The position numbers and the translations under genes are program-made. Under the pieces are notes generated by a model that saw nothing but the letters and a program-made list of their open reading frames with translations, was not told where the DNA came from and did no database searches. From NCBI RefSeq assembly GCF_016889705.1, contig NZ_CP069526.1, positions 1,798,001 through 1,862,000 of the forward strand: 64,000 bases of DNA. The letters run 5' to 3'. Positions within the stretch are counted from its first letter, which is position 1. Each line of letters opens with the position of its first letter. This document shows positions 1 to 64,000 of the stretch, piece by piece. Source of the DNA: Amycolatopsis sp. FDAARGOS 1241 (GTDB lineage Bacteria > Actinomycetota > Actinomycetes > Mycobacteriales > Pseudonocardiaceae).

Positions 1-366
1 TACGGTGAGTACGCCGCGATCGCCGACGTGCGCAGTGCGGCGACGTTCGACGCCCGCGCGGAGCTGGACCGGATCGTGGCCGGCATCCCGGCGTTGTCGC
101 TCGAGGCCGAGCTGCTGACCCGCTCGGCGCACGGCGGCTCGAACCTGAAGTACGGCCCCGGCTCGCCGCTGTGGAAGTACTGGACCGGGCCGGAAGGGTT
201 CGCCCGCTACGCCGGCGCCCCGGACCCGTGGACGACGCTGCGCGCTGCGCTGCTCAAGGAAGGCGTGCCGGTCTCGATGGTCGACGGGCTGACCACCAAC
301 ATCATGCAGGCGACCCCGGCCGGACGGGCGCTGTTCGCCGCGCACCACGGCAAGAAGGCGCGGTAA
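1..366 (+). CDS. Phage head-region protein, C-terminal fragment
   Basis: The frame is open from base 1 to the TAA at 364-366, so this is the 3' end of a gene that starts left of the window; the GTG at 28 is only an internal codon. The visible 121 residues are mostly helical and include LWKYWTGPEGFARY followed by a DPWTTLRAALL stretch. A similar short tryptophan-rich module ends several actinophage head proteins that lie just before the capsid gene, such as maturation proteases. That position and motif suggest a capsid-maturation protease or related head protein, but the catalytic part is outside the window, so the function is inferred. Confidence 0.55.
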   Translation, partial: YGEYAAIADVRSAATFDARAELDRIVAGIPALSLEAELLTRSAHGGSNLKYGPGSPLWKYWTGPEGFARYAGAPDPWTTLRAALLKEGVPVSMVDGLTTNIMQATPAGRALFAAHHGKKAR

Positions 367-502
367 CCACCATTCGCTGATCATCGGTTACACTCGCTGC
401 AACGACGCGGACGCCGACACCTCAGCCACTCACGGAAGCTGACACCCCGGCCACTCGGGCGGATGAGACCACTCACTCCACTTGAGACCGGAGGACGGCG
501 TC

Positions 503-1825
503 ATGCCGAACCCGTACCTGACGCGTCTGCGCGAGCAGCACGACGCGCTGCACGCTTCGATCGAGGGCCTCCAGACCCGCGCGGCCGAGGCCAACCGCGA
601 CCTGTCCGACGACGAGTTTCGTTCGGTTACGGACCAGGCGGCGCAGCTGAAGAAGCTGACGGCGCAGATCGAGGACCTGGCCGGCGTCGAGCAGAGCCGC
701 GCCAAGGTCGGCGAGCTGGCCGCGGACCTGGACAAGGGCGCCGAGCAGGGCCAGGAGCAGAACCTCGGCGGCGGCGAGCAGTCCCGCTCGCGCGTCACCA
801 CCCGCGACCGCGACCCCGGGCACTACCGCTCGGTCACCGACGGCGGGCAGCACAGCTTCTTCGGCGACCACTACCGCGCCGTCAAGCACGGCGACGGCGA
901 GGCGAAGAAGCGCCTGGACGAGCACATGCGTGCTGTCACGCAGTCCTCGGGCGGCGCCGGCATCATCCCGCCGAAGTGGCTGACCGACGAGTACCAGGGC
1001 CTCGCGCGGCAGAACCGCGTCGTGGCCGACCTGGTCCGCCACATCGACCTCGGCCAGGACCCGCGCCCGCTGGTGCTGCCGAAGCAGACCGGCGGCACGG
1101 ACGCCAACATCACCACGCAGACCACCGAGGGCGCGAACAACGCCGGGTGGGGTACCGACCGCTACACCAGCGATGTCGACACCCTCACGCCGGTGTTCAA
1201 GGCCGCGTGGCAGGACGTGTCGCGCCAGCTGCTCGACGCCTCGACCCCCGCGGTCGACTCGCTGATCTTCGGCGACCTGCGCGCCGCGTGGGACACCGTC
1301 GTCGAGGCCCTCACCTGCGCCGCGATCCTCGGCGCCACGGGCACCGCGGCCGGCACCACGTTCGCGACCGAGGCCGCGTTCGCCACCAACGCCGCGGCCA
1401 TCGATGCCGTCATCGACGCGCAGACCGCCGTCGCCGGCGACCAGCGCGGCCCGGCCGACCTCGCGGTGATGAACTTCCGCCGCTTCGGCGCGTTCCGCAA
1501 GCTCAAGGACTCGACCAACCGGCCGCTCATGCCGGTGTCGCGCTACAGCCCGCAGAACGCCACCGGTGCCCTCGACAACCGCCTCGTCGGCGACATCGAG
1601 GGCGTGGACGCGGTCGCGAGCTCCGGCGTGCCCACCGCCTACGCCGAGACGTACGCCGTGCTGCGCCGCAACGCGGTGCTGCTCGCCGAGTCGGGCGTGC
1701 AGGACTTCACCTACGAGCAGGCCGGCGGCCCGGCGTTCGTGCGGATGGGCCTGTGGGGCTACGTCGGCACGCTCGTCCGCAACCCGGGCGGCATCTCCAT
1801 CCAGACCGTCACCGCCGCGAGCTGA
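503..1825 (+). CDS. HK97-fold phage major capsid protein
   Basis: A 440-residue protein with the layout of an HK97-type capsid subunit. The first roughly 100 residues are a charged coiled coil that looks like a scaffolding delta domain. The shell domain follows (GGAGIIPPKWLTDEY, then a beta-rich body) and ends with a FVRMGLWGYVGTLVRNPGG strand. It builds the prophage head. I chose the ATG at 503 because GGAGGA at 490-495 is well placed; an upstream TTG at 482 has no such site. It lies between the head protein fragment and the connector genes, as in siphovirus late operons. The delta-domain cleavage site is not obvious. Confidence 0.85.
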   Translation: MPNPYLTRLREQHDALHASIEGLQTRAAEANRDLSDDEFRSVTDQAAQLKKLTAQIEDLAGVEQSRAKVGELAADLDKGAEQGQEQNLGGGEQSRSRVTTRDRDPGHYRSVTDGGQHSFFGDHYRAVKHGDGEAKKRLDEHMRAVTQSSGGAGIIPPKWLTDEYQGLARQNRVVADLVRHIDLGQDPRPLVLPKQTGGTDANITTQTTEGANNAGWGTDRYTSDVDTLTPVFKAAWQDVSRQLLDASTPAVDSLIFGDLRAAWDTVVEALTCAAILGATGTAAGTTFATEAAFATNAAAIDAVIDAQTAVAGDQRGPADLAVMNFRRFGAFRKLKDSTNRPLMPVSRYSPQNATGALDNRLVGDIEGVDAVASSGVPTAYAETYAVLRRNAVLLAESGVQDFTYEQAGGPAFVRMGLWGYVGTLVRNPGGISIQTVTAAS

Positions 1826-1828
1826 CCC

Positions 1829-2182
1829 ATGGCGACCTGGCCACCGCAGCTGGCGGACCTCAAGGCGGACCTGAAGGTGCCCGATGGCACTCAGGGAGAT
1901 GACGCCGTCTTGCAGTCCTGCCTTGACGCTGCGGTGGCCAAGGTCTGCGAGGTCCGGTCCGATGTGGACTATGGCCCGTACCCGATGCCCGGGGCCAAGG
2001 TCCCGGATGCGGACCTGCTGCTCGGCACCATCCGGTTAGCCGGCCGGTGGTTCATCCGCCGCCGGTCGCCGGACGCGCTGGTGAACATGGGCGATATGGG
2101 GTCCGCGCGGATCCCGTCGTTCGATCCGGACATCGAACGGCTGCTCGGCATCGGCCGTTTCCGAGGGCCGGTGTTCGCATGA
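1829..2182 (+). CDS. Head-tail connector/adaptor candidate
   Basis: A 117-residue protein starting 3 nt after the capsid stop. It is mainly helical (LKADLKVPDGTQGDDAVLQ at the N-terminus, then long helices ending in DIERLLGIGRF), which is the pattern of gp6-like head-completion adaptors that dock on the portal ring. No catalytic motif is visible. The position directly after the capsid gene and before a tail-terminator-sized gene supports this role. Its 3' end overlaps the next gene by 4 nt (ATGA), so translation is probably coupled. Family membership is inferred from size, fold pattern and order. Confidence 0.6.
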   Translation: MATWPPQLADLKADLKVPDGTQGDDAVLQSCLDAAVAKVCEVRSDVDYGPYPMPGAKVPDADLLLGTIRLAGRWFIRRRSPDALVNMGDMGSARIPSFDPDIERLLGIGRFRGPVFA

Positions 2183-2550
2183 CGAGCATCAGGGACGCCA
2201 TTGCTGTGCTGCACGCCGCATTGGCCACCGTGGAGGCCTTGGACGGGGGCGTTACCGAAGACCCCGGCTCCGTGGTCTGGGGCACCGCCACGGCAATGAT
2301 CGCGCCGCCTTCGGTGACGTGGGGGTCGTTCGGCGGCTCTGAGCCGACCGAAGCGTCGGTCATCGTGCACCTGGTCGTCCCGTTCGACGAGTACGCCACC
2401 GGCCGGCTGTACGACCTCGTCGAGCCGATGGTTGCCGCCATCGAAGGCAACTCGCTGTTCACGGTGTCGTCCGCCTCGCCGGGCCTTTTGCAGACCGGCG
2501 GCAATACCCAGCTTCCGACCTACGCGATCACCGTCGACGTGGGTCTGTGA
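2179..2550 (+). CDS. Phage tail terminator / head-tail joining candidate
   Basis: A 123-residue protein beginning at an ATG that overlaps the previous stop by 4 nt; longer in-frame extensions run back through the neighbour and are not credible. It has an alpha/beta pattern (MTSIRDAIAVLHAALATVEA, then strands such as VIVHLVVPFDEYATG and LPTYAITVDVGL), typical of small tail-terminator or neck proteins that cap the tail tube before it joins the head. The place between connector and tail tube candidate fits. No motif proves it; hypothetical phage neck protein is the fallback name. Confidence 0.55.
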   Translation: MTSIRDAIAVLHAALATVEALDGGVTEDPGSVVWGTATAMIAPPSVTWGSFGGSEPTEASVIVHLVVPFDEYATGRLYDLVEPMVAAIEGNSLFTVSSASPGLLQTGGNTQLPTYAITVDVGL

Positions 2551-2560
2551 GGAGAAGATC

Positions 2561-2971
2561 ATGTCTCTGAAAGTGCGGCGCCTCAAGGTCATCACGCTGA
2601 CCATCGGCGGCGTCTCCGTCGAGTGCCAGCTGTCGAGCTGGACCCTCGATCCCGGTGTGCAGGACGGGGACCGGCTCTACACCTACTGCCCGGACGGCAC
2701 GGCCATCGGCGAGACCGACGCCGAACCGACTCTCGCGGTCACCGCATTCAGCGACTGGTCCGCCGGCGGGTTCGAGGACTTCCTCTGGACCAACCGCGGC
2801 ACCGTCGTCGAGTTCGAGCTCAACCACCACCCCGACATCACCGGCGAGCACGTGCGCTGGACCGGGCAGCTCATGGCGCAGCCCGCGCCGGTCGGCGGCG
2901 ACCGCGGCGACAACGAGACCACGGAGATCACGTTCCAGGTCATCGGCGACCCCGTCTACTCGCGGCCGTAA
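2561..2971 (+). CDS. Major tail (tube) protein candidate
   Basis: A 136-residue beta-rich protein. The ATG at 2561 follows AGGAGAAG at 2550-2557, which fixes the start; the open frame upstream is a shadow of the preceding gene. The alternating strands (LTIGGVSVECQLSSWTL, then TTEITFQVIGDP near the end) are typical of tail tube subunits that stack as hexamers around the tape measure. It precedes the tail chaperone and tape measure genes, the expected position. The gene is short for a tube protein and the next gene (2987-3340) could alternatively supply the tube or a decorating domain. Confidence 0.55.
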   Translation: MSLKVRRLKVITLTIGGVSVECQLSSWTLDPGVQDGDRLYTYCPDGTAIGETDAEPTLAVTAFSDWSAGGFEDFLWTNRGTVVEFELNHHPDITGEHVRWTGQLMAQPAPVGGDRGDNETTEITFQVIGDPVYSRP

Positions 2972-2986
2972 GGGAGACACGCAGAC

Positions 2987-3340
2987 ATGGCACGTCAGTC
3001 CGTCGATACGCAGCAGGTCACGCTCACCGGCACCGACGCGGGCGGCACCTCGCCGACCGCCGAGGGCGACATCGTCGACACCGGCGGCACGGTGTTCCTG
3101 CTCGTGTCCAACACCGGCGCCTCCCCGGCGACCGTCACGGTGCAGTCGCAAGCCACGTACTACGGCCTCGACGTGGAAGACCTCGCCGTCTCGGTCCCGG
3201 CCGGCGCCACCAGGGCGATCGGCCCGCTGATCACCGAACCGTTCGGCTTCCCGGCCAGCGACGCCAACTACAAACGCGCGTTCGTCGACTACACCGGCAC
3301 CGTCGCGGACCTCAAGCGGTCCGTGCTGTCCCTGACCTAG
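2987..3340 (+). CDS. Phage beta-sandwich tail-region protein, unknown function
   Basis: A 117-residue protein preceded by AGGGAGA at 2971-2977. Its sequence reads as a small beta sandwich (DTGGTVFLLVSNTGASPATV, then a SVPAGATRAIGPL turn), as in actinophage proteins next to the tail tube gene, where the fold may serve as a tube subunit or surface decoration. No enzymatic motif is present. It sits 15 nt after the tube candidate and 12 nt before the tail chaperone, so it is part of the same late transcript. I cannot assign a definite role. Confidence 0.5.
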   Translation: MARQSVDTQQVTLTGTDAGGTSPTAEGDIVDTGGTVFLLVSNTGASPATVTVQSQATYYGLDVEDLAVSVPAGATRAIGPLITEPFGFPASDANYKRAFVDYTGTVADLKRSVLSLT

Positions 3341-3352
3341 GAGTAGCCCCAC

Positions 3353-3631
3353 ATGATCAGCCTGCACATCAGCGGCGACAATGGATTCAGCGGTGACGTG
3401 GAGGTGAAACCCCGCCACTTCCTGCTGTTCGAGCGCGCCACCGGCACGAAGTTCGCCGAGCTGGAGGAGGACGGCGCCTCGATGGAGCTGATCTACAAGC
3501 TCGGGCACTTCATGATGAAGCTGCAGCACCCGGACCAGACGCCGAAGAAGATGGCCGAGTTCGAGACGACGTTCGACGTGCTCCCGATCGCTGACGAGGA
3601 GCCGGCGGGCCCTACCCCCGCGGGAGCCTGA
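3353..3631 (+). CDS. Tail assembly chaperone, short form (gpG-like)
   Basis: A 92-residue acidic protein with a helical core (FLLFERATGTKFAELEEDG, then LIYKLGHFMMKLQHPDQT) and a proline- and alanine-rich tail. In long-tailed phages this gene encodes the abundant form of the chaperone that holds the tape measure during tube assembly. The start ATG follows AGGAG at 3340-3344. Near its 3' end lies a heptamer, GGGCCCT at 3607-3613, in the exact phase for -1 slippage, so a minority of ribosomes should continue into the overlapping frame that ends at 3819 and make a longer fusion. Confidence 0.7.
   Translation: MISLHISGDNGFSGDVEVKPRHFLLFERATGTKFAELEEDGASMELIYKLGHFMMKLQHPDQTPKKMAEFETTFDVLPIADEEPAGPTPAGA
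3607..3613 (+). other. Programmed -1 ribosomal frameshift site
   Basis: The heptamer reads G GGC CCT in the chaperone frame, a perfect X XXY YYZ slippery sequence (GGG, CCC, T). After slipping one base back the ribosome reads GGG CCC TAC and enters the frame that stops at 3819. The new frame is open through the junction and past the first gene's TGA at 3629-3631. A self-complementary CCCGCGGG at 3617-3624 follows closely and may help pausing. The position just ahead of the tape measure region is where long-tailed phages conserve this signal. Confidence 0.7.
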
Positions 3632-3636
3632 ACCGG

Positions 3637-3819
3637 ATGGTGATCGAGCTGTCGCTCGCCACCGGTATCGCGCCCCGCCACATCGCAGAGCTTGACCTAC
3701 GGTCGATCGACACGATGGCCTACCTGATCGACCAGCACAACAAGGCCATGAAGAACGGCAAACCCTCGGGGACAGGGGAAGTCCCGAGCCGCTACGGCTC
3801 CGCCCAGCTATCCGGATGA
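3637..3819 (+). CDS. Tail assembly chaperone, frameshift extension (gpT-like)
   Basis: This frame is in -1 phase to the preceding gene and is open from before the slippery site at 3607-3613 to the TGA at 3817-3819. It is most likely translated as a fusion of 87 residues from the first frame plus 68 from this one, about 155 residues. The first in-frame ATG, at 3637, has a weak GGGAG 10 nt upstream, so independent initiation is possible but less likely. The extension contains a predicted helix (SIDTMAYLIDQHNKAMKNG) and a short polar tail. In lambda the equivalent part recruits the tail tube subunit; that is family knowledge. Confidence 0.65.
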   Translation: MVIELSLATGIAPRHIAELDLRSIDTMAYLIDQHNKAMKNGKPSGTGEVPSRYGSAQLSG

Positions 3820-3840
3820 GCGCGAGGGAGGTGCACCCCG

Positions 3841-4335
3841 GTGGAGAAAAAGAAGAGCCTCACCGTGAAGGTGCACATCGACGGTGTGCGCGAGGTGCTG
3901 CGCGCGCTGTCGGTGCTGCCGAAGGACGCGCAGAACGCGCTGCGGGACCACTCGTTGGCGCTGGCGCGGAAGCTGGCGCTGAAGGGCGCGGTGGACCTGT
4001 CGCTCAACGGCGGCCCGCAGGGGCCGCTGCTGGCCACCACGGTGAAGGCGGTGCGCGACCGGGTGCCGGTGGTCCAGGCAGGCGGCACGCGCCGCCTCGG
4101 CCGCCACGCGGCGCCGGCATACGGGATGCTGTTCGGCTCCATCTTCGGCATGAACGGCCGCTCCGGCTGGTACTCGGCGAGCCGCTACGCCGGCTCGGCC
4201 GGACGCCAGTACCGGCCGCACCAGGGGCGCGACGCGTACGCGTTCTTCCCGATCATCGAGGGCAGCGCCGAGACGATCTCGCGCGAGTGGCACGCCGCGG
4301 TCGATGACGTGGTCCGCAAGTTCGGGGGCGCGTGA
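3841..4335 (+). CDS. HK97 gp10-like phage morphogenesis protein
   Basis: A 164-residue basic protein starting at GTG 3841 with GAGGGAGG at 3824-3831. The N-terminal half (VREVLRALSVLPKDAQNALR, helical) and the central segment rich in Gly, Arg and Tyr resemble minor neck or tail components of the HK97 gp10 type. Such genes usually lie between connector and tube genes, so the position between chaperone and tape measure is a little unusual. Its stop overlaps the tape measure start (TGATG at 4333-4337), which suggests coupling. Assignment is moderate; no active-site motif is visible. Confidence 0.5.
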   Translation: MEKKKSLTVKVHIDGVREVLRALSVLPKDAQNALRDHSLALARKLALKGAVDLSLNGGPQGPLLATTVKAVRDRVPVVQAGGTRRLGRHAAPAYGMLFGSIFGMNGRSGWYSASRYAGSAGRQYRPHQGRDAYAFFPIIEGSAETISREWHAAVDDVVRKFGGA

Positions 4336-6263
4336 TGGCCGCCGAGCGCACCATCCGGATCAAGTTCGACGGCTCCAGCGAAGGCCTGGTCGCCGCGGCC
4401 GCCGCGGCGCGCGCCGAAATGAAGGCGCTCTCAGACGACGCGAAGAAGCGCAGCAAGGCGCTGAGCGACGTGGGCGCACGCATCGGCGGCATGGCTCGCG
4501 GGGTCCTCAGCCTGGCGCAGAATCTGTCGACCGTGGCGACCGCGGCGAACGTGCTGCCCGTGTTGGTCGCCGGGGTGTTCACGCTGGCCGGTGCGCTGCC
4601 GCTGGCGGTGGCCGGTGGGTTCGCGCTCGCCGGCGTCATGGCGACGATGAAGCTCGGCGCGGACGGCGCGAAACGCGCGTTCGACAAGCTCACGCCGACG
4701 CTGAACACGCTGAAGGCGAACGTCTCCTCAAGCTTCGAGAAGGCGCTGAACCCGGCGGTGCGCAACCTCCAGACGCTGCTGCCGAGGACGACGACGGGGT
4801 TCCAGTCGATCGCGACCGCGATCGGTGGCGTGGCCACGAAGGTGACTGCCTACCTCGCCACTGCCAAGGCCACGAGCCAGATCAACACCATCCTCGGCGG
4901 CACGTCGCGGGTGGTGCAGAACATCGGCGCGTTCCTCGCCCCGGTGATCGCCGCGTTCCTGCGCATCGGCGCCGTGGCTATGCCGATCCTGGTGCAGCTG
5001 ACCAGCGGTATCGGCACCGTCGGTGAGAAATTCAACGCGTTCGTGCAGACCGCGGCGAACAACGGCAGCCTGCAGCAGTGGATCCAGGGCGCGCTCGCCG
5101 CGTTCCAGCAGATCTTCGGCGTGCTCACCGACCTCGGGTCGATCGTGTCGAGCGTGTTCGGCGCGATCCAGGACGCCGGCGGCAGCTCGTTCGGGTTCAT
5201 CGGCCCGCTGATCTCGACCGTGCAGCAGTTCCTCGACTCCGCGCAGGGCCACGACACCCTCGTCGGGTTCTTCCAGTCGCTCAATAGCGTGGCCGGCTCG
5301 GTCTCGCAGGTGGTCGGTGCGCTGCTCGCCGCGATCGGCCCGGCGATCCCGCCGCTGGCGGCGTCGATCGCCAGCCTGGCGAACACGATCTCGGGCATCC
5401 TCGTGCCGGTCATCCAGTTCCTCGCGCCGGTGCTGCAGAACATCGCCAACTTCATCCAGCAGAACACGTCGTGGATCACGCCGCTGGTGATCGCGCTCGG
5501 GCTGTGGGCCGCGGCGCAGTGGGCGCTGAACATCGCGATGGACGCCAACCCCATCGGGTTGATCATCCTGGCGATCGGTGCGCTGATCGCGATCGTGGCC
5601 ACGATCATCACGTATTGGACGCCGATCAAGGACTTCTTCCTCGGCATCTTCAACGCCATCAAGGATGCTGTCGTTGCTGCCGCGAAGTGGATCGGTGATC
5701 GTTTCAGCGACGCCTGGAACTTCATCGTGGGCGTCTGGAACGGCGTCATAGCGTGGTTCCAAGCCATCTGGACCGGCATCAAGGCCGGCGTGGGCCTCGC
5801 CGTGCAGTTCGTGCGCGACCGCTTCTCCGACGCCTGGAACTTCATCAAGAGCGTCTGGGGGAAGGTTAGTTCGTTCTTCTCCGGCATCTGGTCGGGCATC
5901 GGCGACGGGCTGAAGTCTGCGCTGAACGGCGCGATTCGTCTGCTGAACGGCGCGATTCACGGCATTAACAAGATCACCGGCGTGGTCGGCATCCCCGGCA
6001 TCCCGGACATCCCATACCTGGCGAGGGGCGGCACGGCGCGCGGCGGCCGCCCGTACATCGTCGGCGAGCGCGGCCCCGAGCTGTTCGTGCCCGGCCAGAC
6101 GGGGCGCGTCGTCTCGCACCAGCAGAGCTTCGGCGGCCCGCAGCAGATCGTGGTGCCCATCCAGATCGGGGACGAGGTCACGCGGGTCGTGCGGTTCGAG
6201 ATCGACCGCAACACCGGGCAGGTGCGGCGCCTCGCCGGCGCCGGGACAGGGAGCATGAAATGA
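4335..6263 (+). CDS. Phage tail tape measure protein
   Basis: A 642-residue protein starting at ATG 4335. It opens with a charged helical domain (RTIRIKFDGSSEGLVAAAAA), continues with long alanine-rich hydrophobic helices, several of them membrane-segment-like between about residues 60 and 440, and contains two copies of a DRFSDAWNFI module near residues 455-510. The C-terminal region has the RGGRPYIVGERGPELF signature common to tape measure proteins. It sets tail length and is ejected during DNA delivery. It follows the chaperone region and overlaps the next gene by 4 nt. It is short by tape measure standards, implying a tail of perhaps 100 nm. Confidence 0.88.
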   Translation: MAAERTIRIKFDGSSEGLVAAAAAARAEMKALSDDAKKRSKALSDVGARIGGMARGVLSLAQNLSTVATAANVLPVLVAGVFTLAGALPLAVAGGFALAGVMATMKLGADGAKRAFDKLTPTLNTLKANVSSSFEKALNPAVRNLQTLLPRTTTGFQSIATAIGGVATKVTAYLATAKATSQINTILGGTSRVVQNIGAFLAPVIAAFLRIGAVAMPILVQLTSGIGTVGEKFNAFVQTAANNGSLQQWIQGALAAFQQIFGVLTDLGSIVSSVFGAIQDAGGSSFGFIGPLISTVQQFLDSAQGHDTLVGFFQSLNSVAGSVSQVVGALLAAIGPAIPPLAASIASLANTISGILVPVIQFLAPVLQNIANFIQQNTSWITPLVIALGLWAAAQWALNIAMDANPIGLIILAIGALIAIVATIITYWTPIKDFFLGIFNAIKDAVVAAAKWIGDRFSDAWNFIVGVWNGVIAWFQAIWTGIKAGVGLAVQFVRDRFSDAWNFIKSVWGKVSSFFSGIWSGIGDGLKSALNGAIRLLNGAIHGINKITGVVGIPGIPDIPYLARGGTARGGRPYIVGERGPELFVPGQTGRVVSHQQSFGGPQQIVVPIQIGDEVTRVVRFEIDRNTGQVRRLAGAGTGSMK

Positions 6264-8257
6264 GCCCGCCCTACAGTTCGTACGCCGCGCTGGCGGCCGA
6301 GCAGACCGAAGGCGTCGACTACACCCGCACCGCGATCACCCCGACCGGTGTGTCGTGGGCGGCGATCGCCATCCACGGCGGCGGCATCGAGGCCGGCACG
6401 GGAGAGCTGGCCCGGGAGATCGCGGGCACCCGCATGGCGTTCTACGAGTTCGCGGGGATCAAGCCCACCGGCAACAACGACCTGCACATCACGAGCTCAC
6501 TGTTCGACGAGCCGCAGGCGCTCGCGCTGGTCGGCGCGTCCAGCCGCACCGTCTCCTGCCACGGCATGGCCGGCACCGACGGCGTCGCCGAGACCTACAT
6601 CGGCGGCCTGGACGGGCAGCTGCGTGACCTGATCCTGGCCAAGCTCACCGCGGCCGGATTCACCGTCACGGTCGCCTCCACCGAGCTCGCCGGATCCGAC
6701 CCGACGAACATCTGCAACAAGAACAGCCGCAAGGCGGGCGTGCAGCTGGAGATGTCCAACACCCTGCGGGCGTCGTTCTTCCCGGGCGGGGACCTCTCGG
6801 CCGCCAACCGCGCCACCGGCGAGCGCACCGCCACGTTCTACGCCTACGCCGCCGCCGTGCAGGCCGCGGTCATCGAGGCGCTGACCTACGACGACACCAT
6901 CTCCCGGGTGCGGCTGGCCGGCACCGTGCCCGGCGTCAAAGACGTGTTCGCCCGGACCGTGACCGGTGGGTGGGGTGAGTCGACTTCGGGGCACACCTGG
7001 ACCACCAGCGGCGGCAGCACGGCCGACTTCACGGTGTCGGGCGGCTTCGGCCGGCACGCGCAGCCCTCGGCCAACGTGTCGCGCTGGTCGCTGATCGGCC
7101 CGCCGTGCACCGACACCGATTTTGTGATCAGCCTCAGCTCGAACCAGCTGAGCACGGGCGGTTCGCAGTTCCTGCACGTGGCCGCCCGCGCCGCGGACAC
7201 CAGCAATTGCTACCTCGCGCGGGTCGAGCTCAACACCAGCAACGCGGTGCTGCTGACGCTGCGCAAGCGCGTCGCGGGCGTCGAGACGCTGCTCTCCTCG
7301 ACGGTCAACACTGGCCTCACCCACACCGCGGGCGCGACCTACACCGTCCGCTTCCAGGTCACCGGCTCCACGCTGGCAGTGAAGCTCTGGACCACCGCCG
7401 AGCCGGACGCGTGGACGATCACGCTCACCGACAACTCGGTGACCGCGGCCGGGCAGATCGGGGTTCGGTCGCTGCTGTCGAGCGCGAACACCAACACCAG
7501 CCCGACTGCGTCGTATGCGGCGCTGACCTCGGTGGGTGCGGCGACCGTGGAGCGCTCCACCGACGCGATCACCTGGACCACCGTGCGGGGCGGGCTCGCG
7601 CTGCCGGGCAACGCGGGGCTGCCGGTGAACGTCGACGACTACGAGTTCGCCGCCGGTGTGGTCAACCACTACCGGGTGCGGGTGTACGCGCCGACCGGCG
7701 CGACGCTGTTCACCGAGTCGGACACGATCACACCGGTGCTGGACTCGGCGTGGATCAAGAACCCGCAACGCCCGTCGCTCAACCGCAAGGTCACCGTGGC
7801 CGGTATCTCCGACATCACCCGGCCGACGCGCTCGAGCGTCGTCGAGGTGGTCGGGCGGACGCTGCCGGTCGTGATCTCCGACGTGCAGGGCTCCCGCCGG
7901 CTCACCCTCACCGTGATGACGCGGACGCTGGCCGAGGCCGCGGACCTCGACCAGGTGTTCGCGTCCGGGCTGCCGGTGTTCCTCCAGGCACCCGAACTCG
8001 ACGCCGTCGTGCCGACCATGTACGCCAGCGTCGGCGAGGTCACCCTGCGCCGCGGCCAGTCCGTGCGCGCGCCCCGCCGATTCTTCGACCTGCCGCTCAC
8101 CGAGTGCGCCCCGCCCGCATCCACGGTGTACGGCGGGACCTACACGTGGGACGACGTGCTCGCCGACTACGCCACCTGGAACGACGTGCTGGCCAACGTC
8201 GCCACCTGGGACGACCTGGTCAACCAAGTGTCCGATAACGAGGTGGTCGTGCCATGA
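6260..8257 (+). CDS. Tail protein with N-terminal poly-gamma-glutamate hydrolase domain
   Basis: A 665-residue protein with two clear parts. Residues 1 to about 220 match the phage poly-gamma-glutamate hydrolase family (PghP-like zinc peptidases): HGGGIEAGTGE supplies His39 and Glu44, with NDLHITS (His76), SCHGMAG (His101) and QLEMSN (Glu164) as further candidate zinc or catalytic residues. The middle looks like a lectin-type beta sandwich, and residues from about 430 on are a distal-tail-like module ending in repeats of TWDDVLADYATWNDVLANVA. The gene follows the tape measure and overlaps both neighbours by 4 nt. I infer a tail-mounted depolymerase for an anionic surface polymer; the real substrate is unknown. 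Confidence 0.75.
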   Translation: MSPPYSSYAALAAEQTEGVDYTRTAITPTGVSWAAIAIHGGGIEAGTGELAREIAGTRMAFYEFAGIKPTGNNDLHITSSLFDEPQALALVGASSRTVSCHGMAGTDGVAETYIGGLDGQLRDLILAKLTAAGFTVTVASTELAGSDPTNICNKNSRKAGVQLEMSNTLRASFFPGGDLSAANRATGERTATFYAYAAAVQAAVIEALTYDDTISRVRLAGTVPGVKDVFARTVTGGWGESTSGHTWTTSGGSTADFTVSGGFGRHAQPSANVSRWSLIGPPCTDTDFVISLSSNQLSTGGSQFLHVAARAADTSNCYLARVELNTSNAVLLTLRKRVAGVETLLSSTVNTGLTHTAGATYTVRFQVTGSTLAVKLWTTAEPDAWTITLTDNSVTAAGQIGVRSLLSSANTNTSPTASYAALTSVGAATVERSTDAITWTTVRGGLALPGNAGLPVNVDDYEFAAGVVNHYRVRVYAPTGATLFTESDTITPVLDSAWIKNPQRPSLNRKVTVAGISDITRPTRSSVVEVVGRTLPVVISDVQGSRRLTLTVMTRTLAEAADLDQVFASGLPVFLQAPELDAVVPTMYASVGEVTLRRGQSVRAPRRFFDLPLTECAPPASTVYGGTYTWDDVLADYATWNDVLANVATWDDLVNQVSDNEVVVP

Positions 8258-9399
8258 GGCCCGTTACGGATACGTTCCTCGCGTCGGTGCGCGGCTCGCA
8301 CCGGATGATCGCCCGCGCCCGGCTCGTCGCGCCCGGCCAGACCGGCACCGAACCCACCGGGCTCGCGATCCCCGGTGTGTCCGACGAGGGTCTGCTGCCG
8401 ATCAACGGCGGCGACGTGACCACCGACATGACCGCCGATGTGCAGTCCACGCTCGCGCTCACCACGCTCTACCCGTGGCCGGCCGATCCCTTCGCCGCGG
8501 GCACCCCGTACGGGCAGGAAATCTACGTCGAGCGCGGCATCGAGTACGGGCTCGGCACCCGCGAGTACGTGGGCCTCGGGTACTTCCGCATCGACTCGGT
8601 GAAGCAGGCCAACGCACCGTCGGGCACGATCGAGATCGCCGCGTCCGACCGCATGGCGCAGGTGCGCGACGCCCGCAACGTCTCGCCGCAGGTGTTCGGC
8701 GCCGGCAGCTCTGTCGGCGCGTGCATCGATGTCGTGGTGCAGCAGGCGCTGCCGGGCGCGGTCACCGACTACGGCGACTGGGACGCCTACGGCGAGCTGT
8801 TCGCGACCGATCACGTGATGGGTGACGACCGGCTGCCGTTCCTGCAGGACCTGCTCGCCGCCTACGGCAAGTACGGCTTCTTCGACTACCGCGGCGTGTA
8901 CGCCGTGCGCCCGGTGCCGGACCTCACGAAGGTGGCTCCGGTGTGGACGATCGACGCCGGCCGCAACGGCGTGCTCGTCGAGATGCAGCGCACCATCTCC
9001 CGTGACGCCGTCTACAACGTCGTCGTAGCGCGCGGCGAGCCCGTCGGCGAGCTGCCGCCCGTGCAGGGCCTCGCCTACGACGCCGACCCGAGCTCACCCA
9101 CCTACGCGCTCGGCCCGTTCGGCGCGATCCCGACCTACTACAGCTCGTCGTTCATGACCACCGTGGAGCAGTGCACGGCGGCCGCGCTGGCGCAGCTGTC
9201 CAAGGCGACCGGGCTGCCCTACTCGGTGTCGCTCGGCTCGGTCCCGAACCCGGCGCTGGAGGGCTGGGACGTGGTCACCGTGTACAACGGCGTCGACCGC
9301 TCCGAAACCCACGTGCTCGACCGCATCACCTACGGCCTCACCCCCGACTCGTCGATGGGCATGGACACCCGCAAGCAGACCCTGGCGGTGGCAGCATGA
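8254..9399 (+). CDS. Phage minor tail protein, DUF5047-like
   Basis: A 381-residue protein starting at an ATG overlapping the preceding stop. It resembles the DUF5047 family of actinophage minor tail proteins: an early FLASVRGSHRMIARARLV segment, a LPINGGDVTTDMTADVQST stretch, and repeated beta strands through residue 200. The family is usually encoded just after the distal tail gene and is thought to form part of the tail tip or hub. No enzymatic residues are apparent. The 4-nt overlap with the next gene (ATGA at 9396-9399) keeps it in the tail operon. Confidence 0.7.
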   Translation: MRPVTDTFLASVRGSHRMIARARLVAPGQTGTEPTGLAIPGVSDEGLLPINGGDVTTDMTADVQSTLALTTLYPWPADPFAAGTPYGQEIYVERGIEYGLGTREYVGLGYFRIDSVKQANAPSGTIEIAASDRMAQVRDARNVSPQVFGAGSSVGACIDVVVQQALPGAVTDYGDWDAYGELFATDHVMGDDRLPFLQDLLAAYGKYGFFDYRGVYAVRPVPDLTKVAPVWTIDAGRNGVLVEMQRTISRDAVYNVVVARGEPVGELPPVQGLAYDADPSSPTYALGPFGAIPTYYSSSFMTTVEQCTAAALAQLSKATGLPYSVSLGSVPNPALEGWDVVTVYNGVDRSETHVLDRITYGLTPDSSMGMDTRKQTLAVAA

Positions 9400-10088
9400 T
9401 CGCCGGGACGGATGGCGCGCTGCTCGCCGCGCTCATCGCCGAGGCCGGCCAGGGCCCGTCCGGCGCCCGGGACCTGTCCAACTACACCGGGCAGATCGTG
9501 GCGTGGGACGAGATCTCCGGCACCAACGTCGTGCACGTCAACGGCGGCGACATCCCGAACATGCGCGTGGTCGCGTCCGGAATCGGGCTGGCCTACGAGG
9601 TCGGCGACGTTGTGAACATCACCGCCCGCGGCACGCAGTGGTTCATCAACGGCAAGGTCGGCGCGCCCGGCGCCGGAGCAGGAAACCAGATTGCCTCTGG
9701 AGACGTGCCGGCCGACCAGAGCACCTCGTCCACGACCTACACCGACCTGGCCACCTTCGGCCCACAAGTGACCGTCACCATCGGGTCATCGCGGCGAGCC
9801 CTGGTCCTGCTGTCGGCCTTCTTCCAACTCGTCTCCAATGACGTGAACTACGCGGGCGGATGGATGGGCTTCACCGTCACGGGCGCGAGCTCGATCGGCG
9901 TCAACCGAACCATTCAGGCCCAGATCGCCGCCGCCGGACTCGGCACCTTCGGGAGCCGCGCCATGTTGTTCACCGCTGCCGATGGCCTCAACGCTGGCGT
10001 CAACACGTTCACCTGCAAATACCGCGCCGACAACTCGACCTATCCGTGCACGTTCGGCAGCCGGAACATCACCGTCATTCCGTTCTGA
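9396..10088 (+). CDS. Phage tail-tip protein with adsorption-type C-terminus
   Basis: A 230-residue protein starting at ATG 9396 in 4-nt overlap with the previous gene; an upstream in-frame extension is a shadow of that gene. Residues 1 to about 90 look like a small beta-barrel (IVAWDEISGTNVVHVNGGD, then VGDVVNITARGTQWFINGK). The C-terminal 120 residues form a second beta-rich domain (RRALVLLSAFFQLV onward) typical of fibre tips. The arrangement suggests a baseplate-to-fibre connector. No relative can be named with certainty. Confidence 0.55.
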   Translation: MIAGTDGALLAALIAEAGQGPSGARDLSNYTGQIVAWDEISGTNVVHVNGGDIPNMRVVASGIGLAYEVGDVVNITARGTQWFINGKVGAPGAGAGNQIASGDVPADQSTSSTTYTDLATFGPQVTVTIGSSRRALVLLSAFFQLVSNDVNYAGGWMGFTVTGASSIGVNRTIQAQIAAAGLGTFGSRAMLFTAADGLNAGVNTFTCKYRADNSTYPCTFGSRNITVIPF

Positions 10089-10101
10089 GGAGGAACCCGA
10101 A

Positions 10102-10632
10102 ATGCCCAACGCCACACCGATTTACGGGTTCCCGTACCCGACCGGCAACGAGCAGCCGAGCGGCCCGCTCGCCATCGAGAGCCTCGCCGAGGCCGTGGAG
10201 ACGAAGTTCGCGCTGGAGGACCAGGCCGTCGACGGTGGCGAGTGGACCATCGGCGCGGACATGGTCATCAGCCGGCCGACGCTGATCAACAACTGGACGC
10301 CGTTCGCCGGATCGGCGCCGCAGGGGATCGCCCACTCGGCCGGAGTGTTCACCGTCACCAAGGGCGGCCCGTGGGCAATCAGCGCCGGGTTCCGCATCCT
10401 CACCGGCTCGTCGACCGACCTCTACATCTACATCACCGACGGGACAGGCGCGGTCACGTGGTTCAAGAACAGCACGATCACCTCGCTGAACGTCGGGGTG
10501 AGCGGCGTGAAGCGGCTGCCCGCGGGTGGCAGCTTCCGTGTCTACGCCTACGCCGGTGCCGACCGAACCATCCGCCACGAGACCGCGGGCGACCTCGTCA
10601 CCGGCATCACCGCGTACCGCGTCGGCAACTGA
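10102..10632 (+). CDS. Phage fibre / receptor-binding candidate
   Basis: A 176-residue protein with a strong ribosome site (GAGGAGGAA at 10087-10095) before ATG 10102. It begins with a helical IYGFPYPTGNEQPSGPLAI segment of the kind found at the base of short actinophage fibres, followed by a compact beta-rich head (GVFTVTKGGPWAISAGFRI, VTWFKNSTITSLNVGVSGV) that resembles C1q/TNF-like trimeric domains. A host-binding role is inferred from this fold pattern and from its place after the tail genes and before lysis genes. Confidence 0.5.
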   Translation: MPNATPIYGFPYPTGNEQPSGPLAIESLAEAVETKFALEDQAVDGGEWTIGADMVISRPTLINNWTPFAGSAPQGIAHSAGVFTVTKGGPWAISAGFRILTGSSTDLYIYITDGTGAVTWFKNSTITSLNVGVSGVKRLPAGGSFRVYAYAGADRTIRHETAGDLVTGITAYRVGN

Positions 10633-10660
10633 CCGTCCACTGTGCACGAAAGGTGAGCCC

Positions 10661-11110
10661 ATGACGATCACCCTGCGCCGCAGCCGGTCGCCATTCCAGG
10701 TGGGCGTGCTGCTCGCGCTGTTCCTGCTCTCGGCCGTGTCGGCACTGCTGTTCGACCAGGTCGCCACCACCACCGCCCACGAGCTCGGCCCGCTGCTGGG
10801 CCGCAGCATGTACGCCGGTACCGCGCTCGGCGCCGGCGTCGCACTGTCCGGCGTGTGGCTCGACGGCGTGGTCGGGCTGCTGGTCGAACGCGTCGGACTG
10901 GTGTCGCTCGCGTTCTGGACCGCCGGCTACGCCGCCGCCGTGCTCGTCAACTTCGGCGTAGCCCGCGGCCTGCAGCTCGGCGGCTACTTCCTGGCGCTCG
11001 CGCTGATGTCCGCCGTGCGCGCCTGGCAGATCGGCCGGGAGGCGCGCGAGCTGGCGACGGTGCGGCACCTGACCGGCATCGAAAGACCCGAGGAGGAGGG
11101 GGAGCAGTGA
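10661..11110 (+). CDS. Phage multi-pass membrane protein
   Basis: A 149-residue protein starting at ATG 10661. It has about four hydrophobic segments (VGVLLALFLLSAVSALLF; the GALGAGVALSGVW region; VSLAFWTAGYAAAVLVNF; LGGYFLALALMSAVRAW) and a charged C-terminal tail. It lies between the fibre gene and the endolysin, so a role in lysis is possible, but small multi-pass proteins of unknown function are common there. Its stop overlaps the next gene's GTG by 4 nt, indicating coupled expression. Confidence 0.5.
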   Translation: MTITLRRSRSPFQVGVLLALFLLSAVSALLFDQVATTTAHELGPLLGRSMYAGTALGAGVALSGVWLDGVVGLLVERVGLVSLAFWTAGYAAAVLVNFGVARGLQLGGYFLALALMSAVRAWQIGREARELATVRHLTGIERPEEEGEQ

Positions 11111-11424
11111 AGGACTGGATTCCGCTGATCGTGGCGTTCCTCGGCGCCGGCGGAGTCGGCGCGTTGCTGGACCTGTTCCGCGCCCGCAAGAACGCCCGCA
11201 AGATCGCCGCCGAGACCGAGCTGACCGACGCCAACGCCGCAGACAAGCTCACTGGCGTGGCGCTGAAGCTCGTCGAGCCGCTGAACTCGCAGGTGACTGC
11301 GCTGCGCGACTCGCTGGAATCCGCGCAGGCCGAGGTTCAGCAGCTGCGGACGCAAGTCGAGCTGCTGACCAAGGAAGTCGCCGCCAAGCAGAACGAAATC
11401 GATCGACTGAAGGGGGTGGCGTGA
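11107..11424 (+). CDS. Membrane-anchored coiled-coil phage protein, possible lysis accessory
   Basis: A 105-residue protein starting at GTG 11107 (GTGA overlap with the previous stop). It has one N-terminal membrane segment (WIPLIVAFLGAGGVGALLDL), a basic stop-transfer stretch (RARKNARK), and a heptad-patterned C-terminal coiled coil (LRDSLESAQAEVQQLRTQVE). A single anchor plus cytoplasmic or periplasmic coiled coil immediately before an endolysin is typical of lysis-timing or spanin-like helpers in actinophages. That function is inference from topology and neighbours. Confidence 0.5.
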   Translation: MKDWIPLIVAFLGAGGVGALLDLFRARKNARKIAAETELTDANAADKLTGVALKLVEPLNSQVTALRDSLESAQAEVQQLRTQVELLTKEVAAKQNEIDRLKGVA

Positions 11425-11425
11425 C

Positions 11426-12388
11426 GTGGCGCTCGGCATCGACATTTACCGCAAGTTCCAGACCGTCACGAGCTGGCCCGCCGTGAAGCGCGCCGGCGTG
11501 ACGTTCGTGTACGTGAAGCTGTCCGACGGCGGCAGCACGCCCGGCGGCGGCCGCGGCGACGCCGAAGTGGCGGGCGCGCGCTCCGTCGGCATTCCCGTCG
11601 GCGGCTACCACTTCGTGCAGGCCAATCCCGGGCCGGCCGCGCAGGCGGACATCTTGCTGGGCGAGGTGCGCCGGCTCGACGCCACCGGGTGTGTGCCGAT
11701 GCTCGACCTCGAGGACAACCCCGCGGGGTCGGGACTGCCGAACATCCCCGACAGCCAGAAAGCCGCGTTCGGCAAGGCGTTCTGCAACCGGGTGGCCGCG
11801 CAGGGTTTCCGTCCGGGCGTGTACCTGAACAACGCGCTCGCGAAGCTGCTGCGCCCGGACAACTGGGGAGTGCCCGGTCTCGTGATCTGGATCGCCCGGT
11901 ACGGCGCCAATCCGGACGCGGCGGCCGGCCGATACGACATCCACCAGTACAGCTCGTCCGGCTCCATCCCCGGCATCACCGCGGCCGGGCTCGACCTGGA
12001 CGAGAGCTACACCGCGGCGCACCTCGGCGCCCGCGCGACGACCCCCGTAACGGAGGAGGACGAGGACATGAGCAGTGACAGCGGAGAAGCGACCGCCGCC
12101 GGACAGTGGGGCAAGCTCCACATCCCAGTGAACGGCGGCCGGTACCTTCGGCTGGCCTCGAGCTACGACCAGCCCATCACGATCGACGGCATTTCGCTCG
12201 TGGGCGACACCCCCGGCAAGGCCGGTCGCGACGTGACGACCGTGCAGGCCGGCGGGAAGGTCGACGCGGACCGGCCCGGCCCGTGGGACCTCGCGGGTGC
12301 GAGCGCCGACTACGCGAACAAGTCGCACGTGGTCGTCCGCTACCAGTGCGCCGGTCCGGTCAAGGGCTGGGTGAACAACCGTGGCTGA
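11426..12388 (+). CDS. GH25 muramidase endolysin
   Basis: A 320-residue endolysin that should cleave the MurNAc-GlcNAc bond of peptidoglycan at lysis. Residues 1 to about 200 are a GH25 barrel: GIDIYRKFQ provides the first catalytic Asp, VPVGGYHFVQ-like and MLDLEDN (the DxE motif) the others, and YDIHQYSSSGSIPGI the C-terminal strand. After an acidic linker (EEDEDMSSDSGE) comes a beta-rich domain of about 105 residues that probably binds the wall. Start is GTG 11426, one base after the preceding stop. No signal peptide is present, so export depends on a holin. Confidence 0.88.
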   Translation: MALGIDIYRKFQTVTSWPAVKRAGVTFVYVKLSDGGSTPGGGRGDAEVAGARSVGIPVGGYHFVQANPGPAAQADILLGEVRRLDATGCVPMLDLEDNPAGSGLPNIPDSQKAAFGKAFCNRVAAQGFRPGVYLNNALAKLLRPDNWGVPGLVIWIARYGANPDAAAGRYDIHQYSSSGSIPGITAAGLDLDESYTAAHLGARATTPVTEEDEDMSSDSGEATAAGQWGKLHIPVNGGRYLRLASSYDQPITIDGISLVGDTPGKAGRDVTTVQAGGKVDADRPGPWDLAGASADYANKSHVVVRYQCAGPVKGWVNNRG

Positions 12389-12621
12389 GATCTGGCCGCG
12401 GCTCGCCGCGTGGGCGCGCACGGCGCCCACGCGGCTACCGCAAGGCGATCGCAGGGCTGTGGGGTTACCTCACTGTGCCTGCGGTGGTCTGGATCGCCAG
12501 CCTCGCGGGCTGGCACCTCGACGCCGACACCGCCGTGCTCGTCATCGGCATCGGCTCGACGCTGCTCGGCACGACCGCCGTCGTCCGCGCGAAGCCCAAT
12601 GACCCGCAAAAAAGGTCATGA
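12381..12621 (+). pseudogene. Holin-like membrane gene with a frame break
   Basis: A GTG at 12381 overlaps the endolysin stop and reads a plausible start (MAEIWPRLAAWARTAPT), but that frame then loses its character. From about 12430 the +1 frame reads GYRKAIAGLWGYLTVPAVVW and continues as one membrane segment, a loop and a second hydrophobic segment to a TGA at 12619-12621. Removing one base near 12431-12434 would join the two into a holin-like protein of about 79 residues. Either the gene is frameshifted or the sequence has an error. The +1 frame has a late GTG at 12475 but no convincing start. Confidence 0.5.
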
Positions 12622-12665
12622 GAATCTCGCGTTTACGCCCTTGTGGCCCTGGCTATTGAAACGGG

Positions 12666-12708
12666 GCGGGCCCGGCGTCCCGAGGGGGAGGGTGGGCGCC
12701 GGGCCCGC
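12666..12708. terminator. Hairpin terminator at end of prophage late operon
   Basis: A perfect 12-bp inverted repeat, GCGGGCCCGGCG at 12666-12677 and CGCCGGGCCCGC at 12697-12708, encloses a 19-nt loop. It has no T-tract, as is usual in high-GC actinobacteria. It lies between the rightward late operon and leftward genes, so it can serve both strands. Confidence 0.65.
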
Positions 12709-12738
12709 GCTAACCACCGTAGGCCAGCCGTCAGCTGG

Positions 12739-12981
12739 CTACGCGTCCGAGAGTTCTTCCCGGCCACGTTCGGTGAGCGTGTAGCAGTGCGGACGAAGCG
12801 GGTCGGTCTTGGGCCATTCGTCGGTGATCCAGCCGCGCTGCCGCATCTTCTCGAGCAGGGGGTACAGGCGTGCGTTGTGCACGCCGACTGCGGCGCGCAG
12901 GTCCGCGGCCGAGAAGCGTGCGTCGTGGCCGCCGCTGAGGAATGCCGACGCCAGCTTGTCCATTTCCCGGGCTGTCCGCAT
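12739..12981 (-). CDS. Winged-helix (PadR-like) regulator, small
   Basis: An 80-residue protein. It starts at the ATG at 12981 (MRTAREMDKLASAFL) and reads LRAAVGVHNARLYPLLEKMR, then WITDEWPKTDPLRPHCYTL and ERGREELSDA. The helix-turn-helix plus a wing rich in Pro and Tyr followed by ERGREEL is the PadR/MarR-type DNA-binding layout, without a PadR C-terminal dimerisation domain. Longer upstream frames are proline- and arginine-rich shadows. It is the last gene of a leftward group of small ORFs and faces the prophage late operon. Regulation of prophage or neighbouring genes is possible but unproven. Confidence 0.65.
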   Translation of the reverse strand: MRTAREMDKLASAFLSGGHDARFSAADLRAAVGVHNARLYPLLEKMRQRGWITDEWPKTDPLRPHCYTLTERGREELSDA

Positions 12982-13013
12982 GACCAGATGGTAACCGGTG
13001 CGTGCGCGCGCCG

Positions 13014-13208
13014 TCAGTCCTCGCCGTCCGGCGCCGGCGGGTCCGGACGCCACCGGAACCGGCTCGACCGGTAGCCGCCGCCCGGGCGCGTCGGCCCGGT
13101 CGGCTGCCGAGGCGGCCCACCGTCCAACGGGCCGAACACCCAGTTGCCTTCCCTGCCTCCGGTGAGGCAACTGCGCGGGTCGCGCGGCCGGTTCGATGGC
13201 TCGGTCAC
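13014..13208 (-). CDS. Small Pro/Arg-rich protein, unknown function
   Basis: A 64-residue reading frame starting at GTG 13208, whose GTGA overlaps the stop of the 49-residue ORF upstream. It contains REGNWVFGPLDGGPPRQPTG and ends DPPAPDGED. The central aromatic NWVFGPLDG segment is unlike a random GC-rich shadow, and the 4-nt overlap supports translation coupling. No family is recognised. Small proteins like this often accompany XRE regulators in mobile or accessory actinobacterial loci. Confidence 0.4.
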   Translation of the reverse strand: MTEPSNRPRDPRSCLTGGREGNWVFGPLDGGPPRQPTGPTRPGGGYRSSRFRWRPDPPAPDGED

Positions 13209-13354
13209 TTCTTCGGCCTGTCGTCCGGCGGCGGCGGCTGGATCGGCCGGGGCTGTGGGGTGCGGTTGTCTTCCGTCGGCCGGGTCGTCCGATTGTCCTT
13301 GCCGGATACCGGCCGGGTCGGTCCGATCCCGGCGGTGTTGCGTTCCCTCGCCAT
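13205..13354 (-). CDS. Very small Pro-rich protein, unknown function
   Basis: A 49-residue frame from ATG 13354, with a good ribosome site (GAGAGGA 6 nt upstream on the minus strand). It reads MARERNTAGIGPTRPVSG, then many Thr, Asn, Arg and Pro residues, ending PPPPDDRPKK. It is likely disordered and overlaps the next gene's start by 4 nt. The ribosome site and the coupling are the main reasons to call it. No function can be offered. Confidence 0.35.
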   Translation of the reverse strand: MARERNTAGIGPTRPVSGKDNRTTRPTEDNRTPQPRPIQPPPPDDRPKK

Positions 13355-13470
13355 CTGCTGTCCTCTCTCGGTGTTGTCGACAAATGGGCAGGTGGAACCC
13401 GGCCACCGCGCCGGGTCGGGGCACAGCGCGGCGGCCGGAGATCGGGTGGTTCAGATGGGCGGCTGGGCGG

Positions 13471-13551
13471 TCACTCGTCGTCGTCGATCACGGCACCCGT
13501 GTCCGGGTCGGTGTCGACCTCGTCGCCGTCGTCGTTGATCCACCAGCCCAT
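13471..13551 (-). CDS. Micro-ORF (26 residues), acidic
   Basis: A 26-residue frame starting at ATG 13551 that overlaps the stop of the 91-residue gene upstream (ATGA). It begins MGWWINDDGDEVDTD and ends VIDDDE, so it is strongly acidic with two tryptophans near the start. The overlap geometry and the non-random composition suggest it is translated together with its neighbour. It may be a small partner or leader peptide. No family is known to me. Confidence 0.35.
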   Translation of the reverse strand: MGWWINDDGDEVDTDPDTGAVIDDDE

Positions 13552-13826
13552 CAGCGACGCGCCCGGTACCAGCAGCCGACGCACCAGTCGGCGTCGGCGT
13601 AGCCGGACAGTTCGATGTCGATGCGCGCGTGGCGCTCGGGGTAGATCGGGTCGTACTGGCACCACGGGACCAGCAGGTCCACGGTGTCGTCGGCGAGCTC
13701 GCGCTTCGCGTACAGGTGCGAGGTGCGCCGGTTCGCGTCGGTCGGGTCGGCGTGCACCCGCAACGCGAAGTCCGCCGGCCGGAGGGCCAGTGCCGGCGTT
13801 GGTCTGTCGGTGATCCGCACTGCCAT
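13551..13826 (-). CDS. Small hypothetical protein, 91 residues
   Basis: Starts at ATG 13826 with GGGAG about 10 nt upstream. The protein reads MAVRITDRPTPALALRPADF, then HLYAKRELADDTVDLLVPW, CQYDPIYPERHARIDIELSG and ends DADWCVGCWYRARR. It looks like a compact alpha/beta domain with a Cys-rich end (CVGCW). It is divergent from the XRE regulator at 13969 and shares its 142-bp upstream region, so that regulator may control it. I do not recognise the family. Confidence 0.5.
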   Translation of the reverse strand: MAVRITDRPTPALALRPADFALRVHADPTDANRRTSHLYAKRELADDTVDLLVPWCQYDPIYPERHARIDIELSGYADADWCVGCWYRARR

Positions 13827-13968
13827 AGCCGGTCACTCCCGTCGTGTTCTGGCTGCTCAGAGCCATCCCGTAACCTCGTGGAGTGACGCTACGATCACCA
13901 GTGAGCAGGTAGAACGGACCGCGAGTACGGGTGCGGTGCGGCCGGAATCGTCCAGACCTGGAGCGAGC

Positions 13969-15087
13969 GTGAGCGGAACCGCGACAACGCTGACCGGCAG
14001 TCAGGGTTCCCGTTCAACGGGCATCGTGACCGGCTACGTCCTCAAGCTGGCACGCCAGTCCGCGGGGCTGACGCAAGAGCGGCTCGCCGAACGTCTCGCG
14101 GTGGACGGGAGCACCGTCCAAGGGTGGGAGTCCGGGCGCCGGCCGCTGTCCGCGATGCCAGCGGGGGACTTCGTCCGGCTGTCCGCGCGGCTGCCGCGGC
14201 TGGGCGCGCACCCGTCCACCGGCCGGCACCTGCGCGCCGCCGTCGAGGCCGATCTCGTCCTCTCGACCGGCATCGCCGCCGGCGACGCGTGGGTTGACCC
14301 TGACGTGCATCCGCTGGCCGCGAGCGTGCACCGCAAGACGCTCACGAACCTGATCACGTGGCCCTTCACCGGGCACCTGCCGCAGGAGCTAACGGTGTTC
14401 GCGCCGAAGGTGCCGCGACGGGGACCGGTCGCGCCTGGTCCCACGATGGGCGCCGCCGAGCGGACCCGGTTCTTCGACCACCTGATGACCGTCGCCGAAC
14501 GCGGCGTGCACACCGACGCCGCGCTGCTGCGTCGACAAGCGGTGTACCTGCTCGGCTTCGACCAGCGCGACCAGGTGGTGGAGTGGCTGCGCGGCGAATG
14601 GGCAAGCGCCGGCCGTCGCCCGATCGCAGACGGCGACGTGACCAGCCTGCTCGAAGCCCGATCGGCGTCCGTCGCGCTCGCCTCCACCGGCGACAGCTCC
14701 CACCTGCACGACTTCGTCACGCGCACCACCGGGTCGCGCGCCGAGCTCGCGAACCTCAACTACTGGGCGCACTGGATCGGCGAACTGCCAGACGACCAGA
14801 CCGACGACACCTTCATGGCCGCGGACGACACCAGGGCCTGGGCCGGCGTGCGTCTGTTCCACCACCTGGTGAGCCGCCTTGACCCGGCCTCGCCCCACCT
14901 GCCGCTCAATCTCCACACCGTGCACACGCTCGTGGCCAGCCGCCCCGCGCTGCTGACCGAACGCTCCGCTGCCCGCGACGCACTATCCGAGGCGCTGGAG
15001 GTGCTCACGTCCGCCGACGTGCTCACGCGCGACGGACGTGACCAGGTCGCCGGCCTTCACTACGCTCTGCGTCTCGCCGACCGATAG
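13969..15087 (+). CDS. XRE-family transcriptional regulator, actinobacterial type
   Basis: A 372-residue regulator. I chose GTG 13969 (GGAG about 6 nt upstream) because it puts the helix-turn-helix at the usual distance from the N-terminus: residues about 20-60 read VLKLARQSAGLTQERLAERL and VDGSTVQGWESGRR. The remaining 300 residues form a helical, TPR-like sensor region common in such Streptomyces and Amycolatopsis proteins. It is divergent from 13826 and lies 12 nt upstream of the HD nucleotidase gene, so the two are probably one operon. The ligand is unknown. Confidence 0.8.
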   Translation: MSGTATTLTGSQGSRSTGIVTGYVLKLARQSAGLTQERLAERLAVDGSTVQGWESGRRPLSAMPAGDFVRLSARLPRLGAHPSTGRHLRAAVEADLVLSTGIAAGDAWVDPDVHPLAASVHRKTLTNLITWPFTGHLPQELTVFAPKVPRRGPVAPGPTMGAAERTRFFDHLMTVAERGVHTDAALLRRQAVYLLGFDQRDQVVEWLRGEWASAGRRPIADGDVTSLLEARSASVALASTGDSSHLHDFVTRTTGSRAELANLNYWAHWIGELPDDQTDDTFMAADDTRAWAGVRLFHHLVSRLDPASPHLPLNLHTVHTLVASRPALLTERSAARDALSEALEVLTSADVLTRDGRDQVAGLHYALRLADR

Positions 15088-15099
15088 GGAGAACACCTC

Positions 15100-15660
15100 A
15101 TGCCAGACGAGCCCACCGCTCTCGCCGCGTTCGGCTACGAGCTCGGGTTGCTCAAGCGCATCCGCCGCACGGGGTGGTGGCACGCCGGCGTCCGCGACCC
15201 CGAGTCGGTCGCGGAACACAGCATGCGCGCTGCACAGATCGCCGCGCTGCTCGCCGCCGAGGAAGGCGCGAACCCGGAGCGGGCCGCGTTCCTCGCGCTC
15301 TGGCACGACACGCAGGAGACCCGCACAGGGGACATCCCGCACACCGCGGCCAAGTACATGAGCAAGCCCAAACCCCGCGAGATCACCGCCGACCAGACAG
15401 CCGCCCTGCCGGACGCCTCCCGCACCATGGTCCGGACCGCGGTCGAGGAGTACGAGACCCGGGAGACCCTCGAGGCACAGTGCGCCAAGGACGCAGACAA
15501 GCTCGAAATGCTGCTCCAAGCCGTCGAGTACCGCGACATCGGCGTCGAGCGCGTCGCCGGCTGGATCGACTCCGCCCGCAAGGGCCTCACGACCGAGACC
15601 GCCCGCCGTATCGCCGAGGCCGCAGCCACCCTGTCCCCGCTGGCCTGGCGCGACCGCTGA
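15100..15660 (+). CDS. HD-domain 5'-deoxynucleotidase (YfbR/HDDC2-like)
   Basis: A 186-residue HD phosphohydrolase. The metal ligands match the YfbR pattern: His40 in VAEHSMRAA, His69-Asp70 in LWHDTQE, and Asp133 in CAKDADKLEML. YfbR-type enzymes remove the phosphate from deoxynucleoside 5'-monophosphates. The full family length is present. A ribosome site (AGGGAGAA) precedes ATG 15100, and the gene follows the XRE regulator by 12 nt. The pairing suggests regulated nucleotide turnover; a role in stress or phage response is speculation. Confidence 0.8.
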   Translation: MPDEPTALAAFGYELGLLKRIRRTGWWHAGVRDPESVAEHSMRAAQIAALLAAEEGANPERAAFLALWHDTQETRTGDIPHTAAKYMSKPKPREITADQTAALPDASRTMVRTAVEEYETRETLEAQCAKDADKLEMLLQAVEYRDIGVERVAGWIDSARKGLTTETARRIAEAAATLSPLAWRDR

Positions 15661-15682
15661 GCGCAGTGCAGCGCACGCGAAA

Positions 15683-15715
15683 GAGCCCCGGCCACCGCGA
15701 GGGTGACCGGGGCTC
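15683..15715. terminator. Bidirectional hairpin between convergent genes
   Basis: GAGCCCCGG at 15683-15691 pairs perfectly with CCGGGGCTC at 15707-15715, with a 15-nt loop that can extend the stem partly. It begins 22 nt after the HD-protein stop and ends 16 nt before the stop of the leftward DUF2510 gene, which suits shared termination. Confidence 0.7.
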
Positions 15716-15731
15716 CGTAGCGTTCGGGTGG

Positions 15732-16019
15732 CTACCGTTGGGGCGCGAACGACGGCGTCCACTGCGCGCCGTCCCACCACTGCATCTGTCCGGCCTGCTG
15801 AGGCGACGGGTACCAGCCCGGCGGCGGGGCAACCGGCGGCCCGGCGGGCATCGGCGCAACCTGCGAAGCCTGCTGGACAGCAGCCGCAGCTGCCGCCTGC
15901 TGGTAGCGCGTCTGCGCCCGCAACTCCTTCAGCGAGGCCTTCGCGACGCGCTGCTTCTTCGACGAGCCGCGGACGATGCCGCCGGTACTGATCATCAACG
16001 TCTTGCGGATGAGCCCCAT
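15732..16019 (-). CDS. DUF2510 domain protein, small
   Basis: A 95-residue protein. The N-terminus (LIRKTLMISTGGIVRGSSKK) is basic with a short hydrophobic patch, the middle is an alanine-rich helix, and the C-terminus (PPGWYPSPQQAGQMQWWDG, then AQWTPSFAP) is the DUF2510 motif. This small Trp/Tyr/Pro module occurs at the ends of many actinobacterial membrane or secreted proteins and may mediate protein contacts. The gene is convergent with the HD nucleotidase. Function is unknown beyond the domain. Confidence 0.75.
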   Translation of the reverse strand: MGLIRKTLMISTGGIVRGSSKKQRVAKASLKELRAQTRYQQAAAAAAVQQASQVAPMPAGPPVAPPPGWYPSPQQAGQMQWWDGAQWTPSFAPQR

Positions 16020-16092
16020 TACGAACTGTGCCCTTCGTCAGCTGCAGTACAACAAGGCGTTGTCGCCGAAAACGATCGGCCCGTTACAGCCC

Positions 16093-16617
16093 TCACCGCG
16101 CCCACCGCCGCAGGCCGCTCGTGGCCGCGCGCTCGTACTCGGTACAGCCGTAACCCCGCGCCTCGAGGTACGGCCGGTAGAACTCCCACCCGGTCGCCAC
16201 CGCCACGCAGTCGGCCACCGGCTCGAGCTCGGCGCCGTACGCCCGCTCGGCGCGCGCCATCGTGCCGTACTTCCGGGCCTGCCACACGTGCGCGAGCTCG
16301 TGCGCCACGACCGCGGGCAGGTACCGACACGGGATGCCGTCGGAGTACACCACCGCCGTCTCCGTGGCGTACGCGGCCGCACGCTCCGGGCCCTGCGCCT
16401 TCATCTGCGCGGGGGTCACGATGGTGAATGACGACGCCTGTTCGCCGAGCTTCGCCATCGTCGCCGCGACGACTGCCAGCCGGTCGCACGTCGGCGCGGC
16501 GGCCGGCTGCCCAGCGCTCGACACCGGTGCCGCGAACCCGACCAACGCAGCGAGTGTGAGCACGACCGCGAAGGCGACGGCCGGCCTCAGTGGCTTTGGT
16601 AGATTTTTGGAACGCAA
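16093..16617 (-). CDS. Secreted HExxH metalloprotein
   Basis: With the TTG at 16617 as start (GAGAGG 5-10 nt upstream) the protein has 174 residues and a normal signal peptide: SKNLPKPLRPAVAFAVV, a hydrophobic core, then AAPVSSAGQ. An ATG at 16662 is also in frame but would put an unusually long tail before the signal core. The mature part holds VVAHELAHVWQARKYG, an HExxH zinc site, with ELEPVADC downstream possibly giving a third ligand. The cysteines may form disulfides. It resembles small secreted zinc-site proteins of actinobacteria; peptidase activity is likely but not proven. Confidence 0.65.
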   Translation of the reverse strand: MRSKNLPKPLRPAVAFAVVLTLAALVGFAAPVSSAGQPAAAPTCDRLAVVAATMAKLGEQASSFTIVTPAQMKAQGPERAAAYATETAVVYSDGIPCRYLPAVVAHELAHVWQARKYGTMARAERAYGAELEPVADCVAVATGWEFYRPYLEARGYGCTEYERAATSGLRRWAR

Positions 16618-16697
16618 GGGAACCTCTCGGAACTTGGTCGGTGCGTCCCACGTACGGCCCATGATCGGTGTTCCAGTGCTGGTCAGAGGCAAAAATG

Positions 16698-16718
16698 CGG
16701 CAGACTATATGTCTGCCG
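16698..16718. promoter_or_regulatory. Perfect 21-bp dyad, operator candidate
   Basis: CGGCAGAC at 16698-16705 and GTCTGCCG at 16711-16718 are exact inverted copies around TATAT at 16706-16710. The dyad ends 21 bp before the start of the ProA-like gene. The AT centre in a GC-rich region may double as a -10 element, so a bound regulator would block the promoter directly. No regulator gene is adjacent on the right; the XRE and PadR-like genes are 1.6 kb or more to the left. Confidence 0.6.
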
Positions 16719-16739
16719 AACGCGCGGAGGGAGACGACG

Positions 16740-17972
16740 ATGGACGAGGTCACGAAGGCCGTCGAGGAGTGCGCGCGGGCGGCCAAGCTGGCCGCGCCGT
16801 CGCTGGCCAGAGCCACCGAAGAGGCCGTGGACGCGGCGCTGGTTGGCATGGCGGAGCGGCTCGTCGAGCACCGGGACGAGGTGCTCGAGGCGAACCGTGC
16901 CGACGTCGCCAAGGCGCGAGAGGACGGGATGAGTGCCGGTCTGCTCGACCGGCTGACCATCACGCCCGAGCGGCTCGACGGCATGGCCGAGCAGCTGCGG
17001 CTGCTGGCCGGCGCGCCGCACCAGGAGCGGACCGTCGAGGTGTCCACGTTGGACGGCGGGCTGCGGCTGGTGGAACGCCGGCGGCCGGTGGGCGTCATCG
17101 GTGCGAACTACGAGGCGCGGCCCAACGTGACGGTCGACGTGGCGTCGCAGCTGGTGAAGTCGCGCAACGCCGGGGTGCTGCGCACCGGCTCGGCGGCGCT
17201 GGGTTCGGCGCAGCGGCTGCGGGACACGGTCATCGCGCCGGCGCTCGCGGCGGCCGGGATCGACCCGGACGTGGTGCAGCTGGTGCCGCGCGTCGAGCGG
17301 GAAGCGGCGTCGGCGCTGGTCCGGCTGCCCGGGCTCGTGCCGCTGGTGATCCTGCGTGGCAGCGGCGACAGCACGCGCGCGCTGGCCACGGAGGCGGCCG
17401 TGCACGGCGTGCGGACGCTGGCCCACGCGGACGGTGGCGGTGTGCTGTACGTCGACGCCGCGGCCGACGCGGGCAAGGTGCGCGACCTCGTGTACGCGAG
17501 CCTCGACCGGCTGGGCGTGTGCAACCGGCTCAACCTGCTGCTCATCCACGACGAGGTGCACGACACGGTGTGGCCGTCGATCAGCGCGGCGCTGGCCGAG
17601 CGGGGCGTCACGCCGTCGCTCGCGCCCCACGAGCACGCCATCGGCTACGAGTGGGCGCTGGACTCGGACCGCGAAGCGACCGTGACGGTCGAGCGTGTGA
17701 CCGGGCTCGAGCAGGCCGTGGAGATCGCGAACGAGCGCACGTCCGGCCTCGCGGCGGGCATCGCCACCGAGGACGAGACGGCGGCGGGCGCGTTCTTCGA
17801 CGGCTACACCGGCACGGGCGTGTTCTGGAACGCGCCGACGCGGCTGCTCGATGGCTTCAAGCTGCTCGCCGTACCTGAGACCGGGATCAACCTCGACCGT
17901 GTGCCGGGGCCGCGGGGGCCGGTGACGTACACCGACCTGTATGTGCGGCAGTACGCCGTTCAACCAGCATGA
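16740..17972 (+). CDS. proA: ProA-like glutamate-5-semialdehyde dehydrogenase, divergent
   Basis: A 410-residue aldehyde dehydrogenase-fold enzyme of the ProA (gamma-glutamyl phosphate reductase) family, which makes glutamate semialdehyde from glutamyl phosphate with NADPH in proline synthesis. RRPVGVIGANYEARPNVTVD is the family cofactor segment and GVCNRLN carries the nucleophile Cys261. It departs from typical ProA where the GGSEA segment is RTGSAALGSA and where the conserved FGLGAEIGIST block is replaced by FKLLAVPETGINLDRV. So it may be a paralogue with another substrate. GGAGGGAG precedes ATG 16740; the 3' end overlaps the next gene by 4 nt. Confidence 0.72.
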   Translation: MDEVTKAVEECARAAKLAAPSLARATEEAVDAALVGMAERLVEHRDEVLEANRADVAKAREDGMSAGLLDRLTITPERLDGMAEQLRLLAGAPHQERTVEVSTLDGGLRLVERRRPVGVIGANYEARPNVTVDVASQLVKSRNAGVLRTGSAALGSAQRLRDTVIAPALAAAGIDPDVVQLVPRVEREAASALVRLPGLVPLVILRGSGDSTRALATEAAVHGVRTLAHADGGGVLYVDAAADAGKVRDLVYASLDRLGVCNRLNLLLIHDEVHDTVWPSISAALAERGVTPSLAPHEHAIGYEWALDSDREATVTVERVTGLEQAVEIANERTSGLAAGIATEDETAAGAFFDGYTGTGVFWNAPTRLLDGFKLLAVPETGINLDRVPGPRGPVTYTDLYVRQYAVQPA

Positions 17973-19075
17973 GCAGCCGCCCGCACGTCGTCCTCTCGGC
18001 GGCCCAGTCGCTCGACGGCTACCTGGACGACGCGAGCACCGCGCGGCTGCTCCTGTCCAATGAGGACGACTTCGCCGAGGTCGACCGGCTACGCGCCGTC
18101 GCCGACGCGATCCTCGTGGGCGCGAACACGGTGCGGGCGGACAACCCGCGGCTGCTCGTGCGCTCGCCGGAGCTGCGGGCCGAGCGCGTCGCGGCGGGCC
18201 GGCCAGAGCAGCCGACGAAGGTGACCGTGACGAGCAGCGGCAAGCTCGATCCGGCGTCGCGGTTCTTCACGGTCGGCGAAGCGCCGAAGCTCGTCTACGC
18301 GCCGCCGGTGGCGGTCGACGGCCTGCGGGAGGTCGCGACGATCGTCGACGCGGGCACGCCGCCGCGGCTCGAGCGCATCCTCGACGACCTCGGCGAACGC
18401 GGCATCCGCCGCCTGCTCGTGGAGGGCGGCGGTGCCGTACACACGCAGTTCCTCGACGCAGGCCTCGCCGACGAACTACGCCTCGCCATCGCGCCGGCGC
18501 TCGTCGGCGACCCGCGTGCGCCGCGCTTCCTGGGGCCGGGCGCGTTCCCGCGGCCACTGGAGCTGATGGAGGTGCGCCGCCTCGGCGACGTCGCGGTACT
18601 GCACTACCGGGCCGCGGCCGAGCCGACCTCGATCGATGTGCTGCGCTTGCGCCAGGCCATCGACCTGGCCGACGAGTGCCCGCCGAGCTCGACCTTCCGC
18701 GTCGGCGCCGTCATCGCCGCCCCCGATGGCACGGTGCTCGCCACCGGCTACTCGGGCGAGGGCGAGCCCCACAACCACGCAGAGGAAGCCGCCCTGGCGA
18801 AGCTCCGCGCGGACGACCCCCGCCTGGCCACCGCGACGATGTACAGCTCGCTGGAGCCGTGCAGCTCGCGCGCGTCGCACCCGAAGAGCTGCACGCAACT
18901 GATCCTCGAAACGACGATCCCGCGCGTCGTCATCGCCTGGCGCGAACCCTCCCTGTTCGTCGAGGCGGAGGGCGTCGAACTCCTCGCCGCGGCGGGCCGC
19001 AAGGTCATCGAGGTGCCGGCGCTGGCCTCCGAGGTCCGCCGCGCCAACACCCACCTGCCCGGCATCCGCCCCTGA
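17969..19075 (+). CDS. RibD-like bifunctional enzyme with reversed domain order
   Basis: A 368-residue protein. Residues 1 to about 205 are a RibD C-terminal/dihydrofolate-reductase-like reductase (VVLSAAQSLDGYLDD, ILVGANTVRADNPRLLVR, RRLLVEGGGAVHTQFLDAGL). Residues about 215-368 are a cytidine-deaminase-fold domain with zinc ligands HAEEAAL (His270, Glu272) and PCSSRASHPKSC (Cys298, Cys308). In RibD of riboflavin synthesis the deaminase comes first; here the order is swapped and the spacing between the cysteines is one residue longer. It starts in ATGA overlap with the ProA-like gene, so they are one operon. Riboflavin or another pyrimidine/pteridine pathway is possible. Confidence 0.75.
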   Translation: MSSRPHVVLSAAQSLDGYLDDASTARLLLSNEDDFAEVDRLRAVADAILVGANTVRADNPRLLVRSPELRAERVAAGRPEQPTKVTVTSSGKLDPASRFFTVGEAPKLVYAPPVAVDGLREVATIVDAGTPPRLERILDDLGERGIRRLLVEGGGAVHTQFLDAGLADELRLAIAPALVGDPRAPRFLGPGAFPRPLELMEVRRLGDVAVLHYRAAAEPTSIDVLRLRQAIDLADECPPSSTFRVGAVIAAPDGTVLATGYSGEGEPHNHAEEAALAKLRADDPRLATATMYSSLEPCSSRASHPKSCTQLILETTIPRVVIAWREPSLFVEAEGVELLAAAGRKVIEVPALASEVRRANTHLPGIRP

Positions 19076-19197
19076 CCACCGTCGTTTCAGCGTGCCGCGA
19101 AATCCTGGCGCGGTGGTCCCCCTCGCGCGCTTACGAACGAGCGCCGACCGCACCTCGCGTGGGAGAATGGAATTCGGGGGTTCCCCCTGGGAAGGGA

Positions 19198-19220
19198 TGA
19201 ATGGTCCCTTCATGCGTTCG
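19198..19220 (+). repeat. Dispersed 23-bp repeat, copy 1
   Basis: This copy and the one at 19528-19550 agree at 20 of 23 positions; both begin TGAA, contain GGTC and end TTCATGCGTTCG. TGAA and TTCA inside the unit are inverted to each other, giving a small imperfect dyad. The unit may belong to a genome-wide intergenic repeat family. Confidence 0.5.
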
Positions 19221-19527
19221 GCGAGAAGAAGGCCCGAGCTTCCACCTCGGATGGCATGGCTTCAGAAAGAAGCGGCGCGATTACGGGCGCCTGGCGCGGG
19301 TTGGTCTCGCGTTCGGCTCCGTCGTGGCAGGGTGGGCGGTCGGTACGGCGTGGTGAGTTCCGTGTTGCCGCCCGTGCGCGGGCGGTGCCGTGGGCTGCGT
19401 TGGTGTCGGCCCGTTGTCGTTTCGCCGGCCCAGCGAGGATTACTCGCCGGCGCGTGAGTACGGCCGATTCGGGGGTGGCAAGGCTTGGCGGGTGATGTGT
19501 GATACCGAGCCCGAGCCCCGCGAGACC

Positions 19528-19550
19528 TGAACGGTCTATTCATGCGTTCG
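19528..19550 (+). repeat. Dispersed 23-bp repeat, copy 2
   Basis: Second copy of the element at 19198-19220, in the same orientation and 330 bp away, with three mismatches. It retains the TGAA...TTCA dyad and the ATGCGTTCG end. Confidence 0.5.
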
Positions 19551-19689
19551 CGCAACGGCTACGACCACGATCGTTTTCCTGAAGCCGACGCATCGGAAAG
19601 CCGGTCCCTTCGGCCGGACGCCGGACGGTCCACAGAGGACCGCCCGGCGTTGGGGACCGGAGGGGGCTGGGGTCAGCAGGCGCCGTTGC

Positions 19690-21221
19690 GTTCCTAAGGG
19701 ATGTCAAGCCGCTTGGTGGGGTTTAGCGTGGGTGTTGGACGGGCCGGTCGATGGAGCGCTTGGCGACTTCTTGTTTCGCTGGCCCGTCCCCACTCCGGTT
19801 GTCCTGTGTGATCGGCGAATGTCTTCCGGAACGGTGTATCGCTGGGCGATGATGTCGCCGGCTTGGATCGCGGTGACGGGTGTGCCGTTGACGTCGCGCA
19901 GCTGGTAGGGCGTGTGGTTTTTCCAGCATGATGCGATGCGGGTCAGCAGGGTGGTTGCGATGTGGCAGAGCGCAGAGTTGTGGTGCTTGCCGGCTTCGAC
20001 CATCAGCCGGTGATACTTCGCGGCCAAGGTGGGGTCGTGGCGGCGCGCCTGGCTGGCGGCCATGAACAATGCTTCGCGGAGCAGGGCGTCGCCGCGTTTG
20101 GTCGGGCCGCCGTGGCTGCCGGAGACGCCGGACGCGTTCAGCGACGGAATAAGGCCGCTGAAACCGCGGACTGCTGCCAAGGACGAGAACCGGTTGACGT
20201 TGCCGAGCCGTCCGAGAATGACTGCCCCGGTCACGGGTCCGACGCCGGGCGCGGAGGTGATGAGCCCTTCGGGGTCACGTTCGGCGACCAGGACGGCGAT
20301 ACGTTCGTCGACATCTTTGATTTCATCGGTGATCGCCAGCGCGAGGCGGGCTTCGACGGCGATGTCGTCGGCCAGCTCGGCAAAGGCCAGTTCCTCGCCC
20401 CACAATTCGGTGGTCGCGGCGGCTGCGGCCAGGACCCTGTCGGCTTCCGGGTCGCCCCAGGCGCCGCGGGAGTGCCGGTAGAAGAATCGGGCCAACCGCG
20501 CACGGCCGAGGCGACGGACGGCGTGTGGGTCGGCGTAGCCGGCGGCGAGGAACCGCAGCGGAGTCTTGTTCGCCAGATCGCCGCTGAGGGCGGCATGCCA
20601 GTCCGGTCCCAGGATCTCCAGCAGCGCATCGAGCCGGGCGAGGCCGGCGGTGCGGCGCTGGACCAGCGTGGAGTGCAGTTTCGTCGCGCGCCGCAGCGGA
20701 TCGCCCGGCCCCGTGCCCCGCTCGGGATGGAGTCCTTCGGGGTGCAGCAACGGCAGCCGGGCCAGCAGGACCGAGTCCATCCGGTCGCTCTTGGTGTGTT
20801 TGGCGTAGTAGGCGCGCAGATCCGCCGACCGCTCTGCGGACACCAGCACCACCGTCGCGCCCCGTCGGCGAAACCACGCGGCCAACGGAACCCACGCGTT
20901 GCGGGTCGGCTCCATCACGACCGTCACCTCCGCAGCCGTGACGCCGTCGGGCAGCCGTGCCCACAACCGATCCAGTTCCTCGCTGCGGGTGCGGAAACGG
21001 TGCCCGGACCAGAGCACGCGTCCCTGCTCGTCGGCCATGCTGGCTTGGTGCTGCGCGCGGACCGCGAGGTCGATGCCCATCCGAACGATCAATGCCGGCT
21101 CCCTTGCTCGCGTGAATTCGGATCCGGCCGCCGCACCGCCGTGGGAGTCCGAGCCGCACCAGACATTCGCTAACAGGGATCCACATCCGCCTCGATCAGG
21201 ACATGGTCACCGGGTTCCTAA
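19690..21221 (-). mobile_element. IS110-family insertion sequence
   Basis: An IS110-type element of about 1.52 kb, carrying one transposase on the minus strand. GTTCCTAA occurs at both edges (19690-19697 and 21214-21221) as an 8-bp direct repeat 1524 bp apart, and there are no inverted terminal repeats, as expected for this family. The transposase stop is only about 7 bp from the right end (low coordinate), while about 120 bp of noncoding DNA precedes the gene at the left end. Exact ends are inferred from the repeat. It separates the ProA/RibD operon from the chitinase. Confidence 0.7.
19704..21092 (-). CDS. IS110-family transposase (DEDD)
   Basis: A 462-residue RNA-guided-type recombinase of IS110. 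The RuvC-like N-terminal domain has Asp8 (MGIDLA), Glu61 (VVMEPT), Asp103 and Asp106 (SDRMD), a complete DEDD set. The C-terminal Transposase_20 region has LITSAPGVGPVTGAVILG and VRGFSGLIPSLNASGVSG, the latter containing the candidate catalytic serine. A TTG at 21092 gives the longest product; the ATG at 21080 four codons later is equally possible. No frameshift or truncation is seen, so the element may be active. Confidence 0.9.
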   Translation of the reverse strand: MIVRMGIDLAVRAQHQASMADEQGRVLWSGHRFRTRSEELDRLWARLPDGVTAAEVTVVMEPTRNAWVPLAAWFRRRGATVVLVSAERSADLRAYYAKHTKSDRMDSVLLARLPLLHPEGLHPERGTGPGDPLRRATKLHSTLVQRRTAGLARLDALLEILGPDWHAALSGDLANKTPLRFLAAGYADPHAVRRLGRARLARFFYRHSRGAWGDPEADRVLAAAAATTELWGEELAFAELADDIAVEARLALAITDEIKDVDERIAVLVAERDPEGLITSAPGVGPVTGAVILGRLGNVNRFSSLAAVRGFSGLIPSLNASGVSGSHGGPTKRGDALLREALFMAASQARRHDPTLAAKYHRLMVEAGKHHNSALCHIATTLLTRIASCWKNHTPYQLRDVNGTPVTAIQAGDIIAQRYTVPEDIRRSHRTTGVGTGQRNKKSPSAPSTGPSNTHAKPHQAA

Positions 21222-21300
21222 CAGGGCATCTCGAACTCCGGCAGTGGCCCCGCCCGCCAGCATGGTCAACAGGCAAGGAGTCGCGCAGCGCTCCACTCGG

Positions 21301-22581
21301 TCAAACAACGTTCACAGGCGGGTGCCGGACGACCCCGATCCCTCCCGCCGGCCGACGAGACAGGCTCAACGCCGCACACCCAGCTTGAATGTCGGTCCAG
21401 ACGCTGTCGGAGCCGCCTGTGCCGGGTTCTTCGCCTTGGGTCCACCACTTCGCGGTGTACTTGTGGCCGTTGTGGGAGACGGAGTTGCCGCCGACGTAGA
21501 CCGACGTCCTCTGCCACTCCGGGGCGGTGCAGGCGCCCGGCGGGTTGGTCGACGGGGTCGTGGGCTCGGACTGCGGCGGGGTGGCGCCGGCGAAGCGGGT
21601 GGTGAACTTGGTGAAGTCCCAGTCGTGCTGGGGGACGTTGGAGCACACCGCGTTGTCGGATGTCGTGGTGCACGCGCGGTCGCGGTTGACGGACCAGTAC
21701 GTGAAGCGGCCGAGGTGGTGGCCGGTCGCGTAGTCGTAGACGGTCTGGAAGTCGTCGAGGGTGAAGACCTCGCCGTTGTCGGAGTGGCCGTTCATGCCGG
21801 AGAAGCCCTCGTGCGAGTACGCGGTGGTGCTGTCCCAGCCGAGGTGGCTCTCCAGCAGGCCGTGGAACGCCTCGAGCGCGGACACCTGCGCCGACGAACC
21901 GTTGAAGCCGCCGTCGAAGGGCATGATCGAGAAGTTGTTGGGGGTGAAGCCGATCGACTTCGCCTGGTCGAGCAGCTGCGTGCCGAACCAGCCCGTGCCG
22001 GCGGCGGTGCCCGGCATCGTCACGGACACGAACAGGCCCGGGTTGTCGGCCTGCAGCTTCTTCGCGGCGCCGAGTTCGTTCGCGACCGCGGCGGTGTTCT
22101 CGTACTCGGGCTCTTCGAGGTCGAAGTCGATGGCCTTGAGGCCGTACTTCGTGACCACCTGCTGGTAAGCGGCGGCCGTCGCGTCGACGGTGCCGCACGT
22201 CTGGCCGAGCTTCGTGCCGCCGTAGCCGCCGACGGACACCGAGACGTCGCCGCCGTTGCCGCGGATGCGGTTCACGACGCCGGCGACCGCGGTGTCGGAC
22301 GAGACGGCCGACTTACCGTCCCACGTCGGGGCGCAGCCGCCGCCGTCGGGGGCGAGGATGAACGCCAGCTGGAACGCCTTCTGCCCGGTCGCGTTCATCA
22401 CGGTCACCGGGTCGGGCGGGTTGTTGCTCTGCGGCATCAGGTACGGCGCCGACGCGTACCAGTTGTTCCCGAGCGCCGCCGCGGTGACGGGCCTGGCGTC
22501 GGCGGTGGCGGCGAGGGTCGCGGCAGCCCCGAGCACGGTGGCGGCGGCGATCCCGACGGCGGCCAGTCTGCTTCGTTGCAT
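21301..22581 (-). CDS. Secreted GH18 chitinase with chitin-binding module
   Basis: A 426-residue chitinase. Residues 1-29 are a signal peptide (basic MQRSR, then a long Ala-rich core). The GH18 barrel follows, with the catalytic DxDxE in LKAIDFDLEEPEY (Asp152, Asp154, Glu156). After a Pro/Thr linker near residue 345 comes a CBM5/12 module (EWQRTSVYVGGNSVSHNGHK, then KWWTQGEEPGT). The last 22 residues (LSLSRRPAGGIGVVRHPP and on) extend past where this module normally ends, perhaps after a small frameshift. GGAGGA precedes ATG 22581, and a DasR-like site lies upstream. Confidence 0.88.
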   Translation of the reverse strand: MQRSRLAAVGIAAATVLGAAATLAATADARPVTAAALGNNWYASAPYLMPQSNNPPDPVTVMNATGQKAFQLAFILAPDGGGCAPTWDGKSAVSSDTAVAGVVNRIRGNGGDVSVSVGGYGGTKLGQTCGTVDATAAAYQQVVTKYGLKAIDFDLEEPEYENTAAVANELGAAKKLQADNPGLFVSVTMPGTAAGTGWFGTQLLDQAKSIGFTPNNFSIMPFDGGFNGSSAQVSALEAFHGLLESHLGWDSTTAYSHEGFSGMNGHSDNGEVFTLDDFQTVYDYATGHHLGRFTYWSVNRDRACTTTSDNAVCSNVPQHDWDFTKFTTRFAGATPPQSEPTTPSTNPPGACTAPEWQRTSVYVGGNSVSHNGHKYTAKWWTQGEEPGTGGSDSVWTDIQAGCAALSLSRRPAGGIGVVRHPPVNVV

Positions 22582-22614
22582 CTGTCCTCCAGCTGTCGAG
22601 CGGGTGCGCTACAG

Positions 22615-22631
22615 CATTGGACTAGACCATT
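22615..22631 (-). promoter_or_regulatory. DasR-like operator (dre) upstream of chitinase
   Basis: On the minus strand the sequence AATGGTCTAGTCCAAT matches the known DasR consensus ACTGGTCTAGACCACT at its core, TGGTCTAG-CCA, with one core mismatch. It lies 34-50 bp upstream of the chitinase ATG. DasR is the GntR-family repressor of chitin and N-acetylglucosamine genes in actinobacteria, released by amino sugar phosphates. Confidence 0.7.
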
Positions 22632-23351
22632 TGGTGAGTCAACCGGCGACCCGGCGAACGGCGGGGTGTGACGGGTGAAATGCCGGGATTGCCGCGAGTC
22701 CTTCACCCTGGCGGCCCAACGGTGGCGCACCCGAACGGACGCAGACCGCGTGTCGCAGTTGTCCGTTGGCCGACTGGTATGGACCACTGGCCTCGCGGCG
22801 AGGCTGTGCTGGCAGTCGCCTCAGCGCAGCCCGTCGAACATCGGCGCCCGGCGGCGCCGACAGCCGTGCGCCGAGAGTTCCGGGTGGCCGAAGGCGATGC
22901 GTTCGGACGCGGCCTGATACTCGCGGGCGAGTGCCTCGATGATGGTGTCGCGACGACGCGCTGGTGTCGCGGAGTGCTGGCAAGGTCATGTAGCTGTCCC
23001 TGCGCGCGATCGTGTAGCGCCCGGCGCTTGCGGGCGTGGAGGGCTGGACTGGACCGATTCGGCTGTTCCTGCGACCGGGTCGCCGACAGCGTTTGCGTTT
23101 CCGGAGTGTTGCCGGACCGGCGTGGTTGTCTCGGCGATCGTGGTGCGCTGGCGGTGCCTGCGATCGGGGAGCGATGCCGGGGCCGCCCCGCGGCCCGCAA
23201 CGCGTTGTGTCGGTGGTGTCTGCGGTTGCGGGGCAGCGGTCGGGCCGGCAACGGCTACCTCGGCGATCAGGTCGCGTCGGCGGCGTGTGCGCTCACCGCG
23301 CGCTGGAACTGACGCGGTCGTAGGGCAGACGGCAGCACGGGCCTCCCGCGG
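22632..23351. other. Long intergenic region between chitinase and cobN
   Basis: About 720 bp without an intact gene. Overlapping open frames in all phases are arginine- and proline-rich and lack ribosome sites. One short minus-strand segment (22821-22985) looks like the end of a decayed gene and is listed separately. No tRNA, IS end or clear terminator was recognised. Confidence 0.4.
22821..22985 (-). pseudogene. Possible gene remnant, C-terminal end
   Basis: A 54-residue stretch between two in-frame stops, with no start codon near its beginning. It reads RRRDTIIEALAREYQAASER, then IAFGHPELSAHG, and ends PMFDGLR. The helix-like pattern and balanced amino acid use differ from the Arg/Pro-rich shadows around it, so it may be the tail of a gene whose upstream part has decayed or lies in a shifted frame. 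I do not recognise the family. Confidence 0.25.
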
Positions 23352-26300
23352 CTACTCGCTTTCCAGGTCGCCTTCCAGGGTCAGGTAGACGTCGCGCAGT
23401 TGGGCCATCAGGTCGGGGTCCGGCGATTCCCACAGTCCGCGGTCGGCGGCTTCGGTGAGGCGCTCGATGATCCCCCGCAGCGCCCACGGGTTGGCCTGGC
23501 GCAGGAAGTCCTGGTTCTCGGCGTCGAGGACGTAGGACTCGGAGAGCTTTTCGTACATCCAGTCTTCCACCACGCCGGCGGTGGCGTCGAAGCCGAACAG
23601 ATAATCCACGGTCGCGGCGAGCTCGAAGGCGCCCTTGTAGCCGTGGCGGCGCATGGCGGCAAGCCAGCGCGGGTTGACGACGCGGGCGCGGAAGACCCGC
23701 GCGGTCTCTTCGCCCAGGGTGCGGGTGCGGACGGCGTCCGGGGTGGTGCTGTCGCCGATGTAGGAGGCGGGGGCGGAGCCGGTGAGGGCGCGAACGGTGG
23801 CGATCATGCCGCCGTGGTACTGGAAGTAGTCGTCGGAGTCGGCGATGTCGTGTTCGCGCGTGTCGGTGTTCTTGGCGGCCACCACGATGCGCCGGTAGGA
23901 GTTCTCCATGTCCTCGCGGGCCGGGCGGCCGTCGAGGTCGCGGCCGTAGGCGAAACCGCCCCAGACGGCGTAGACCTCGGCGAGGTCCTTGTCGTCGCGC
24001 CAGTTGCCGGAGTCCATCAGCGGTAGCAGGCCGGCGCCGTACGCGCCGGGTTTCGAGCCGAAGATGCGCGTGGTGGCTCGGCGAGAATCGCCGTGCGAGG
24101 CCAGATCCGCCGAGACGTGGGCGCGGACGAAGTTCTCCGAAGGCGGCTCGTCCAGCGAAGCCACCAAACGCACGGCGTCGTCCAGCAGCGTGATGACGTG
24201 CGGGAACGCGTCGCGGAAGAAGCCGCTGATGCGGACGGTCACGTCGATGCGCGGGCGGCCCAGTTCAGCCAGCGGGATGGCCTCCAGCCCCGTCACACGC
24301 CGCGACGCCTCGTCCCACACGGGCTGCACGCCCAGCAGCGCCAGCACTTCCGCCGCGTCGTCGCCGGACGTCCGCATCGCCGACGTGCCCCACACCGAAA
24401 GCCCCACCGACGTCGGCCACGAGCCGGTGTCCTCGCGATAGCGGCGCAGCAGCGAGTCGGCCAGCGACTGGCCCGTCTCCCACGCCAGGCGGCTCGGGAT
24501 GGCCTTCGGGTCGACGGTGTAGAAGTTCCGGCCCGTCGGCAGCACGTTCACCAGGCCACGCAACGGCGAACCGCTCGGCCCGGCCGGAAGGTAGCCACCG
24601 TCCAGCGCGTGCAGCACCGCGGAGACCTCGTCGGAGGTCCCGGCCAGCCGCGGCACGATTTCGGTCGCGGCGAAGGTCAGCACCTGCGAAACCGCGGAGT
24701 CCGGCGCGTCCAGCACATCGGAAACCACCGCGGGCACCGCCGCGACCGCCCACTCGCGGGACTCCATCGCCTCCACGAGCGTTCGCGCCGTCGTCTCGAT
24801 CGCGTCCACTTCGGACAACGGTGTGTCCGAATTCTCCTTCAGCCCCAGCGCCGATCGCAGCCCCGGCACCGCGCCCTGCTTGCCGCCCCACATCTGCTGC
24901 GCGCGCAGCATGGCCAGCACGAGGCTCACGCGCGCCTCGCCGATGGGCGCCTCGCCCAGGATGTGCAGGCCGTCGCGGATCTGCGCGTCCTTGACCTCGC
25001 ACAGCCAGCCGTCGATATGGAGCAGGAAGTCGTCGAACTCTGCGTCGTGCGGTCGTTCGGCGACGCCCAGGTCGTGGTCGAGCTTCGCAGCCTGGATCAG
25101 CGTCCAGATCTGCGCCCGGATCGCCGGCAGCTTCGCCGGGTCCATCGCCGCGATGTTCGCGTGCTCGTCCATCAGCTGCTCGAGCCGCGCGAGGTCGCCG
25201 TAGGACTCGGCGCGCGCCATCGGCGGGATCAGGTGGTCGACGATCGTCGCGTGCGCCCGCCGTTTCGCCTGCGCGCCTTCGCCCGGGTCGTTGATCAGGA
25301 ACGGGTAGATCAGCGGCAGGTTGCCCAGCACCGCGTCGGGCGCGCACGACGCCGACAGACCGGCTGTCTTGCCCGGCAGCCACTCCAGCGACCCGTGTTT
25401 GCCCAGGTGCACCACGGCGTGGGCGCCGAACTCCTCCTCCAGCCAGCGGTACGCGGCGAGGTAGTGGTGGCTCGGCGGCAGGTCGGGGTTGTGGTAGATC
25501 GCCACGGGGTTCTCGCCGAAGCCGCGCGGCGGCTGGATCATCAGCACGACGTTGCCCGCCTGCAGCGACGCCAGCACGATGTCGCCCTCAGGATTTGCCG
25601 ATGTGTCGACATACAGCGACCCCGGCGCCGGCCCCCAGTGTTCTTCCATCGCCGACCGCAGGTCCTCGGGCAGCGCCGCGAACCACGAGGAGTAGCGCGC
25701 CGCCGGCACCCGGATCGGGTTGCCGGAGAGCTGCTCCTGCGTGAGCCACTCCGGATCCTGCCCCCCGGCGGCGATCAGCGCGTGGATGAGCGCGTCGCCG
25801 TCCGGCTGGTCGGTGCCGGTCGGGTCGACACCGGGGAACGCGTCCGGGCCCAGGTCGTAACCCTCCTCGCGCATGAGCCGCAGCAGCTTGATCGCCGACG
25901 CGGGCGTGTCCAGGCCCACGGCGTTGCCGACGCGCGAGTGCTTCGTCGGGTACGCCGAGAGCATCAGCGCGATCCGCCGCTGCGCCGGCGGGGTGTGGCG
26001 CAGCCGTGCGTGCGCGAGCGCGATCCCGGCGACCCGCGCCGCCCGCTCGGCGTCCGGCACGTACCGCGGCAGGCCGTCGTCGTCGAACTCCTTGAAGGAG
26101 AACGGGACCGTGATGAGGCGCCCGTCGAACTCCGGCACCGCCATCTGGTTGCCCGCGTCGAGCGGCGACAGGCCGTCGTCGCTTCCGGACCAGGTCGCGC
26201 GGTCGCTGGTGAGGCACAGCGCCTGCAGGATCGGGATGTCCAGCGCCGCCATCTCGGCGACGTCCCACGCCTCGTCGTCGCCGCCCGCGCCGACCTCCGA

Positions 26301-26960
26301 CGGCCGGGTGCCGCCCGCCGCGAGCACGGTGACCAGCAGCGCGTCGGCCTTGCCGAGCTCCGCCATCAGCTCCGGCTCGCGGTTGCGCAGCGACGCGCAG
26401 TGGATCGCCAGCGCGCGCCCGCCCGTGGCCTCGATCGCGTCGGCCAGCGCGTGGACGAAGCCGGTGTTCCCGGACAGGTGGTGCGCGCGGTAGTAGAGGA
26501 TCCCGACGACCGGTCCGTCCGAGGCAGCGGGAGCGGGCCGCTCCAGCACACCCCACGACGGCAGCTGCGCGGGCGGCTCGAACCCGTCGCCGGTCAGCCG
26601 GAGCGTGTCCGACAGGAACCGGTGCAGCTGCGTGAGGTTCTCGGGCCCGCCCTGTGCGAGGTACGCGTGAGCCTGCGCTGCGATGCCCGCCGGCACGGTC
26701 GAGAGCTTCATCAGCTCCGCGTCCGGTGTCTGCTCACCACCCAGCACCACCACGTGCGAACCCGACGCGCGCAGCGTGTCCAGACCCTCCTGCCACGTGC
26801 GCGGCGTGCCCAGGATGCGGACCACGACGATCGGCGCGTCCGCCAGCAGCGGGGGCAGGTCCGCGAGGTCGAGCCGGGCGGGGTTCGCGAGCCGGTAATC
26901 GGCCCCGCTCGCCCTGGCGCTGAGCAGATCGGTGTCCGAAGTGGACAGCAGCAGGATCAC
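23352..26960 (-). CDS. cobN: Cobaltochelatase large subunit CobN
   Basis: A 1202-residue CobN, which inserts cobalt into hydrogenobyrinic acid a,c-diamide with the help of an AAA+/vWA partner. HLGKHGSLEWLPGK near residue 520 and the SAYPTKHSRVGNAVGLDTPA region are family hallmarks; the length is normal. I place the start at GTG 26960, giving MILLLSTSDTDLLSARAS as in related proteins, with GAGGA just upstream; a GTG four codons earlier is possible. A cobalamin riboswitch lies 34-134 bp upstream, so B12 should repress it. The matching chelatase partner is probably the gene at 40411-42384. Confidence 0.92.
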   Translation of the reverse strand: MILLLSTSDTDLLSARASGADYRLANPARLDLADLPPLLADAPIVVVRILGTPRTWQEGLDTLRASGSHVVVLGGEQTPDAELMKLSTVPAGIAAQAHAYLAQGGPENLTQLHRFLSDTLRLTGDGFEPPAQLPSWGVLERPAPAASDGPVVGILYYRAHHLSGNTGFVHALADAIEATGGRALAIHCASLRNREPELMAELGKADALLVTVLAAGGTRPSEVGAGGDDEAWDVAEMAALDIPILQALCLTSDRATWSGSDDGLSPLDAGNQMAVPEFDGRLITVPFSFKEFDDDGLPRYVPDAERAARVAGIALAHARLRHTPPAQRRIALMLSAYPTKHSRVGNAVGLDTPASAIKLLRLMREEGYDLGPDAFPGVDPTGTDQPDGDALIHALIAAGGQDPEWLTQEQLSGNPIRVPAARYSSWFAALPEDLRSAMEEHWGPAPGSLYVDTSANPEGDIVLASLQAGNVVLMIQPPRGFGENPVAIYHNPDLPPSHHYLAAYRWLEEEFGAHAVVHLGKHGSLEWLPGKTAGLSASCAPDAVLGNLPLIYPFLINDPGEGAQAKRRAHATIVDHLIPPMARAESYGDLARLEQLMDEHANIAAMDPAKLPAIRAQIWTLIQAAKLDHDLGVAERPHDAEFDDFLLHIDGWLCEVKDAQIRDGLHILGEAPIGEARVSLVLAMLRAQQMWGGKQGAVPGLRSALGLKENSDTPLSEVDAIETTARTLVEAMESREWAVAAVPAVVSDVLDAPDSAVSQVLTFAATEIVPRLAGTSDEVSAVLHALDGGYLPAGPSGSPLRGLVNVLPTGRNFYTVDPKAIPSRLAWETGQSLADSLLRRYREDTGSWPTSVGLSVWGTSAMRTSGDDAAEVLALLGVQPVWDEASRRVTGLEAIPLAELGRPRIDVTVRISGFFRDAFPHVITLLDDAVRLVASLDEPPSENFVRAHVSADLASHGDSRRATTRIFGSKPGAYGAGLLPLMDSGNWRDDKDLAEVYAVWGGFAYGRDLDGRPAREDMENSYRRIVVAAKNTDTREHDIADSDDYFQYHGGMIATVRALTGSAPASYIGDSTTPDAVRTRTLGEETARVFRARVVNPRWLAAMRRHGYKGAFELAATVDYLFGFDATAGVVEDWMYEKLSESYVLDAENQDFLRQANPWALRGIIERLTEAADRGLWESPDPDLMAQLRDVYLTLEGDLESE

Positions 26961-26994
26961 GGCGTTCCTCACTCGGGGTGTCCGCGCCCCGGGT

Positions 26995-27094
26995 CGTCGG
27001 TCGCGGCGGCGGGAGTTCCTGGCTCCCCGGATCAGCCCGGGTCACAGTGGCGGGACCGTCCCGGACTCTCACCGGGTTCCTCCGCTTGCCGACG
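26995..27094 (-). ncRNA. Cobalamin riboswitch
   Basis: On the minus strand the leader has the conserved B12-element pieces in order: GGAGGAACCCGGTGAGAGTC, then GACGGTCCCGCCACTGTGA, then GGAGCCAGGAACTCCCGCC. The closing P1 stem is CGTCGG (from 27094) with CCGACG (to 26995). Between the element and cobN a small hairpin, CGGGG/CCCCG at 26974-26991, sits next to the start region and may link ligand binding to translation. It controls cobN and perhaps genes read with it. Confidence 0.93.
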
Positions 27095-27146
27095 CGTGGT
27101 TCGCTCTCACTCTCAACCGCGCGCGGGCCCGCGTCAAGGTGACGCT

Positions 27147-27776
27147 TCAGACCACCCGCACGGCGACGATCGGCCGCTCGGCCACGCAGTGCACCTGCTG
27201 GGCGGTGACGCTCCAGGCGTAGCCGGCGAAACCGCCCGTCTCCCGCGAAGCGTGGAACACCATGTGCCCGTAGCCGGCGCCCTGACCTGCGGGGGAGCGG
27301 CTGTCCGGGTATTCGGCCGAGGTGCCGTGCGGGTCGGCGGTGCAGTCGGCGATGGGCACGACGTACGGTTTGTCCCCGTTCGCCGGCCCCGCGGGCACCG
27401 GAACGCCACGCACCAGCGCGAGGTGGCCGGTGTTGGTCGGGCGCCGGTGCCCGTAGTCGACGACCACGAGGTCACCCGGCCGCAGGTCGGCGACGGTGTC
27501 GACGGGCGTGAAATGCGGCACGCGCCGCCGTTCGAAGACCCACCGGTACGTGCGCGAAGGCGGGCTCACCGAGCGGAAGTGCGTGGTGAAGAACTCGTCG
27601 TCGGCCCAGCCGTAGACGTGCTTGAGCAGCTGGGTCTGGAACGACGCGCACTGCGTGTGGTTGCGCCACGGCCGCGTCCAGCCGATCACATCCGGCTCGC
27701 CGGCGGCCTTGTACCGGTTGTCCTCCGGCCGCACGTGGTCGATGAGCTCTTCGGCGGCGCGCAAATGGGCGGTCAC
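27147..27776 (-). CDS. Papain-like fold protein candidate (NlpC/P60- or CHAP-like)
   Basis: A 209-residue protein from GTG 27776 (AAGGA upstream). NHTQCASFQTQLLKHVYGW puts a cysteine at the head of a helix, TNTGHLALVRGV puts a histidine on a strand, and GYGHMVFHASRETGG follows, a layout seen in NlpC/P60-superfamily cysteine hydrolases or amidases. There is no signal peptide, so a cell-wall role is not certain. It lies 18 nt downstream of the XRE gene and ends about 50 bp before the cobN riboswitch. No known family member is recognised with confidence. Confidence 0.5.
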   Translation of the reverse strand: MTAHLRAAEELIDHVRPEDNRYKAAGEPDVIGWTRPWRNHTQCASFQTQLLKHVYGWADDEFFTTHFRSVSPPSRTYRWVFERRRVPHFTPVDTVADLRPGDLVVVDYGHRRPTNTGHLALVRGVPVPAGPANGDKPYVVPIADCTADPHGTSAEYPDSRSPAGQGAGYGHMVFHASRETGGFAGYAWSVTAQQVHCVAERPIVAVRVV

Positions 27777-27794
27777 CTGTCCTTGATACCCGCT

Positions 27795-28028
27795 CTACGC
27801 CGAGCGGTCGCCGATCCGCGGGAAGGGCTCGGTGGAGAACAGCACCTCCACCGAGACTTCGAAGAACCGCGCGATCCGCAACGCGAGGTGCAGGCTGGGG
27901 CTGTACTCGCCGCGTTCGAGGTAACCGATCGTCTGGTAGTGCACGCCGAGCGCGTCGGCCAGCTGCCGACGCGAGATCCCGCGCTCGGCGCGCAGCACCG
28001 CGATGCGGTTGTAGACGTTCTCGCTCAC
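27795..28028 (-). CDS. XRE-family regulator, single HTH domain
   Basis: A 77-residue protein that is almost only a helix-turn-helix: VLRAERGISRRQLADALGVH, then YQTIGYLERGEYSPSLHLAL and IARFFEVSVEVLFS. This YozG-like type usually sits next to ABC exporters or small membrane proteins and controls them. It lies 6 nt downstream of the damaged ABC gene and 18 nt upstream of the papain-like gene, so all three form one leftward unit. The gene itself looks intact. Confidence 0.85.
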   Translation of the reverse strand: MSENVYNRIAVLRAERGISRRQLADALGVHYQTIGYLERGEYSPSLHLALRIARFFEVSVEVLFSTEPFPRIGDRSA

Positions 28029-28034
28029 CGCGGA

Positions 28035-28982
28035 TCACACACGCTGCAGTGCCCTTTCCCGTCGTGCCGCCACCGACGAACCGGATTCCTTGCGCGCCAT
28101 CCGCCGCAGCAGGACCGGGGCCAGCGCCAATCCGATCACGGCCCACACGACCAGCACGCCGAGGGTCCACCACGGCCGCCACGACTGCCCTACCTCCACC
28201 ACCACGGCCGAGTCCGGCAGCAGCGCCGAGCGCATGCCGAGCCCGAGCCAGTACATCGGGAACACCTGCGCGATGTCCTGCACCCACACCGGCAGCGCCG
28301 TGATCGGGTAGAAGATCCCGGAGATGGCGGCGAGGCCCGTGACCGGGAGCATGACCAGGCCCATCGAGCGCGGTTCGCGGATCAGCGAGCCGATCCCCGC
28401 ACCCAGCGGCAGGGTCGCGATCAGCCCGAGCGCCAGCACCCAGAGCAGCCGCAGCCATGCCGACAGGTGGCCGGTGGCCAGGCCGGGGAACAGGATCAAC
28501 GACGGCACCAGCGTCACCAGCAGCGCGCTCACCTGCATGAGGGAGAGCGACACGACCTTGCCGATGAGGTAACCGAGCATGCCGTTGGGCGTGGCCTTGG
28601 CGCGCAGCAGCGTGCCGTCCTCGCGGTCGATGACCAGGTTGCCGGCCGCGCCGGAGATGCCGTTGAACACGATCCCGGCGCCGAGCACACTCGGCACGGT
28701 CGCCGTGCCGAGCGAGAACGACGTGGCCCGCCAGTCCTCGCCGCCACGCGCTGGGTCGGTGCCGAGCACCGCCACGTCGCCCGCCGAGCGCATCCGGAAG
28801 CCTTCGAGGATCTCGATCGTGGTCGTCTTGCCCGCGCCGTTCGGGCCGAGCAGACAGAGCACTTCGCCGCGGTAGGCGGCGAAGCCCACGTCGTGCAGCA
28901 CGTCGTCGGTGCCGTAGCGCATGCGCAGGCCTTCGACCTCCAACACGACTTCGTCCGGATTTCTCAACCGACCCACCCCCAT
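28035..28982 (-). pseudogene. ABC exporter remnant: ATPase N-terminus fused to ABC-2 permease
   Basis: A 315-residue frame from ATG 28982. Residues 1 to about 85 are the start of an ABC ATPase with Walker A (LLGPNGAGKTTTIEILEGF), stopping at GTDPARGGEDWRA. It then passes directly into an ABC-2 permease lacking its first segments (GAGIVFNGISGAAGNLVIDR, RAKATPNGMLGYLIGK and five or so membrane helices). The Q-loop, signature, Walker B and H-loop are absent. I infer one internal deletion that joined two neighbouring genes in frame. The product cannot hydrolyse ATP on its own and is probably non-functional. Confidence 0.7.
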
Positions 28983-29001
28983 CGTCAACGTGCGACGAAA
29001 T

Positions 29002-29014
29002 GTAGCACACCTAC
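29002..29014. promoter_or_regulatory. Short dyad in divergent ABC/cobG promoter region
   Basis: GTAG at 29002-29005 and CTAC at 29011-29014 flank CACAC, directly before CTATATT, an AT-rich box suited to a rightward -10. The 82-bp region between the leftward ABC remnant and cobG is the only place for both promoters, so this may be an operator for the neighbouring XRE regulator or a GntR/YtrA-type protein. Confidence 0.35.
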
Positions 29015-29064
29015 TATATTCGATCGCAAGTCTGCTGAATCCGGCGCCAGCTACAGTGAGCGGC

Positions 29065-30192
29065 ATGTCCAGCCCTGCCCGCGTGCGCGCCGACGCCTGT
29101 CCCGGGGTCTTCGCGACGCACGACGCGGCGGACGGGCCGCTCGCGCGCGTCCGGCTGCCTGGTGGGGTCGTGCCGGCCGATCGTCTGCAGGTGCTCGCTT
29201 CGTGCGCTGAGGATTTCGGCGACGGCGACGTGCATCTCACCTCGCGCGGCAACGTCCAGCTGCGCGGCGTCACCCGGCCCGGTCTGGCGTCGCGGCTGAC
29301 CGGCGCCGGGCTGCTGCCCTCGCCGACGCACGAACGCGTGCGCAACGTCCTCGCCTCGCCGCTGAGCGGGGTCCAGGGCGGAGTCGCGGACGTCCGCGGC
29401 CTGGCGGGGGAGCTGGACGTGGCCTTGTGCGCGGTGCCGGAGCTGGCCGGGCTGCCCGGCCGGTTCCTGTTCGCGTTCGACGACGGCCGGGGTGACGTCG
29501 CGGGTGAAGGCGCGGACGTGTGCTGGCGCGCGGTGACGCCGTCCGTGGGCACGGTGCTGCTCGCCGGCGCCGACACCGGCTGGTCGGTGTCGCGCGACGC
29601 CGCGGTGGCCGCGTTGCTCGACGTCGCCGCTGCGTTCGGCCGGCAGCGCGGCTCGGCGTGGCGGATCGCGGAGCTCTCCGATCCGCACGTGGTGCTGCCT
29701 GTCGCGCCGCGGACCAAGCCGGTTGAGCGGCCAGTACGCGTGGACGCGACGGTCGGCCGGCTGGGCGAGCACGGCGTGGGGATCGCGCCGCGGTTCGGGC
29801 AGCTCTCCGCCGTGCAGCTGCGGGTTCTCGCGGAGCTCGCGCCGTTCGCCGTGGTCACACCGTGGCGGTCGGTCGTGCTGCCCGAGGCCGGGCCGGACGC
29901 CGTGCCGCGGTTGCACGACGCGGGCCTGAGCACGGATCCCGCCGCGCTCGAGATCACGGCGTGCATCGGCCGGCCGGGCTGCGCGAAGTCGCTCGCGGAC
30001 GTGCGGGCCGACGCCGCGGCATTGGCGCCGAGCGGGGTCCGCGCGCACGTCGCCGGGTGTACCCGGCGCTGCGGGCGGCCGGCGGGCGACCACCTCGACG
30101 TCGTCGCCGAAGAAGGCGGCTACCGTGTCGGCGGACGTCTCGTTCCGGCGTCCCGCTTGGCGGAGTCCTGGGTGAGGAAGGAAAACCCGTGA
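29065..30192 (+). CDS. cobG: Precorrin-3B synthase CobG
   Basis: A 375-residue sirohaem and Fe-S mono-oxygenase that converts precorrin-3A to precorrin-3B using O2, the defining step of the aerobic B12 route. The N-terminal [12 protein letters not shown] stretch and the C-terminal cysteines ([13 protein letters not shown] and CTRRCGRP) match the nitrite/sulfite-reductase-like cluster-binding pattern. The ATG at 29065 is chosen because longer frames run into the divergent ABC gene. It overlaps cobH by 4 nt. The product implies aerobic corrin synthesis. Confidence 0.85.
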
Positions 30193-30812
30193 TCGAGTAC
30201 TTGGCCGACGGCGCCGAGATCTACCGGCACTCGTTCGCCACGATCCGCGAGGAAGCGGACCTGGCGATCCTGCCGGACGACGTCGCCGGCGTTGCGGTGC
30301 GGATGATCCACTCCTGCGGCATGGTCGACCTGGTCGAGGACCTGCGGTACTCCCTCGACGTCGTCGAGGCGGGCCGGGCGGCGCTCGAAGCGGGCGCGCC
30401 GGTCCTGTGCGACGCGAAGATGATCGCCAGCGGCATCACGCGCAAGCGGCTGCCCGCGGCCAACGACGTCGTCTGCACCCTCGACGATCCGAGCGTGCCG
30501 GGGCTCGCCGAGCGCAGGGGCACCACGCGCTCGGCCGCGGCGCTGGAGCTGTGGCGCGACCGGCTGCCGGGCTCGGTGGTGGCGATCGGCAACGCGCCCA
30601 CCGCGTTGTTCCGCCTGCTGGAGCTGCTCGAGGAGGGCGTCGGGGCGCCGGCGGCGATCATCGGCGTGCCCGTCGGGTTCGTCGGCGCGGCCGAGTCCAA
30701 AGTGGAGCTCGTGAAGCGCTCGCCCGCGCCGTACCTCGTGGTCCAGGGCCGGCGGGGTGGCAGCGCGATGGCCGTGGCGGCCGTCAACGCGATCGCGAGC
30801 GCGGTCGAATGA
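30189..30812 (+). CDS. cobH: Precorrin-8X methylmutase CobH
   Basis: A 207-residue CobH, which moves the C11 methyl group to C12 to form hydrogenobyrinic acid. [12 protein letters not shown] carries the catalytic His41, and [20 protein letters not shown] and [13 protein letters not shown] are typical family blocks. The GTG at 30189 overlaps the cobG stop (GTGA), and its own stop overlaps cobIJ (ATGA). Length and motifs are normal. Confidence 0.93.
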
Positions 30813-32332
30813 GCGCGGGCAAGCTGTACGGCGTCGGGCTCGGTCCCGGCGACCCGGAACTGATGACGGTGAAAGCCGCGCGGCTGATCGGCGAAGCCGA
30901 CGTGATTGCTTACCACAGCGCGCGCCACGGCCGCAGCATCGCGCGCTCGGTGGCGGCGCCGCACCTGCGTGAGGGCCAGGTGGAGGAACCGCTGGTCTAC
31001 CCCGTGACCACGGAAACCACGGACCACCCCGGCGGCTACGAAGGTGCGATCGCCGACTTCTACGAGCTGAGCGCGAAAAAGCTAGCCGAACACCTCGACG
31101 CCGGCCGCGACGTGGTCGTGCTGTGCGAAGGCGATCCGTTCTTCTACGGCTCCTACATGTACATGCACGAGCGGCTCGCCGGCCGGTTCGAATCCGAGGT
31201 GGTGCCGGGCGTGACGTCGGTGAGCGCCGCGTCGTCCGTGCTCGGGCGGCCGCTGGTGCAGCGCGACGAGGTGCTCACGCTGTTGCCGGGCACGCTGCCC
31301 GCGCCGGAACTCGCCCGGCGGTTGGCCGACACGCAGGCGGCGGCCGTGCTGAAGCTGGGCCGGACCTTCGCTTCGGTGCGCGAGGCGTTCGCGGAGGCGG
31401 GCAAGCTGGACGACGCGTGGTACGTCGAGCGCGCCACCTGGGGTGAGCAGCGCATCGAGCCCCTGGCCGACGTGGATCCGTCGTCGGTGCCGTACTTTTC
31501 ACTGGCTCTGCTGCCGAGCCCGGCGTATGCGTCCCGAGTGGACGGTGAGCCCGCGGTCGTGCAGCCCGCCGCGCCGGCTCCGGCCGAGGGGGGTGAGGTC
31601 GTGGTCGTCGGCCTCGGCCCGGCCGGCCCGGAGTGGCTGACGCCGGAGGCGTCGGCCGAGCTCGCGGCGGCGGAACACGTCGTGGGCTACGGCCCGTACG
31701 TCGCACGGGTGCCGCAACGCGCCGGCCAGCAGCGGCACGCGTCGGGAAACCGGGTGGAAGCCGACCGGGCCGCGGAGGCGCTCGAGCTGGCGGCGGCCGG
31801 CGCCCGCGTGGCCGTGGTGTCGTCGGGTGATCCCGGCGTGTTCGCGATGGCGTCGGCGGTGCTGGAGCAGGTCGCCGCCGGACGCGGGGCCGGGGTGCGC
31901 GTGCGGATCGTGCCCGGGGTGACGGCCGCGCAGGCAGCCGCGTCCCGCGTCGGTGCACCACTGGGGCACGACTACGCCGTGTTGTCGCTTTCGGATCGCC
32001 TGAAGCCGTGGGACATCATCGAACGCCGCCTCGACGCCGCCGGTTCGGCGGATCTCGTGCTGGCGCTGTACAACCCCGCATCACGTACCCGGACGTCCCA
32101 GCTCGCCACCGCGCGCGAAGTCCTGTTGCGTCACCGCGCGCCCGGCACGCCCGTGGTGGTGGCCCGGGACGTCGGCGGCCCGGAGGAGCTCATCACGGTG
32201 ACCACGCTGGGCGAGCTTGAGCCGTCCACTGTGGATATGCGATGCCTGCTCATCGTGGGCTCGTCGAAGACAGTGGTGCAGCGGGGCCCGGGCGGCGCGT
32301 CGGTCGTCTGGACGCCGCGCAGCTACGCCTGA
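30809..32332 (+). CDS. cobIJ: Fused precorrin methyltransferases CobI-CobJ
   Basis: A 507-residue fusion. Residues 1 to about 240 are CobI, precorrin-2 C20-methyltransferase ([32 protein letters not shown]). After an alanine/proline linker ([14 protein letters not shown]) residues about 260-507 are CobJ, precorrin-3B C17-methyltransferase ([43 protein letters not shown]). Both use S-adenosylmethionine. The fusion is common in actinobacteria. It is the last gene of cobG-cobH-cobIJ, and its 3' end overlaps the convergent HbpS-like gene by 10 bp. Confidence 0.93.
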
Positions 32333-32787
32333 GCCTGCCAGCGCTCCACGGCGGTGCGCACGGCTTCCTCGTCTTCGGAGCCGTGCGCGCCGGACGCGCC
32401 GGCGGCGCCGACGATCACGCCGCCGTCCGTGACGAGCACACCGCCGGCGCGCGGGACGAAGTCGCCGCCGTACAGGTGCTGGATGGTGTCGACGACCTCG
32501 CCGGGCAGGGCGATTTCGCCGGAGGGCTTCAGCATGCGGAGCGCGGTACGGGCCTTGGCGACGGCGACCCGGCTGGTCGCGGGCATGCCGCCGTCGGCGC
32601 GGCGCAGCACGATCACCTCGCCGGTGACGTCGACGACGGCCACCGCGAGCGGCGGGAAGCCCCGCTCCTGGCCGACGGCCAGCGCCGTGCTCACCAGCTG
32701 GTCCGCATCGGCCAGAGTCAACGGGGGGAAGGCGCGCAGTATCAGACACACCTTCGAGCCTGGCCGCGGCCGGTTCCGCCCGTCCAC
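32323..32787 (-). CDS. HbpS/GlcG-family protein (haem- or corrinoid-binding type)
   Basis: A 154-residue protein of the GlcG/HbpS/PduO C-terminal fold: LTLADADQLVSTALAVG, PLAVAVVDVTGEVIVLRRAD, MPATSRVAVAKARTALRML, then GGVLVTDGGVIVGAAGASG. Family members bind haem or corrinoid-like ligands or act as accessory proteins. GTG 32787 gives the longest form; GTG 32751 (MCLILRAFPPLTLAD) would fit family length better. It overlaps cobIJ tail to tail. A B12-related role is suggested by place and fold but not shown. Confidence 0.75.
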   Translation of the reverse strand: MDGRNRPRPGSKVCLILRAFPPLTLADADQLVSTALAVGQERGFPPLAVAVVDVTGEVIVLRRADGGMPATSRVAVAKARTALRMLKPSGEIALPGEVVDTIQHLYGGDFVPRAGGVLVTDGGVIVGAAGASGAHGSEDEEAVRTAVERWQAQA

Positions 32788-32855
32788 TGTCCGAACTCGA
32801 CGGTGTCAACTTGGTGCGCGCTCATCTCGGGTGCCCGGTCGTCCCGGTGCACGGC

Positions 32856-35800
32856 TCAGCGGGTCGGGTCCTTCCCGTTCGGCTGCGAAGGCCCGGGTCC
32901 CGGTGACCACCAGCCCCACACCGTCTTCGAGCCGTGGCGCACGGTCGGCGCGATGCCGTCGGTGTAGGGCTCGACCTGCAGCAGCTGACCCCACGACTGG
33001 GTGGGCTGGCCGAGCAGGTAGCTGGGCACCTCGGGCTCGTCCGCGAGCTCCTCGAGCCAGCCGATGGGGCCACCATTGGTGCTGGAGGCCCACTGGGCTT
33101 CGTCGGCCAGCGCGCCGGCAGTGATGCGGTAGTCGGGGACCTGCGAGATGCCGTCGTGGGAGGTGACGGGGTTGGCGCAGGGGTACACGAACGATGCGGG
33201 CCAGTCGATGTACACGGATTTGCCGGCGAGCTTGTCCGTCAGCGTCGTGAACGACGGGACGCGCGGCGCGGATGCGGCGATCCAGCCGTCCTCCGTGAGG
33301 TCGTTGTCGACGATGTCCACGCGCACCGACGTGGCCTGCGGTGGCAGGTCGCGCAAGTTGATGCGGGTGTCGTTCCAGCCGCCGGTGCCCGCGCCGGGCG
33401 CGAGGGCGAACTGGCTGCGCACCACACGCACGCCCTCGGGCGTCGTGACGCCGTAGTCGAGGCTGACCGAGGCCGGACGCCGTGGCTGGCCGGCCGTCGA
33501 GATCACGATCTGGCCGTCGGCGCGGTTGTCCGACAGCGAGTACCACTGGCTGCGCAGCCGGCCCGCGCGGTTCTGCTCGTAGAAGCTGCTCCACATCGGC
33601 ACGGTGTCCGGCGTGAACCCGTGCGGCGGCTCGGCGAGCGGGTCGTTGTCGTCGACGGACCGCGTGTGGAAACCGGTCTGGACCTGACCGTTGCCCTGGT
33701 CCGCGTCGGGCAGCGGCGACTGCTCCTCCTTCTTCGCCGGCACGGTCCGCTGCTCGGCCTGCGGGTGCAACATGCTCTTGACCGCGTCGGTCTCCACCAT
33801 CACGTGGTCGGAGAGGTTGCAGCTCTTGCCGAACAGGTGCCCGAAGTTCGCCGCGCCCAGGCTGTAGCTGCCCGACTGGTTGTGGATCGCCAGCGCCATC
33901 GTGTAGAACTCACCGGCCGCGGCGAGCCCGCAGACCACCACGAGCGAGAGCGAACCCAGCCGCAGCGACCGGCTCCGGCCCTCCTGCGGCGCGGCGGGTG
34001 CGCCGGGCCGGTGCGCGCGGATGTTCTCCACGAACGCGTAGATCCCGGCGATGGCCGCGGCCACCAGCAGGATCGTCGACAGCGGGAGCCCGGCGATCGA
34101 GGGCGCCAGCCCGGTCCACGGCACGCCCAGGCGCGAGACGAACCAGTACGTGTTGGGCCCCGTCGCGGCGAGCGCGCCGACCACGAGCAGCCCGGCCAGG
34201 AACGCGGCCCGGTTGCGATTCGACCGCAGCACCGTCGAACTCGTCGCCAGCGCGGTCAGCGCGGCCATCGACGCGCCGACGGCGGCGAACGCGCCGAAGT
34301 GGTGCGTCCACTTGGTCGGGGTCAGGGCCAGCAGGAGGAAGAACAACGCGGTGGTGCCGATCAGCCGCCGGCTCGGCCCGAGCGCGGCGCCCGGGATGCG
34401 GCCGCGCCGCAGCAGCACGACGAGGCACGTGACCGTGCACAGCAGCACGAGCAGCACCGGGAACCGCCGCGGCGCCGAACCGTCGGGCAGGTTCTCGAAC
34501 AGCAGTTGGTAGCGCACGAGTTCCTGGAACCACGACAGGTTCGGGCCCACCAGCGTCCGGATGCGCGTGGCCTCCTGCACGGTCGCGAACGTCTGGTCCG
34601 CGAACACCACGATCAGCACGAGGAATCCGGACGCCGCGATCGGCGCCAGGATCGGCCACCACCCGTCGGCTGAGCGCTGGCGTACGAGCTTGAACAACGG
34701 CCGCGCGGCGACCAGGAACGGTGCCACCGCGATGAGGCCCGTCGGCGTCGCCGCGAGCGTGAACGCGGCCGCCGTGAGACCGAGGCACAGCGGCAGCAGC
34801 CGCCGCGTCACGAGCGCGCGTTCCACCGCGCAGATCGCGAGCAGCGAACCCAGCGCGGCCACGGGTTCCGGCCGCACGCCGTTGTTGTACGGCATCCACC
34901 ACACCAGGAACACCGCCGCCGCGGCCCAGCCGGCCGCGCGGCTTCCGCGCACCTGCGTGCCCAGCCTCGGCATGACCTCGCGGGAGATCAGCAGCCAGCT
35001 GATCACGCCCAGCAGGTACGACGGCAGCCGGATCCACGGCGGGACCGTGCTGACGTGCGTCATCAGCTCGTACAGGTGGTAGAACCAGCCGAACGGCGCC
35101 TCGGCGACGCCGAACCACCGGTGGTAGTTGGTCAGGAACCCCGTGGACTCGGTGACTCTGGCCATCGTGAGGATGTAGCCGTCGTCCGACGTCACGGGCC
35201 CGATGAACACCCACGCGCCGAGCGCGAGGATCACCGTCGCGTCGCGGCCGGTCAAGCGCCACCAGCCGACCGGTGCCCAGCGCGGCGCGCGGCGCGCGAA
35301 GCCGGAGTCCATGCGCCACACGGCGATCAGGCAGCCGAGGAACGCGAGCGCGCCCAGGACACCGACGCCGAGCTTCAGCGCGGTCGGCGAGGTCTGGTAG
35401 CGGGTGTCCGGAACGACGGAGACGCGCAGGCCGGAAATCGGGTCCTTCGCGGAGCTGATCGACGAGTAGATGCCGACCACGCGCGGCCGCACGTCACCGG
35501 TCGTGTGGAAGACCGGCGTGCCCGCGACGGCGAGGGTCATCTGCGTCGTGTCCGACTTGAGCGTCACGGTACAGCCGGCCTGCGGCAGCGGCTGCTGCGC
35601 GATCTGCTGGCCCTGGCTCGACGCGAGCAGCACCCCGTTGTCCACGTGCAGCAGCAGGCCGACGCCGTTGCCCGCGCGCGGCCCTGTGCGCCCGTCCGGC
35701 ACGGTACCGAGCAGCAGCGCGGGACCGTTCGTGCGTTCGTCGAGGGAACGGATGGCCGCGCACGGTACTTCGGCTTCGAGGTCCTGCGCCCAGTAACCGG

Positions 35801-35939
35801 TCAAGGGCGCGTTGACGGACCGGGTGTCGGAGCCGGTCGGCCACACGACCTCCGCGGTGTCCTGCACGACGGGCAGGAACGGATAGGCGAGGGCGCACAG
35901 AGCCGAAAGCAACCCCAGCGCTACGGCAATCGGACGCAT
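32856..35939 (-). CDS. Arabinosyltransferase, EmbA/B/C family
   Basis: A 1027-residue polytopic GT-C glycosyltransferase that transfers arabinose from decaprenyl-phosphoryl-arabinose to cell-wall arabinan. TSDDGYILTMAR near residue 250 is the Emb loop with the catalytic Asp pair, about 13 membrane helices follow, and the last 350 residues form the extracytoplasmic carbohydrate-binding region (GWNDTRINLRDLPPQATSVR). Size is typical. It points to an arabinogalactan-containing wall, as in Pseudonocardiaceae and mycobacteria. It lies 30 bp after bluB, so it may be read from the cob operon or from its own promoter within bluB. Confidence 0.9.
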   Translation of the reverse strand: MRPIAVALGLLSALCALAYPFLPVVQDTAEVVWPTGSDTRSVNAPLTGYWAQDLEAEVPCAAIRSLDERTNGPALLLGTVPDGRTGPRAGNGVGLLLHVDNGVLLASSQGQQIAQQPLPQAGCTVTLKSDTTQMTLAVAGTPVFHTTGDVRPRVVGIYSSISSAKDPISGLRVSVVPDTRYQTSPTALKLGVGVLGALAFLGCLIAVWRMDSGFARRAPRWAPVGWWRLTGRDATVILALGAWVFIGPVTSDDGYILTMARVTESTGFLTNYHRWFGVAEAPFGWFYHLYELMTHVSTVPPWIRLPSYLLGVISWLLISREVMPRLGTQVRGSRAAGWAAAAVFLVWWMPYNNGVRPEPVAALGSLLAICAVERALVTRRLLPLCLGLTAAAFTLAATPTGLIAVAPFLVAARPLFKLVRQRSADGWWPILAPIAASGFLVLIVVFADQTFATVQEATRIRTLVGPNLSWFQELVRYQLLFENLPDGSAPRRFPVLLVLLCTVTCLVVLLRRGRIPGAALGPSRRLIGTTALFFLLLALTPTKWTHHFGAFAAVGASMAALTALATSSTVLRSNRNRAAFLAGLLVVGALAATGPNTYWFVSRLGVPWTGLAPSIAGLPLSTILLVAAAIAGIYAFVENIRAHRPGAPAAPQEGRSRSLRLGSLSLVVVCGLAAAGEFYTMALAIHNQSGSYSLGAANFGHLFGKSCNLSDHVMVETDAVKSMLHPQAEQRTVPAKKEEQSPLPDADQGNGQVQTGFHTRSVDDNDPLAEPPHGFTPDTVPMWSSFYEQNRAGRLRSQWYSLSDNRADGQIVISTAGQPRRPASVSLDYGVTTPEGVRVVRSQFALAPGAGTGGWNDTRINLRDLPPQATSVRVDIVDNDLTEDGWIAASAPRVPSFTTLTDKLAGKSVYIDWPASFVYPCANPVTSHDGISQVPDYRITAGALADEAQWASSTNGGPIGWLEELADEPEVPSYLLGQPTQSWGQLLQVEPYTDGIAPTVRHGSKTVWGWWSPGPGPSQPNGKDPTR

Positions 35940-35969
35940 CCGGGAAAGTTATCCGGTCGGCCGACGGGG

Positions 35970-36614
35970 CTACGCAGGCCCCTCGCTGCGCGGCGTGAAC
36001 CGTTCGTGGTGCACGGCTTCGGCCAGCGGTGCGCGGCTGCGCCAGCCGTGCCGTTCGAGGTCGGGGACCTCGGCGAGTTGCGTGACCGGGCCGACGCACA
36101 ACCACGCGACCGGCCGGATGCCGGCGGGAATGCCGAGCAGGCCGGCGAGGAACGGTTCGCGGTAGAAGCTCACCCAGCCCACCCCGAGGCCCTCGGCCGT
36201 CGCGGCGAGCCACAGGTTCTGGATCGCGAGGCACACGGAGTACAGCCCGGCGTCGGCGATCGCGTGCCGGCCCAGCACGGCGGGCGCTCCGCGTCCGGCG
36301 TCGTAGGTGACCACGACGCCCAGCGTCGATTCCCGGATGCCCTCGATCTTGATGCGGGAGAACGTGTCGGCGCGCTCGCCGGCGAGCGTGGCGGCGAAGA
36401 CGTCCCGCTCGGCGCGAACGTGTTCGGCGAAGGCTTCGCGGGTGCCGCGGTCACGCACCAGCACGAAGTCCCACGGCTGGCTCAGGCCCACGCTCGGCGC
36501 GGCGTGCGCGGCCTCGAGCACACGCGTCAGCGCGGCGTCCTCGATCGGCTCGCCGGTGAACTCGCCACGCACGTCGCGGCGGCGGTGCAGGATCTCGTAG
36601 AACTCGTCGTTCAT
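35970..36614 (-). CDS. bluB: 5,6-dimethylbenzimidazole synthase BluB
   Basis: A 214-residue nitroreductase-fold flavoenzyme that fragments FMN to make the lower ligand of B12. The N-terminal YEILHRRRDVRGEFTGEPI and the APSVGLSQPWDFVLVRD and GWVSFYREPFLAGLLGIP blocks are characteristic of BluB rather than generic nitroreductases. Start ATG 36614 overlaps the cobK stop by 4 nt. Its presence in the B12 operon fits lower-ligand supply for CobT. Confidence 0.9.
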   Translation of the reverse strand: MNDEFYEILHRRRDVRGEFTGEPIEDAALTRVLEAAHAAPSVGLSQPWDFVLVRDRGTREAFAEHVRAERDVFAATLAGERADTFSRIKIEGIRESTLGVVVTYDAGRGAPAVLGRHAIADAGLYSVCLAIQNLWLAATAEGLGVGWVSFYREPFLAGLLGIPAGIRPVAWLCVGPVTQLAEVPDLERHGWRSRAPLAEAVHHERFTPRSEGPA

Positions 36615-37339
36615 CGGTGCAGCACCCATTCCACGGCTCCCGCGACGTCGGCCGCTTCCGCGGTGACCGGCCGTGTGGGGCGCCGGACGACGACCACGGG
36701 CAGGCCCAGTTCGCGGGCGGCGGTGAGCTTCGCGGCGGTCATCGTGCCGCCGCTGTCCTTGGTGACGAGCACGTCGATGGCGTGCTCGGCCAGCAGCGCG
36801 CGCTCTCCGTCCACTTCGTACGGTCCGCGGCTGAGCAGCACCTCGTGGCGCGCCGGCAGTGGCGGCTCGGGCGGATCGACGCAGCGGATGAGGAACCACA
36901 GCGCGTCCAGCCCGGCGAAGGCGCCGAGCCCCTGACGGCCGCTGGTGAGCAAGACGCGTTCACCCAGGCCGGGCAGCAGCTCTGCGGCTTCGGTGAGGTC
37001 GGCGGCCCAGTGCCAGCGGTCGCCGTCCCCGGCCTGCCAGCCCGGCCGGGCCAGCCGCAGCAGCGGGACCCCGGCCTTTTCGGCGGCGGCGAACGCGTTG
37101 GTGCCGATGCGTTCCGCGAACGGGTGCGTCGCGTCGACCACCGCGCGCACGTCGTGCTCGCGCAGCCACGCGGTGAGGCCCTCGATGCCGCCGAAACCGC
37201 CAACGCGCACCTCACCGACGGGCAGCCGCGGCCGTGCGACCCGTCCCGCCAGCGACGAAACGACGGCAACGCCGCGGCCGTGCAGTTCGGCCGCGAGCGT
37301 CCGCGCCTCGGCGGTGCCGCCGAGGACCAGCACGGTCAT
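36611..37339 (-). CDS. cobK: Precorrin-6A reductase CobK
   Basis: A 242-residue NADPH-dependent reductase that reduces precorrin-6A to dihydro-precorrin-6. VLVLGGTAEARTLAAELHG is the N-terminal nucleotide-binding loop and VVDATHPFAERIGTNAF is a family signature; LVTKDSGGTMTAAKLTA lies near the C-terminus. Both ends overlap neighbours by 4 nt (the oxidoreductase upstream, bluB downstream). Length is normal. Confidence 0.92.
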   Translation of the reverse strand: MTVLVLGGTAEARTLAAELHGRGVAVVSSLAGRVARPRLPVGEVRVGGFGGIEGLTAWLREHDVRAVVDATHPFAERIGTNAFAAAEKAGVPLLRLARPGWQAGDGDRWHWAADLTEAAELLPGLGERVLLTSGRQGLGAFAGLDALWFLIRCVDPPEPPLPARHEVLLSRGPYEVDGERALLAEHAIDVLVTKDSGGTMTAAKLTAARELGLPVVVVRRPTRPVTAEAADVAGAVEWVLHR

Positions 37340-38346
37340 CCGCCATAACCCACGGCCGCGCGCCAGCGGTCGAGCGTGCGCATGTTCGCGAGCGTCTCGG
37401 CCCAGGTCAGCTCCGGTGCCTGTCGTTGCGCGAGGTGCGTGGCCACGTGGTCGGCTTCGCGCGTGAACACGCTCTGCGTCGCCTCGATCTCGATCACCTC
37501 CGGCTCGCCGTTCTCCGGCGTCAGCACGATCTGCGACGCGGCGGGCTGGCGCATCTTCGGCAGCCACGCGGGTTTCGGCACCGACAGCTGCCCGGTGGTG
37601 CCGTAGACGCGGATGTGGTCGTCCTGCGTGAGCCGGAAGCCGCACGACAGCTGCGCGATGATGTCGCCGGGCAGCCGCAACAGGCCCATCGCGTACTCGT
37701 CGACGCCGCGCTCGCTCAGGCGCGCCATGCCCGTGACCGTGGTCGGCTCCACGACCTCGGTGCCGGTCGCCGCTTGCGCGACGAGCCGGGCGAGCGACGT
37801 GCAGTAGCAGCCGACGTCGAGGATCCCGCCGCCGCCGAGCGCCGGGTCGGCCAGGCGCGGGGCGTCGTTGGCGCCGGAGCTGTAGCTGAACGTGACGTCC
37901 ACGGCCCGGATCTCGCCGATCGCGCCGCACTCGATCAGTTCGACGAGCCGCCGCGTCTGCGGGTGCAGGCGGTACATGAACGCCTCCATCAGGAAGACGT
38001 CGTGCCGGCGCGCCGCGTCGATCACCTTCTCCGCTTCGGGCGCGGTGACCGTGAGCGGTTTCTCGCACAGCACGTGCTTGCCCGCCTCCGCGGCCCGGAT
38101 CGCCCACTCGGCGTGCATCGGGTGCGGGGTGGCGATGTAGACGGCGTCGACGTCCGGGTCGGCCAGGAGATCGGCGTAGGAGCCGTACGCCTTGGGGATG
38201 TCGAAGCGGGTGGCGAACTCGCGCGCCCGGTCGGCCGAGCGAGCGGCAACGGCCTCCAGCACGCCGTGCTTGCTGCGTTCGACGCCGGCCGCGAAGTCCG
38301 CGGCGATGCTTCCGGCGGCCACCAGGCCCCAGCGTAGTTGCGTCAC
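37336..38346 (-). CDS. Gfo/Idh/MocA-family NAD(P)-dependent oxidoreductase
   Basis: A 336-residue oxidoreductase. The N-terminal Rossmann domain has WGLVAAGSIAADFAAG, and VLCEKPLTVTAPEAEKVI holds the family EKP motif with the catalytic lysine. The C-terminal half is the usual mixed sheet (GGGGILDVGCYCTSLARL). The family acts on sugars, inositols, diols or biliverdin; nothing here names the substrate. The GTG at 38346 overlaps the cobM stop by 4 nt and its stop overlaps cobK, so it is translated inside the corrin operon, although it is not one of the known pathway enzymes. Confidence 0.85.
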   Translation of the reverse strand: MTQLRWGLVAAGSIAADFAAGVERSKHGVLEAVAARSADRAREFATRFDIPKAYGSYADLLADPDVDAVYIATPHPMHAEWAIRAAEAGKHVLCEKPLTVTAPEAEKVIDAARRHDVFLMEAFMYRLHPQTRRLVELIECGAIGEIRAVDVTFSYSSGANDAPRLADPALGGGGILDVGCYCTSLARLVAQAATGTEVVEPTTVTGMARLSERGVDEYAMGLLRLPGDIIAQLSCGFRLTQDDHIRVYGTTGQLSVPKPAWLPKMRQPAASQIVLTPENGEPEVIEIEATQSVFTREADHVATHLAQRQAPELTWAETLANMRTLDRWRAAVGYGG

Positions 38347-39104
38347 AATGACTCCGGTTGGCTCGCGCGATCTCGGGTGCTCGAATACAGGAAACTGTCG
38401 GGGAATCCTTCGGCCGCCAGCACGCGGCCCACGAAGATGGTGGCCGCGCGCTTCATCCCCGCGGTGCGCGCCTGGGCGGCGATGTCCGCGAGCGTGCCGC
38501 GCACCACCGTTTCGCCGGGCTGGCTCGCGAGCGCCACCACTGCCGCCGGGCACTCGGCGCCGTAGGCCGGGATCAGCTCTTCGGTCACGCGCTCGATGTG
38601 GTTGATCGCCAGGTGCAGCGCGAGAGTGGTGCCGCTGCGGGCGAAGTTCGCGAGGGTCTCGCCTTCGGGCAGCGCCGTCGACCGGGCCTGCGCCCGCGTG
38701 ATCACGAGGCTCTGGCCGATGCCCGGCACGGTCAGCTCGCGGCCGAGGACCGCGGCGGACGCGGCGAACGCGGGCACGCCGGGCACGACGTCGTACGGCA
38801 CACCGGCGGCATCGAGGCGGCGCACGGTTTCCGCCACCGCGCTGTAGAGCGAAGGGTCACCGGAAACCAGGCGCGCGACCTCGTGACCGGCGCGGTGGGC
38901 CGCGACGAGGCGCTCGACGATCTCGTCGAGGCTGAGGTTCGCCGTGTCGATGCGCTGCGCGTCCGGCGGGCAGTACGCGAGCAGGTCCGTGGGCGTCATG
39001 CTGCCCGGGTAGAGGCACACCGCGCAGCGGGCGAGCAGGTCGCGGCCGCGGACCGTGATGAGGTCCGCCGCGCCCGGGCCGGCGCCGATGAAGTGAACGG
39101 TCAT
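38343..39104 (-). CDS. cobM: Precorrin-4 C11-methyltransferase CobM
   Basis: A 253-residue S-adenosylmethionine-dependent enzyme that methylates C11 of precorrin-4. VHFIGAGPGAADLITVRGRD, YPGSMTPTDLLAYCP and VSGDPSLYSAVAE are the methyltransferase motifs, with the CobM-specific GPGAADLITVRG start. I use ATG 39104, which overlaps the cobL stop by 4 nt, rather than a longer frame. The gene is the second in the leftward cobL-cobM-oxidoreductase-cobK-bluB chain. Confidence 0.92.
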   Translation of the reverse strand: MTVHFIGAGPGAADLITVRGRDLLARCAVCLYPGSMTPTDLLAYCPPDAQRIDTANLSLDEIVERLVAAHRAGHEVARLVSGDPSLYSAVAETVRRLDAAGVPYDVVPGVPAFAASAAVLGRELTVPGIGQSLVITRAQARSTALPEGETLANFARSGTTLALHLAINHIERVTEELIPAYGAECPAAVVALASQPGETVVRGTLADIAAQARTAGMKRAATIFVGRVLAAEGFPDSFLYSSTRDRASQPESL

Positions 39105-40342
39105 CTCGAACTCCAGGACGTGACGGTGCGCGACGGGGTCCACCCGGTGAACCCGCCGAGCGGCCGGGCGTGGTCGACGGCGATCCTCGTCAGCTCACCA
39201 CCCCGGCTCGCGTAGGCGTTCGCCAGGATCTGTTCCGCTTCCAGGGTCACGCCGTGGGCCACCACGCGCGCGCCGGTGGCGAGGCACGCGTCGAGCAGAC
39301 CGGAGGCGGTGAGGCCGCCGCCGATGAAGATCGCGTCGGGTTCCGGCAGTTCGGCGAGGACGTCGGGCGCCGGGCCCGTGACCACTCGCAGTTCGGGGAC
39401 GCCGAGCGTGGCGGCGTTGCGCGTGATGCGCTCGGCGCGCGCCGGGTCGCGTTCGATCGCGACGGCGCGGTTGAGCGGGTGCGCGCGCGACCACTCGATG
39501 CCGACGCTGCCCGAGCCCGCCCCGACGTCCCACAGCAGCTCGCCGGGCGCGGGGGCGAGGTGGGCGAGCGCCGAGGCGCGGACGTCGCGTTTGGTGAGCT
39601 GGCCGTCGTGCTCGAACGCGTCGTCGGGCAAGCCGGTCAGCGGCAGGCCGGGACCGGCGCAGACCAGGGCGAACACGGTGAGCGGGCCGGGGTCGTGGGT
39701 CCAGCCGTCGGCGATGTGCTCATCGGGGGCGCCGAGGTTCTCCAGGCTCGTCAGGGCCGACTCGCCGTAGCCGCCGGCCCGCAGGAGCTCCCGCAGGTCG
39801 GCGGCGTGCGCGCCGAGCACGAGGACCTTGCGGTTCGGCGCCAGCACGCGGGCCACCCGGCTGATCGCGCGGCCGACGACGGTCACCACCTCGGTCTCCT
39901 CGAACGACCAGCGCAGCCGCGCGCGGGCCAGCGTCACCGACGACAACGCGGGCAAGACTTCGAGGTCGTAGCCGCGGTCGCGCAGCGTCGTGCCGAGGCC
40001 CGACAGCAGCGGATCGCCGCTGGCCAGGACACAGATCCGCCGTCCGGCGTGCGCTGCGAGGACGTCGTCGAGCGCGGGCAGCAGCGGGCTCGGCCACGGT
40101 TGCGCCCGCACACCCTCCGGCAGCGACGCGAGCTGTCGCGGCGCACCCAGCACGATGTCCGCGCCGAGCACGGCGGCACGGGACCGCTCGGCCAGGCCCG
40201 TCCAGCCGTCGGCCCCGATCCCGACCACCAGGAGGCGTGCTTTGCCCTCCGGGGGCACGGTCCCGGACCCCCCGCCGGCCGCGCGCTCGGCCGCACCGGG
40301 CGAGGCGTCCCGGGCGAGGGGGTGGGGTGATTTTTCGCGCAC
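39101..40342 (-). CDS. cobL: Precorrin-6Y methyltransferase/decarboxylase CobL
   Basis: A 413-residue two-domain enzyme that methylates C5 and C15 and decarboxylates the C12 acetate side chain. The CbiE-like N-terminal half has LLVVGIGADGWTGLAERSR and VLASGDPLLSGLGTTL; the CbiT-like half has LLWDVGAGSGSVGIEWSRAH and IFIGGGLTASGLLDACL. I choose GTG 40342 because it leaves 68 bp to the divergent chelatase gene for promoters; a GTG at 40399 would leave only 11 bp. It heads the leftward operon. Confidence 0.9.
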   Translation of the reverse strand: MREKSPHPLARDASPGAAERAAGGGSGTVPPEGKARLLVVGIGADGWTGLAERSRAAVLGADIVLGAPRQLASLPEGVRAQPWPSPLLPALDDVLAAHAGRRICVLASGDPLLSGLGTTLRDRGYDLEVLPALSSVTLARARLRWSFEETEVVTVVGRAISRVARVLAPNRKVLVLGAHAADLRELLRAGGYGESALTSLENLGAPDEHIADGWTHDPGPLTVFALVCAGPGLPLTGLPDDAFEHDGQLTKRDVRASALAHLAPAPGELLWDVGAGSGSVGIEWSRAHPLNRAVAIERDPARAERITRNAATLGVPELRVVTGPAPDVLAELPEPDAIFIGGGLTASGLLDACLATGARVVAHGVTLEAEQILANAYASRGGELTRIAVDHARPLGGFTGWTPSRTVTSWSSR

Positions 40343-40410
40343 GTCCGCCCACGCTAGACGACGCGTTTCCTGTGCGATGATCGGCCGGACGCCGACCACG
40401 AGGAGAGCTC

Positions 40411-42384
40411 TTGAAGCCGTACCCGTTCACCGCCGTCGTCGGGATGCCGGACCTGCGCCTGGCGCTGCTCCTGTCCTCGATCTCACCCGCGGTCGGCGGC
40501 GTGCTGGTGCGTGGTGAGAAGGGCACGGCGAAGTCGACGATGGTGCGGGCGCTCGCGGGCCTGCTGCCCGAGCTCGACGTGGTGGACAGCTGCCGCTTCG
40601 CGTGTGACCCCGCCGCGCCGGATCCGGCGTGCCCGGACGGTCCGCACGCCGCGGGCGCGCCCGCGCACCGGCGGCCGGCGCGGCTGGTGGAGCTGCCCGT
40701 CGGGGCGGCCGAGGACCGGGTCGTCGGGTCGCTGAACCTGGAGAAGGCGCTGGCCGAGGGCGTCACGGACTACCAGCCGGGCCTGCTCGCCGCCGCGAAC
40801 CGCGGGCTGCTCTACGTCGACGAGGTCAACCTGCTGCACGATCACCTCGTGGACACGCTGCTGGACGCCGCCGCGATGGGCCGCGCGACGGTGGAGCGCG
40901 AGGGCGTGTCCGTGTCGCACGCCGCGCGGTTCGTGCTGATCGGCACCATGAACCCCGAGGAAGGCGAGCTGCGGCCGCAGCTGCTGGACCGGTTCGGGCT
41001 GACCGTCGAGGTCGCCTCCAGCCGTGAACCCGAGCAGCGCGTCGAGGTCGTCCGGCGGCGGCTTGCCTACGAGGCGGATCCCGACGGGTTCGCGGCGACC
41101 TACGCGGCCGAAGACGCCCGGCTGGCCGCGGACATCGAAGCGGCGCAACGGCTTCTGCCCTCGGTGAAGCTGCCCGACGACGCGCTGCGCCAGATCGCCG
41201 AGGTGTGCGCGTCGTTCGAAGTCGACGGCATGCGGGCCGACATCGTCACGGCGCGCGCGGCCGTCGCGCACGCCGCGTGGGCCGGGCGTTCGGAAGTGAT
41301 CACCGACGACGTCCGCGTGGCCGCGCGGCTCGCGTTGCCGCACCGGCGGCGGCGCAACCCCTTCGACGCACCGGGCATTTCCGAGGACCAGCTGGAACAG
41401 GCGTTGCAGGACGCGCAGCCACCCGAGGACCCGGACCCCGAGGACGACGGTCCCGGTTCGGGTTCGCAACCGCCCGCCGCCGAAGGCGAGCAGCCGCCGG
41501 CGGGCGACCAGCCGGGCACGCCCCAGCCGCGGCCGGGCGATGGAAGCGGTTCCGGGGAGCAGCACACCGTCGGCTCCGGGGACACGTTCCGGGCGCGGGT
41601 GTTCCGCGTCAAGGGCACCGGTGAAGGCGAACGCGGCCGCCGGTCGCGGGCCCGCACCGACACCGGCCGCACGATCGGCGTACAGCCGCCGAGCGTGCGC
41701 GAAGGCCGTCCGCACCTCGTCGCGACGATGCGTGCGGCCGCACCGCACCAGCGGTCCCGCGGCCGCAGCGGACCCGGGCTGCTCGTGCGGCCGCAGGACC
41801 TGCGGTTCGCGTTGCGCGAAGGCCGCGAAGGCAACCTCGTGCTGTTCTGCGTCGACGCGTCGGGCTCCATGGGCGCGCGGGCGCGGATGCGCGAGGTGAA
41901 GACGGCGGTGCTCTCGCTCCTGCTGGACGCCTACCAACGGCGCGACAAGGTCGGGCTCGTGACTTTCCGTGGTGACTCGGCGGAGCTCGCGCTGCCGCCG
42001 ACCATCAGCGTCGAAGCCGCCGCCGCGCGGCTGGAGGGCCTGCCCACCGGCGGCCGCACGCCGCTCGCGGAAGGGCTGCTGGAAGCCGCGCGCGTGCTGC
42101 GCGTCGAGGCGATCCGCGATCCACGCCGCCGGCCGCTGCTGGTGCTCGTCACGGACGGACGCGCCACGAGCGGAGCGGATGCCGTCGCGCGATCGCACGC
42201 CGCGGCGGCCCTGCTGAGCGGCGTGACCACCGTTGTGATGGACTGCGAAAGCGGCCGGATGCGCCTGGGCCTGGCGGCGGAGCTGGCCGGACACCTCGGC
42301 GCGGACCACGTGCCGCTCGCCGAGGTCGCGGCCGAGACCCTCGCCGCCGCGGTTCGTGATCGCACCACCGGGAGGGCTGCCTGA
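40411..42384 (+). CDS. Mg/Co-chelatase ChlI-ChlD-type AAA+ and vWA subunit
   Basis: A 657-residue protein. Residues 1 to about 320 are an AAA+ ATPase (VRGEKGTAKSTMVRALAG Walker A, LLYVDEVNLLHDHLVDTL Walker B, ARFVLIGTMNPEEGELRPQL sensor). A Pro/Asp/Gly-rich linker spans about residues 330-400. The C-terminal vWA domain has a MIDAS motif, VDASGSMGARARM. Such fused subunits partner a large chelatase; with CobN in the same cluster and no CobS/CobT-type chelatase genes, it probably energises cobalt insertion. TTG 40411 follows GAGGAG at 40400-40405. It overlaps cobO. Confidence 0.85.
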   Translation: MKPYPFTAVVGMPDLRLALLLSSISPAVGGVLVRGEKGTAKSTMVRALAGLLPELDVVDSCRFACDPAAPDPACPDGPHAAGAPAHRRPARLVELPVGAAEDRVVGSLNLEKALAEGVTDYQPGLLAAANRGLLYVDEVNLLHDHLVDTLLDAAAMGRATVEREGVSVSHAARFVLIGTMNPEEGELRPQLLDRFGLTVEVASSREPEQRVEVVRRRLAYEADPDGFAATYAAEDARLAADIEAAQRLLPSVKLPDDALRQIAEVCASFEVDGMRADIVTARAAVAHAAWAGRSEVITDDVRVAARLALPHRRRRNPFDAPGISEDQLEQALQDAQPPEDPDPEDDGPGSGSQPPAAEGEQPPAGDQPGTPQPRPGDGSGSGEQHTVGSGDTFRARVFRVKGTGEGERGRRSRARTDTGRTIGVQPPSVREGRPHLVATMRAAAPHQRSRGRSGPGLLVRPQDLRFALREGREGNLVLFCVDASGSMGARARMREVKTAVLSLLLDAYQRRDKVGLVTFRGDSAELALPPTISVEAAAARLEGLPTGGRTPLAEGLLEAARVLRVEAIRDPRRRPLLVLVTDGRATSGADAVARSHAAAALLSGVTTVVMDCESGRMRLGLAAELAGHLGADHVPLAEVAAETLAAAVRDRTTGRAA

Positions 42385-42998
42385 TGCCGCAGGGGAAACC
42401 GGCCGTCGTCCCGCAGGACGGGCTCACCACGCGCCAGCGCCGCAACCGCCCGCTGCTCGCCGTGCACACCGGTGAGATGAAGGGCAAGTCGACTGCCGCG
42501 TTCGGCATGGCCCTGCGCGCCTGGAACCAGGGCTGGTCGATCGGCGTGTTCCAGTTCGTGAAGTCGGCGAAGTGGCGCGTCGGCGAGGAAGCCGCTTTCC
42601 GCGCCCTCGGCGAACTGCACGACGAGACGGGCCAGGGCGGGCCTGTCGAGTGGCACAAGATGGGCGAGGGCTGGAGCTGGACGCGCAAGTCCGGTACCGA
42701 GGAGGACCACGCCGCCAACGCGCGCGAGGGCTGGGCCGAGATCAAACGCCGGCTCGCCGCCGAAACGCACGACTTCTACGTGCTCGACGAATTCTCCTAC
42801 CTGCTCAAGTGGGGCTGGCTCGAGGTCGGCGACGTGGTGTCCACTCTGGTCTCCCGGCCGGGGCACCAGCACGTCGTGATCACCGGCCGGTATGCGCCGC
42901 CGGAGCTCGTCGAGGCCGCCGATCTGGTGGCCGAGATGACGAAGGTGAAGCACCCGATGGACGCGGGGCAGAAGGGGCAGCGGGGGATCGAGTGGTAG
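42384..42998 (+). CDS. cobO: Cob(I)yrinic acid a,c-diamide adenosyltransferase CobO
   Basis: A 204-residue CobA/CobO/BtuR-type enzyme that adds the 5'-deoxyadenosyl upper ligand to the corrin cobalt using ATP. VHTGEMKGKSTAAFGMALRA is its P-loop and YVLDEFSYLLKWGWL the second conserved block; the C-terminus TKVKHPMDAGQKGQRGIEW is typical. ATG 42384 shares a base with the preceding TGA. It overlaps cobB by 7 nt (GTGGTAG). Confidence 0.94.
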   Translation: MPQGKPAVVPQDGLTTRQRRNRPLLAVHTGEMKGKSTAAFGMALRAWNQGWSIGVFQFVKSAKWRVGEEAAFRALGELHDETGQGGPVEWHKMGEGWSWTRKSGTEEDHAANAREGWAEIKRRLAAETHDFYVLDEFSYLLKWGWLEVGDVVSTLVSRPGHQHVVITGRYAPPELVEAADLVAEMTKVKHPMDAGQKGQRGIEW

Positions 42999-44374
42999 CG
43001 CGCGTGGTCATCGCCGCGCCCGGCTCGGGGCACGGCAAGACCACCATCGCCGCCGGACTCATGGCAGCGCTGCGCGCGGCCGGGCACACGGTGTCCGGGC
43101 ACAAGGTCGGGCCCGACTTCATCGACCCGTCCTACCACGCGCTCGCGACCGGGCGACCCGCACGCAACCTCGACCCGTTCCTGCAGGGTGAGGACCGGCT
43201 CGTGCCCTTGCTGCGCCACGGTTGCGCAGGGGCCGACGTCGCCGTGATCGAAGGCGTGATGGGCCTGTTCGACGGTGCGCTCGGCACCGAGGGCTACGCG
43301 TCGACCGCGCACGTCGCCCGGGTGCTCGAGGCGCCGGTGGTGCTCGTCGTGGACGCTTCGGCCGCCTCGCGCAGCGTCGCGGCGACCGTGCTCGGGTTCG
43401 CGAACTACGACCCGCGCGTGCGGCTGGCGGGCGTGATAATCAACAAGCTGGGCTCGCAACGGCACGAGGACGAGATCGCGACGGCGCTGGAAGCCACGGG
43501 CGTGCCGCTGCTGGGAGCGTTGCGGCGCAACGAGAACGTGCACGCGCCGAGCCGGCACCTCGGGCTCGTGCCGGCCGCGGAGCGGGCCGCGGACTCGCAG
43601 CGGGTGCTGCCGGAGCTGGCGTCGTGGGTCGCCGGTGGGGTGGATCTGGAAGCGGTGGTGCGCGTCGCGCGGGCCGCGCCGCCGTTGTCGGGTCCGGTGT
43701 GGACACCCGACGGGACCTGGGAGGGGCCGCGGGCGGTCGTGGCCGCCGCGGCCGGGCCGGCGTTCACGTTCCGGTACACCGAGAACCTGGAGCTGCTGGC
43801 TTCGCACGGCGTGGACGTCGTGGACGTGGACCCGCTGCGCGACGAAGCGCTGCCCGAGGGCTGTGCCGGGCTGTACTTCGGCGGGGGGTTCCCCGAGGTG
43901 CACGCGGCGGAACTGGCGGCGAACGAGCCGTTGCTCGCGGCGGTGTCCGCGGCCGCGGGCCGGGGGATGCCCGTGAGCGCGGAGTGCGCCGGACTGCTGT
44001 ACCTGTGCCGCGAGCTGGACGGGCAGCCGATGGCGGGGGTCGTCGACGCGACGGCGGTGATGACCAAACGCGGCAAACTCGGGTACCGCACGGCGGTTTC
44101 CTCGGCCGACAACGTGCTCGCGACCGCCGGCCGGCGCGTGACCGGGCACGAGTTCCACCGCACGGAGCTCACGCCCGCGGCCGGTCCGGCGCCCGCGTGG
44201 GGCTGGGACCGGACGGTGGACGGGTTCGCGTCGGCGTCGCTGCACGCGTCGTACTTGCACGTGCACTGGGCCGGGCACCCCGTGCTCGCCGAGCGGTTCG
44301 CGGCGCACGTGCGGGCCTTCGCGCCGCGCGGAAAGGGGGTCCGGCCCGCGGACGAGGTGGTGTCCCGTGGCTGA
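42992..44374 (+). CDS. cobB: Hydrogenobyrinate a,c-diamide synthase CobB
   Basis: A 460-residue glutamine-dependent amidotransferase that amidates the a and c carboxylates of hydrogenobyrinate with ATP. The N-terminal half has a P-loop (APGSGHGKTTIAAGLMAAL) and GPDFIDPSYHALATGR; the C-terminal glutaminase-like half has LYFGGGFPEVHAAELAAN and the catalytic Cys in VSAECAGLLYL. GTG 42992 overlaps cobO; the 3' end overlaps cobC by 8 nt. Confidence 0.93.
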   Translation: MVARVVIAAPGSGHGKTTIAAGLMAALRAAGHTVSGHKVGPDFIDPSYHALATGRPARNLDPFLQGEDRLVPLLRHGCAGADVAVIEGVMGLFDGALGTEGYASTAHVARVLEAPVVLVVDASAASRSVAATVLGFANYDPRVRLAGVIINKLGSQRHEDEIATALEATGVPLLGALRRNENVHAPSRHLGLVPAAERAADSQRVLPELASWVAGGVDLEAVVRVARAAPPLSGPVWTPDGTWEGPRAVVAAAAGPAFTFRYTENLELLASHGVDVVDVDPLRDEALPEGCAGLYFGGGFPEVHAAELAANEPLLAAVSAAAGRGMPVSAECAGLLYLCRELDGQPMAGVVDATAVMTKRGKLGYRTAVSSADNVLATAGRRVTGHEFHRTELTPAAGPAPAWGWDRTVDGFASASLHASYLHVHWAGHPVLAERFAAHVRAFAPRGKGVRPADEVVSRG

Positions 44375-45425
44375 CTACGACCTGCACCACCACGGCGACC
44401 GCGAGGTCGGGCCGGGGCTGGTCGACCTCGCCGTGAACGTCCGGCTCCCGCGCCCGCCCGAGTGGCTGCGGCGGGAGCTGGTGTCCGCTGTGGACAGTCT
44501 GGCCGCGTACCCGTCACCGGCCTCCGCGCAGTCGGCGGTCGCGGCGCGGCACGGCCGGCCGGTCGACGAGGTCCTGGTGACGGCCGGGGCGGCAGAGGCG
44601 TTCACGCTGCTGGCCTCGGCCCTGCGGCCGCGGCACGCGGTGGTCGTGCACCCGCAGTTCACCGAGCCCGAAGCCGCGCTGCGGGCGGCGGGGCACGAGG
44701 TGTCGCGTGTGGTGCTGTCCGATTCGGACGGTTTCGTGCTGGGTCCCGCGGTGGTTCCCGAGTCGGCCGATCTGGTGTTCGTGGGCAACCCGACCAACCC
44801 GACGTCGGTGCTGCACCCGGCCGCCGTGCTCCGCGGCCTGGTCCGGCCCGGCCGGCTGCTCGTGGTCGACGAGGCGTTCCTCGACGCCATTCCGGGCGAG
44901 GCGGAGAGCCTGGCCGGTGAGTCCCTGGACGGCGTGGTGGTGCTGCGCAGCCTCACCAAGACGTGGGGCCTCGCGGGCCTGCGCGCGGGCTACGTCCTCG
45001 GCCCGGCCGATGTCGTGGCCCGGCTGGCGGCCGTGCAGCCGCCCTGGTCGGTGTCGACGCTCGCCGGTGTCGCGACCGTGGCGTGCTGCCGTCCGGCGGC
45101 GCTGGAGGAGGCGGAAAAGCTGGCCGTCACCGCTGAAGCCGATCGGGAGTACCTGGTCTCCCGCCTGGCCGAGCTGGGCCTCCCGGCCCTCGGTGAGCCC
45201 CGGGGGCCGTTCGTCCTCGTCGAGGGCCCCGACGACGGGTTGCGCCGACGCCTGCGCGACGTCGGCTTCGCGGTCCGCCGCGGCGACACGTTCCCCGGCT
45301 TGGGGCCGCGGCACCTGCGGCTGGCGGTGCGGTCACGTGAAGTCACGGACGGGTTCGTGGCCGCGCTCGCCCGCGTTCTCCAGGTCTTGCCAGGAGCCGG
45401 CCGCCGTCGTCGTCGGTCAGGCTGA
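44367..45425 (+). CDS. cobC: CobC-type PLP-dependent aminotransferase/decarboxylase
   Basis: A 352-residue fold-type I PLP enzyme of the CobC/CobD class, which provides (R)-1-amino-2-propanol phosphate from threonine phosphate for the nucleotide loop. VLRSLTKTWGLAGLRAGYVL contains the PLP lysine, VFVGNPTNPTSVLHPA the Asn that binds the phosphate, and LLVVDEAFLDAIPGE the Asp. Rv2231c-type relatives have the same place in actinobacterial clusters. The last 20 residues are Arg-rich and overlap, on the other strand, a decayed gene. Confidence 0.85.
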   Translation: MADYDLHHHGDREVGPGLVDLAVNVRLPRPPEWLRRELVSAVDSLAAYPSPASAQSAVAARHGRPVDEVLVTAGAAEAFTLLASALRPRHAVVVHPQFTEPEAALRAAGHEVSRVVLSDSDGFVLGPAVVPESADLVFVGNPTNPTSVLHPAAVLRGLVRPGRLLVVDEAFLDAIPGEAESLAGESLDGVVVLRSLTKTWGLAGLRAGYVLGPADVVARLAAVQPPWSVSTLAGVATVACCRPAALEEAEKLAVTAEADREYLVSRLAELGLPALGEPRGPFVLVEGPDDGLRRRLRDVGFAVRRGDTFPGLGPRHLRLAVRSREVTDGFVAALARVLQVLPGAGRRRRRSG

Positions 45426-45845
45426 AGGCGGAATCGTCGTCTACGCCGTATTTGCGCTGGTGCTCGGCGTCTTCCTCACCCCTGCCCTTGCCGCCGAATC
45501 CGGACGCGCCGCGCGCCCGGGCCGCCCCTTTGCTCGCTAGTGGGCCGCGCGCGCTTTCTTCGAGGGCACCGCTGCCAGAGCCGATGCCGCTACCGAAACG
45601 TGCGCCGCTCGATCCGCCGCCGATCCCGCGGCCTGCTGAGCCACCAGCTCCCGCACCCAAGACCTCCCGGTCGGACAGCGGGCGGGACTTAGGCGGCCAG
45701 GGGCGCCATCGCCGCGATCTCGGCGAGAGCTCCTCGGAGCGACCTGTGCCGCCGAAGCGCTCGGCGACGCGCTCTCGAGGCGTTCTCCGCGAGCACGCGA
45801 GAATTCCGCGTCCTCGTCGGGCTTCGTCAAATACGTGGTGACGCG
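45400..45845 (-). pseudogene. Remnant of a type VII secretion substrate C-terminus
   Basis: On the minus strand one frame contains RGIGGGSSGARFGSGIGSGS and GASGFGGKGRGEEDAEHQRK followed by YGVDDDSAFSLTDDDGGRL. The RGxEDxEHxRKY-DDDSAFSLTD tail is characteristic of Gly-rich PPE-like type VII substrates in Pseudonocardiaceae, but the usual ending is missing because the frame runs into the cobC 3' end. Upstream, TYLTKPDEDAEFSRARGE reads in another frame, so at least one frameshift separates the pieces. No intact start or full domain is present. Confidence 0.5.
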
Positions 45846-46060
45846 AAGGAATCCCGCGCAGACGCGCCGTGGCCGTCGAGACCCTGCTCGGTGGCCGCGA
45901 AGCGGGAGTTCGTCTGGTCTCTCCGGCTGGAAACGTAGCTGGTCGATCCTGGCCCACTGGTGCTCGTCAGCGGCTGTGGCACGCCCGGCGGGGTTCTGCC
46001 GGCGATCGATCTGCACAGGTGATTGAGATCGAGGGGTTCGGGATAGCGGCCCGGCCGTGG
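45846..46060. other. Intergenic stretch between remnant and cobS
   Basis: About 215 bp after the type VII remnant and before the 3' end of cobS. It may include more of the decayed gene, but no reading frame is convincing. I see no terminator of note. Confidence 0.35.
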
Positions 46061-46816
46061 CTAGGCGGCGAGCACGAGCAGCGCCGCCGCCACCGCGACC
46101 TCGACGCCCGCACCCAGGACGTCACCGGTGATGCCGCCGAGCCGGCGCACACACCGCACGAGCAGCAGCGCGGCGGCGCCGTACCCCGCGACCACCGCCG
46201 CCACTCCTTGCCACCACGGCAAACCAGGGGCCAGCGCGGCCACGGCGGCCGCCACCACACCGACTCCGACGGCGACCGGCAGCGGCACCGAACCCGCGAC
46301 CGTCGCGCCCAGCCCGTCCGGCCGCGCCGACGGCACTCCCCGTGCGCACGACATCGACAACGTGCACCGCCCGGTCAGCACGCCGGCGACGACCGCGACG
46401 ACCCCGTGCCCGGCCGCCACCGCCCCGGCTGCCGCGCCGGCTTGCACGAGCAGCACGAACACGAGCGTTGCCACGCCGGTCGGCCCGGCATCGCCGCGGC
46501 GCATCACGTCGAGCGCCTTCGCCCGGTCGTAGGACGCACCCAGTCCGTCGGCGGTGTCGGCCAGCCCGTCGAGGTGCAGCCCGCGGCTGCCCAGCTCCAC
46601 CGCGCCGAGCGCCAGCGCCGCGACGGCCAGCGCGGGCAGTCCGACCGCGCCGCCGCCCGCCACGATCAGGCCCGCCACCGCCGCCAACGGCACCGCCGCG
46701 ACGGGTGCCAGCACCATGGCCGCGCCGGCCACCCCGCGATCGATCACGCGCGGCGCGGGCACCGGCACGGTGGTCAGGGTGCCGACCGCCAGCCGGATCG
46801 CATCACCGAGCTTCAC
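46061..46816 (-). CDS. cobS: Adenosylcobinamide-GDP ribazoletransferase CobS
   Basis: A 251-residue integral membrane enzyme that joins adenosylcobinamide-GDP and alpha-ribazole. AVELGSRGLHLDGLADTADG carries the conserved His and Asp pair, and YDRAKALDVMRRGDAGPTGV follows; about six hydrophobic segments are visible. GTG 46816 is chosen since the open frame upstream runs into the tandem repeats and is arginine-rich. It is the last gene of cobU-cobT-cobS but is separated from cobT by 532 bp of minisatellite. Confidence 0.9.
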   Translation of the reverse strand: MKLGDAIRLAVGTLTTVPVPAPRVIDRGVAGAAMVLAPVAAVPLAAVAGLIVAGGGAVGLPALAVAALALGAVELGSRGLHLDGLADTADGLGASYDRAKALDVMRRGDAGPTGVATLVFVLLVQAGAAAGAVAAGHGVVAVVAGVLTGRCTLSMSCARGVPSARPDGLGATVAGSVPLPVAVGVGVVAAAVAALAPGLPWWQGVAAVVAGYGAAALLLVRCVRRLGGITGDVLGAGVEVAVAAALLVLAA

Positions 46817-46888
46817 GCGCGGCCGGCTTTCTGCCCGGCCAAACGGCCGCACCCGGCAGCCGCTGCCCGGCTCACCGCACCGCACTGC

Positions 46889-47350
46889 GCCCCGGCGGTC
46901 GGCCACTCGGGGTGGGCGAGCGGTGTTCCGGCGGTCGGCCGACCGGGGCGGCCGAGCCGTGTCATGCCGGCCGGCCTATCGGGGTGGCCGAGCCGTGTCC
47001 CGCCGGCATTGGGGCGGGCGAGCCGTGTTCCGGCGGTCGGCCTACCGGGGTGGGCCAGGTGCGTTGCGGCGGTCGGCCTACCGGGGTGGGCGAGCAGCGG
47101 GGCGGCGGTCGGCCGACCGGGGCGGCCGAGCCGTGTCATGGCGGCCGGCCAATCGGAATGGGCGTGGTGTGTTCCGGCGGTCGGCCTACCGGGGTGGGCG
47201 AGGCGTGTTCCGGCGGCCGGCCTACCGGGGTGGCGGAGCCGTGCTCCTGCGGCCTGCCTACTGGGGCCACCGAGCCGTGCTCCTGCAGCCGGCCAATCGG
47301 GGCCACCGAGCCGTGCCCCGTCAGCCACCGGACCGGTGTCGGCTGTCCTC
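46889..47350. repeat. 36-bp tandem repeat array (minisatellite), 13 units
   Basis: Thirteen head-to-tail units start at 46889, 46925, 46961, 46997, 47027, 47063, 47099, 47135, 47171, 47207, 47243, 47279 and 47315; all are 36 bp except the fourth, which is 30 bp. A typical unit begins GTTCCGGCGGTCGGCC and ends near GGCGAGCCGT. Units differ by a few substitutions. The period is 12 codons, all six frames are nearly open, and one minus-strand frame encodes GTRLAHPGRPTA-like peptides. It fills the gap between cobT and cobS. Confidence 0.9.
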
Positions 47351-48368
47351 ACGCGAGGTCCGCCAGCAGGCCCATCTCGGCGATGATCGCCCGCGCCGCA
47401 CGCAGGGTCGGGACCGCCTGGATCGCGCCGCTGCCCTCGCCCAGGCGCAGGCCCAGGTCGAGGATCGGCGTCAGGCCCAGGGCCTTGAGGGCGAACGCCT
47501 GCGATGGTTCCGTCGAACGGTGGCCCGCGAGCCACCACTGCTGGGCGCCCGGCGCGATGTCGCGGGCGACCAGGGCGGCGGCGCCGGAGAAGATGCCGTC
47601 GAGCAGCACCGGGATGCGGCGCACGGCGGCCTCGACCAGGAAACCCGCGGTCGCCGCGACGCAGGCGCTGCCCAAGGCCGTGAGGCGGTCGAACGGGTCC
47701 GTGACGCGGTCGCCGGCGCGCGCGAGGGCGGTCGCCACGACGGCGGTCTTGGTTTCCAAGGCGGCGCCGGACACGCCGGTCCCGGTGCCGACGACCTCGG
47801 CCGCGGGCAGGCCGAGAGTGGCGGCGACCAGCGCGGCGCACACGGTGGTGTTGCCGATGCCCATGTCGCCGGGGACCAGGAGGTCGGCGCCGGCCTCCTC
47901 GGCGGCGATGGCGCGGCCCGCTTCGAACGCGGCCACGGCTTCGCCGGGCTCGAGGGCGTCCTCGACGTCGATCGCGCCGGAGCCGCGGCGGATCTTGTGG
48001 GCGGTGACCTCGGCGGGGATGTCCGCAGCGTCCCAGTCGACCGCGAGGTCGGCCACGCGCACGCTGGCCCCCACCTGCGCGGCCAGCACCGTGACGCCGC
48101 TCTTGCCCGCGAGGAACACGCGCACCATCGCCGCCGTGACCTCGCGCGGGTACGCCGACTGCGCCGACACCCCGTGGTCACCGGCGAAGACGACCACGCG
48201 CACGTCGTCGAGCGGGCGCGGGGGCACCACGCCGTGGGCGGCGCTCAGCCACGCCGCCAGCTCCTCGAGCCTGCCCAGCGCGCCGAGCGGTTTCACCAGG
48301 CCGTCGAGGCGCTCCTGCGCTGCGGCGCGGGCGGCGGCGTCGGGCACGGGGATGTCGAATCGGGGCAC
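47349..48368 (-). CDS. cobT: Nicotinate-nucleotide-dimethylbenzimidazole phosphoribosyltransferase CobT
   Basis: A 339-residue enzyme that transfers phosphoribose from nicotinate mononucleotide to dimethylbenzimidazole. VVVFAGDHGVSAQSAYPREV, LVPGDMGIGNTTVCAALVA and LGLRLGEGSGAIQAVPTLRA (with the catalytic Glu) are family motifs. GTG 48368 has AAGGAG about 7 nt upstream. cobU ends 10 nt before it, so they are co-transcribed. Its stop touches the start of the tandem repeat array. Confidence 0.94.
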   Translation of the reverse strand: MPRFDIPVPDAAARAAAQERLDGLVKPLGALGRLEELAAWLSAAHGVVPPRPLDDVRVVVFAGDHGVSAQSAYPREVTAAMVRVFLAGKSGVTVLAAQVGASVRVADLAVDWDAADIPAEVTAHKIRRGSGAIDVEDALEPGEAVAAFEAGRAIAAEEAGADLLVPGDMGIGNTTVCAALVAATLGLPAAEVVGTGTGVSGAALETKTAVVATALARAGDRVTDPFDRLTALGSACVAATAGFLVEAAVRRIPVLLDGIFSGAAALVARDIAPGAQQWWLAGHRSTEPSQAFALKALGLTPILDLGLRLGEGSGAIQAVPTLRAARAIIAEMGLLADLA

Positions 48369-48378
48369 GGCGAGCTCC

Positions 48379-48984
48379 TTACGGCAGTTCGAGCACCCGC
48401 CCCGCGACGACCAGCAGGCTCCGGTCTGACTCGGCGGACACCCGGTTGTTGAGTGCGCCCAGCACATCACGGAACAGCCGCCCGGACGACGTAGCGGGCA
48501 CCACACCGCTGCCGACCTCGTTGCTCACGGCCACCACGGGCACCCGGGCCTGCGTCCACGCGGCCAGGAAGTCTTCGAGCCGGTCGTCGAGCCGTCTCTC
48601 CCAGCCCGGTTTGCCCGACCACGCGCCGACCTCGTCGAGCACGCGCGAGAGCCACGTGCCCAGGCAGTCGATGAGCAGCGGGCTGCTCGCGGTCCGCAGG
48701 ACCGTCGCGAGGTCGGTGGTCTCGACGGTCTTCCAGTGCGCCGGACGCCGGGCCTGGTGCGCGGCGACGCGGGCGGCCCACTCGGGGTCGTCGTCGCCCG
48801 GCGGCAGGCCGGGCGCGAGGTACACGAGGTGGGAGTGGTGCGCGACGAGCCGCTCCGCGTGCCTCGACTTCCCGGAGCGGACGCCGCCGAGGACGAGCAC
48901 CTTGCCATCGTCGCGTCCGTACCGGCGGAGGGTCCGCGCCAGGGCTTCGAGCTGCCCGGCGAGCCGGTGCGTCAGCTTGGTCAT
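48379..48984 (-). CDS. cobU: Adenosylcobinamide kinase/guanylyltransferase CobU
   Basis: A 201-residue P-loop enzyme that phosphorylates adenosylcobinamide and adds GMP. VLVLGGVRSGKSRHAERLV is the P-loop, LLIDCLGTWLSRVLDEVG and VAVSNEVGSGVVPATSSG are conserved. About 27 residues precede the P-loop, a longer N-terminus than in the enteric enzyme; an ATG three codons further upstream (48993) is possible. It is divergent from cobD with only 36 bp between, so promoters overlap or are leaderless. Confidence 0.92.
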   Translation of the reverse strand: MTKLTHRLAGQLEALARTLRRYGRDDGKVLVLGGVRSGKSRHAERLVAHHSHLVYLAPGLPPGDDDPEWAARVAAHQARRPAHWKTVETTDLATVLRTASSPLLIDCLGTWLSRVLDEVGAWSGKPGWERRLDDRLEDFLAAWTQARVPVVAVSNEVGSGVVPATSSGRLFRDVLGALNNRVSAESDRSLLVVAGRVLELP

Positions 48985-49020
48985 ACCCGGCATTCTCGTG
49001 CACGCGCTACGGTTCGCCAC

Positions 49021-49965
49021 GTGCCACTCCGACAAGCCGTCACCGCGGCCGGCCTGATCACCGGATACGTCGCCGACGCGGTGTTCGGCGACCCCCGCCG
49101 CGGGCACCCGGTCGCGCTGTTCGGCCGCGCGGCCGGCGCGCTGGAACGTCGCTGGTGGGCGGACTCGAAGCCGCGCGGAGCGGCGTACGCGGCCGTCTGC
49201 GCGGGCGCCGCGACGGGCCTGGGTGTGGCCACGCAGCTGGCCACCCGCCGGCGCCCCGTCGCCCGCTTCGCCTTCACCGCCGCCGCGACGTGGGCCGTGC
49301 TCGGCGGCCGCGGTCTCGCCGCCGAGGGCCGGGAGATGGCGCGCCTGCTGGACGCCGACGGAATACCCGCCGCGCGTGCCCGCCTTTCGCACCTGTGCGC
49401 GCGGGACGCGTCGGAGCTGGACCCGGCCGAGCTCGCGCGTGCGGCCACGGAGTCGATCGCGGAGAACACGTCCGACGCGGTCGTCGCGCCGCTGCTGTGG
49501 GGCGCCGTCGCCGGCCTCCCCGGGCTGCTCGGCTACCGCGCGCTGAACACGCTCGACGCGATGGTCGGCTACCGCTCGCCGCGCCACCGCAACTTCGGCT
49601 GGGCCGCGGCCCGCGCCGACGACGTCGTGAACCTCGTGCCGGCGCGGATCGGCGCCGTGCTGACGGCGCTGTCCGCGCCGCTGGCCGGCGGGCGGATCGG
49701 CCCGGCGCTGCGCGCGTGGCGGCGGTACGGCTCGCACCACCCGAGCCCGAACGCCGGCCAGGTCGAGGCCGCGTTCGCGGGCGCTCTCGGCGTGCGGCTC
49801 GGGGGCACCAACAGCTACGGCGGCGAGGTCGAGGTCCGTGGCACGCTCGGTGACGGCCGGGCGCCACAGCCCGTCGACCTGCGGCGCGCGGTGCGTTTGT
49901 CGCGGGTGGTCGGCGCGGTGTCGGCCGTGAGCGCGGCGGCGGTGGCCCGGGCGGTGGCGCGGTGA
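49021..49965 (+). CDS. cobD: Adenosylcobinamide-phosphate synthase CobD (CbiB)
   Basis: A 314-residue membrane protein that attaches the aminopropanol phosphate arm to adenosylcobyric acid. The CbiB signature blocks are present: GYVADAVFGDPRRGHPVALF, ARAATESIAENTSDAVVAPL, LGYRALNTLDAMVGYRSPRH and GSHHPSPNAGQVEAAFAGAL. Start is GTG 49021. It overlaps cobQ by 4 nt and faces cobU. Confidence 0.93.
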   Translation: MPLRQAVTAAGLITGYVADAVFGDPRRGHPVALFGRAAGALERRWWADSKPRGAAYAAVCAGAATGLGVATQLATRRRPVARFAFTAAATWAVLGGRGLAAEGREMARLLDADGIPAARARLSHLCARDASELDPAELARAATESIAENTSDAVVAPLLWGAVAGLPGLLGYRALNTLDAMVGYRSPRHRNFGWAAARADDVVNLVPARIGAVLTALSAPLAGGRIGPALRAWRRYGSHHPSPNAGQVEAAFAGALGVRLGGTNSYGGEVEVRGTLGDGRAPQPVDLRRAVRLSRVVGAVSAVSAAAVARAVAR

Positions 49966-51443
49966 GGGGACTGCTGGTCGCGGGCACCACGTCCGACGCC
50001 GGGAAGAGCCTGGTCACGGCCGGGATCTGCCGGTGGCTCGCGCGCCGCGGCGTGCGCGTGGCGCCGTTCAAATCGCAGAACATGTCGAACAACTCGATGG
50101 TGTGCGCCGACGGCGCCGAGATCGGCCGCGCGCAGTGGTTGCAGGCCCGCGCCGCGCGCGCCGAACCCGAGGCGGCGATGAACCCCGTGCTGCTCAAACC
50201 CGGCAGCGACCGGCGCAGCCACGTGATCGCGCTCGGCAAACCGTTCGGCACGCTCGAAGCCGGCGAGTACGCGACCGGCCGCGCCGGCTTGGCCGAGTTC
50301 GCATTCGGGGCCTTCGAGGACCTGCGCTCGCGCTTCGACGTCGTCGTGTGCGAAGGAGCGGGCAGCCCCGCGGAGATCAACCTGCGCGGCGGCGACTACG
50401 TGAACCTCGGACTGGCCCGGCGGTTTTCCCTCCCGGTGGTCGTGGTCGGCGACATCGACCGCGGCGGGGTGCTGGCCGCGATGTTCGGCACGCTCGCGCT
50501 GCTCTCGCCCGAGGACCAGGCGCTCGTGGCCGGCTGGGTGGTCAACAAGTTCCGCGGCGACATCGGCTTGCTGCGTCCGGGCCTGAAGAGCCTCGAAGAC
50601 GTGACGGGCCGGCCGGTGCTGGGGGTGCTGCCCTGGCTCGATCGTGTGTGGATCGACTCCGAAGACGCGCTCGCCGCAGCCGGCTGGCGACACGAGGCGC
50701 CACGCGGGGGCGGGCTGCGCGTGGCCGTCGTGCGCTTCCCGCGCGCCTCGAACGCCACCGATGTGGACGCTCTCGCCGCCGAGCCCGGCGTGACGGTGAG
50801 CCTCACCGCCGACCCGGACACGGTCGAGACCGCCGACCTCGTGGTGCTGCCCGGCTCCCGGGCCACTGTGGACGATCTGCGCTGGCTGCGCTCGCGCGGC
50901 CTCGCCGACGCCGTGACCGCGCGCGCCGCCGCGGGCCGGCCGGTGCTCGGCATCTGCGGCGGCTATCAGATGCTGGCACGGACCATCGACGACGACGTCG
51001 AGTCGCGTGCCGGCCTGGTCGACGGGCTCGGCCTGCTGCCCACCACCGTGACCTTCGCGGGGGACAAGGTGCTGGGCCGCCCGACGGGCTCGTGGCGGGG
51101 CCACCGCGTCGACGCGTACGAGATCCACCACGGCAGCGCCTCCGGCGCCGACGCGGAGTCCTTTCTGGACGGTTACCGCGCCGGCGCGGTGTGGGGCACG
51201 ACGTGGCACGGCGCCTTCGAGAACGACGGCTTCCGCCGCGCGTGGCTCACCGAGATCGCCGCACAGGCGGGCGTCGACTGGTCGCCTGCCGCGGCCACCC
51301 CGGGCTTCGCGCAGCTGCGCGAGGACATGCTCGACCGCCTCGCCGACGCAGTCGAGTCCGAACTGGACACCACGAACCTCTTGCGGCTGCTGGAAGGCGG
51401 TGCGCCGGACGCGCTGCCGTTCGTCCCGCCCGGCGCACCGTGA
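49962..51443 (+). CDS. cobQ: Adenosylcobyric acid synthase CobQ (CbiP)
   Basis: A 493-residue amidotransferase that amidates carboxylates b, d, e and g. The N-terminal half has VAGTTSDAGKSLVTAGICRW and PFKSQNMSNNSMVCADGAEI; the glutaminase half has PVLGICGGYQMLAR with the conserved Cys and AYEIHHGSAS with the His. GTG 49962 overlaps the cobD stop. It ends the cob cluster; the next gene is convergent and ends 11 bp after it. Confidence 0.94.
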   Translation: MRGLLVAGTTSDAGKSLVTAGICRWLARRGVRVAPFKSQNMSNNSMVCADGAEIGRAQWLQARAARAEPEAAMNPVLLKPGSDRRSHVIALGKPFGTLEAGEYATGRAGLAEFAFGAFEDLRSRFDVVVCEGAGSPAEINLRGGDYVNLGLARRFSLPVVVVGDIDRGGVLAAMFGTLALLSPEDQALVAGWVVNKFRGDIGLLRPGLKSLEDVTGRPVLGVLPWLDRVWIDSEDALAAAGWRHEAPRGGGLRVAVVRFPRASNATDVDALAAEPGVTVSLTADPDTVETADLVVLPGSRATVDDLRWLRSRGLADAVTARAAAGRPVLGICGGYQMLARTIDDDVESRAGLVDGLGLLPTTVTFAGDKVLGRPTGSWRGHRVDAYEIHHGSASGADAESFLDGYRAGAVWGTTWHGAFENDGFRRAWLTEIAAQAGVDWSPAAATPGFAQLREDMLDRLADAVESELDTTNLLRLLEGGAPDALPFVPPGAP

Positions 51444-51453
51444 GTCGGATGAG

Positions 51454-52074
51454 TCAGTGCACCACGGGGTTGCGCAACCCCCCGGACTCCGACTCCAGCG
51501 TGCACACGGCCGAGTGGTCGTCGCCGCGCCACGCCGCTTCGTGCGGGTAGTACACAGCCATGACCAGGTTCGTCGGCGGCGACGTGTTGACGAAGAACGC
51601 GTCCTGCTCACCGGTGCAGTAGTCGCGGCTCAACGCGGCCAGCGTTTCCTCGCCCGGGTAGGCGTCCCCGCCGGGGAGCGCGATGACGGCGTAGACCTCG
51701 TCCCCGTGCGGCTGGTCGCACGCGACCCTGGTGATCGTGGTGGAGCTCTCGGTGGTAAAGCAATCGCCCTTGTGCACGGCGAACACGCTGTCGCTGCCCG
51801 ACAGCGTGACCGCGACGCTGACGGCGATCACCACGAGCCACGCGCCGCTCACCGAAAGCCCGGCGATCGCCAGGCCCTTTCCGGGCCGTCCGTCACGTCG
51901 GGTCTGGACCAGCGCCACGAAGCCGAAGACGATGCTGAGCATGAGACTCAGCGCCGGGATCGCCAGGATGAGCGACGCGATCGCGAAGCCGTTGGTCTTC
52001 GGCTGCGGTGGTGGTGGCGGTGCGTCCTGGTAGCTCGGGCCGGTCGGCTTGGGCGGCAGGATCGATTCGGGCAC
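51454..52074 (-). CDS. DUF4190/septum-formation-domain membrane protein
   Basis: A 206-residue protein. A Pro-rich cytoplasmic N-terminus (APPPPPQPKTNG) precedes two membrane helices with a short basic loop (QTRRDGRPGKG), the DUF4190 pattern. The rest is an extracytoplasmic domain with HKGDCFTTESSTTITRVACD and DEVYAVIALPGGDAYPGE, matching the actinobacterial septum-formation domain with paired cysteines. The start is GTG 52074. Its role in division or envelope is inferred from the domain name only. It is convergent with cobQ. Confidence 0.75.
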   Translation of the reverse strand: MPESILPPKPTGPSYQDAPPPPPQPKTNGFAIASLILAIPALSLMLSIVFGFVALVQTRRDGRPGKGLAIAGLSVSGAWLVVIAVSVAVTLSGSDSVFAVHKGDCFTTESSTTITRVACDQPHGDEVYAVIALPGGDAYPGEETLAALSRDYCTGEQDAFFVNTSPPTNLVMAVYYPHEAAWRGDDHSAVCTLESESGGLRNPVVH

Positions 52075-52147
52075 GGGTCCCCCTCTGTGGAATCCCCCGA
52101 CCCGGGCAAGATCCTATCGGGGCAGATCCGGGACGCGCGATAACAAT

Positions 52148-52804
52148 TCAGGCGAGCCCGGCATCGTGGACCAGGATGGCGACCTGCGTCCGGTTCGCGG
52201 CCTCCACTTTGGACATGATCCGCCCGAGGTGCACCTTCACCGTTGCCTCGCTGAGCCCGAGTTCCGCCGCGATCGCGGCGTTGCTCGCGCCCTCCGCGAC
52301 GGCCACGGCGACCTCCCGTTCGCGAGCGGTCAACGGCGCCAGCCGGGCCCGAGCCTTGTCCTGCGCCCCGCCCGTGGCGAACGCGGTCAGCAGCCGCCTG
52401 GTGATGGCCGGCGACAACATCGCCTCCCCACGGCCGACCACGTGCACCGCGTTGACCAGCTCACGCGGCGGGGTGTCCTTCAGCAGGAACCCCGTGGCGC
52501 CGCGGCGCAGCGCGGTGTGCACGTACTCGTCGAGGTCGAACGTGGTCAGCACGACCACCGCCGGCGCGTCAGGCAGGGCCGTGACCAGGCGCGTCACCTC
52601 GAGGCCGTCGACGCCGGGCATCTGGATGTCGGTGAGCACCACGTCGGGCCGGTGCTCGTCGACGAGCTGCGCTACCCCCGCGCCGTCGCCGGCCTCGGCG
52701 ACCACGCGGATGTCCGGGTCCGACTCGAGGATCATGCGGATCCCGCTGCGCACGAGCACCTCGTCGTCGAGGAGCACCACCTTGATCACCGTCGTACTCT
52801 CCAC
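52148..52804 (-). CDS. NarL/LuxR-type response regulator
   Basis: A 218-residue response regulator. The receiver domain has acidic VVLLDDEVLVRSG, phospho-acceptor Asp59 in VVLTDIQMPGVDGLE and the lysine in GFLLKDTPP. The output domain is a LuxR-type helix-turn-helix (LTAREREVAVAVAEGASNAA, LGLSEATVKVHLGRIM). GTG 52804 lies 7 bp from the kinase gene stop, so the pair is one operon read kinase first. The target genes are unknown; self-regulation or control of the adjacent M1 peptidase is possible. Confidence 0.93.
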   Translation of the reverse strand: MESTTVIKVVLLDDEVLVRSGIRMILESDPDIRVVAEAGDGAGVAQLVDEHRPDVVLTDIQMPGVDGLEVTRLVTALPDAPAVVVLTTFDLDEYVHTALRRGATGFLLKDTPPRELVNAVHVVGRGEAMLSPAITRRLLTAFATGGAQDKARARLAPLTAREREVAVAVAEGASNAAIAAELGLSEATVKVHLGRIMSKVEAANRTQVAILVHDAGLA

Positions 52805-52811
52805 TGTGCTC

Positions 52812-53909
52812 TCACCCCGATCCGTTGAGCGGGAACGCGGCCCGCACCACGTAGTCCGTGCCGTCGGGGCCCGCGTGCAGCACGCCGCCGGCCAGCGTGA
52901 CGCGTTCGCGCATGCCGATCACGCCGTACCCCGCGCCGGGCAGCCCGGCCGACGCGCCGAGCGCGTTGGCCACCTCGACCACGAGCTCACCGGCGTCACT
53001 CGCCAGCCGCACGCGGATCACGGCGCCCGGCGCGTGCTTCGCCGCGTTGGTCAGTGCCTCCTGCACGATCCGGTAAGCCGCGCGGCCCACCTGCTCCGGT
53101 ACCTCGGGCAGCGGGTCCGGCAGGTCGGTTTCGACGCGCGCGCCGGCGTCGGTCAGCTCGCCGGCCAGCCGCGCGACACCGGCGAGCATCGGGGTGGGCA
53201 GCGAGCGCGGCTCGGTCCCGTCGTCGCGCAGCACGCGCAGGATGTCGCGCAGTTCGGTGAGCGCGGCGGCGCTCGACTCGCGGATCACCTCGGCCATCCG
53301 GCCGGTCTCCTCGTCGCGCGCCCGCACCGACAGCGCCCCCGCCTGCAGCGCGACGATGCTGACGCGGTGGGCCACCACGTCGTGCATCTCGCGGGCGATC
53401 CGCCGCCGCTCCTCGTCGACGGCGCGCTCGGCGAGCAGGTCACGCTCGCGTTCGGCGTGAGCGGCGCGGTCGCGCAACGCGTCGAGCAGCACCGCGCGCT
53501 GGTTCATCCACAGCCCGGCGACGAGCGGCAGCACCACGCTCAGGGCGACGACGAAACCGATGACCTCCCACGCCTGGACGTCGCCGGGCCGGTAGGTCAC
53601 GACGACCAGCACCAGATTCGCGGCCACCGCCACCGCGGTGGGCCACTTCGGACCGCGTTGCGCCGCGACCGTGTAGAGCGAGAACAGCGCGGCGAACGAC
53701 GCCGTCGGCTCGAACAGCCCCAGCGTCGTCATGGCCAGCATCGTGACCAGCGGGAACCGGCGGCGCAGGAGCAACAGCACCAGCACGGCCGCGATCGTGA
53801 GCTGCCACAGCGGTGGCCGGGTGACGCCGTTCGTGGCTTCGAGCACGAGCGCACCCGCGACCGCGATCGCCAGGCACGCGTCGAGCAGGAACAGTCGCAC
53901 GGCGATCAC
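52812..53909 (-). CDS. Sensor histidine kinase, NarL-family (HisKA_3)
   Basis: A 365-residue membrane kinase with about five N-terminal membrane helices and no large extracytoplasmic sensor. The HisKA_3 dimerisation box is RRRIAREMHDVVAHRVSIVA, with the phosphorylated His; the catalytic domain has EALTNAAKHAPGAV (N box) and GAGYGVIGMRERVTLAGGVL (G box). It precedes its response regulator. Without a periplasmic domain, it probably senses a membrane signal. Confidence 0.92.
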   Translation of the reverse strand: MIAVRLFLLDACLAIAVAGALVLEATNGVTRPPLWQLTIAAVLVLLLLRRRFPLVTMLAMTTLGLFEPTASFAALFSLYTVAAQRGPKWPTAVAVAANLVLVVVTYRPGDVQAWEVIGFVVALSVVLPLVAGLWMNQRAVLLDALRDRAAHAERERDLLAERAVDEERRRIAREMHDVVAHRVSIVALQAGALSVRARDEETGRMAEVIRESSAAALTELRDILRVLRDDGTEPRSLPTPMLAGVARLAGELTDAGARVETDLPDPLPEVPEQVGRAAYRIVQEALTNAAKHAPGAVIRVRLASDAGELVVEVANALGASAGLPGAGYGVIGMRERVTLAGGVLHAGPDGTDYVVRAAFPLNGSG

Positions 53910-53985
53910 CGTACGACTTTCCGGTTATGCCGATCGAGCTGCCCGGCTGATGTGCGCGCGGACACCCGCTCGCCAGGGTGGACGC

Positions 53986-55449
53986 ATGGCGAAAACGATC
54001 GTGAAGACCGCGGCGGTCGCCGGGCTGGCCGCGGTGCTGGCCGCCGGCACCGCGACCGCCGCCGCGGCGGACCCCGCTTCCCCCGGCGCGCTCAGCGCGG
54101 GTGAGCGGCTCTTCCCCGGCCTTGGCAACGGCGGGTACGACGCCCGCGACTACGACGTCTCCTTCGACTACCGCCCCGGCGTGACCACGATGGACGCTTC
54201 GGTGACGATGCGCGCGGTCGCCACGCAATCGCTGTCGTCCTTCGGGCTCGACTCGGCGGTCGCGCAGCTCCGCTCGGTGGAGGTGGACGGGCAGGCCGCG
54301 CAGTTCACGGCGAAGGGCGAGAAGCTCGTCGTCACACCGGCGCGGCCGCTGCGCGCGGGGCACGCGTTCACCGTGCGGATCACCTACGTCGCGGACCGGG
54401 CCAAAAGTCCGCAGTCGCCCGCTTCGACACCGCTGCCGCCGGAGTTGGCCGAGGCAATCGGCGTCTGGCAGAACACCCCCGACGGCTTCGCGGTGATGGG
54501 CCAGACCGACCGCGAGCACGCGGTGTTCCCGTCCGATGACGTGCCGGGCGACCCGGCCACGTACACCCTGCGGATCACGACGCCGGCCGACGTGCAGGGC
54601 GTCGGCAGCGGCACGCTGGTCGGCAAGCACCGCAGCGGCGAGCGCGTGACCTCGGTGTTCCGGGTCGATCGGCCCACGGCGACCGACGTCGTGCAAGTCG
54701 CGGCGGGACACTTCACCGAGCTCGACCAGGTGGGCCCGCACGGGTTGCCGATCCGCAGCTACGTGACGAAGGCGGCGAAGCCGTCGGCACTCGACACCGC
54801 CCGCAAGACCCCTGAGCTGATCGCGTGGCTGGAGCAGCGCCTCGGCCGTCCGTACCCCTACGCGAGCGCCGGCACCCTCGGCGTCGATCGTCTCTACGGC
54901 GGCGGCCTCGCCCTGGAGACCGCGGCGATCCCGACCTACAGCGCCGGGCTTCTGGCGTATCCGCAGGAGGTGTCGACCATGGTGCACGAGCTCACGCACG
55001 AGTACTTCGGCGACGCCGTGCCGGTGCGCCATTGGGACGACATGTGGCTGAGCGAAGGCCACGCCACCTTCTACCAGGACCTCTACGACTCCGAGCACGG
55101 CGGAAAGCCGTTCGACGAGAAGGCAAAGTCCGGGTACGCCCAGAACAACGAGATCCTGAAGCAGAACGGCCCAGTCGCTCACCAGACCTACGCGGCGGGC
55201 GTCATGTCCGGCACCGACCTCGGTGGCAAGCTCACCCTGTACGCGCTGCGCAACCTGGTCGGGCAGCCGGTCTTCGACCGCATCGAACGGACCTTCTTCG
55301 ACCGGTTCCGAGGCCGGCCCGCAGCCACTCAGGACTACGTAGACGTGGCCGAGCAGGTGTCCGGCCGCGACCTTTCGGGCTTCTTCCACGACTGGCTCTA
55401 CGGCACGACGACCCCGGCGATGCCGGGCCACCCGGATTGGAGGGCCTGA
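53986..55449 (+). CDS. Secreted M1-family zinc metallopeptidase
   Basis: A 487-residue protein with a signal peptide (AKTIVKTAAVAGLAAVLAA, cleaved after AAAADP or nearby). The M1 zinc motif MVHELTHEYFGD (HExxH near residue 333) is followed by a WLSEGHATFYQDL segment that supplies the third ligand Glu. The usual GAMEN motif is replaced by GGGLALETAAIP. The N-terminal beta domain (DYDVSFDYRPGVTTMDASVT) is typical. It lies 76 bp from the divergent kinase gene. The sequence is intact and likely acts on extracellular peptides. Confidence 0.88.
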   Translation: MAKTIVKTAAVAGLAAVLAAGTATAAAADPASPGALSAGERLFPGLGNGGYDARDYDVSFDYRPGVTTMDASVTMRAVATQSLSSFGLDSAVAQLRSVEVDGQAAQFTAKGEKLVVTPARPLRAGHAFTVRITYVADRAKSPQSPASTPLPPELAEAIGVWQNTPDGFAVMGQTDREHAVFPSDDVPGDPATYTLRITTPADVQGVGSGTLVGKHRSGERVTSVFRVDRPTATDVVQVAAGHFTELDQVGPHGLPIRSYVTKAAKPSALDTARKTPELIAWLEQRLGRPYPYASAGTLGVDRLYGGGLALETAAIPTYSAGLLAYPQEVSTMVHELTHEYFGDAVPVRHWDDMWLSEGHATFYQDLYDSEHGGKPFDEKAKSGYAQNNEILKQNGPVAHQTYAAGVMSGTDLGGKLTLYALRNLVGQPVFDRIERTFFDRFRGRPAATQDYVDVAEQVSGRDLSGFFHDWLYGTTTPAMPGHPDWRA

Positions 55450-55531
55450 CATGACCGGCGACCTCGACTGGTGAGCTTCGTCCCCGGCGGAAGTCACGGG
55501 GATGTGAGGCCCGCGGTGTGACAATCGCCGT

Positions 55532-56440
55532 ATGGCTGAATTGGTGGCGGCACTGGACGTGGGTGGCACGACCGTGAAGGCGGCCCTGCTCGACGCTGAA
55601 CTCAACGCCCTCGCGACGACGCGCGTGCCCACGGCGAAGAGCGCCGACGGCACGGCGCTGGCCGAGCAGGTGGCCGATGTGGTCTCCGCGCTCGCCGAGC
55701 AGGCCGGGACGGGCGCGCCGGGGGCCGTCGGCGTGGTCGTGCCGGGGATCGTCGACGAACAGGCTCGCGTCGCGCGGTTCTCGGCGAACCTCGACTGGCG
55801 TGACGTCCCGTTCGGCGACCTGCTGGAGAACCGGCTGGGCCTGCCGGTGGCGTTCGGGCACGACGTGAGCGCAGGCGGCTTGGCCGAGTTCCGCGTCGGC
55901 GCCGGGAAGGGCTGCACGGACGCGGCGTTCATCGCCGTCGGCACCGGCATCGCGGCCGCCCTGCTGCTCGACGGGCGGCTCTACCGGGCCCACGGCCTGG
56001 CCGGGGAGGTCGGGCACATCGACGTGGGCCACCGCATCGTCTGCGGCTGCGGCGCCACGGGCTGTCTCGAGGCGATCTCGTCGGCGTCGGCCATCGCGCG
56101 CCGCTACACCGAACGCACCGGCCGGCCCGCCGACGGCGCGCAGCCCGTGGTCGACGCCGCGCGCCACGGCGACGAAGCCGCGGTCGCCGTGGTCTCCGAC
56201 GCCCTCGACGGCCTCGGCCACGGCCTGAAGACGTTGCTCACGCTGCTCGCCCCGGAAGTCGTCGTTCTCGGCGGCGGCCTCTTCACCGCCGCCGACTATG
56301 TACTCGACCCGGTGCGCGACTGGCTCGCTTCGGCGCTGACCTTCCAGCGCATGCCGGAGCTGCGCCTGGCATCGCTGGGCGACGAAGCCGGTCGGCTCGG
56401 CGCGGGGCTGCTGGCGCTGGACTTGCTGCGCGGCAACTGA
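55532..56440 (+). CDS. ROK-family sugar kinase (glucokinase-like)
   Basis: A 302-residue ROK kinase. AALDVGGTTVKAALLDAE is the ATP-binding phosphate loop, FGHDVSAGGLAEFRVGAG holds the catalytic Asp, and GHIDVGHRIVCGCGATGCLE is the zinc site with His and three Cys. Length and motifs fit glucokinase or N-acetylglucosamine/mannose kinase; the substrate cannot be read directly. It starts 82 bp after the M1 peptidase stop and is not clearly in one operon with it. Confidence 0.9.
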   Translation: MAELVAALDVGGTTVKAALLDAELNALATTRVPTAKSADGTALAEQVADVVSALAEQAGTGAPGAVGVVVPGIVDEQARVARFSANLDWRDVPFGDLLENRLGLPVAFGHDVSAGGLAEFRVGAGKGCTDAAFIAVGTGIAAALLLDGRLYRAHGLAGEVGHIDVGHRIVCGCGATGCLEAISSASAIARRYTERTGRPADGAQPVVDAARHGDEAAVAVVSDALDGLGHGLKTLLTLLAPEVVVLGGGLFTAADYVLDPVRDWLASALTFQRMPELRLASLGDEAGRLGAGLLALDLLRGN

Positions 56441-56679
56441 AACCGGGCCGGGTGGCCCTTCCCCGGTGCCGATGGCGGGTCGCCCGGCGTGGTTCAGGCC
56501 GGTCCGGTCCCATGCCGATCCGCGGCGCACCGAGGTACCGAAGTGGATCGCTCGCCTCTGCTCGGCGAAGAGGCGTCAAGTCGTGAGCCGGATGCCGAGC
56601 TGCGGCACCCACTGCCCCGAGACATCGTCGCCGGCACGGAAGCGCTGCGGTGTAAGCCACTTCGCGATCGGATCAAGAA
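56441..56679. other. Non-coding stretch after ROK kinase
   Basis: About 240 bp without a convincing gene. Frames here are short and lack ribosome sites. The area may include worn flanks of the adjacent HxlR remnant. Confidence 0.35.
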
Positions 56680-57033
56680 CTACTCGCGGGATCGGCGATG
56701 GGCGTTGATCCGCTCGTGGTTGGCCATCGCCCACTCGGCGAGCGCCATCACCAGCGGCACCGGACTCCCGCTCAACTCCGTCAGCTCGTACTCGACCCGA
56801 GGCGGCACCTCGGCGTAGGCGGTGCGCTCCACCAGACCGTCTTCGACGAAGTGCTTGAGCGTCAGCGTCAGCATCCGCTGCGAGATGTCGAGCCGTCCGT
56901 CTCGTGTGTGACGTTCGCCATACCCTGAGCCTCTTTCCTGGACGCATACCTCGATGTGCCTTATGTCGGCCGCTCCCTGCGCACAGACCGTCTGGTTACG
57001 CACAACTGGTAAAAATTGGGTATCGGTGAACAT
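56680..57033 (-). pseudogene. HxlR-family regulator, N-terminally truncated
   Basis: The last 65 residues are a clear HxlR winged-helix tail: DISQRMLTLTLKHFVEDGL, VERTAYAEVPPRVEYELTEL, and LVMALAEWAMANHERI. The first half of the domain, which should have the redox or ligand-type Cys and the first helices, is missing; the sequence before DISQRM (ERGSGYGERHTRDGRL) does not belong to the family. An internal deletion of about 40 residues is likely. It is divergent from and overlaps the start of the DoxX-like gene, the common pairing of these families. Confidence 0.6.
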
Positions 57034-57304
57034 CGCACTGTGGATCGCCCAGGGTGTGCTCGCACTGGTCTACCTCGCCGCGGGCGGGCTCATGGTCGTC
57101 CGGCCGCGCGAGGAGCTGGTCGCGTCGGGCAACTTCGACTGGATGGAGGACTCGTCGGACGCCGGCGTGAAAGCGGTCGGCCTGGTCGTGGTGCAGATCG
57201 GCGCGCTCCGGGTGCACCTGGCCCGCGACGAACGCCGGCCGTTGCGGGCCAACGTGGTGCTGCTGCTCGCCGCCTTCGCCGCGGCCGCCCGCTTCCCGGG
57301 CTGA
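57026..57304 (+). pseudogene. DoxX-like membrane protein, internally shortened
   Basis: A 92-residue frame from GTG 57026. It begins as a normal DoxX-like protein (NIALWIAQGVLALVYLAAGG, then FDWMEDSSDAGVKAVGLV) but jumps from the second hydrophobic segment to a charged stretch (RVHLARDERRPLRANVVLLL). Typical relatives are about 120 residues with four membrane helices; around 35 are missing here. It forms a divergent pair with the damaged HxlR gene. An AT-rich box (AAAAATTGGGT) upstream is a possible promoter. Confidence 0.55.
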
Positions 57305-57444
57305 CCGGTCGGTCCGGTCGAACAGCGCACCGGCCGGCGAAAAGTACGGCACCGCAAGAAAAATCCGGGGCCGGGCGGACACGGCGCCGTTGCCGCTACC
57401 ACCCGGGTCCGGGAGTGAGACCACGAAGGTCCACGGAGGACAGA

Positions 57445-57472
57445 GCGGGCGCAGCAACGCTGGTGCGCCCGC
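57445..57472. terminator. Hairpin copy 1 downstream of gltD
   Basis: GCGGGCGCA at 57445-57453 pairs perfectly with TGCGCCCGC at 57464-57472, loop 10 nt. It is a near-duplicate of the hairpin at 57492-57521 and may act as a second, back-up terminator for gltD. Confidence 0.6.
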
Positions 57473-57491
57473 CCTTGGCTGAGGGGAGCGT

Positions 57492-57521
57492 GGCGGGCGC
57501 AGCGTCGTTGGTGCGCCCGCC
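57492..57521 (-). terminator. Hairpin copy 2 directly downstream of gltD
   Basis: GGCGGGCGCA at 57492-57501 pairs perfectly with TGCGCCCGCC at 57512-57521, loop 10 nt. It lies 6 nt beyond the gltD stop, so it is the likely primary terminator of the gltBD operon. Confidence 0.75.
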
Positions 57522-57527
57522 ACGGGG

Positions 57528-58971
57528 TCACGCGATCGGCCGGTCCGTCGGCGCGATCGGGGCCGGGAGGACGCCCCGGCCGGTGAGGAAGGCGTCGACG
57601 CCGGCGGCGCAGGAGCGGCCCTCCGCGATGGCCCACACGATCAGCGACTGGCCGCGACCCATGTCGCCGGCCACGAAGACGTTGTCGACGCTCGTGTGGA
57701 AGTTCTTGTCCCGCACGACGTTGCCGCGCTGGTCGAGGTCGACGCCCAGGTCTTCGAGCAGCCCGGAGCGCTGCGGGCCCACGAAACCCATGGCCAGCAA
57801 CACCAGCTGAGCCGGCAGCTCGCTTTCGGTGCCCTCGACGGGGACGAACTTGCCGCCCTCGTTGCGGACCTCCACGAGCTTCAGCGCGCGGACGCGGCCG
57901 TCGGCGTCGGCCAGGAACTCCTGCGTGTTCACGGAGTACAGGCGCTCGCCGCCCTCCTCGTGGGCCGAGGAAACCCGGTAGATCATCGGGTACGTCGGCC
58001 ACGGGTGAGCGTCCGAACGGGACTCCGGCGGCCGCGGCATGATCTCCAGCTGCGTCACCGAACGAGCGCCCTGGCGGTGCGCCGTGCCGACGCAGTCCGC
58101 GCCCGTGTCACCGCCACCGATGACCACGACGTCGAGGCCCTCGGCCGAATACGGCACCTCGTCGAGCTCGCCCGCGGCGACGCGGTTGGCCGGCGGCAGG
58201 TACTCCATGGCCTGGAGGATCCCGTCGTGCTCGCGGCCGTCGATCGGCAGGTCACGCCACGCCGTCGCACCGCCGGCCAGCACCACGGCGTCGTGGTCGG
58301 CCCGCAGTTGCTCGACGGTGAGGTCCACGCCGACGTTGACGGACGTGCGGAACTCCGTGCCCTCGGCCCGCATCTGGTCGAGCCGGCGGTCGAGGCGGAA
58401 CTTCTCCATCTTGAACTCGGGGATGCCGTAGCGCAGCAGGCCGCCGATCTTGTCGGCCCGCTCGTAGACCACCACGCTGTGGCCCGCTCGCGTGAGCTGC
58501 TGCGCCGCGGCCAGCCCCGACGGCCCGGAGCCGACGACGGCGACCTTCTTGCCCGTCTTCGCCACCGGCACCTGCGGCGTGACCCAGCCCTCTTCGAAGG
58601 CCCGGTCGACGATGGAGATCTCGACCCGCTTGATCGTCACCGGGTCGTCGTTGATGCCGAGCACGCACGCCGTCTCGCACGGTGCCGGGCACAGCGTGCC
58701 GGTGAACTCCGGGAAGTTGTTCGTGGCGTGCAGCCGCTCGATCGCTTCGCGCCAGTCTTCCCGCCACACCAGCGTGTTCCACTCCGGGATCAGGTTCCCG
58801 AGCGGACAGCCCTGGTGGCAGAACGGGATGCCGCAGTCCATGCAGCGCCCGGCCTGCTTCTCCAGCTTCGTGGAAGCGAAGTCCTCGTACACCTCGCGCC
58901 AGTCCATCAGCCGCAAATCGACCGGACGGCGTTTCGGTTCTTCGCGGGTGGTGGTCAGAAAGCCCTTGGGG

Positions 58972-58979
<8 letters not shown>
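57528..58979 (-). CDS. gltD: Glutamate synthase small subunit GltD
   Basis: A 483-residue NADPH-oxidising subunit that passes electrons to GltB. The N-terminal domain has cysteine clusters [16 protein letters not shown] and [12 protein letters not shown] for Fe-S centres; [20 protein letters not shown] binds [23 protein letters not shown] binds NADPH; and [18 protein letters not shown] is the second FAD block. It starts within the end of gltB (8-nt overlap), so the subunits are coupled. Two hairpins follow its stop. Confidence 0.95.
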
Positions 58980-63516
<4,537 letters not shown>

Positions 63517-63612
63517 GGCTGGCCGCCTCCCAAGGCGTCGGCGCGACCGGACTCACTCCATCGGGTGGTTCGACACTGAACCGGTTAACGAAGTGGTCCG
63601 GAACCGCGATGG

Positions 63613-63638
63613 TCAGTCGAGAAAACTCAGTCGAGAAA
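63613..63638 (-). promoter_or_regulatory. Direct repeat upstream of gltB
   Basis: TCAGTCGAGAAA occurs at 63613-63624 and again at 63627-63638, 14 bp apart. It is about 100 bp upstream of the gltB start and could bind a regulator on one face of the helix or overlap the -35/-10 region. The A-tracts stand out in a GC-rich region. Confidence 0.45.
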
Positions 63639-63651
63639 CGGTGAGACAGGG

Positions 63652-63709
63652 GGAACCGCCCGTGACACCGACCCGGTCTGCATCGACCGGGCAACGGCAG
63701 GGCGGTTCC
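63652..63709. promoter_or_regulatory. Nested inverted repeat upstream of gltB
   Basis: An outer stem GGAACCGCCC (63652-63661) with GGGCGGTTCC (63700-63709) encloses an inner stem CCCGGTC (63672-63678) with GACCGGG (63685-63691). Two-level pairing suggests a folded RNA or a paired binding site. If it is in the gltB leader it would be over 130 nt from the start codon. Confidence 0.45.
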
Positions 63710-63750
63710 AGGTGCAGCCGCACAGCTCTGGGCGGCCACTACGAGTATCG

Positions 63751-63777
63751 GTGCACGGTGTTGTCGGTGCCGTGCAC
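63751..63777. repeat. Inverted repeat, 8-bp arms
   Basis: GTGCACGG at 63751-63758 pairs with CCGTGCAC at 63770-63777 across an 11-nt loop. It could be a terminator for transcription coming from the right edge or part of a leader. Confidence 0.4.
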
Positions 63778-63915
63778 GAGATCGTGGGTACAGCTGCGTA
63801 GGTACTGCTGCGCACGCGCTCTTCCGGTCGGCCTGTGTGGTGGGGGGCCGGCCGGGCGCGTGGTGTTGCCCCGGGTTCTCCGGGTCTTATGACGATAGTG
63901 TGAATTCGCTGTATT

Positions 63916-63927
63916 CGACATATGTCG
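63916..63927. promoter_or_regulatory. 12-bp perfect palindrome
   Basis: CGACATATGTCG at 63916-63927 is an exact palindrome, and ATATGTCG recurs at 63982-63989. These AT-centred sites near the right edge may be operators for the next gene, whose start is not in the window. Confidence 0.35.
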
Positions 63928-64000
63928 TTGCGCGCGGGTGGGAAATGCCACGCTTACGTTGACGCGCCCGGGGGTACTCCCATATGTCGGGCTCCGTCTC

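What the first reader, a model, noticed from the sequence alone, without database searches (positions are those of the whole stretch)
6260..8257. Tail protein carrying a poly-gamma-glutamate hydrolase domain
The sequence shows a PghP-like zinc hydrolase (His39, Glu44, His76, His101, Glu164) fused to lectin-like and distal-tail-like modules in the gene after the tape measure. PghP family enzymes are known from Bacillus phages, mostly as separate secreted proteins used against a poly-glutamate capsule. A tail-mounted version in an actinobacterial prophage suggests the phage must cut an anionic glutamate-type polymer, or a different amide-linked surface polymer, to reach its host. I am not aware of a described example in this genus.
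Basis: partly seen in the sequence, partly recalled or inferred. Interest (0 to 1): 0.7.

Follow-up and report, generated by a model that had tools for sequence, protein, structure and literature searches.

The report
Prophage tail enzyme against polyglutamate capsule
A prophage in a soil actinobacterium carries, within a tail protein, an enzyme that very probably cuts poly-gamma-glutamate, and its host has genes to make that polymer, so it looks like a built-in capsule cutter of a kind best known from Bacillus phages as a separate enzyme.

Summary

New here: (1) The host encodes PgsB/CapB and PgsC/CapC. CapC is in 10 of 11 genomes with tail-associated PGH, against 106 of 392 (Streptomyces) and 27 of 80 (Amycolatopsis). 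(2) The scaffold is an exchange platform: of 120 listed homologs 6 carry PGH, one a PhoD phosphatase, one a GDSL esterase, most no known enzyme. (3) In 23 of 23 related loci PGH is a separate ORF lying inside a tail lectin domain, which is thereby split between two proteins.

Tempering it: Staphylococcus phages also have PGH in the tail module, once fused to a GDPD domain. No assay or virion proteomics was possible, and 'distal-tail-like' is unproven. Verdict: new variant of a known kind. It makes testable whether actinobacterial capBC operons make a surface polyglutamate that phages must cut.

The parts
6260..8257 (+). Tail protein with N-terminal poly-gamma-glutamate hydrolase, 665 aa
6272..6853 (+). 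PGH domain (PF05908), residues 5-198; codons of H39 at 6374, E44 at 6389, H76 at 6485, T78 at 6491, H101 at 6560, E164 at 6749, R170 at 6767
6938..7534 (+). CBM66-like (concanavalin-type) jelly-roll lectin domain, about residues 227-425
   Evidence: (phrog_24476)
7535..8119 (+). Conserved C-terminal tail scaffold, about residues 426-620; phrog_16363, function unknown
8138..8227 (+). Three short helical repeats at the C-terminus (residues about 627-656), lower model confidence
4332..6263 (+). Tail length tape measure protein
   Evidence: phrog_305, E 3e-54
8254..9399 (+). Tail protein (phrog_1887)
9396..10088 (+). Minor tail protein (phrog_7565); start codon not settled
482..1825 (+). Major head protein of the same prophage
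   Evidence: phrog_2263
1829..2182 (+). Head-tail connector
   Evidence: phrog_5938
11426..12388 (+). Endolysin of the same prophage
   Evidence: phrog_291
16696..16711 (.). Candidate right attachment site: a 16-bp direct repeat of a site about 85 bp beyond the 3' end of the integrase ORF (L174:6246; genome 1784346), giving a prophage of about 30.4 kb

Best explanation
The ORF encodes a minor tail protein of an Amycolatopsis siphovirus-like prophage (morphology inferred from gene order). A zinc-dependent poly-gamma-glutamate hydrolase is its N-terminal head, a sugar-binding-type jelly roll its neck, and a conserved C-terminal scaffold its tail anchor. On contact with a cell, the tail-held enzyme would hydrolyse gamma-glutamyl bonds of a surface polyglutamate made by the host's capBC (pgsBC) operon, opening a path to the wall. 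The PGH is an exchangeable cassette: proteins with the same scaffold carry other enzymes or no recognised one. Shown by computation: the domain, its active site, the tail-module context, the swap at one junction, and the host synthase genes. Inferred: presence in the virion, activity, the polymer on the cell surface, and its role in infection.
For: PF05908 match and PGH fold. H39, E44, H76, T78, H101, E164 and R170 are invariant in all 13 sequences of A2; their equivalents are invariant in all 38 of A3. Thr80 of PghP and Arg171 of PghL, equivalent to T78 and R170, are needed for cleavage. Tape measure directly upstream, tail genes downstream. Host PgsB is over the NCBI equivalog cut-off (378.8 vs 222.7 bits) and CapC over the Pfam cut-off (120.9 vs 27), adjacent. 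CapC is in 10 of 11 genomes with tail-associated PGH against 106/392 and 27/80; binomial P about 9e-5 for the 10 that are Streptomyces or Amycolatopsis. Other PF05908 proteins do not follow CapC: 10 of 69 Streptomyces, 0 of 6 Amycolatopsis. Tail-module PGH also occurs in the three Staphylococcus phages looked at.
Against: No direct evidence that any Amycolatopsis makes gamma-PGA. PgsC is below its NCBI equivalog cut-off (70.9 vs 96.45). No CapA-like gene was found beside capBC, though three PF09587 genes are elsewhere. One tail-PGH host, S. odonnellii (draft), shows no CapC, nor do four hosts of separate-ORF PGH (MAG RM46; G579, G696, G796). The 'tail-associated' grouping was made after CapC data were seen, and host relatedness was not corrected for. 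Of 215 phage records with PGH none is named as an actinophage.
Confidence: 0.75

Rival explanations
1. Same tail enzyme, different substrate: it cuts another gamma-glutamyl or amide-linked wall polymer, such as gamma-D-Glu bonds in peptidoglycan stem peptides or a teichuronopeptide-like polymer.
For: gamma-PGA production in the genus is not established here; one tail-PGH host and four separate-ORF hosts show no CapC; PF05908 proteins also occur in CapC-poor genomes (10 of 69).
Against: The gamma-PGA contact residues, including the Arg that anchors the third glutamate in PghL, are invariant; CapC is enriched in tail-PGH hosts.
Confidence: 0.15
2. The enzyme works mainly at release: it is made late and frees progeny from a polyglutamate matrix, as one review reports for soluble PghP of phiNIT1, and is not mounted on the virion.
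For: PghP is described as apparently non-structural and burst-released (PMC6966330, passages); another review lists the phiNIT1 enzyme among virion-associated ones (PMC5380687, passages). Separate ~210-aa ORFs exist in some phages, and in two Bacillus phages looked at PGH lies outside the tail genes.
Against: Here the domain is one chain with a tail scaffold that most listed homologs keep without PGH, and its start codon overlaps the tape measure stop codon.
Confidence: 0.07
3. A decayed or host-domesticated tail locus (tailocin-like) rather than a working phage protein.
For: Only a computed prophage; induction untested.
Against: Integrase, terminase, portal, capsid, tape measure and endolysin frames are open; the active site is intact; a candidate 16-bp att repeat flanks the element.
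Confidence: 0.03

Closest known systems
PghP of Bacillus phage phiNIT1 (3A9L), PGH of phage PM1 (21DC), PghL/YndL of B. subtilis (5ONJ)
   Different: Those are single-domain proteins; one review calls PghP soluble and apparently not part of the virion. Here the domain is fused to a tail scaffold.
PGH of Staphylococcus phages: Alsa_1 CDS0013 (619 aa), vB_SepM_BE24 and S-CoN_Ph18 (separate ORFs)
   Same: PGH (PF05908) encoded within the tail/baseplate module; in Alsa_1 at the N-terminus of a two-domain protein
   Different: The partner in Alsa_1 is a GDPD phosphodiesterase domain; no PGH-lectin-scaffold fusion was seen in the three records.
Streptomyces phage Rooney gp24, minor tail protein (1313 aa)
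   Same: Same lectin domain: window residues 226-425 on Rooney 1078-1279, 45% identity
   Different: No PGH; a different, larger tail body.
CBM66 (4B1M), mycobacteriophage Douge central fibre gp20 (8ZDP), TM4 gp23 (9N6A)
   Different: Sequence identity only 12-19%; ligand unknown here.
Tail-spike depolymerases (general paradigm, recalled)
   Same: A tail-held enzyme that cuts a capsule before infection
   Different: A zinc peptidase-type enzyme on a polypeptide capsule, not a beta-helix sugar depolymerase.

Membership tests
Poly-gamma-glutamate hydrolase (PF05908) | Profile match over the curated cut-off, whole domain | tested here: met
   186.5 bits vs 22, profile 1-190 of 191
Poly-gamma-glutamate hydrolase (PF05908) | Zinc ligands His/Glu/His and the further catalytic His and Glu | tested here: met
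   H39, E44, H101 with H76 and E164
Poly-gamma-glutamate hydrolase (PF05908) | Substrate residues (PghL Thr79, Ser80, Arg171) | tested here: met
   T78, S79, R170 in the window protein; T78 and R170 invariant in A2, S79 varies
Poly-gamma-glutamate hydrolase (PF05908) | PGH fold | tested here: met
Poly-gamma-glutamate hydrolase (PF05908) | Hydrolysis of gamma-PGA | not testable with these tools
   needs an assay
Virion-associated (tail) depolymerase | Enzyme fused to, or encoded within, the tail module | tested here: met
Virion-associated (tail) depolymerase | Present in the mature virion | not testable with these tools
   needs proteomics of induced particles
Virion-associated (tail) depolymerase | Host can make the polymer that is cut | tested here: met
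   synthase genes pgsB/capB and capC present; the polymer itself was not observed
Distal tail protein (Dit) | Match to a Dit family or Dit fold | tested here: inconclusive
   no Dit PHROG among the matches of the window protein; the C-terminal part was not folded and searched alone; the fold search was dominated by residues 95-429
CBM66-like lectin | Jelly-roll fold of the CBM66 type | tested here: met
CBM66-like lectin | Sequence match to a carbohydrate-binding family | tested here: inconclusive
   no Pfam lectin or CBM profile among matches at E<=1

The most novel reading that the evidence does not exclude
Actinobacterial phages have a tail 'enzyme slot' whose occupant follows the host's coat: PGH where the host has capBC, a PhoD-type phosphatase, a GDSL esterase or no recognised enzyme elsewhere. 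In Streptomyces-type phages the PGH is docked not by fusion but by fold completion: its gene sits inside the lectin domain of a tail protein, so the lectin is rebuilt from two polypeptides, one on the tail and one on the enzyme. Many actinobacteria would then make a surface polyglutamate coat not yet described.
Probability: 0.4. Interest if true: 0.78.

Novelty: new variant of a known kind. Interest (0 to 1): 0.57.

Why it matters
A 2015 survey of PghP-like genes (PMC4497714, section read) found phage copies only in Bacillus and Staphylococcus phages, named Streptomyces among frequent carriers, and judged copies in genera without reported gamma-PGA unlikely to be due to phage infection. Here such genes lie in tail modules of actinobacterial (pro)phages, in hosts that mostly carry capBC. 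If right, capBC operons of Amycolatopsis and Streptomyces make a phage-relevant surface polymer, which one gene removal and one phage could test. It would also give tail-anchored gamma-PGA hydrolases as tools and a natural split lectin as a docking joint.

Tried and rejected
Dit identity of the C-terminal part: no Dit match for the window protein; left open, not rejected. VIA-align rows were dominated by the PGH and lectin, so the scaffold fold is untested.

A host-encoded PGH-like gene beside capBC (L014:4271-5212, minus): no Pfam or NCBIfam match; hhalign to A2 covers 52 columns at probability 17%. Not claimed.

Stop readthrough or frameshift between the two ORFs of the split class: the relative reading frame varies between loci, so rejected as a general explanation.

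'Any PF05908 follows CapC': rejected; the low-scoring group is below background (10 of 69 vs 87 of 311 without PF05908).

I lowered the interest score from 0.62 to 0.57 for this.

Foldseek rows to coronavirus spikes and neurotoxin binding domains have TM 0.2 or less to the query and were ignored.

Literature: no described tail-fused PGH in actinophages appeared (open-licence full texts only, mostly seen as listings); on a split lectin returned 0 papers; on Staphylococcus tail PGH gave 11 papers (10 listed), of which passages of two were newly searched. Seen beyond listings: PMC6506827 (passages, section 9), PMC4497714 (passages, section 15), PMC6966330, PMC12977511, PMC9863714, PMC5380687 (passages).

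Full report
What is there. The ORF at 6260-8257 (+) is 665 aa and overlaps the tape measure gene upstream (4332-6263) and a tail gene downstream (8254-9399) by ATGA each. PHROG profiles name the neighbours: major head protein, connector, tape measure (phrog_305, E 3e-54), tail protein, minor tail protein, endolysin. Upstream of the window lie portal, terminase and an integrase. A 16-bp direct repeat about 85 bp beyond the 3' end of the integrase ORF and at window 16696 (0.015 expected by chance with equal base frequencies) suggests a prophage of about 30.4 kb. The genus is Amycolatopsis: genome G045, of the same genus as G000, carries the 39,805-base contig of A. roodepoortensis.

An exchangeable cassette. 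A search with residues 426-665 found 209 proteins, 120 listed: 6 carry PF05908 (the window protein included), one PF09423 (PhoD), one PF13472 (GDSL lipase), four PF02018 (CBM), one PF04151, and 107 no Pfam domain. In the PhoD and GDSL forms the enzyme ends before the same 'SRVR' junction, and both carry the lectin further on; in the GDSL form other sequence lies between. One Amycolatopsis protein (P0016) has PGH with another middle domain and the same scaffold. With the whole protein as query, 233 were found and 120 listed; 14 of the 120, itself included, cover at least 98% of it.

Spread. A profile of 13 sequences found 65 loci in viral contigs and 21 in genomes. Neighbours tested were tape measure (L015, L022, L028), baseplate wedge (L069, L072, L161) and Dit/minor tail (L057). 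In 50,697 phage records the PGH domain hits 215: Bacillus 139, Staphylococcus 74, Listeria 1 and one named only 'Phage'; none is named as an actinophage. The laboratory hosts used to isolate actinophages may lack the polymer (inference, not tested).

Known tail-module PGH elsewhere. I looked at five of those records. In three Staphylococcus phages PGH lies in the tail/baseplate module: as a separate ORF in S-CoN_Ph18 and vB_SepM_BE24, and as the N-terminal half of a 619-aa PGH-GDPD protein in Alsa_1. In two Bacillus phages (019DV004, PM1) it lies outside the tail genes. So tail-module PGH as such is not new; the lectin-scaffold fusion, the exchange platform and the split are what differ. I did not find these Staphylococcus arrangements described in the passages seen.

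The host polymer. The host genome has PgsB/CapB (TIGR04012, 378.8 bits vs 222.7) directly followed by PgsC/CapC (PF14102, 120.9 bits vs 27; NCBI PgsC model 70.9, below its 96.45 cut-off). CapA-like genes (PF09587) are elsewhere, three copies. CapC is over the cut-off in 27 of 80 Amycolatopsis and in 106 of 392 genomes of the genus that holds the Streptomyces records TBY4 and NWU339, but only in 21 of 396 across the phylum.

Co-occurrence. Of 21 genome loci I gave 13 to the CapC search (left out: L021, same strain as L018, and seven non-actinobacterial loci). Twelve genomes were held and 10 have CapC. Among distinct genomes with tail-associated PGH (window, A. roodepoortensis, L016, L017, L018, L019, L022, L024, L027, L028, G700) 10 of 11 have CapC; S. 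odonnellii (L017) is the exception. With genus-matched backgrounds P is about 9e-5, or 3e-4 without G700 (Dactylosporangium left out). By score alone, 9 of 12 Streptomyces genomes with PF05908 at 170 bits or more have CapC, against 97 of 380 others (Fisher 6e-4); these 12 mix tail and separate-ORF contexts. Low-scoring PF05908 genomes have it in 10 of 69. In Amycolatopsis the scaffold occurs in 12 of 80 genomes: both with PGH have CapC, 2 of the 10 without PGH do. The score gap and the tail class were chosen after seeing data, and relatedness is not corrected.

Mechanism and verdict. Best reading: a tail-mounted gamma-PGA hydrolase that opens the host's capBC-made coat. One review calls PghP of phiNIT1 soluble and apparently not structural (PMC6966330), another lists it among virion-associated enzymes (PMC5380687). 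I file the finding as a new variant of a known kind. No description of a tail-fused PGH in actinophages turned up.

Noticed in passing
L016-L022, L024, L027, L041-L044, L046, L048-L052, L054-L056, L059: PGH ORF inserted inside the lectin domain of a tail protein, so that the jelly roll is split between two adjacent ORFs; 23 of 23 distinct loci, unsplit in Streptomyces phage Rooney gp24.
   Followed up: partly
P0155, P0174 (homologs of window residues 426-665): The same tail scaffold carries a PhoD-type phosphatase or a GDSL esterase in place of PGH.
   Followed up: partly
L196:5845-7704 (Staphylococcus phage Alsa_1): A 619-aa tail-module protein with PGH at the N-terminus and GDPD at the C-terminus.
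   Followed up: partly
L014:5295-10533 (host genome C1, about 4811294-4816532): Host pgsB/capB-capC followed by an NlpC/P60 protein and preceded by a HAMP-domain protein: a likely polyglutamate operon in Amycolatopsis.
   Followed up: partly
L014:4271-5212 (minus): Divergent protein beside capBC with an N-terminal hydrophobic stretch and a C-terminal HVEMS..R motif reminiscent of PGH; hhalign weak (17%).
   Followed up: partly
L003-L008, L171, L173: A second, lower-scoring PF05908 group in six Amycolatopsis genomes, all six without CapC; L171 and L173 lie among chromosomal-looking genes. Its substrate may differ.
   Followed up: no
window 8138-8227: Three short 'ATWxDVLA'-like helical repeats end the protein and recur in homologs of A2; role unknown.
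   Followed up: no
window 16696-16711: Candidate attR; the repeat lies near the start of the ORF at 16668-17972, which may mark the integration site.
   Followed up: partly
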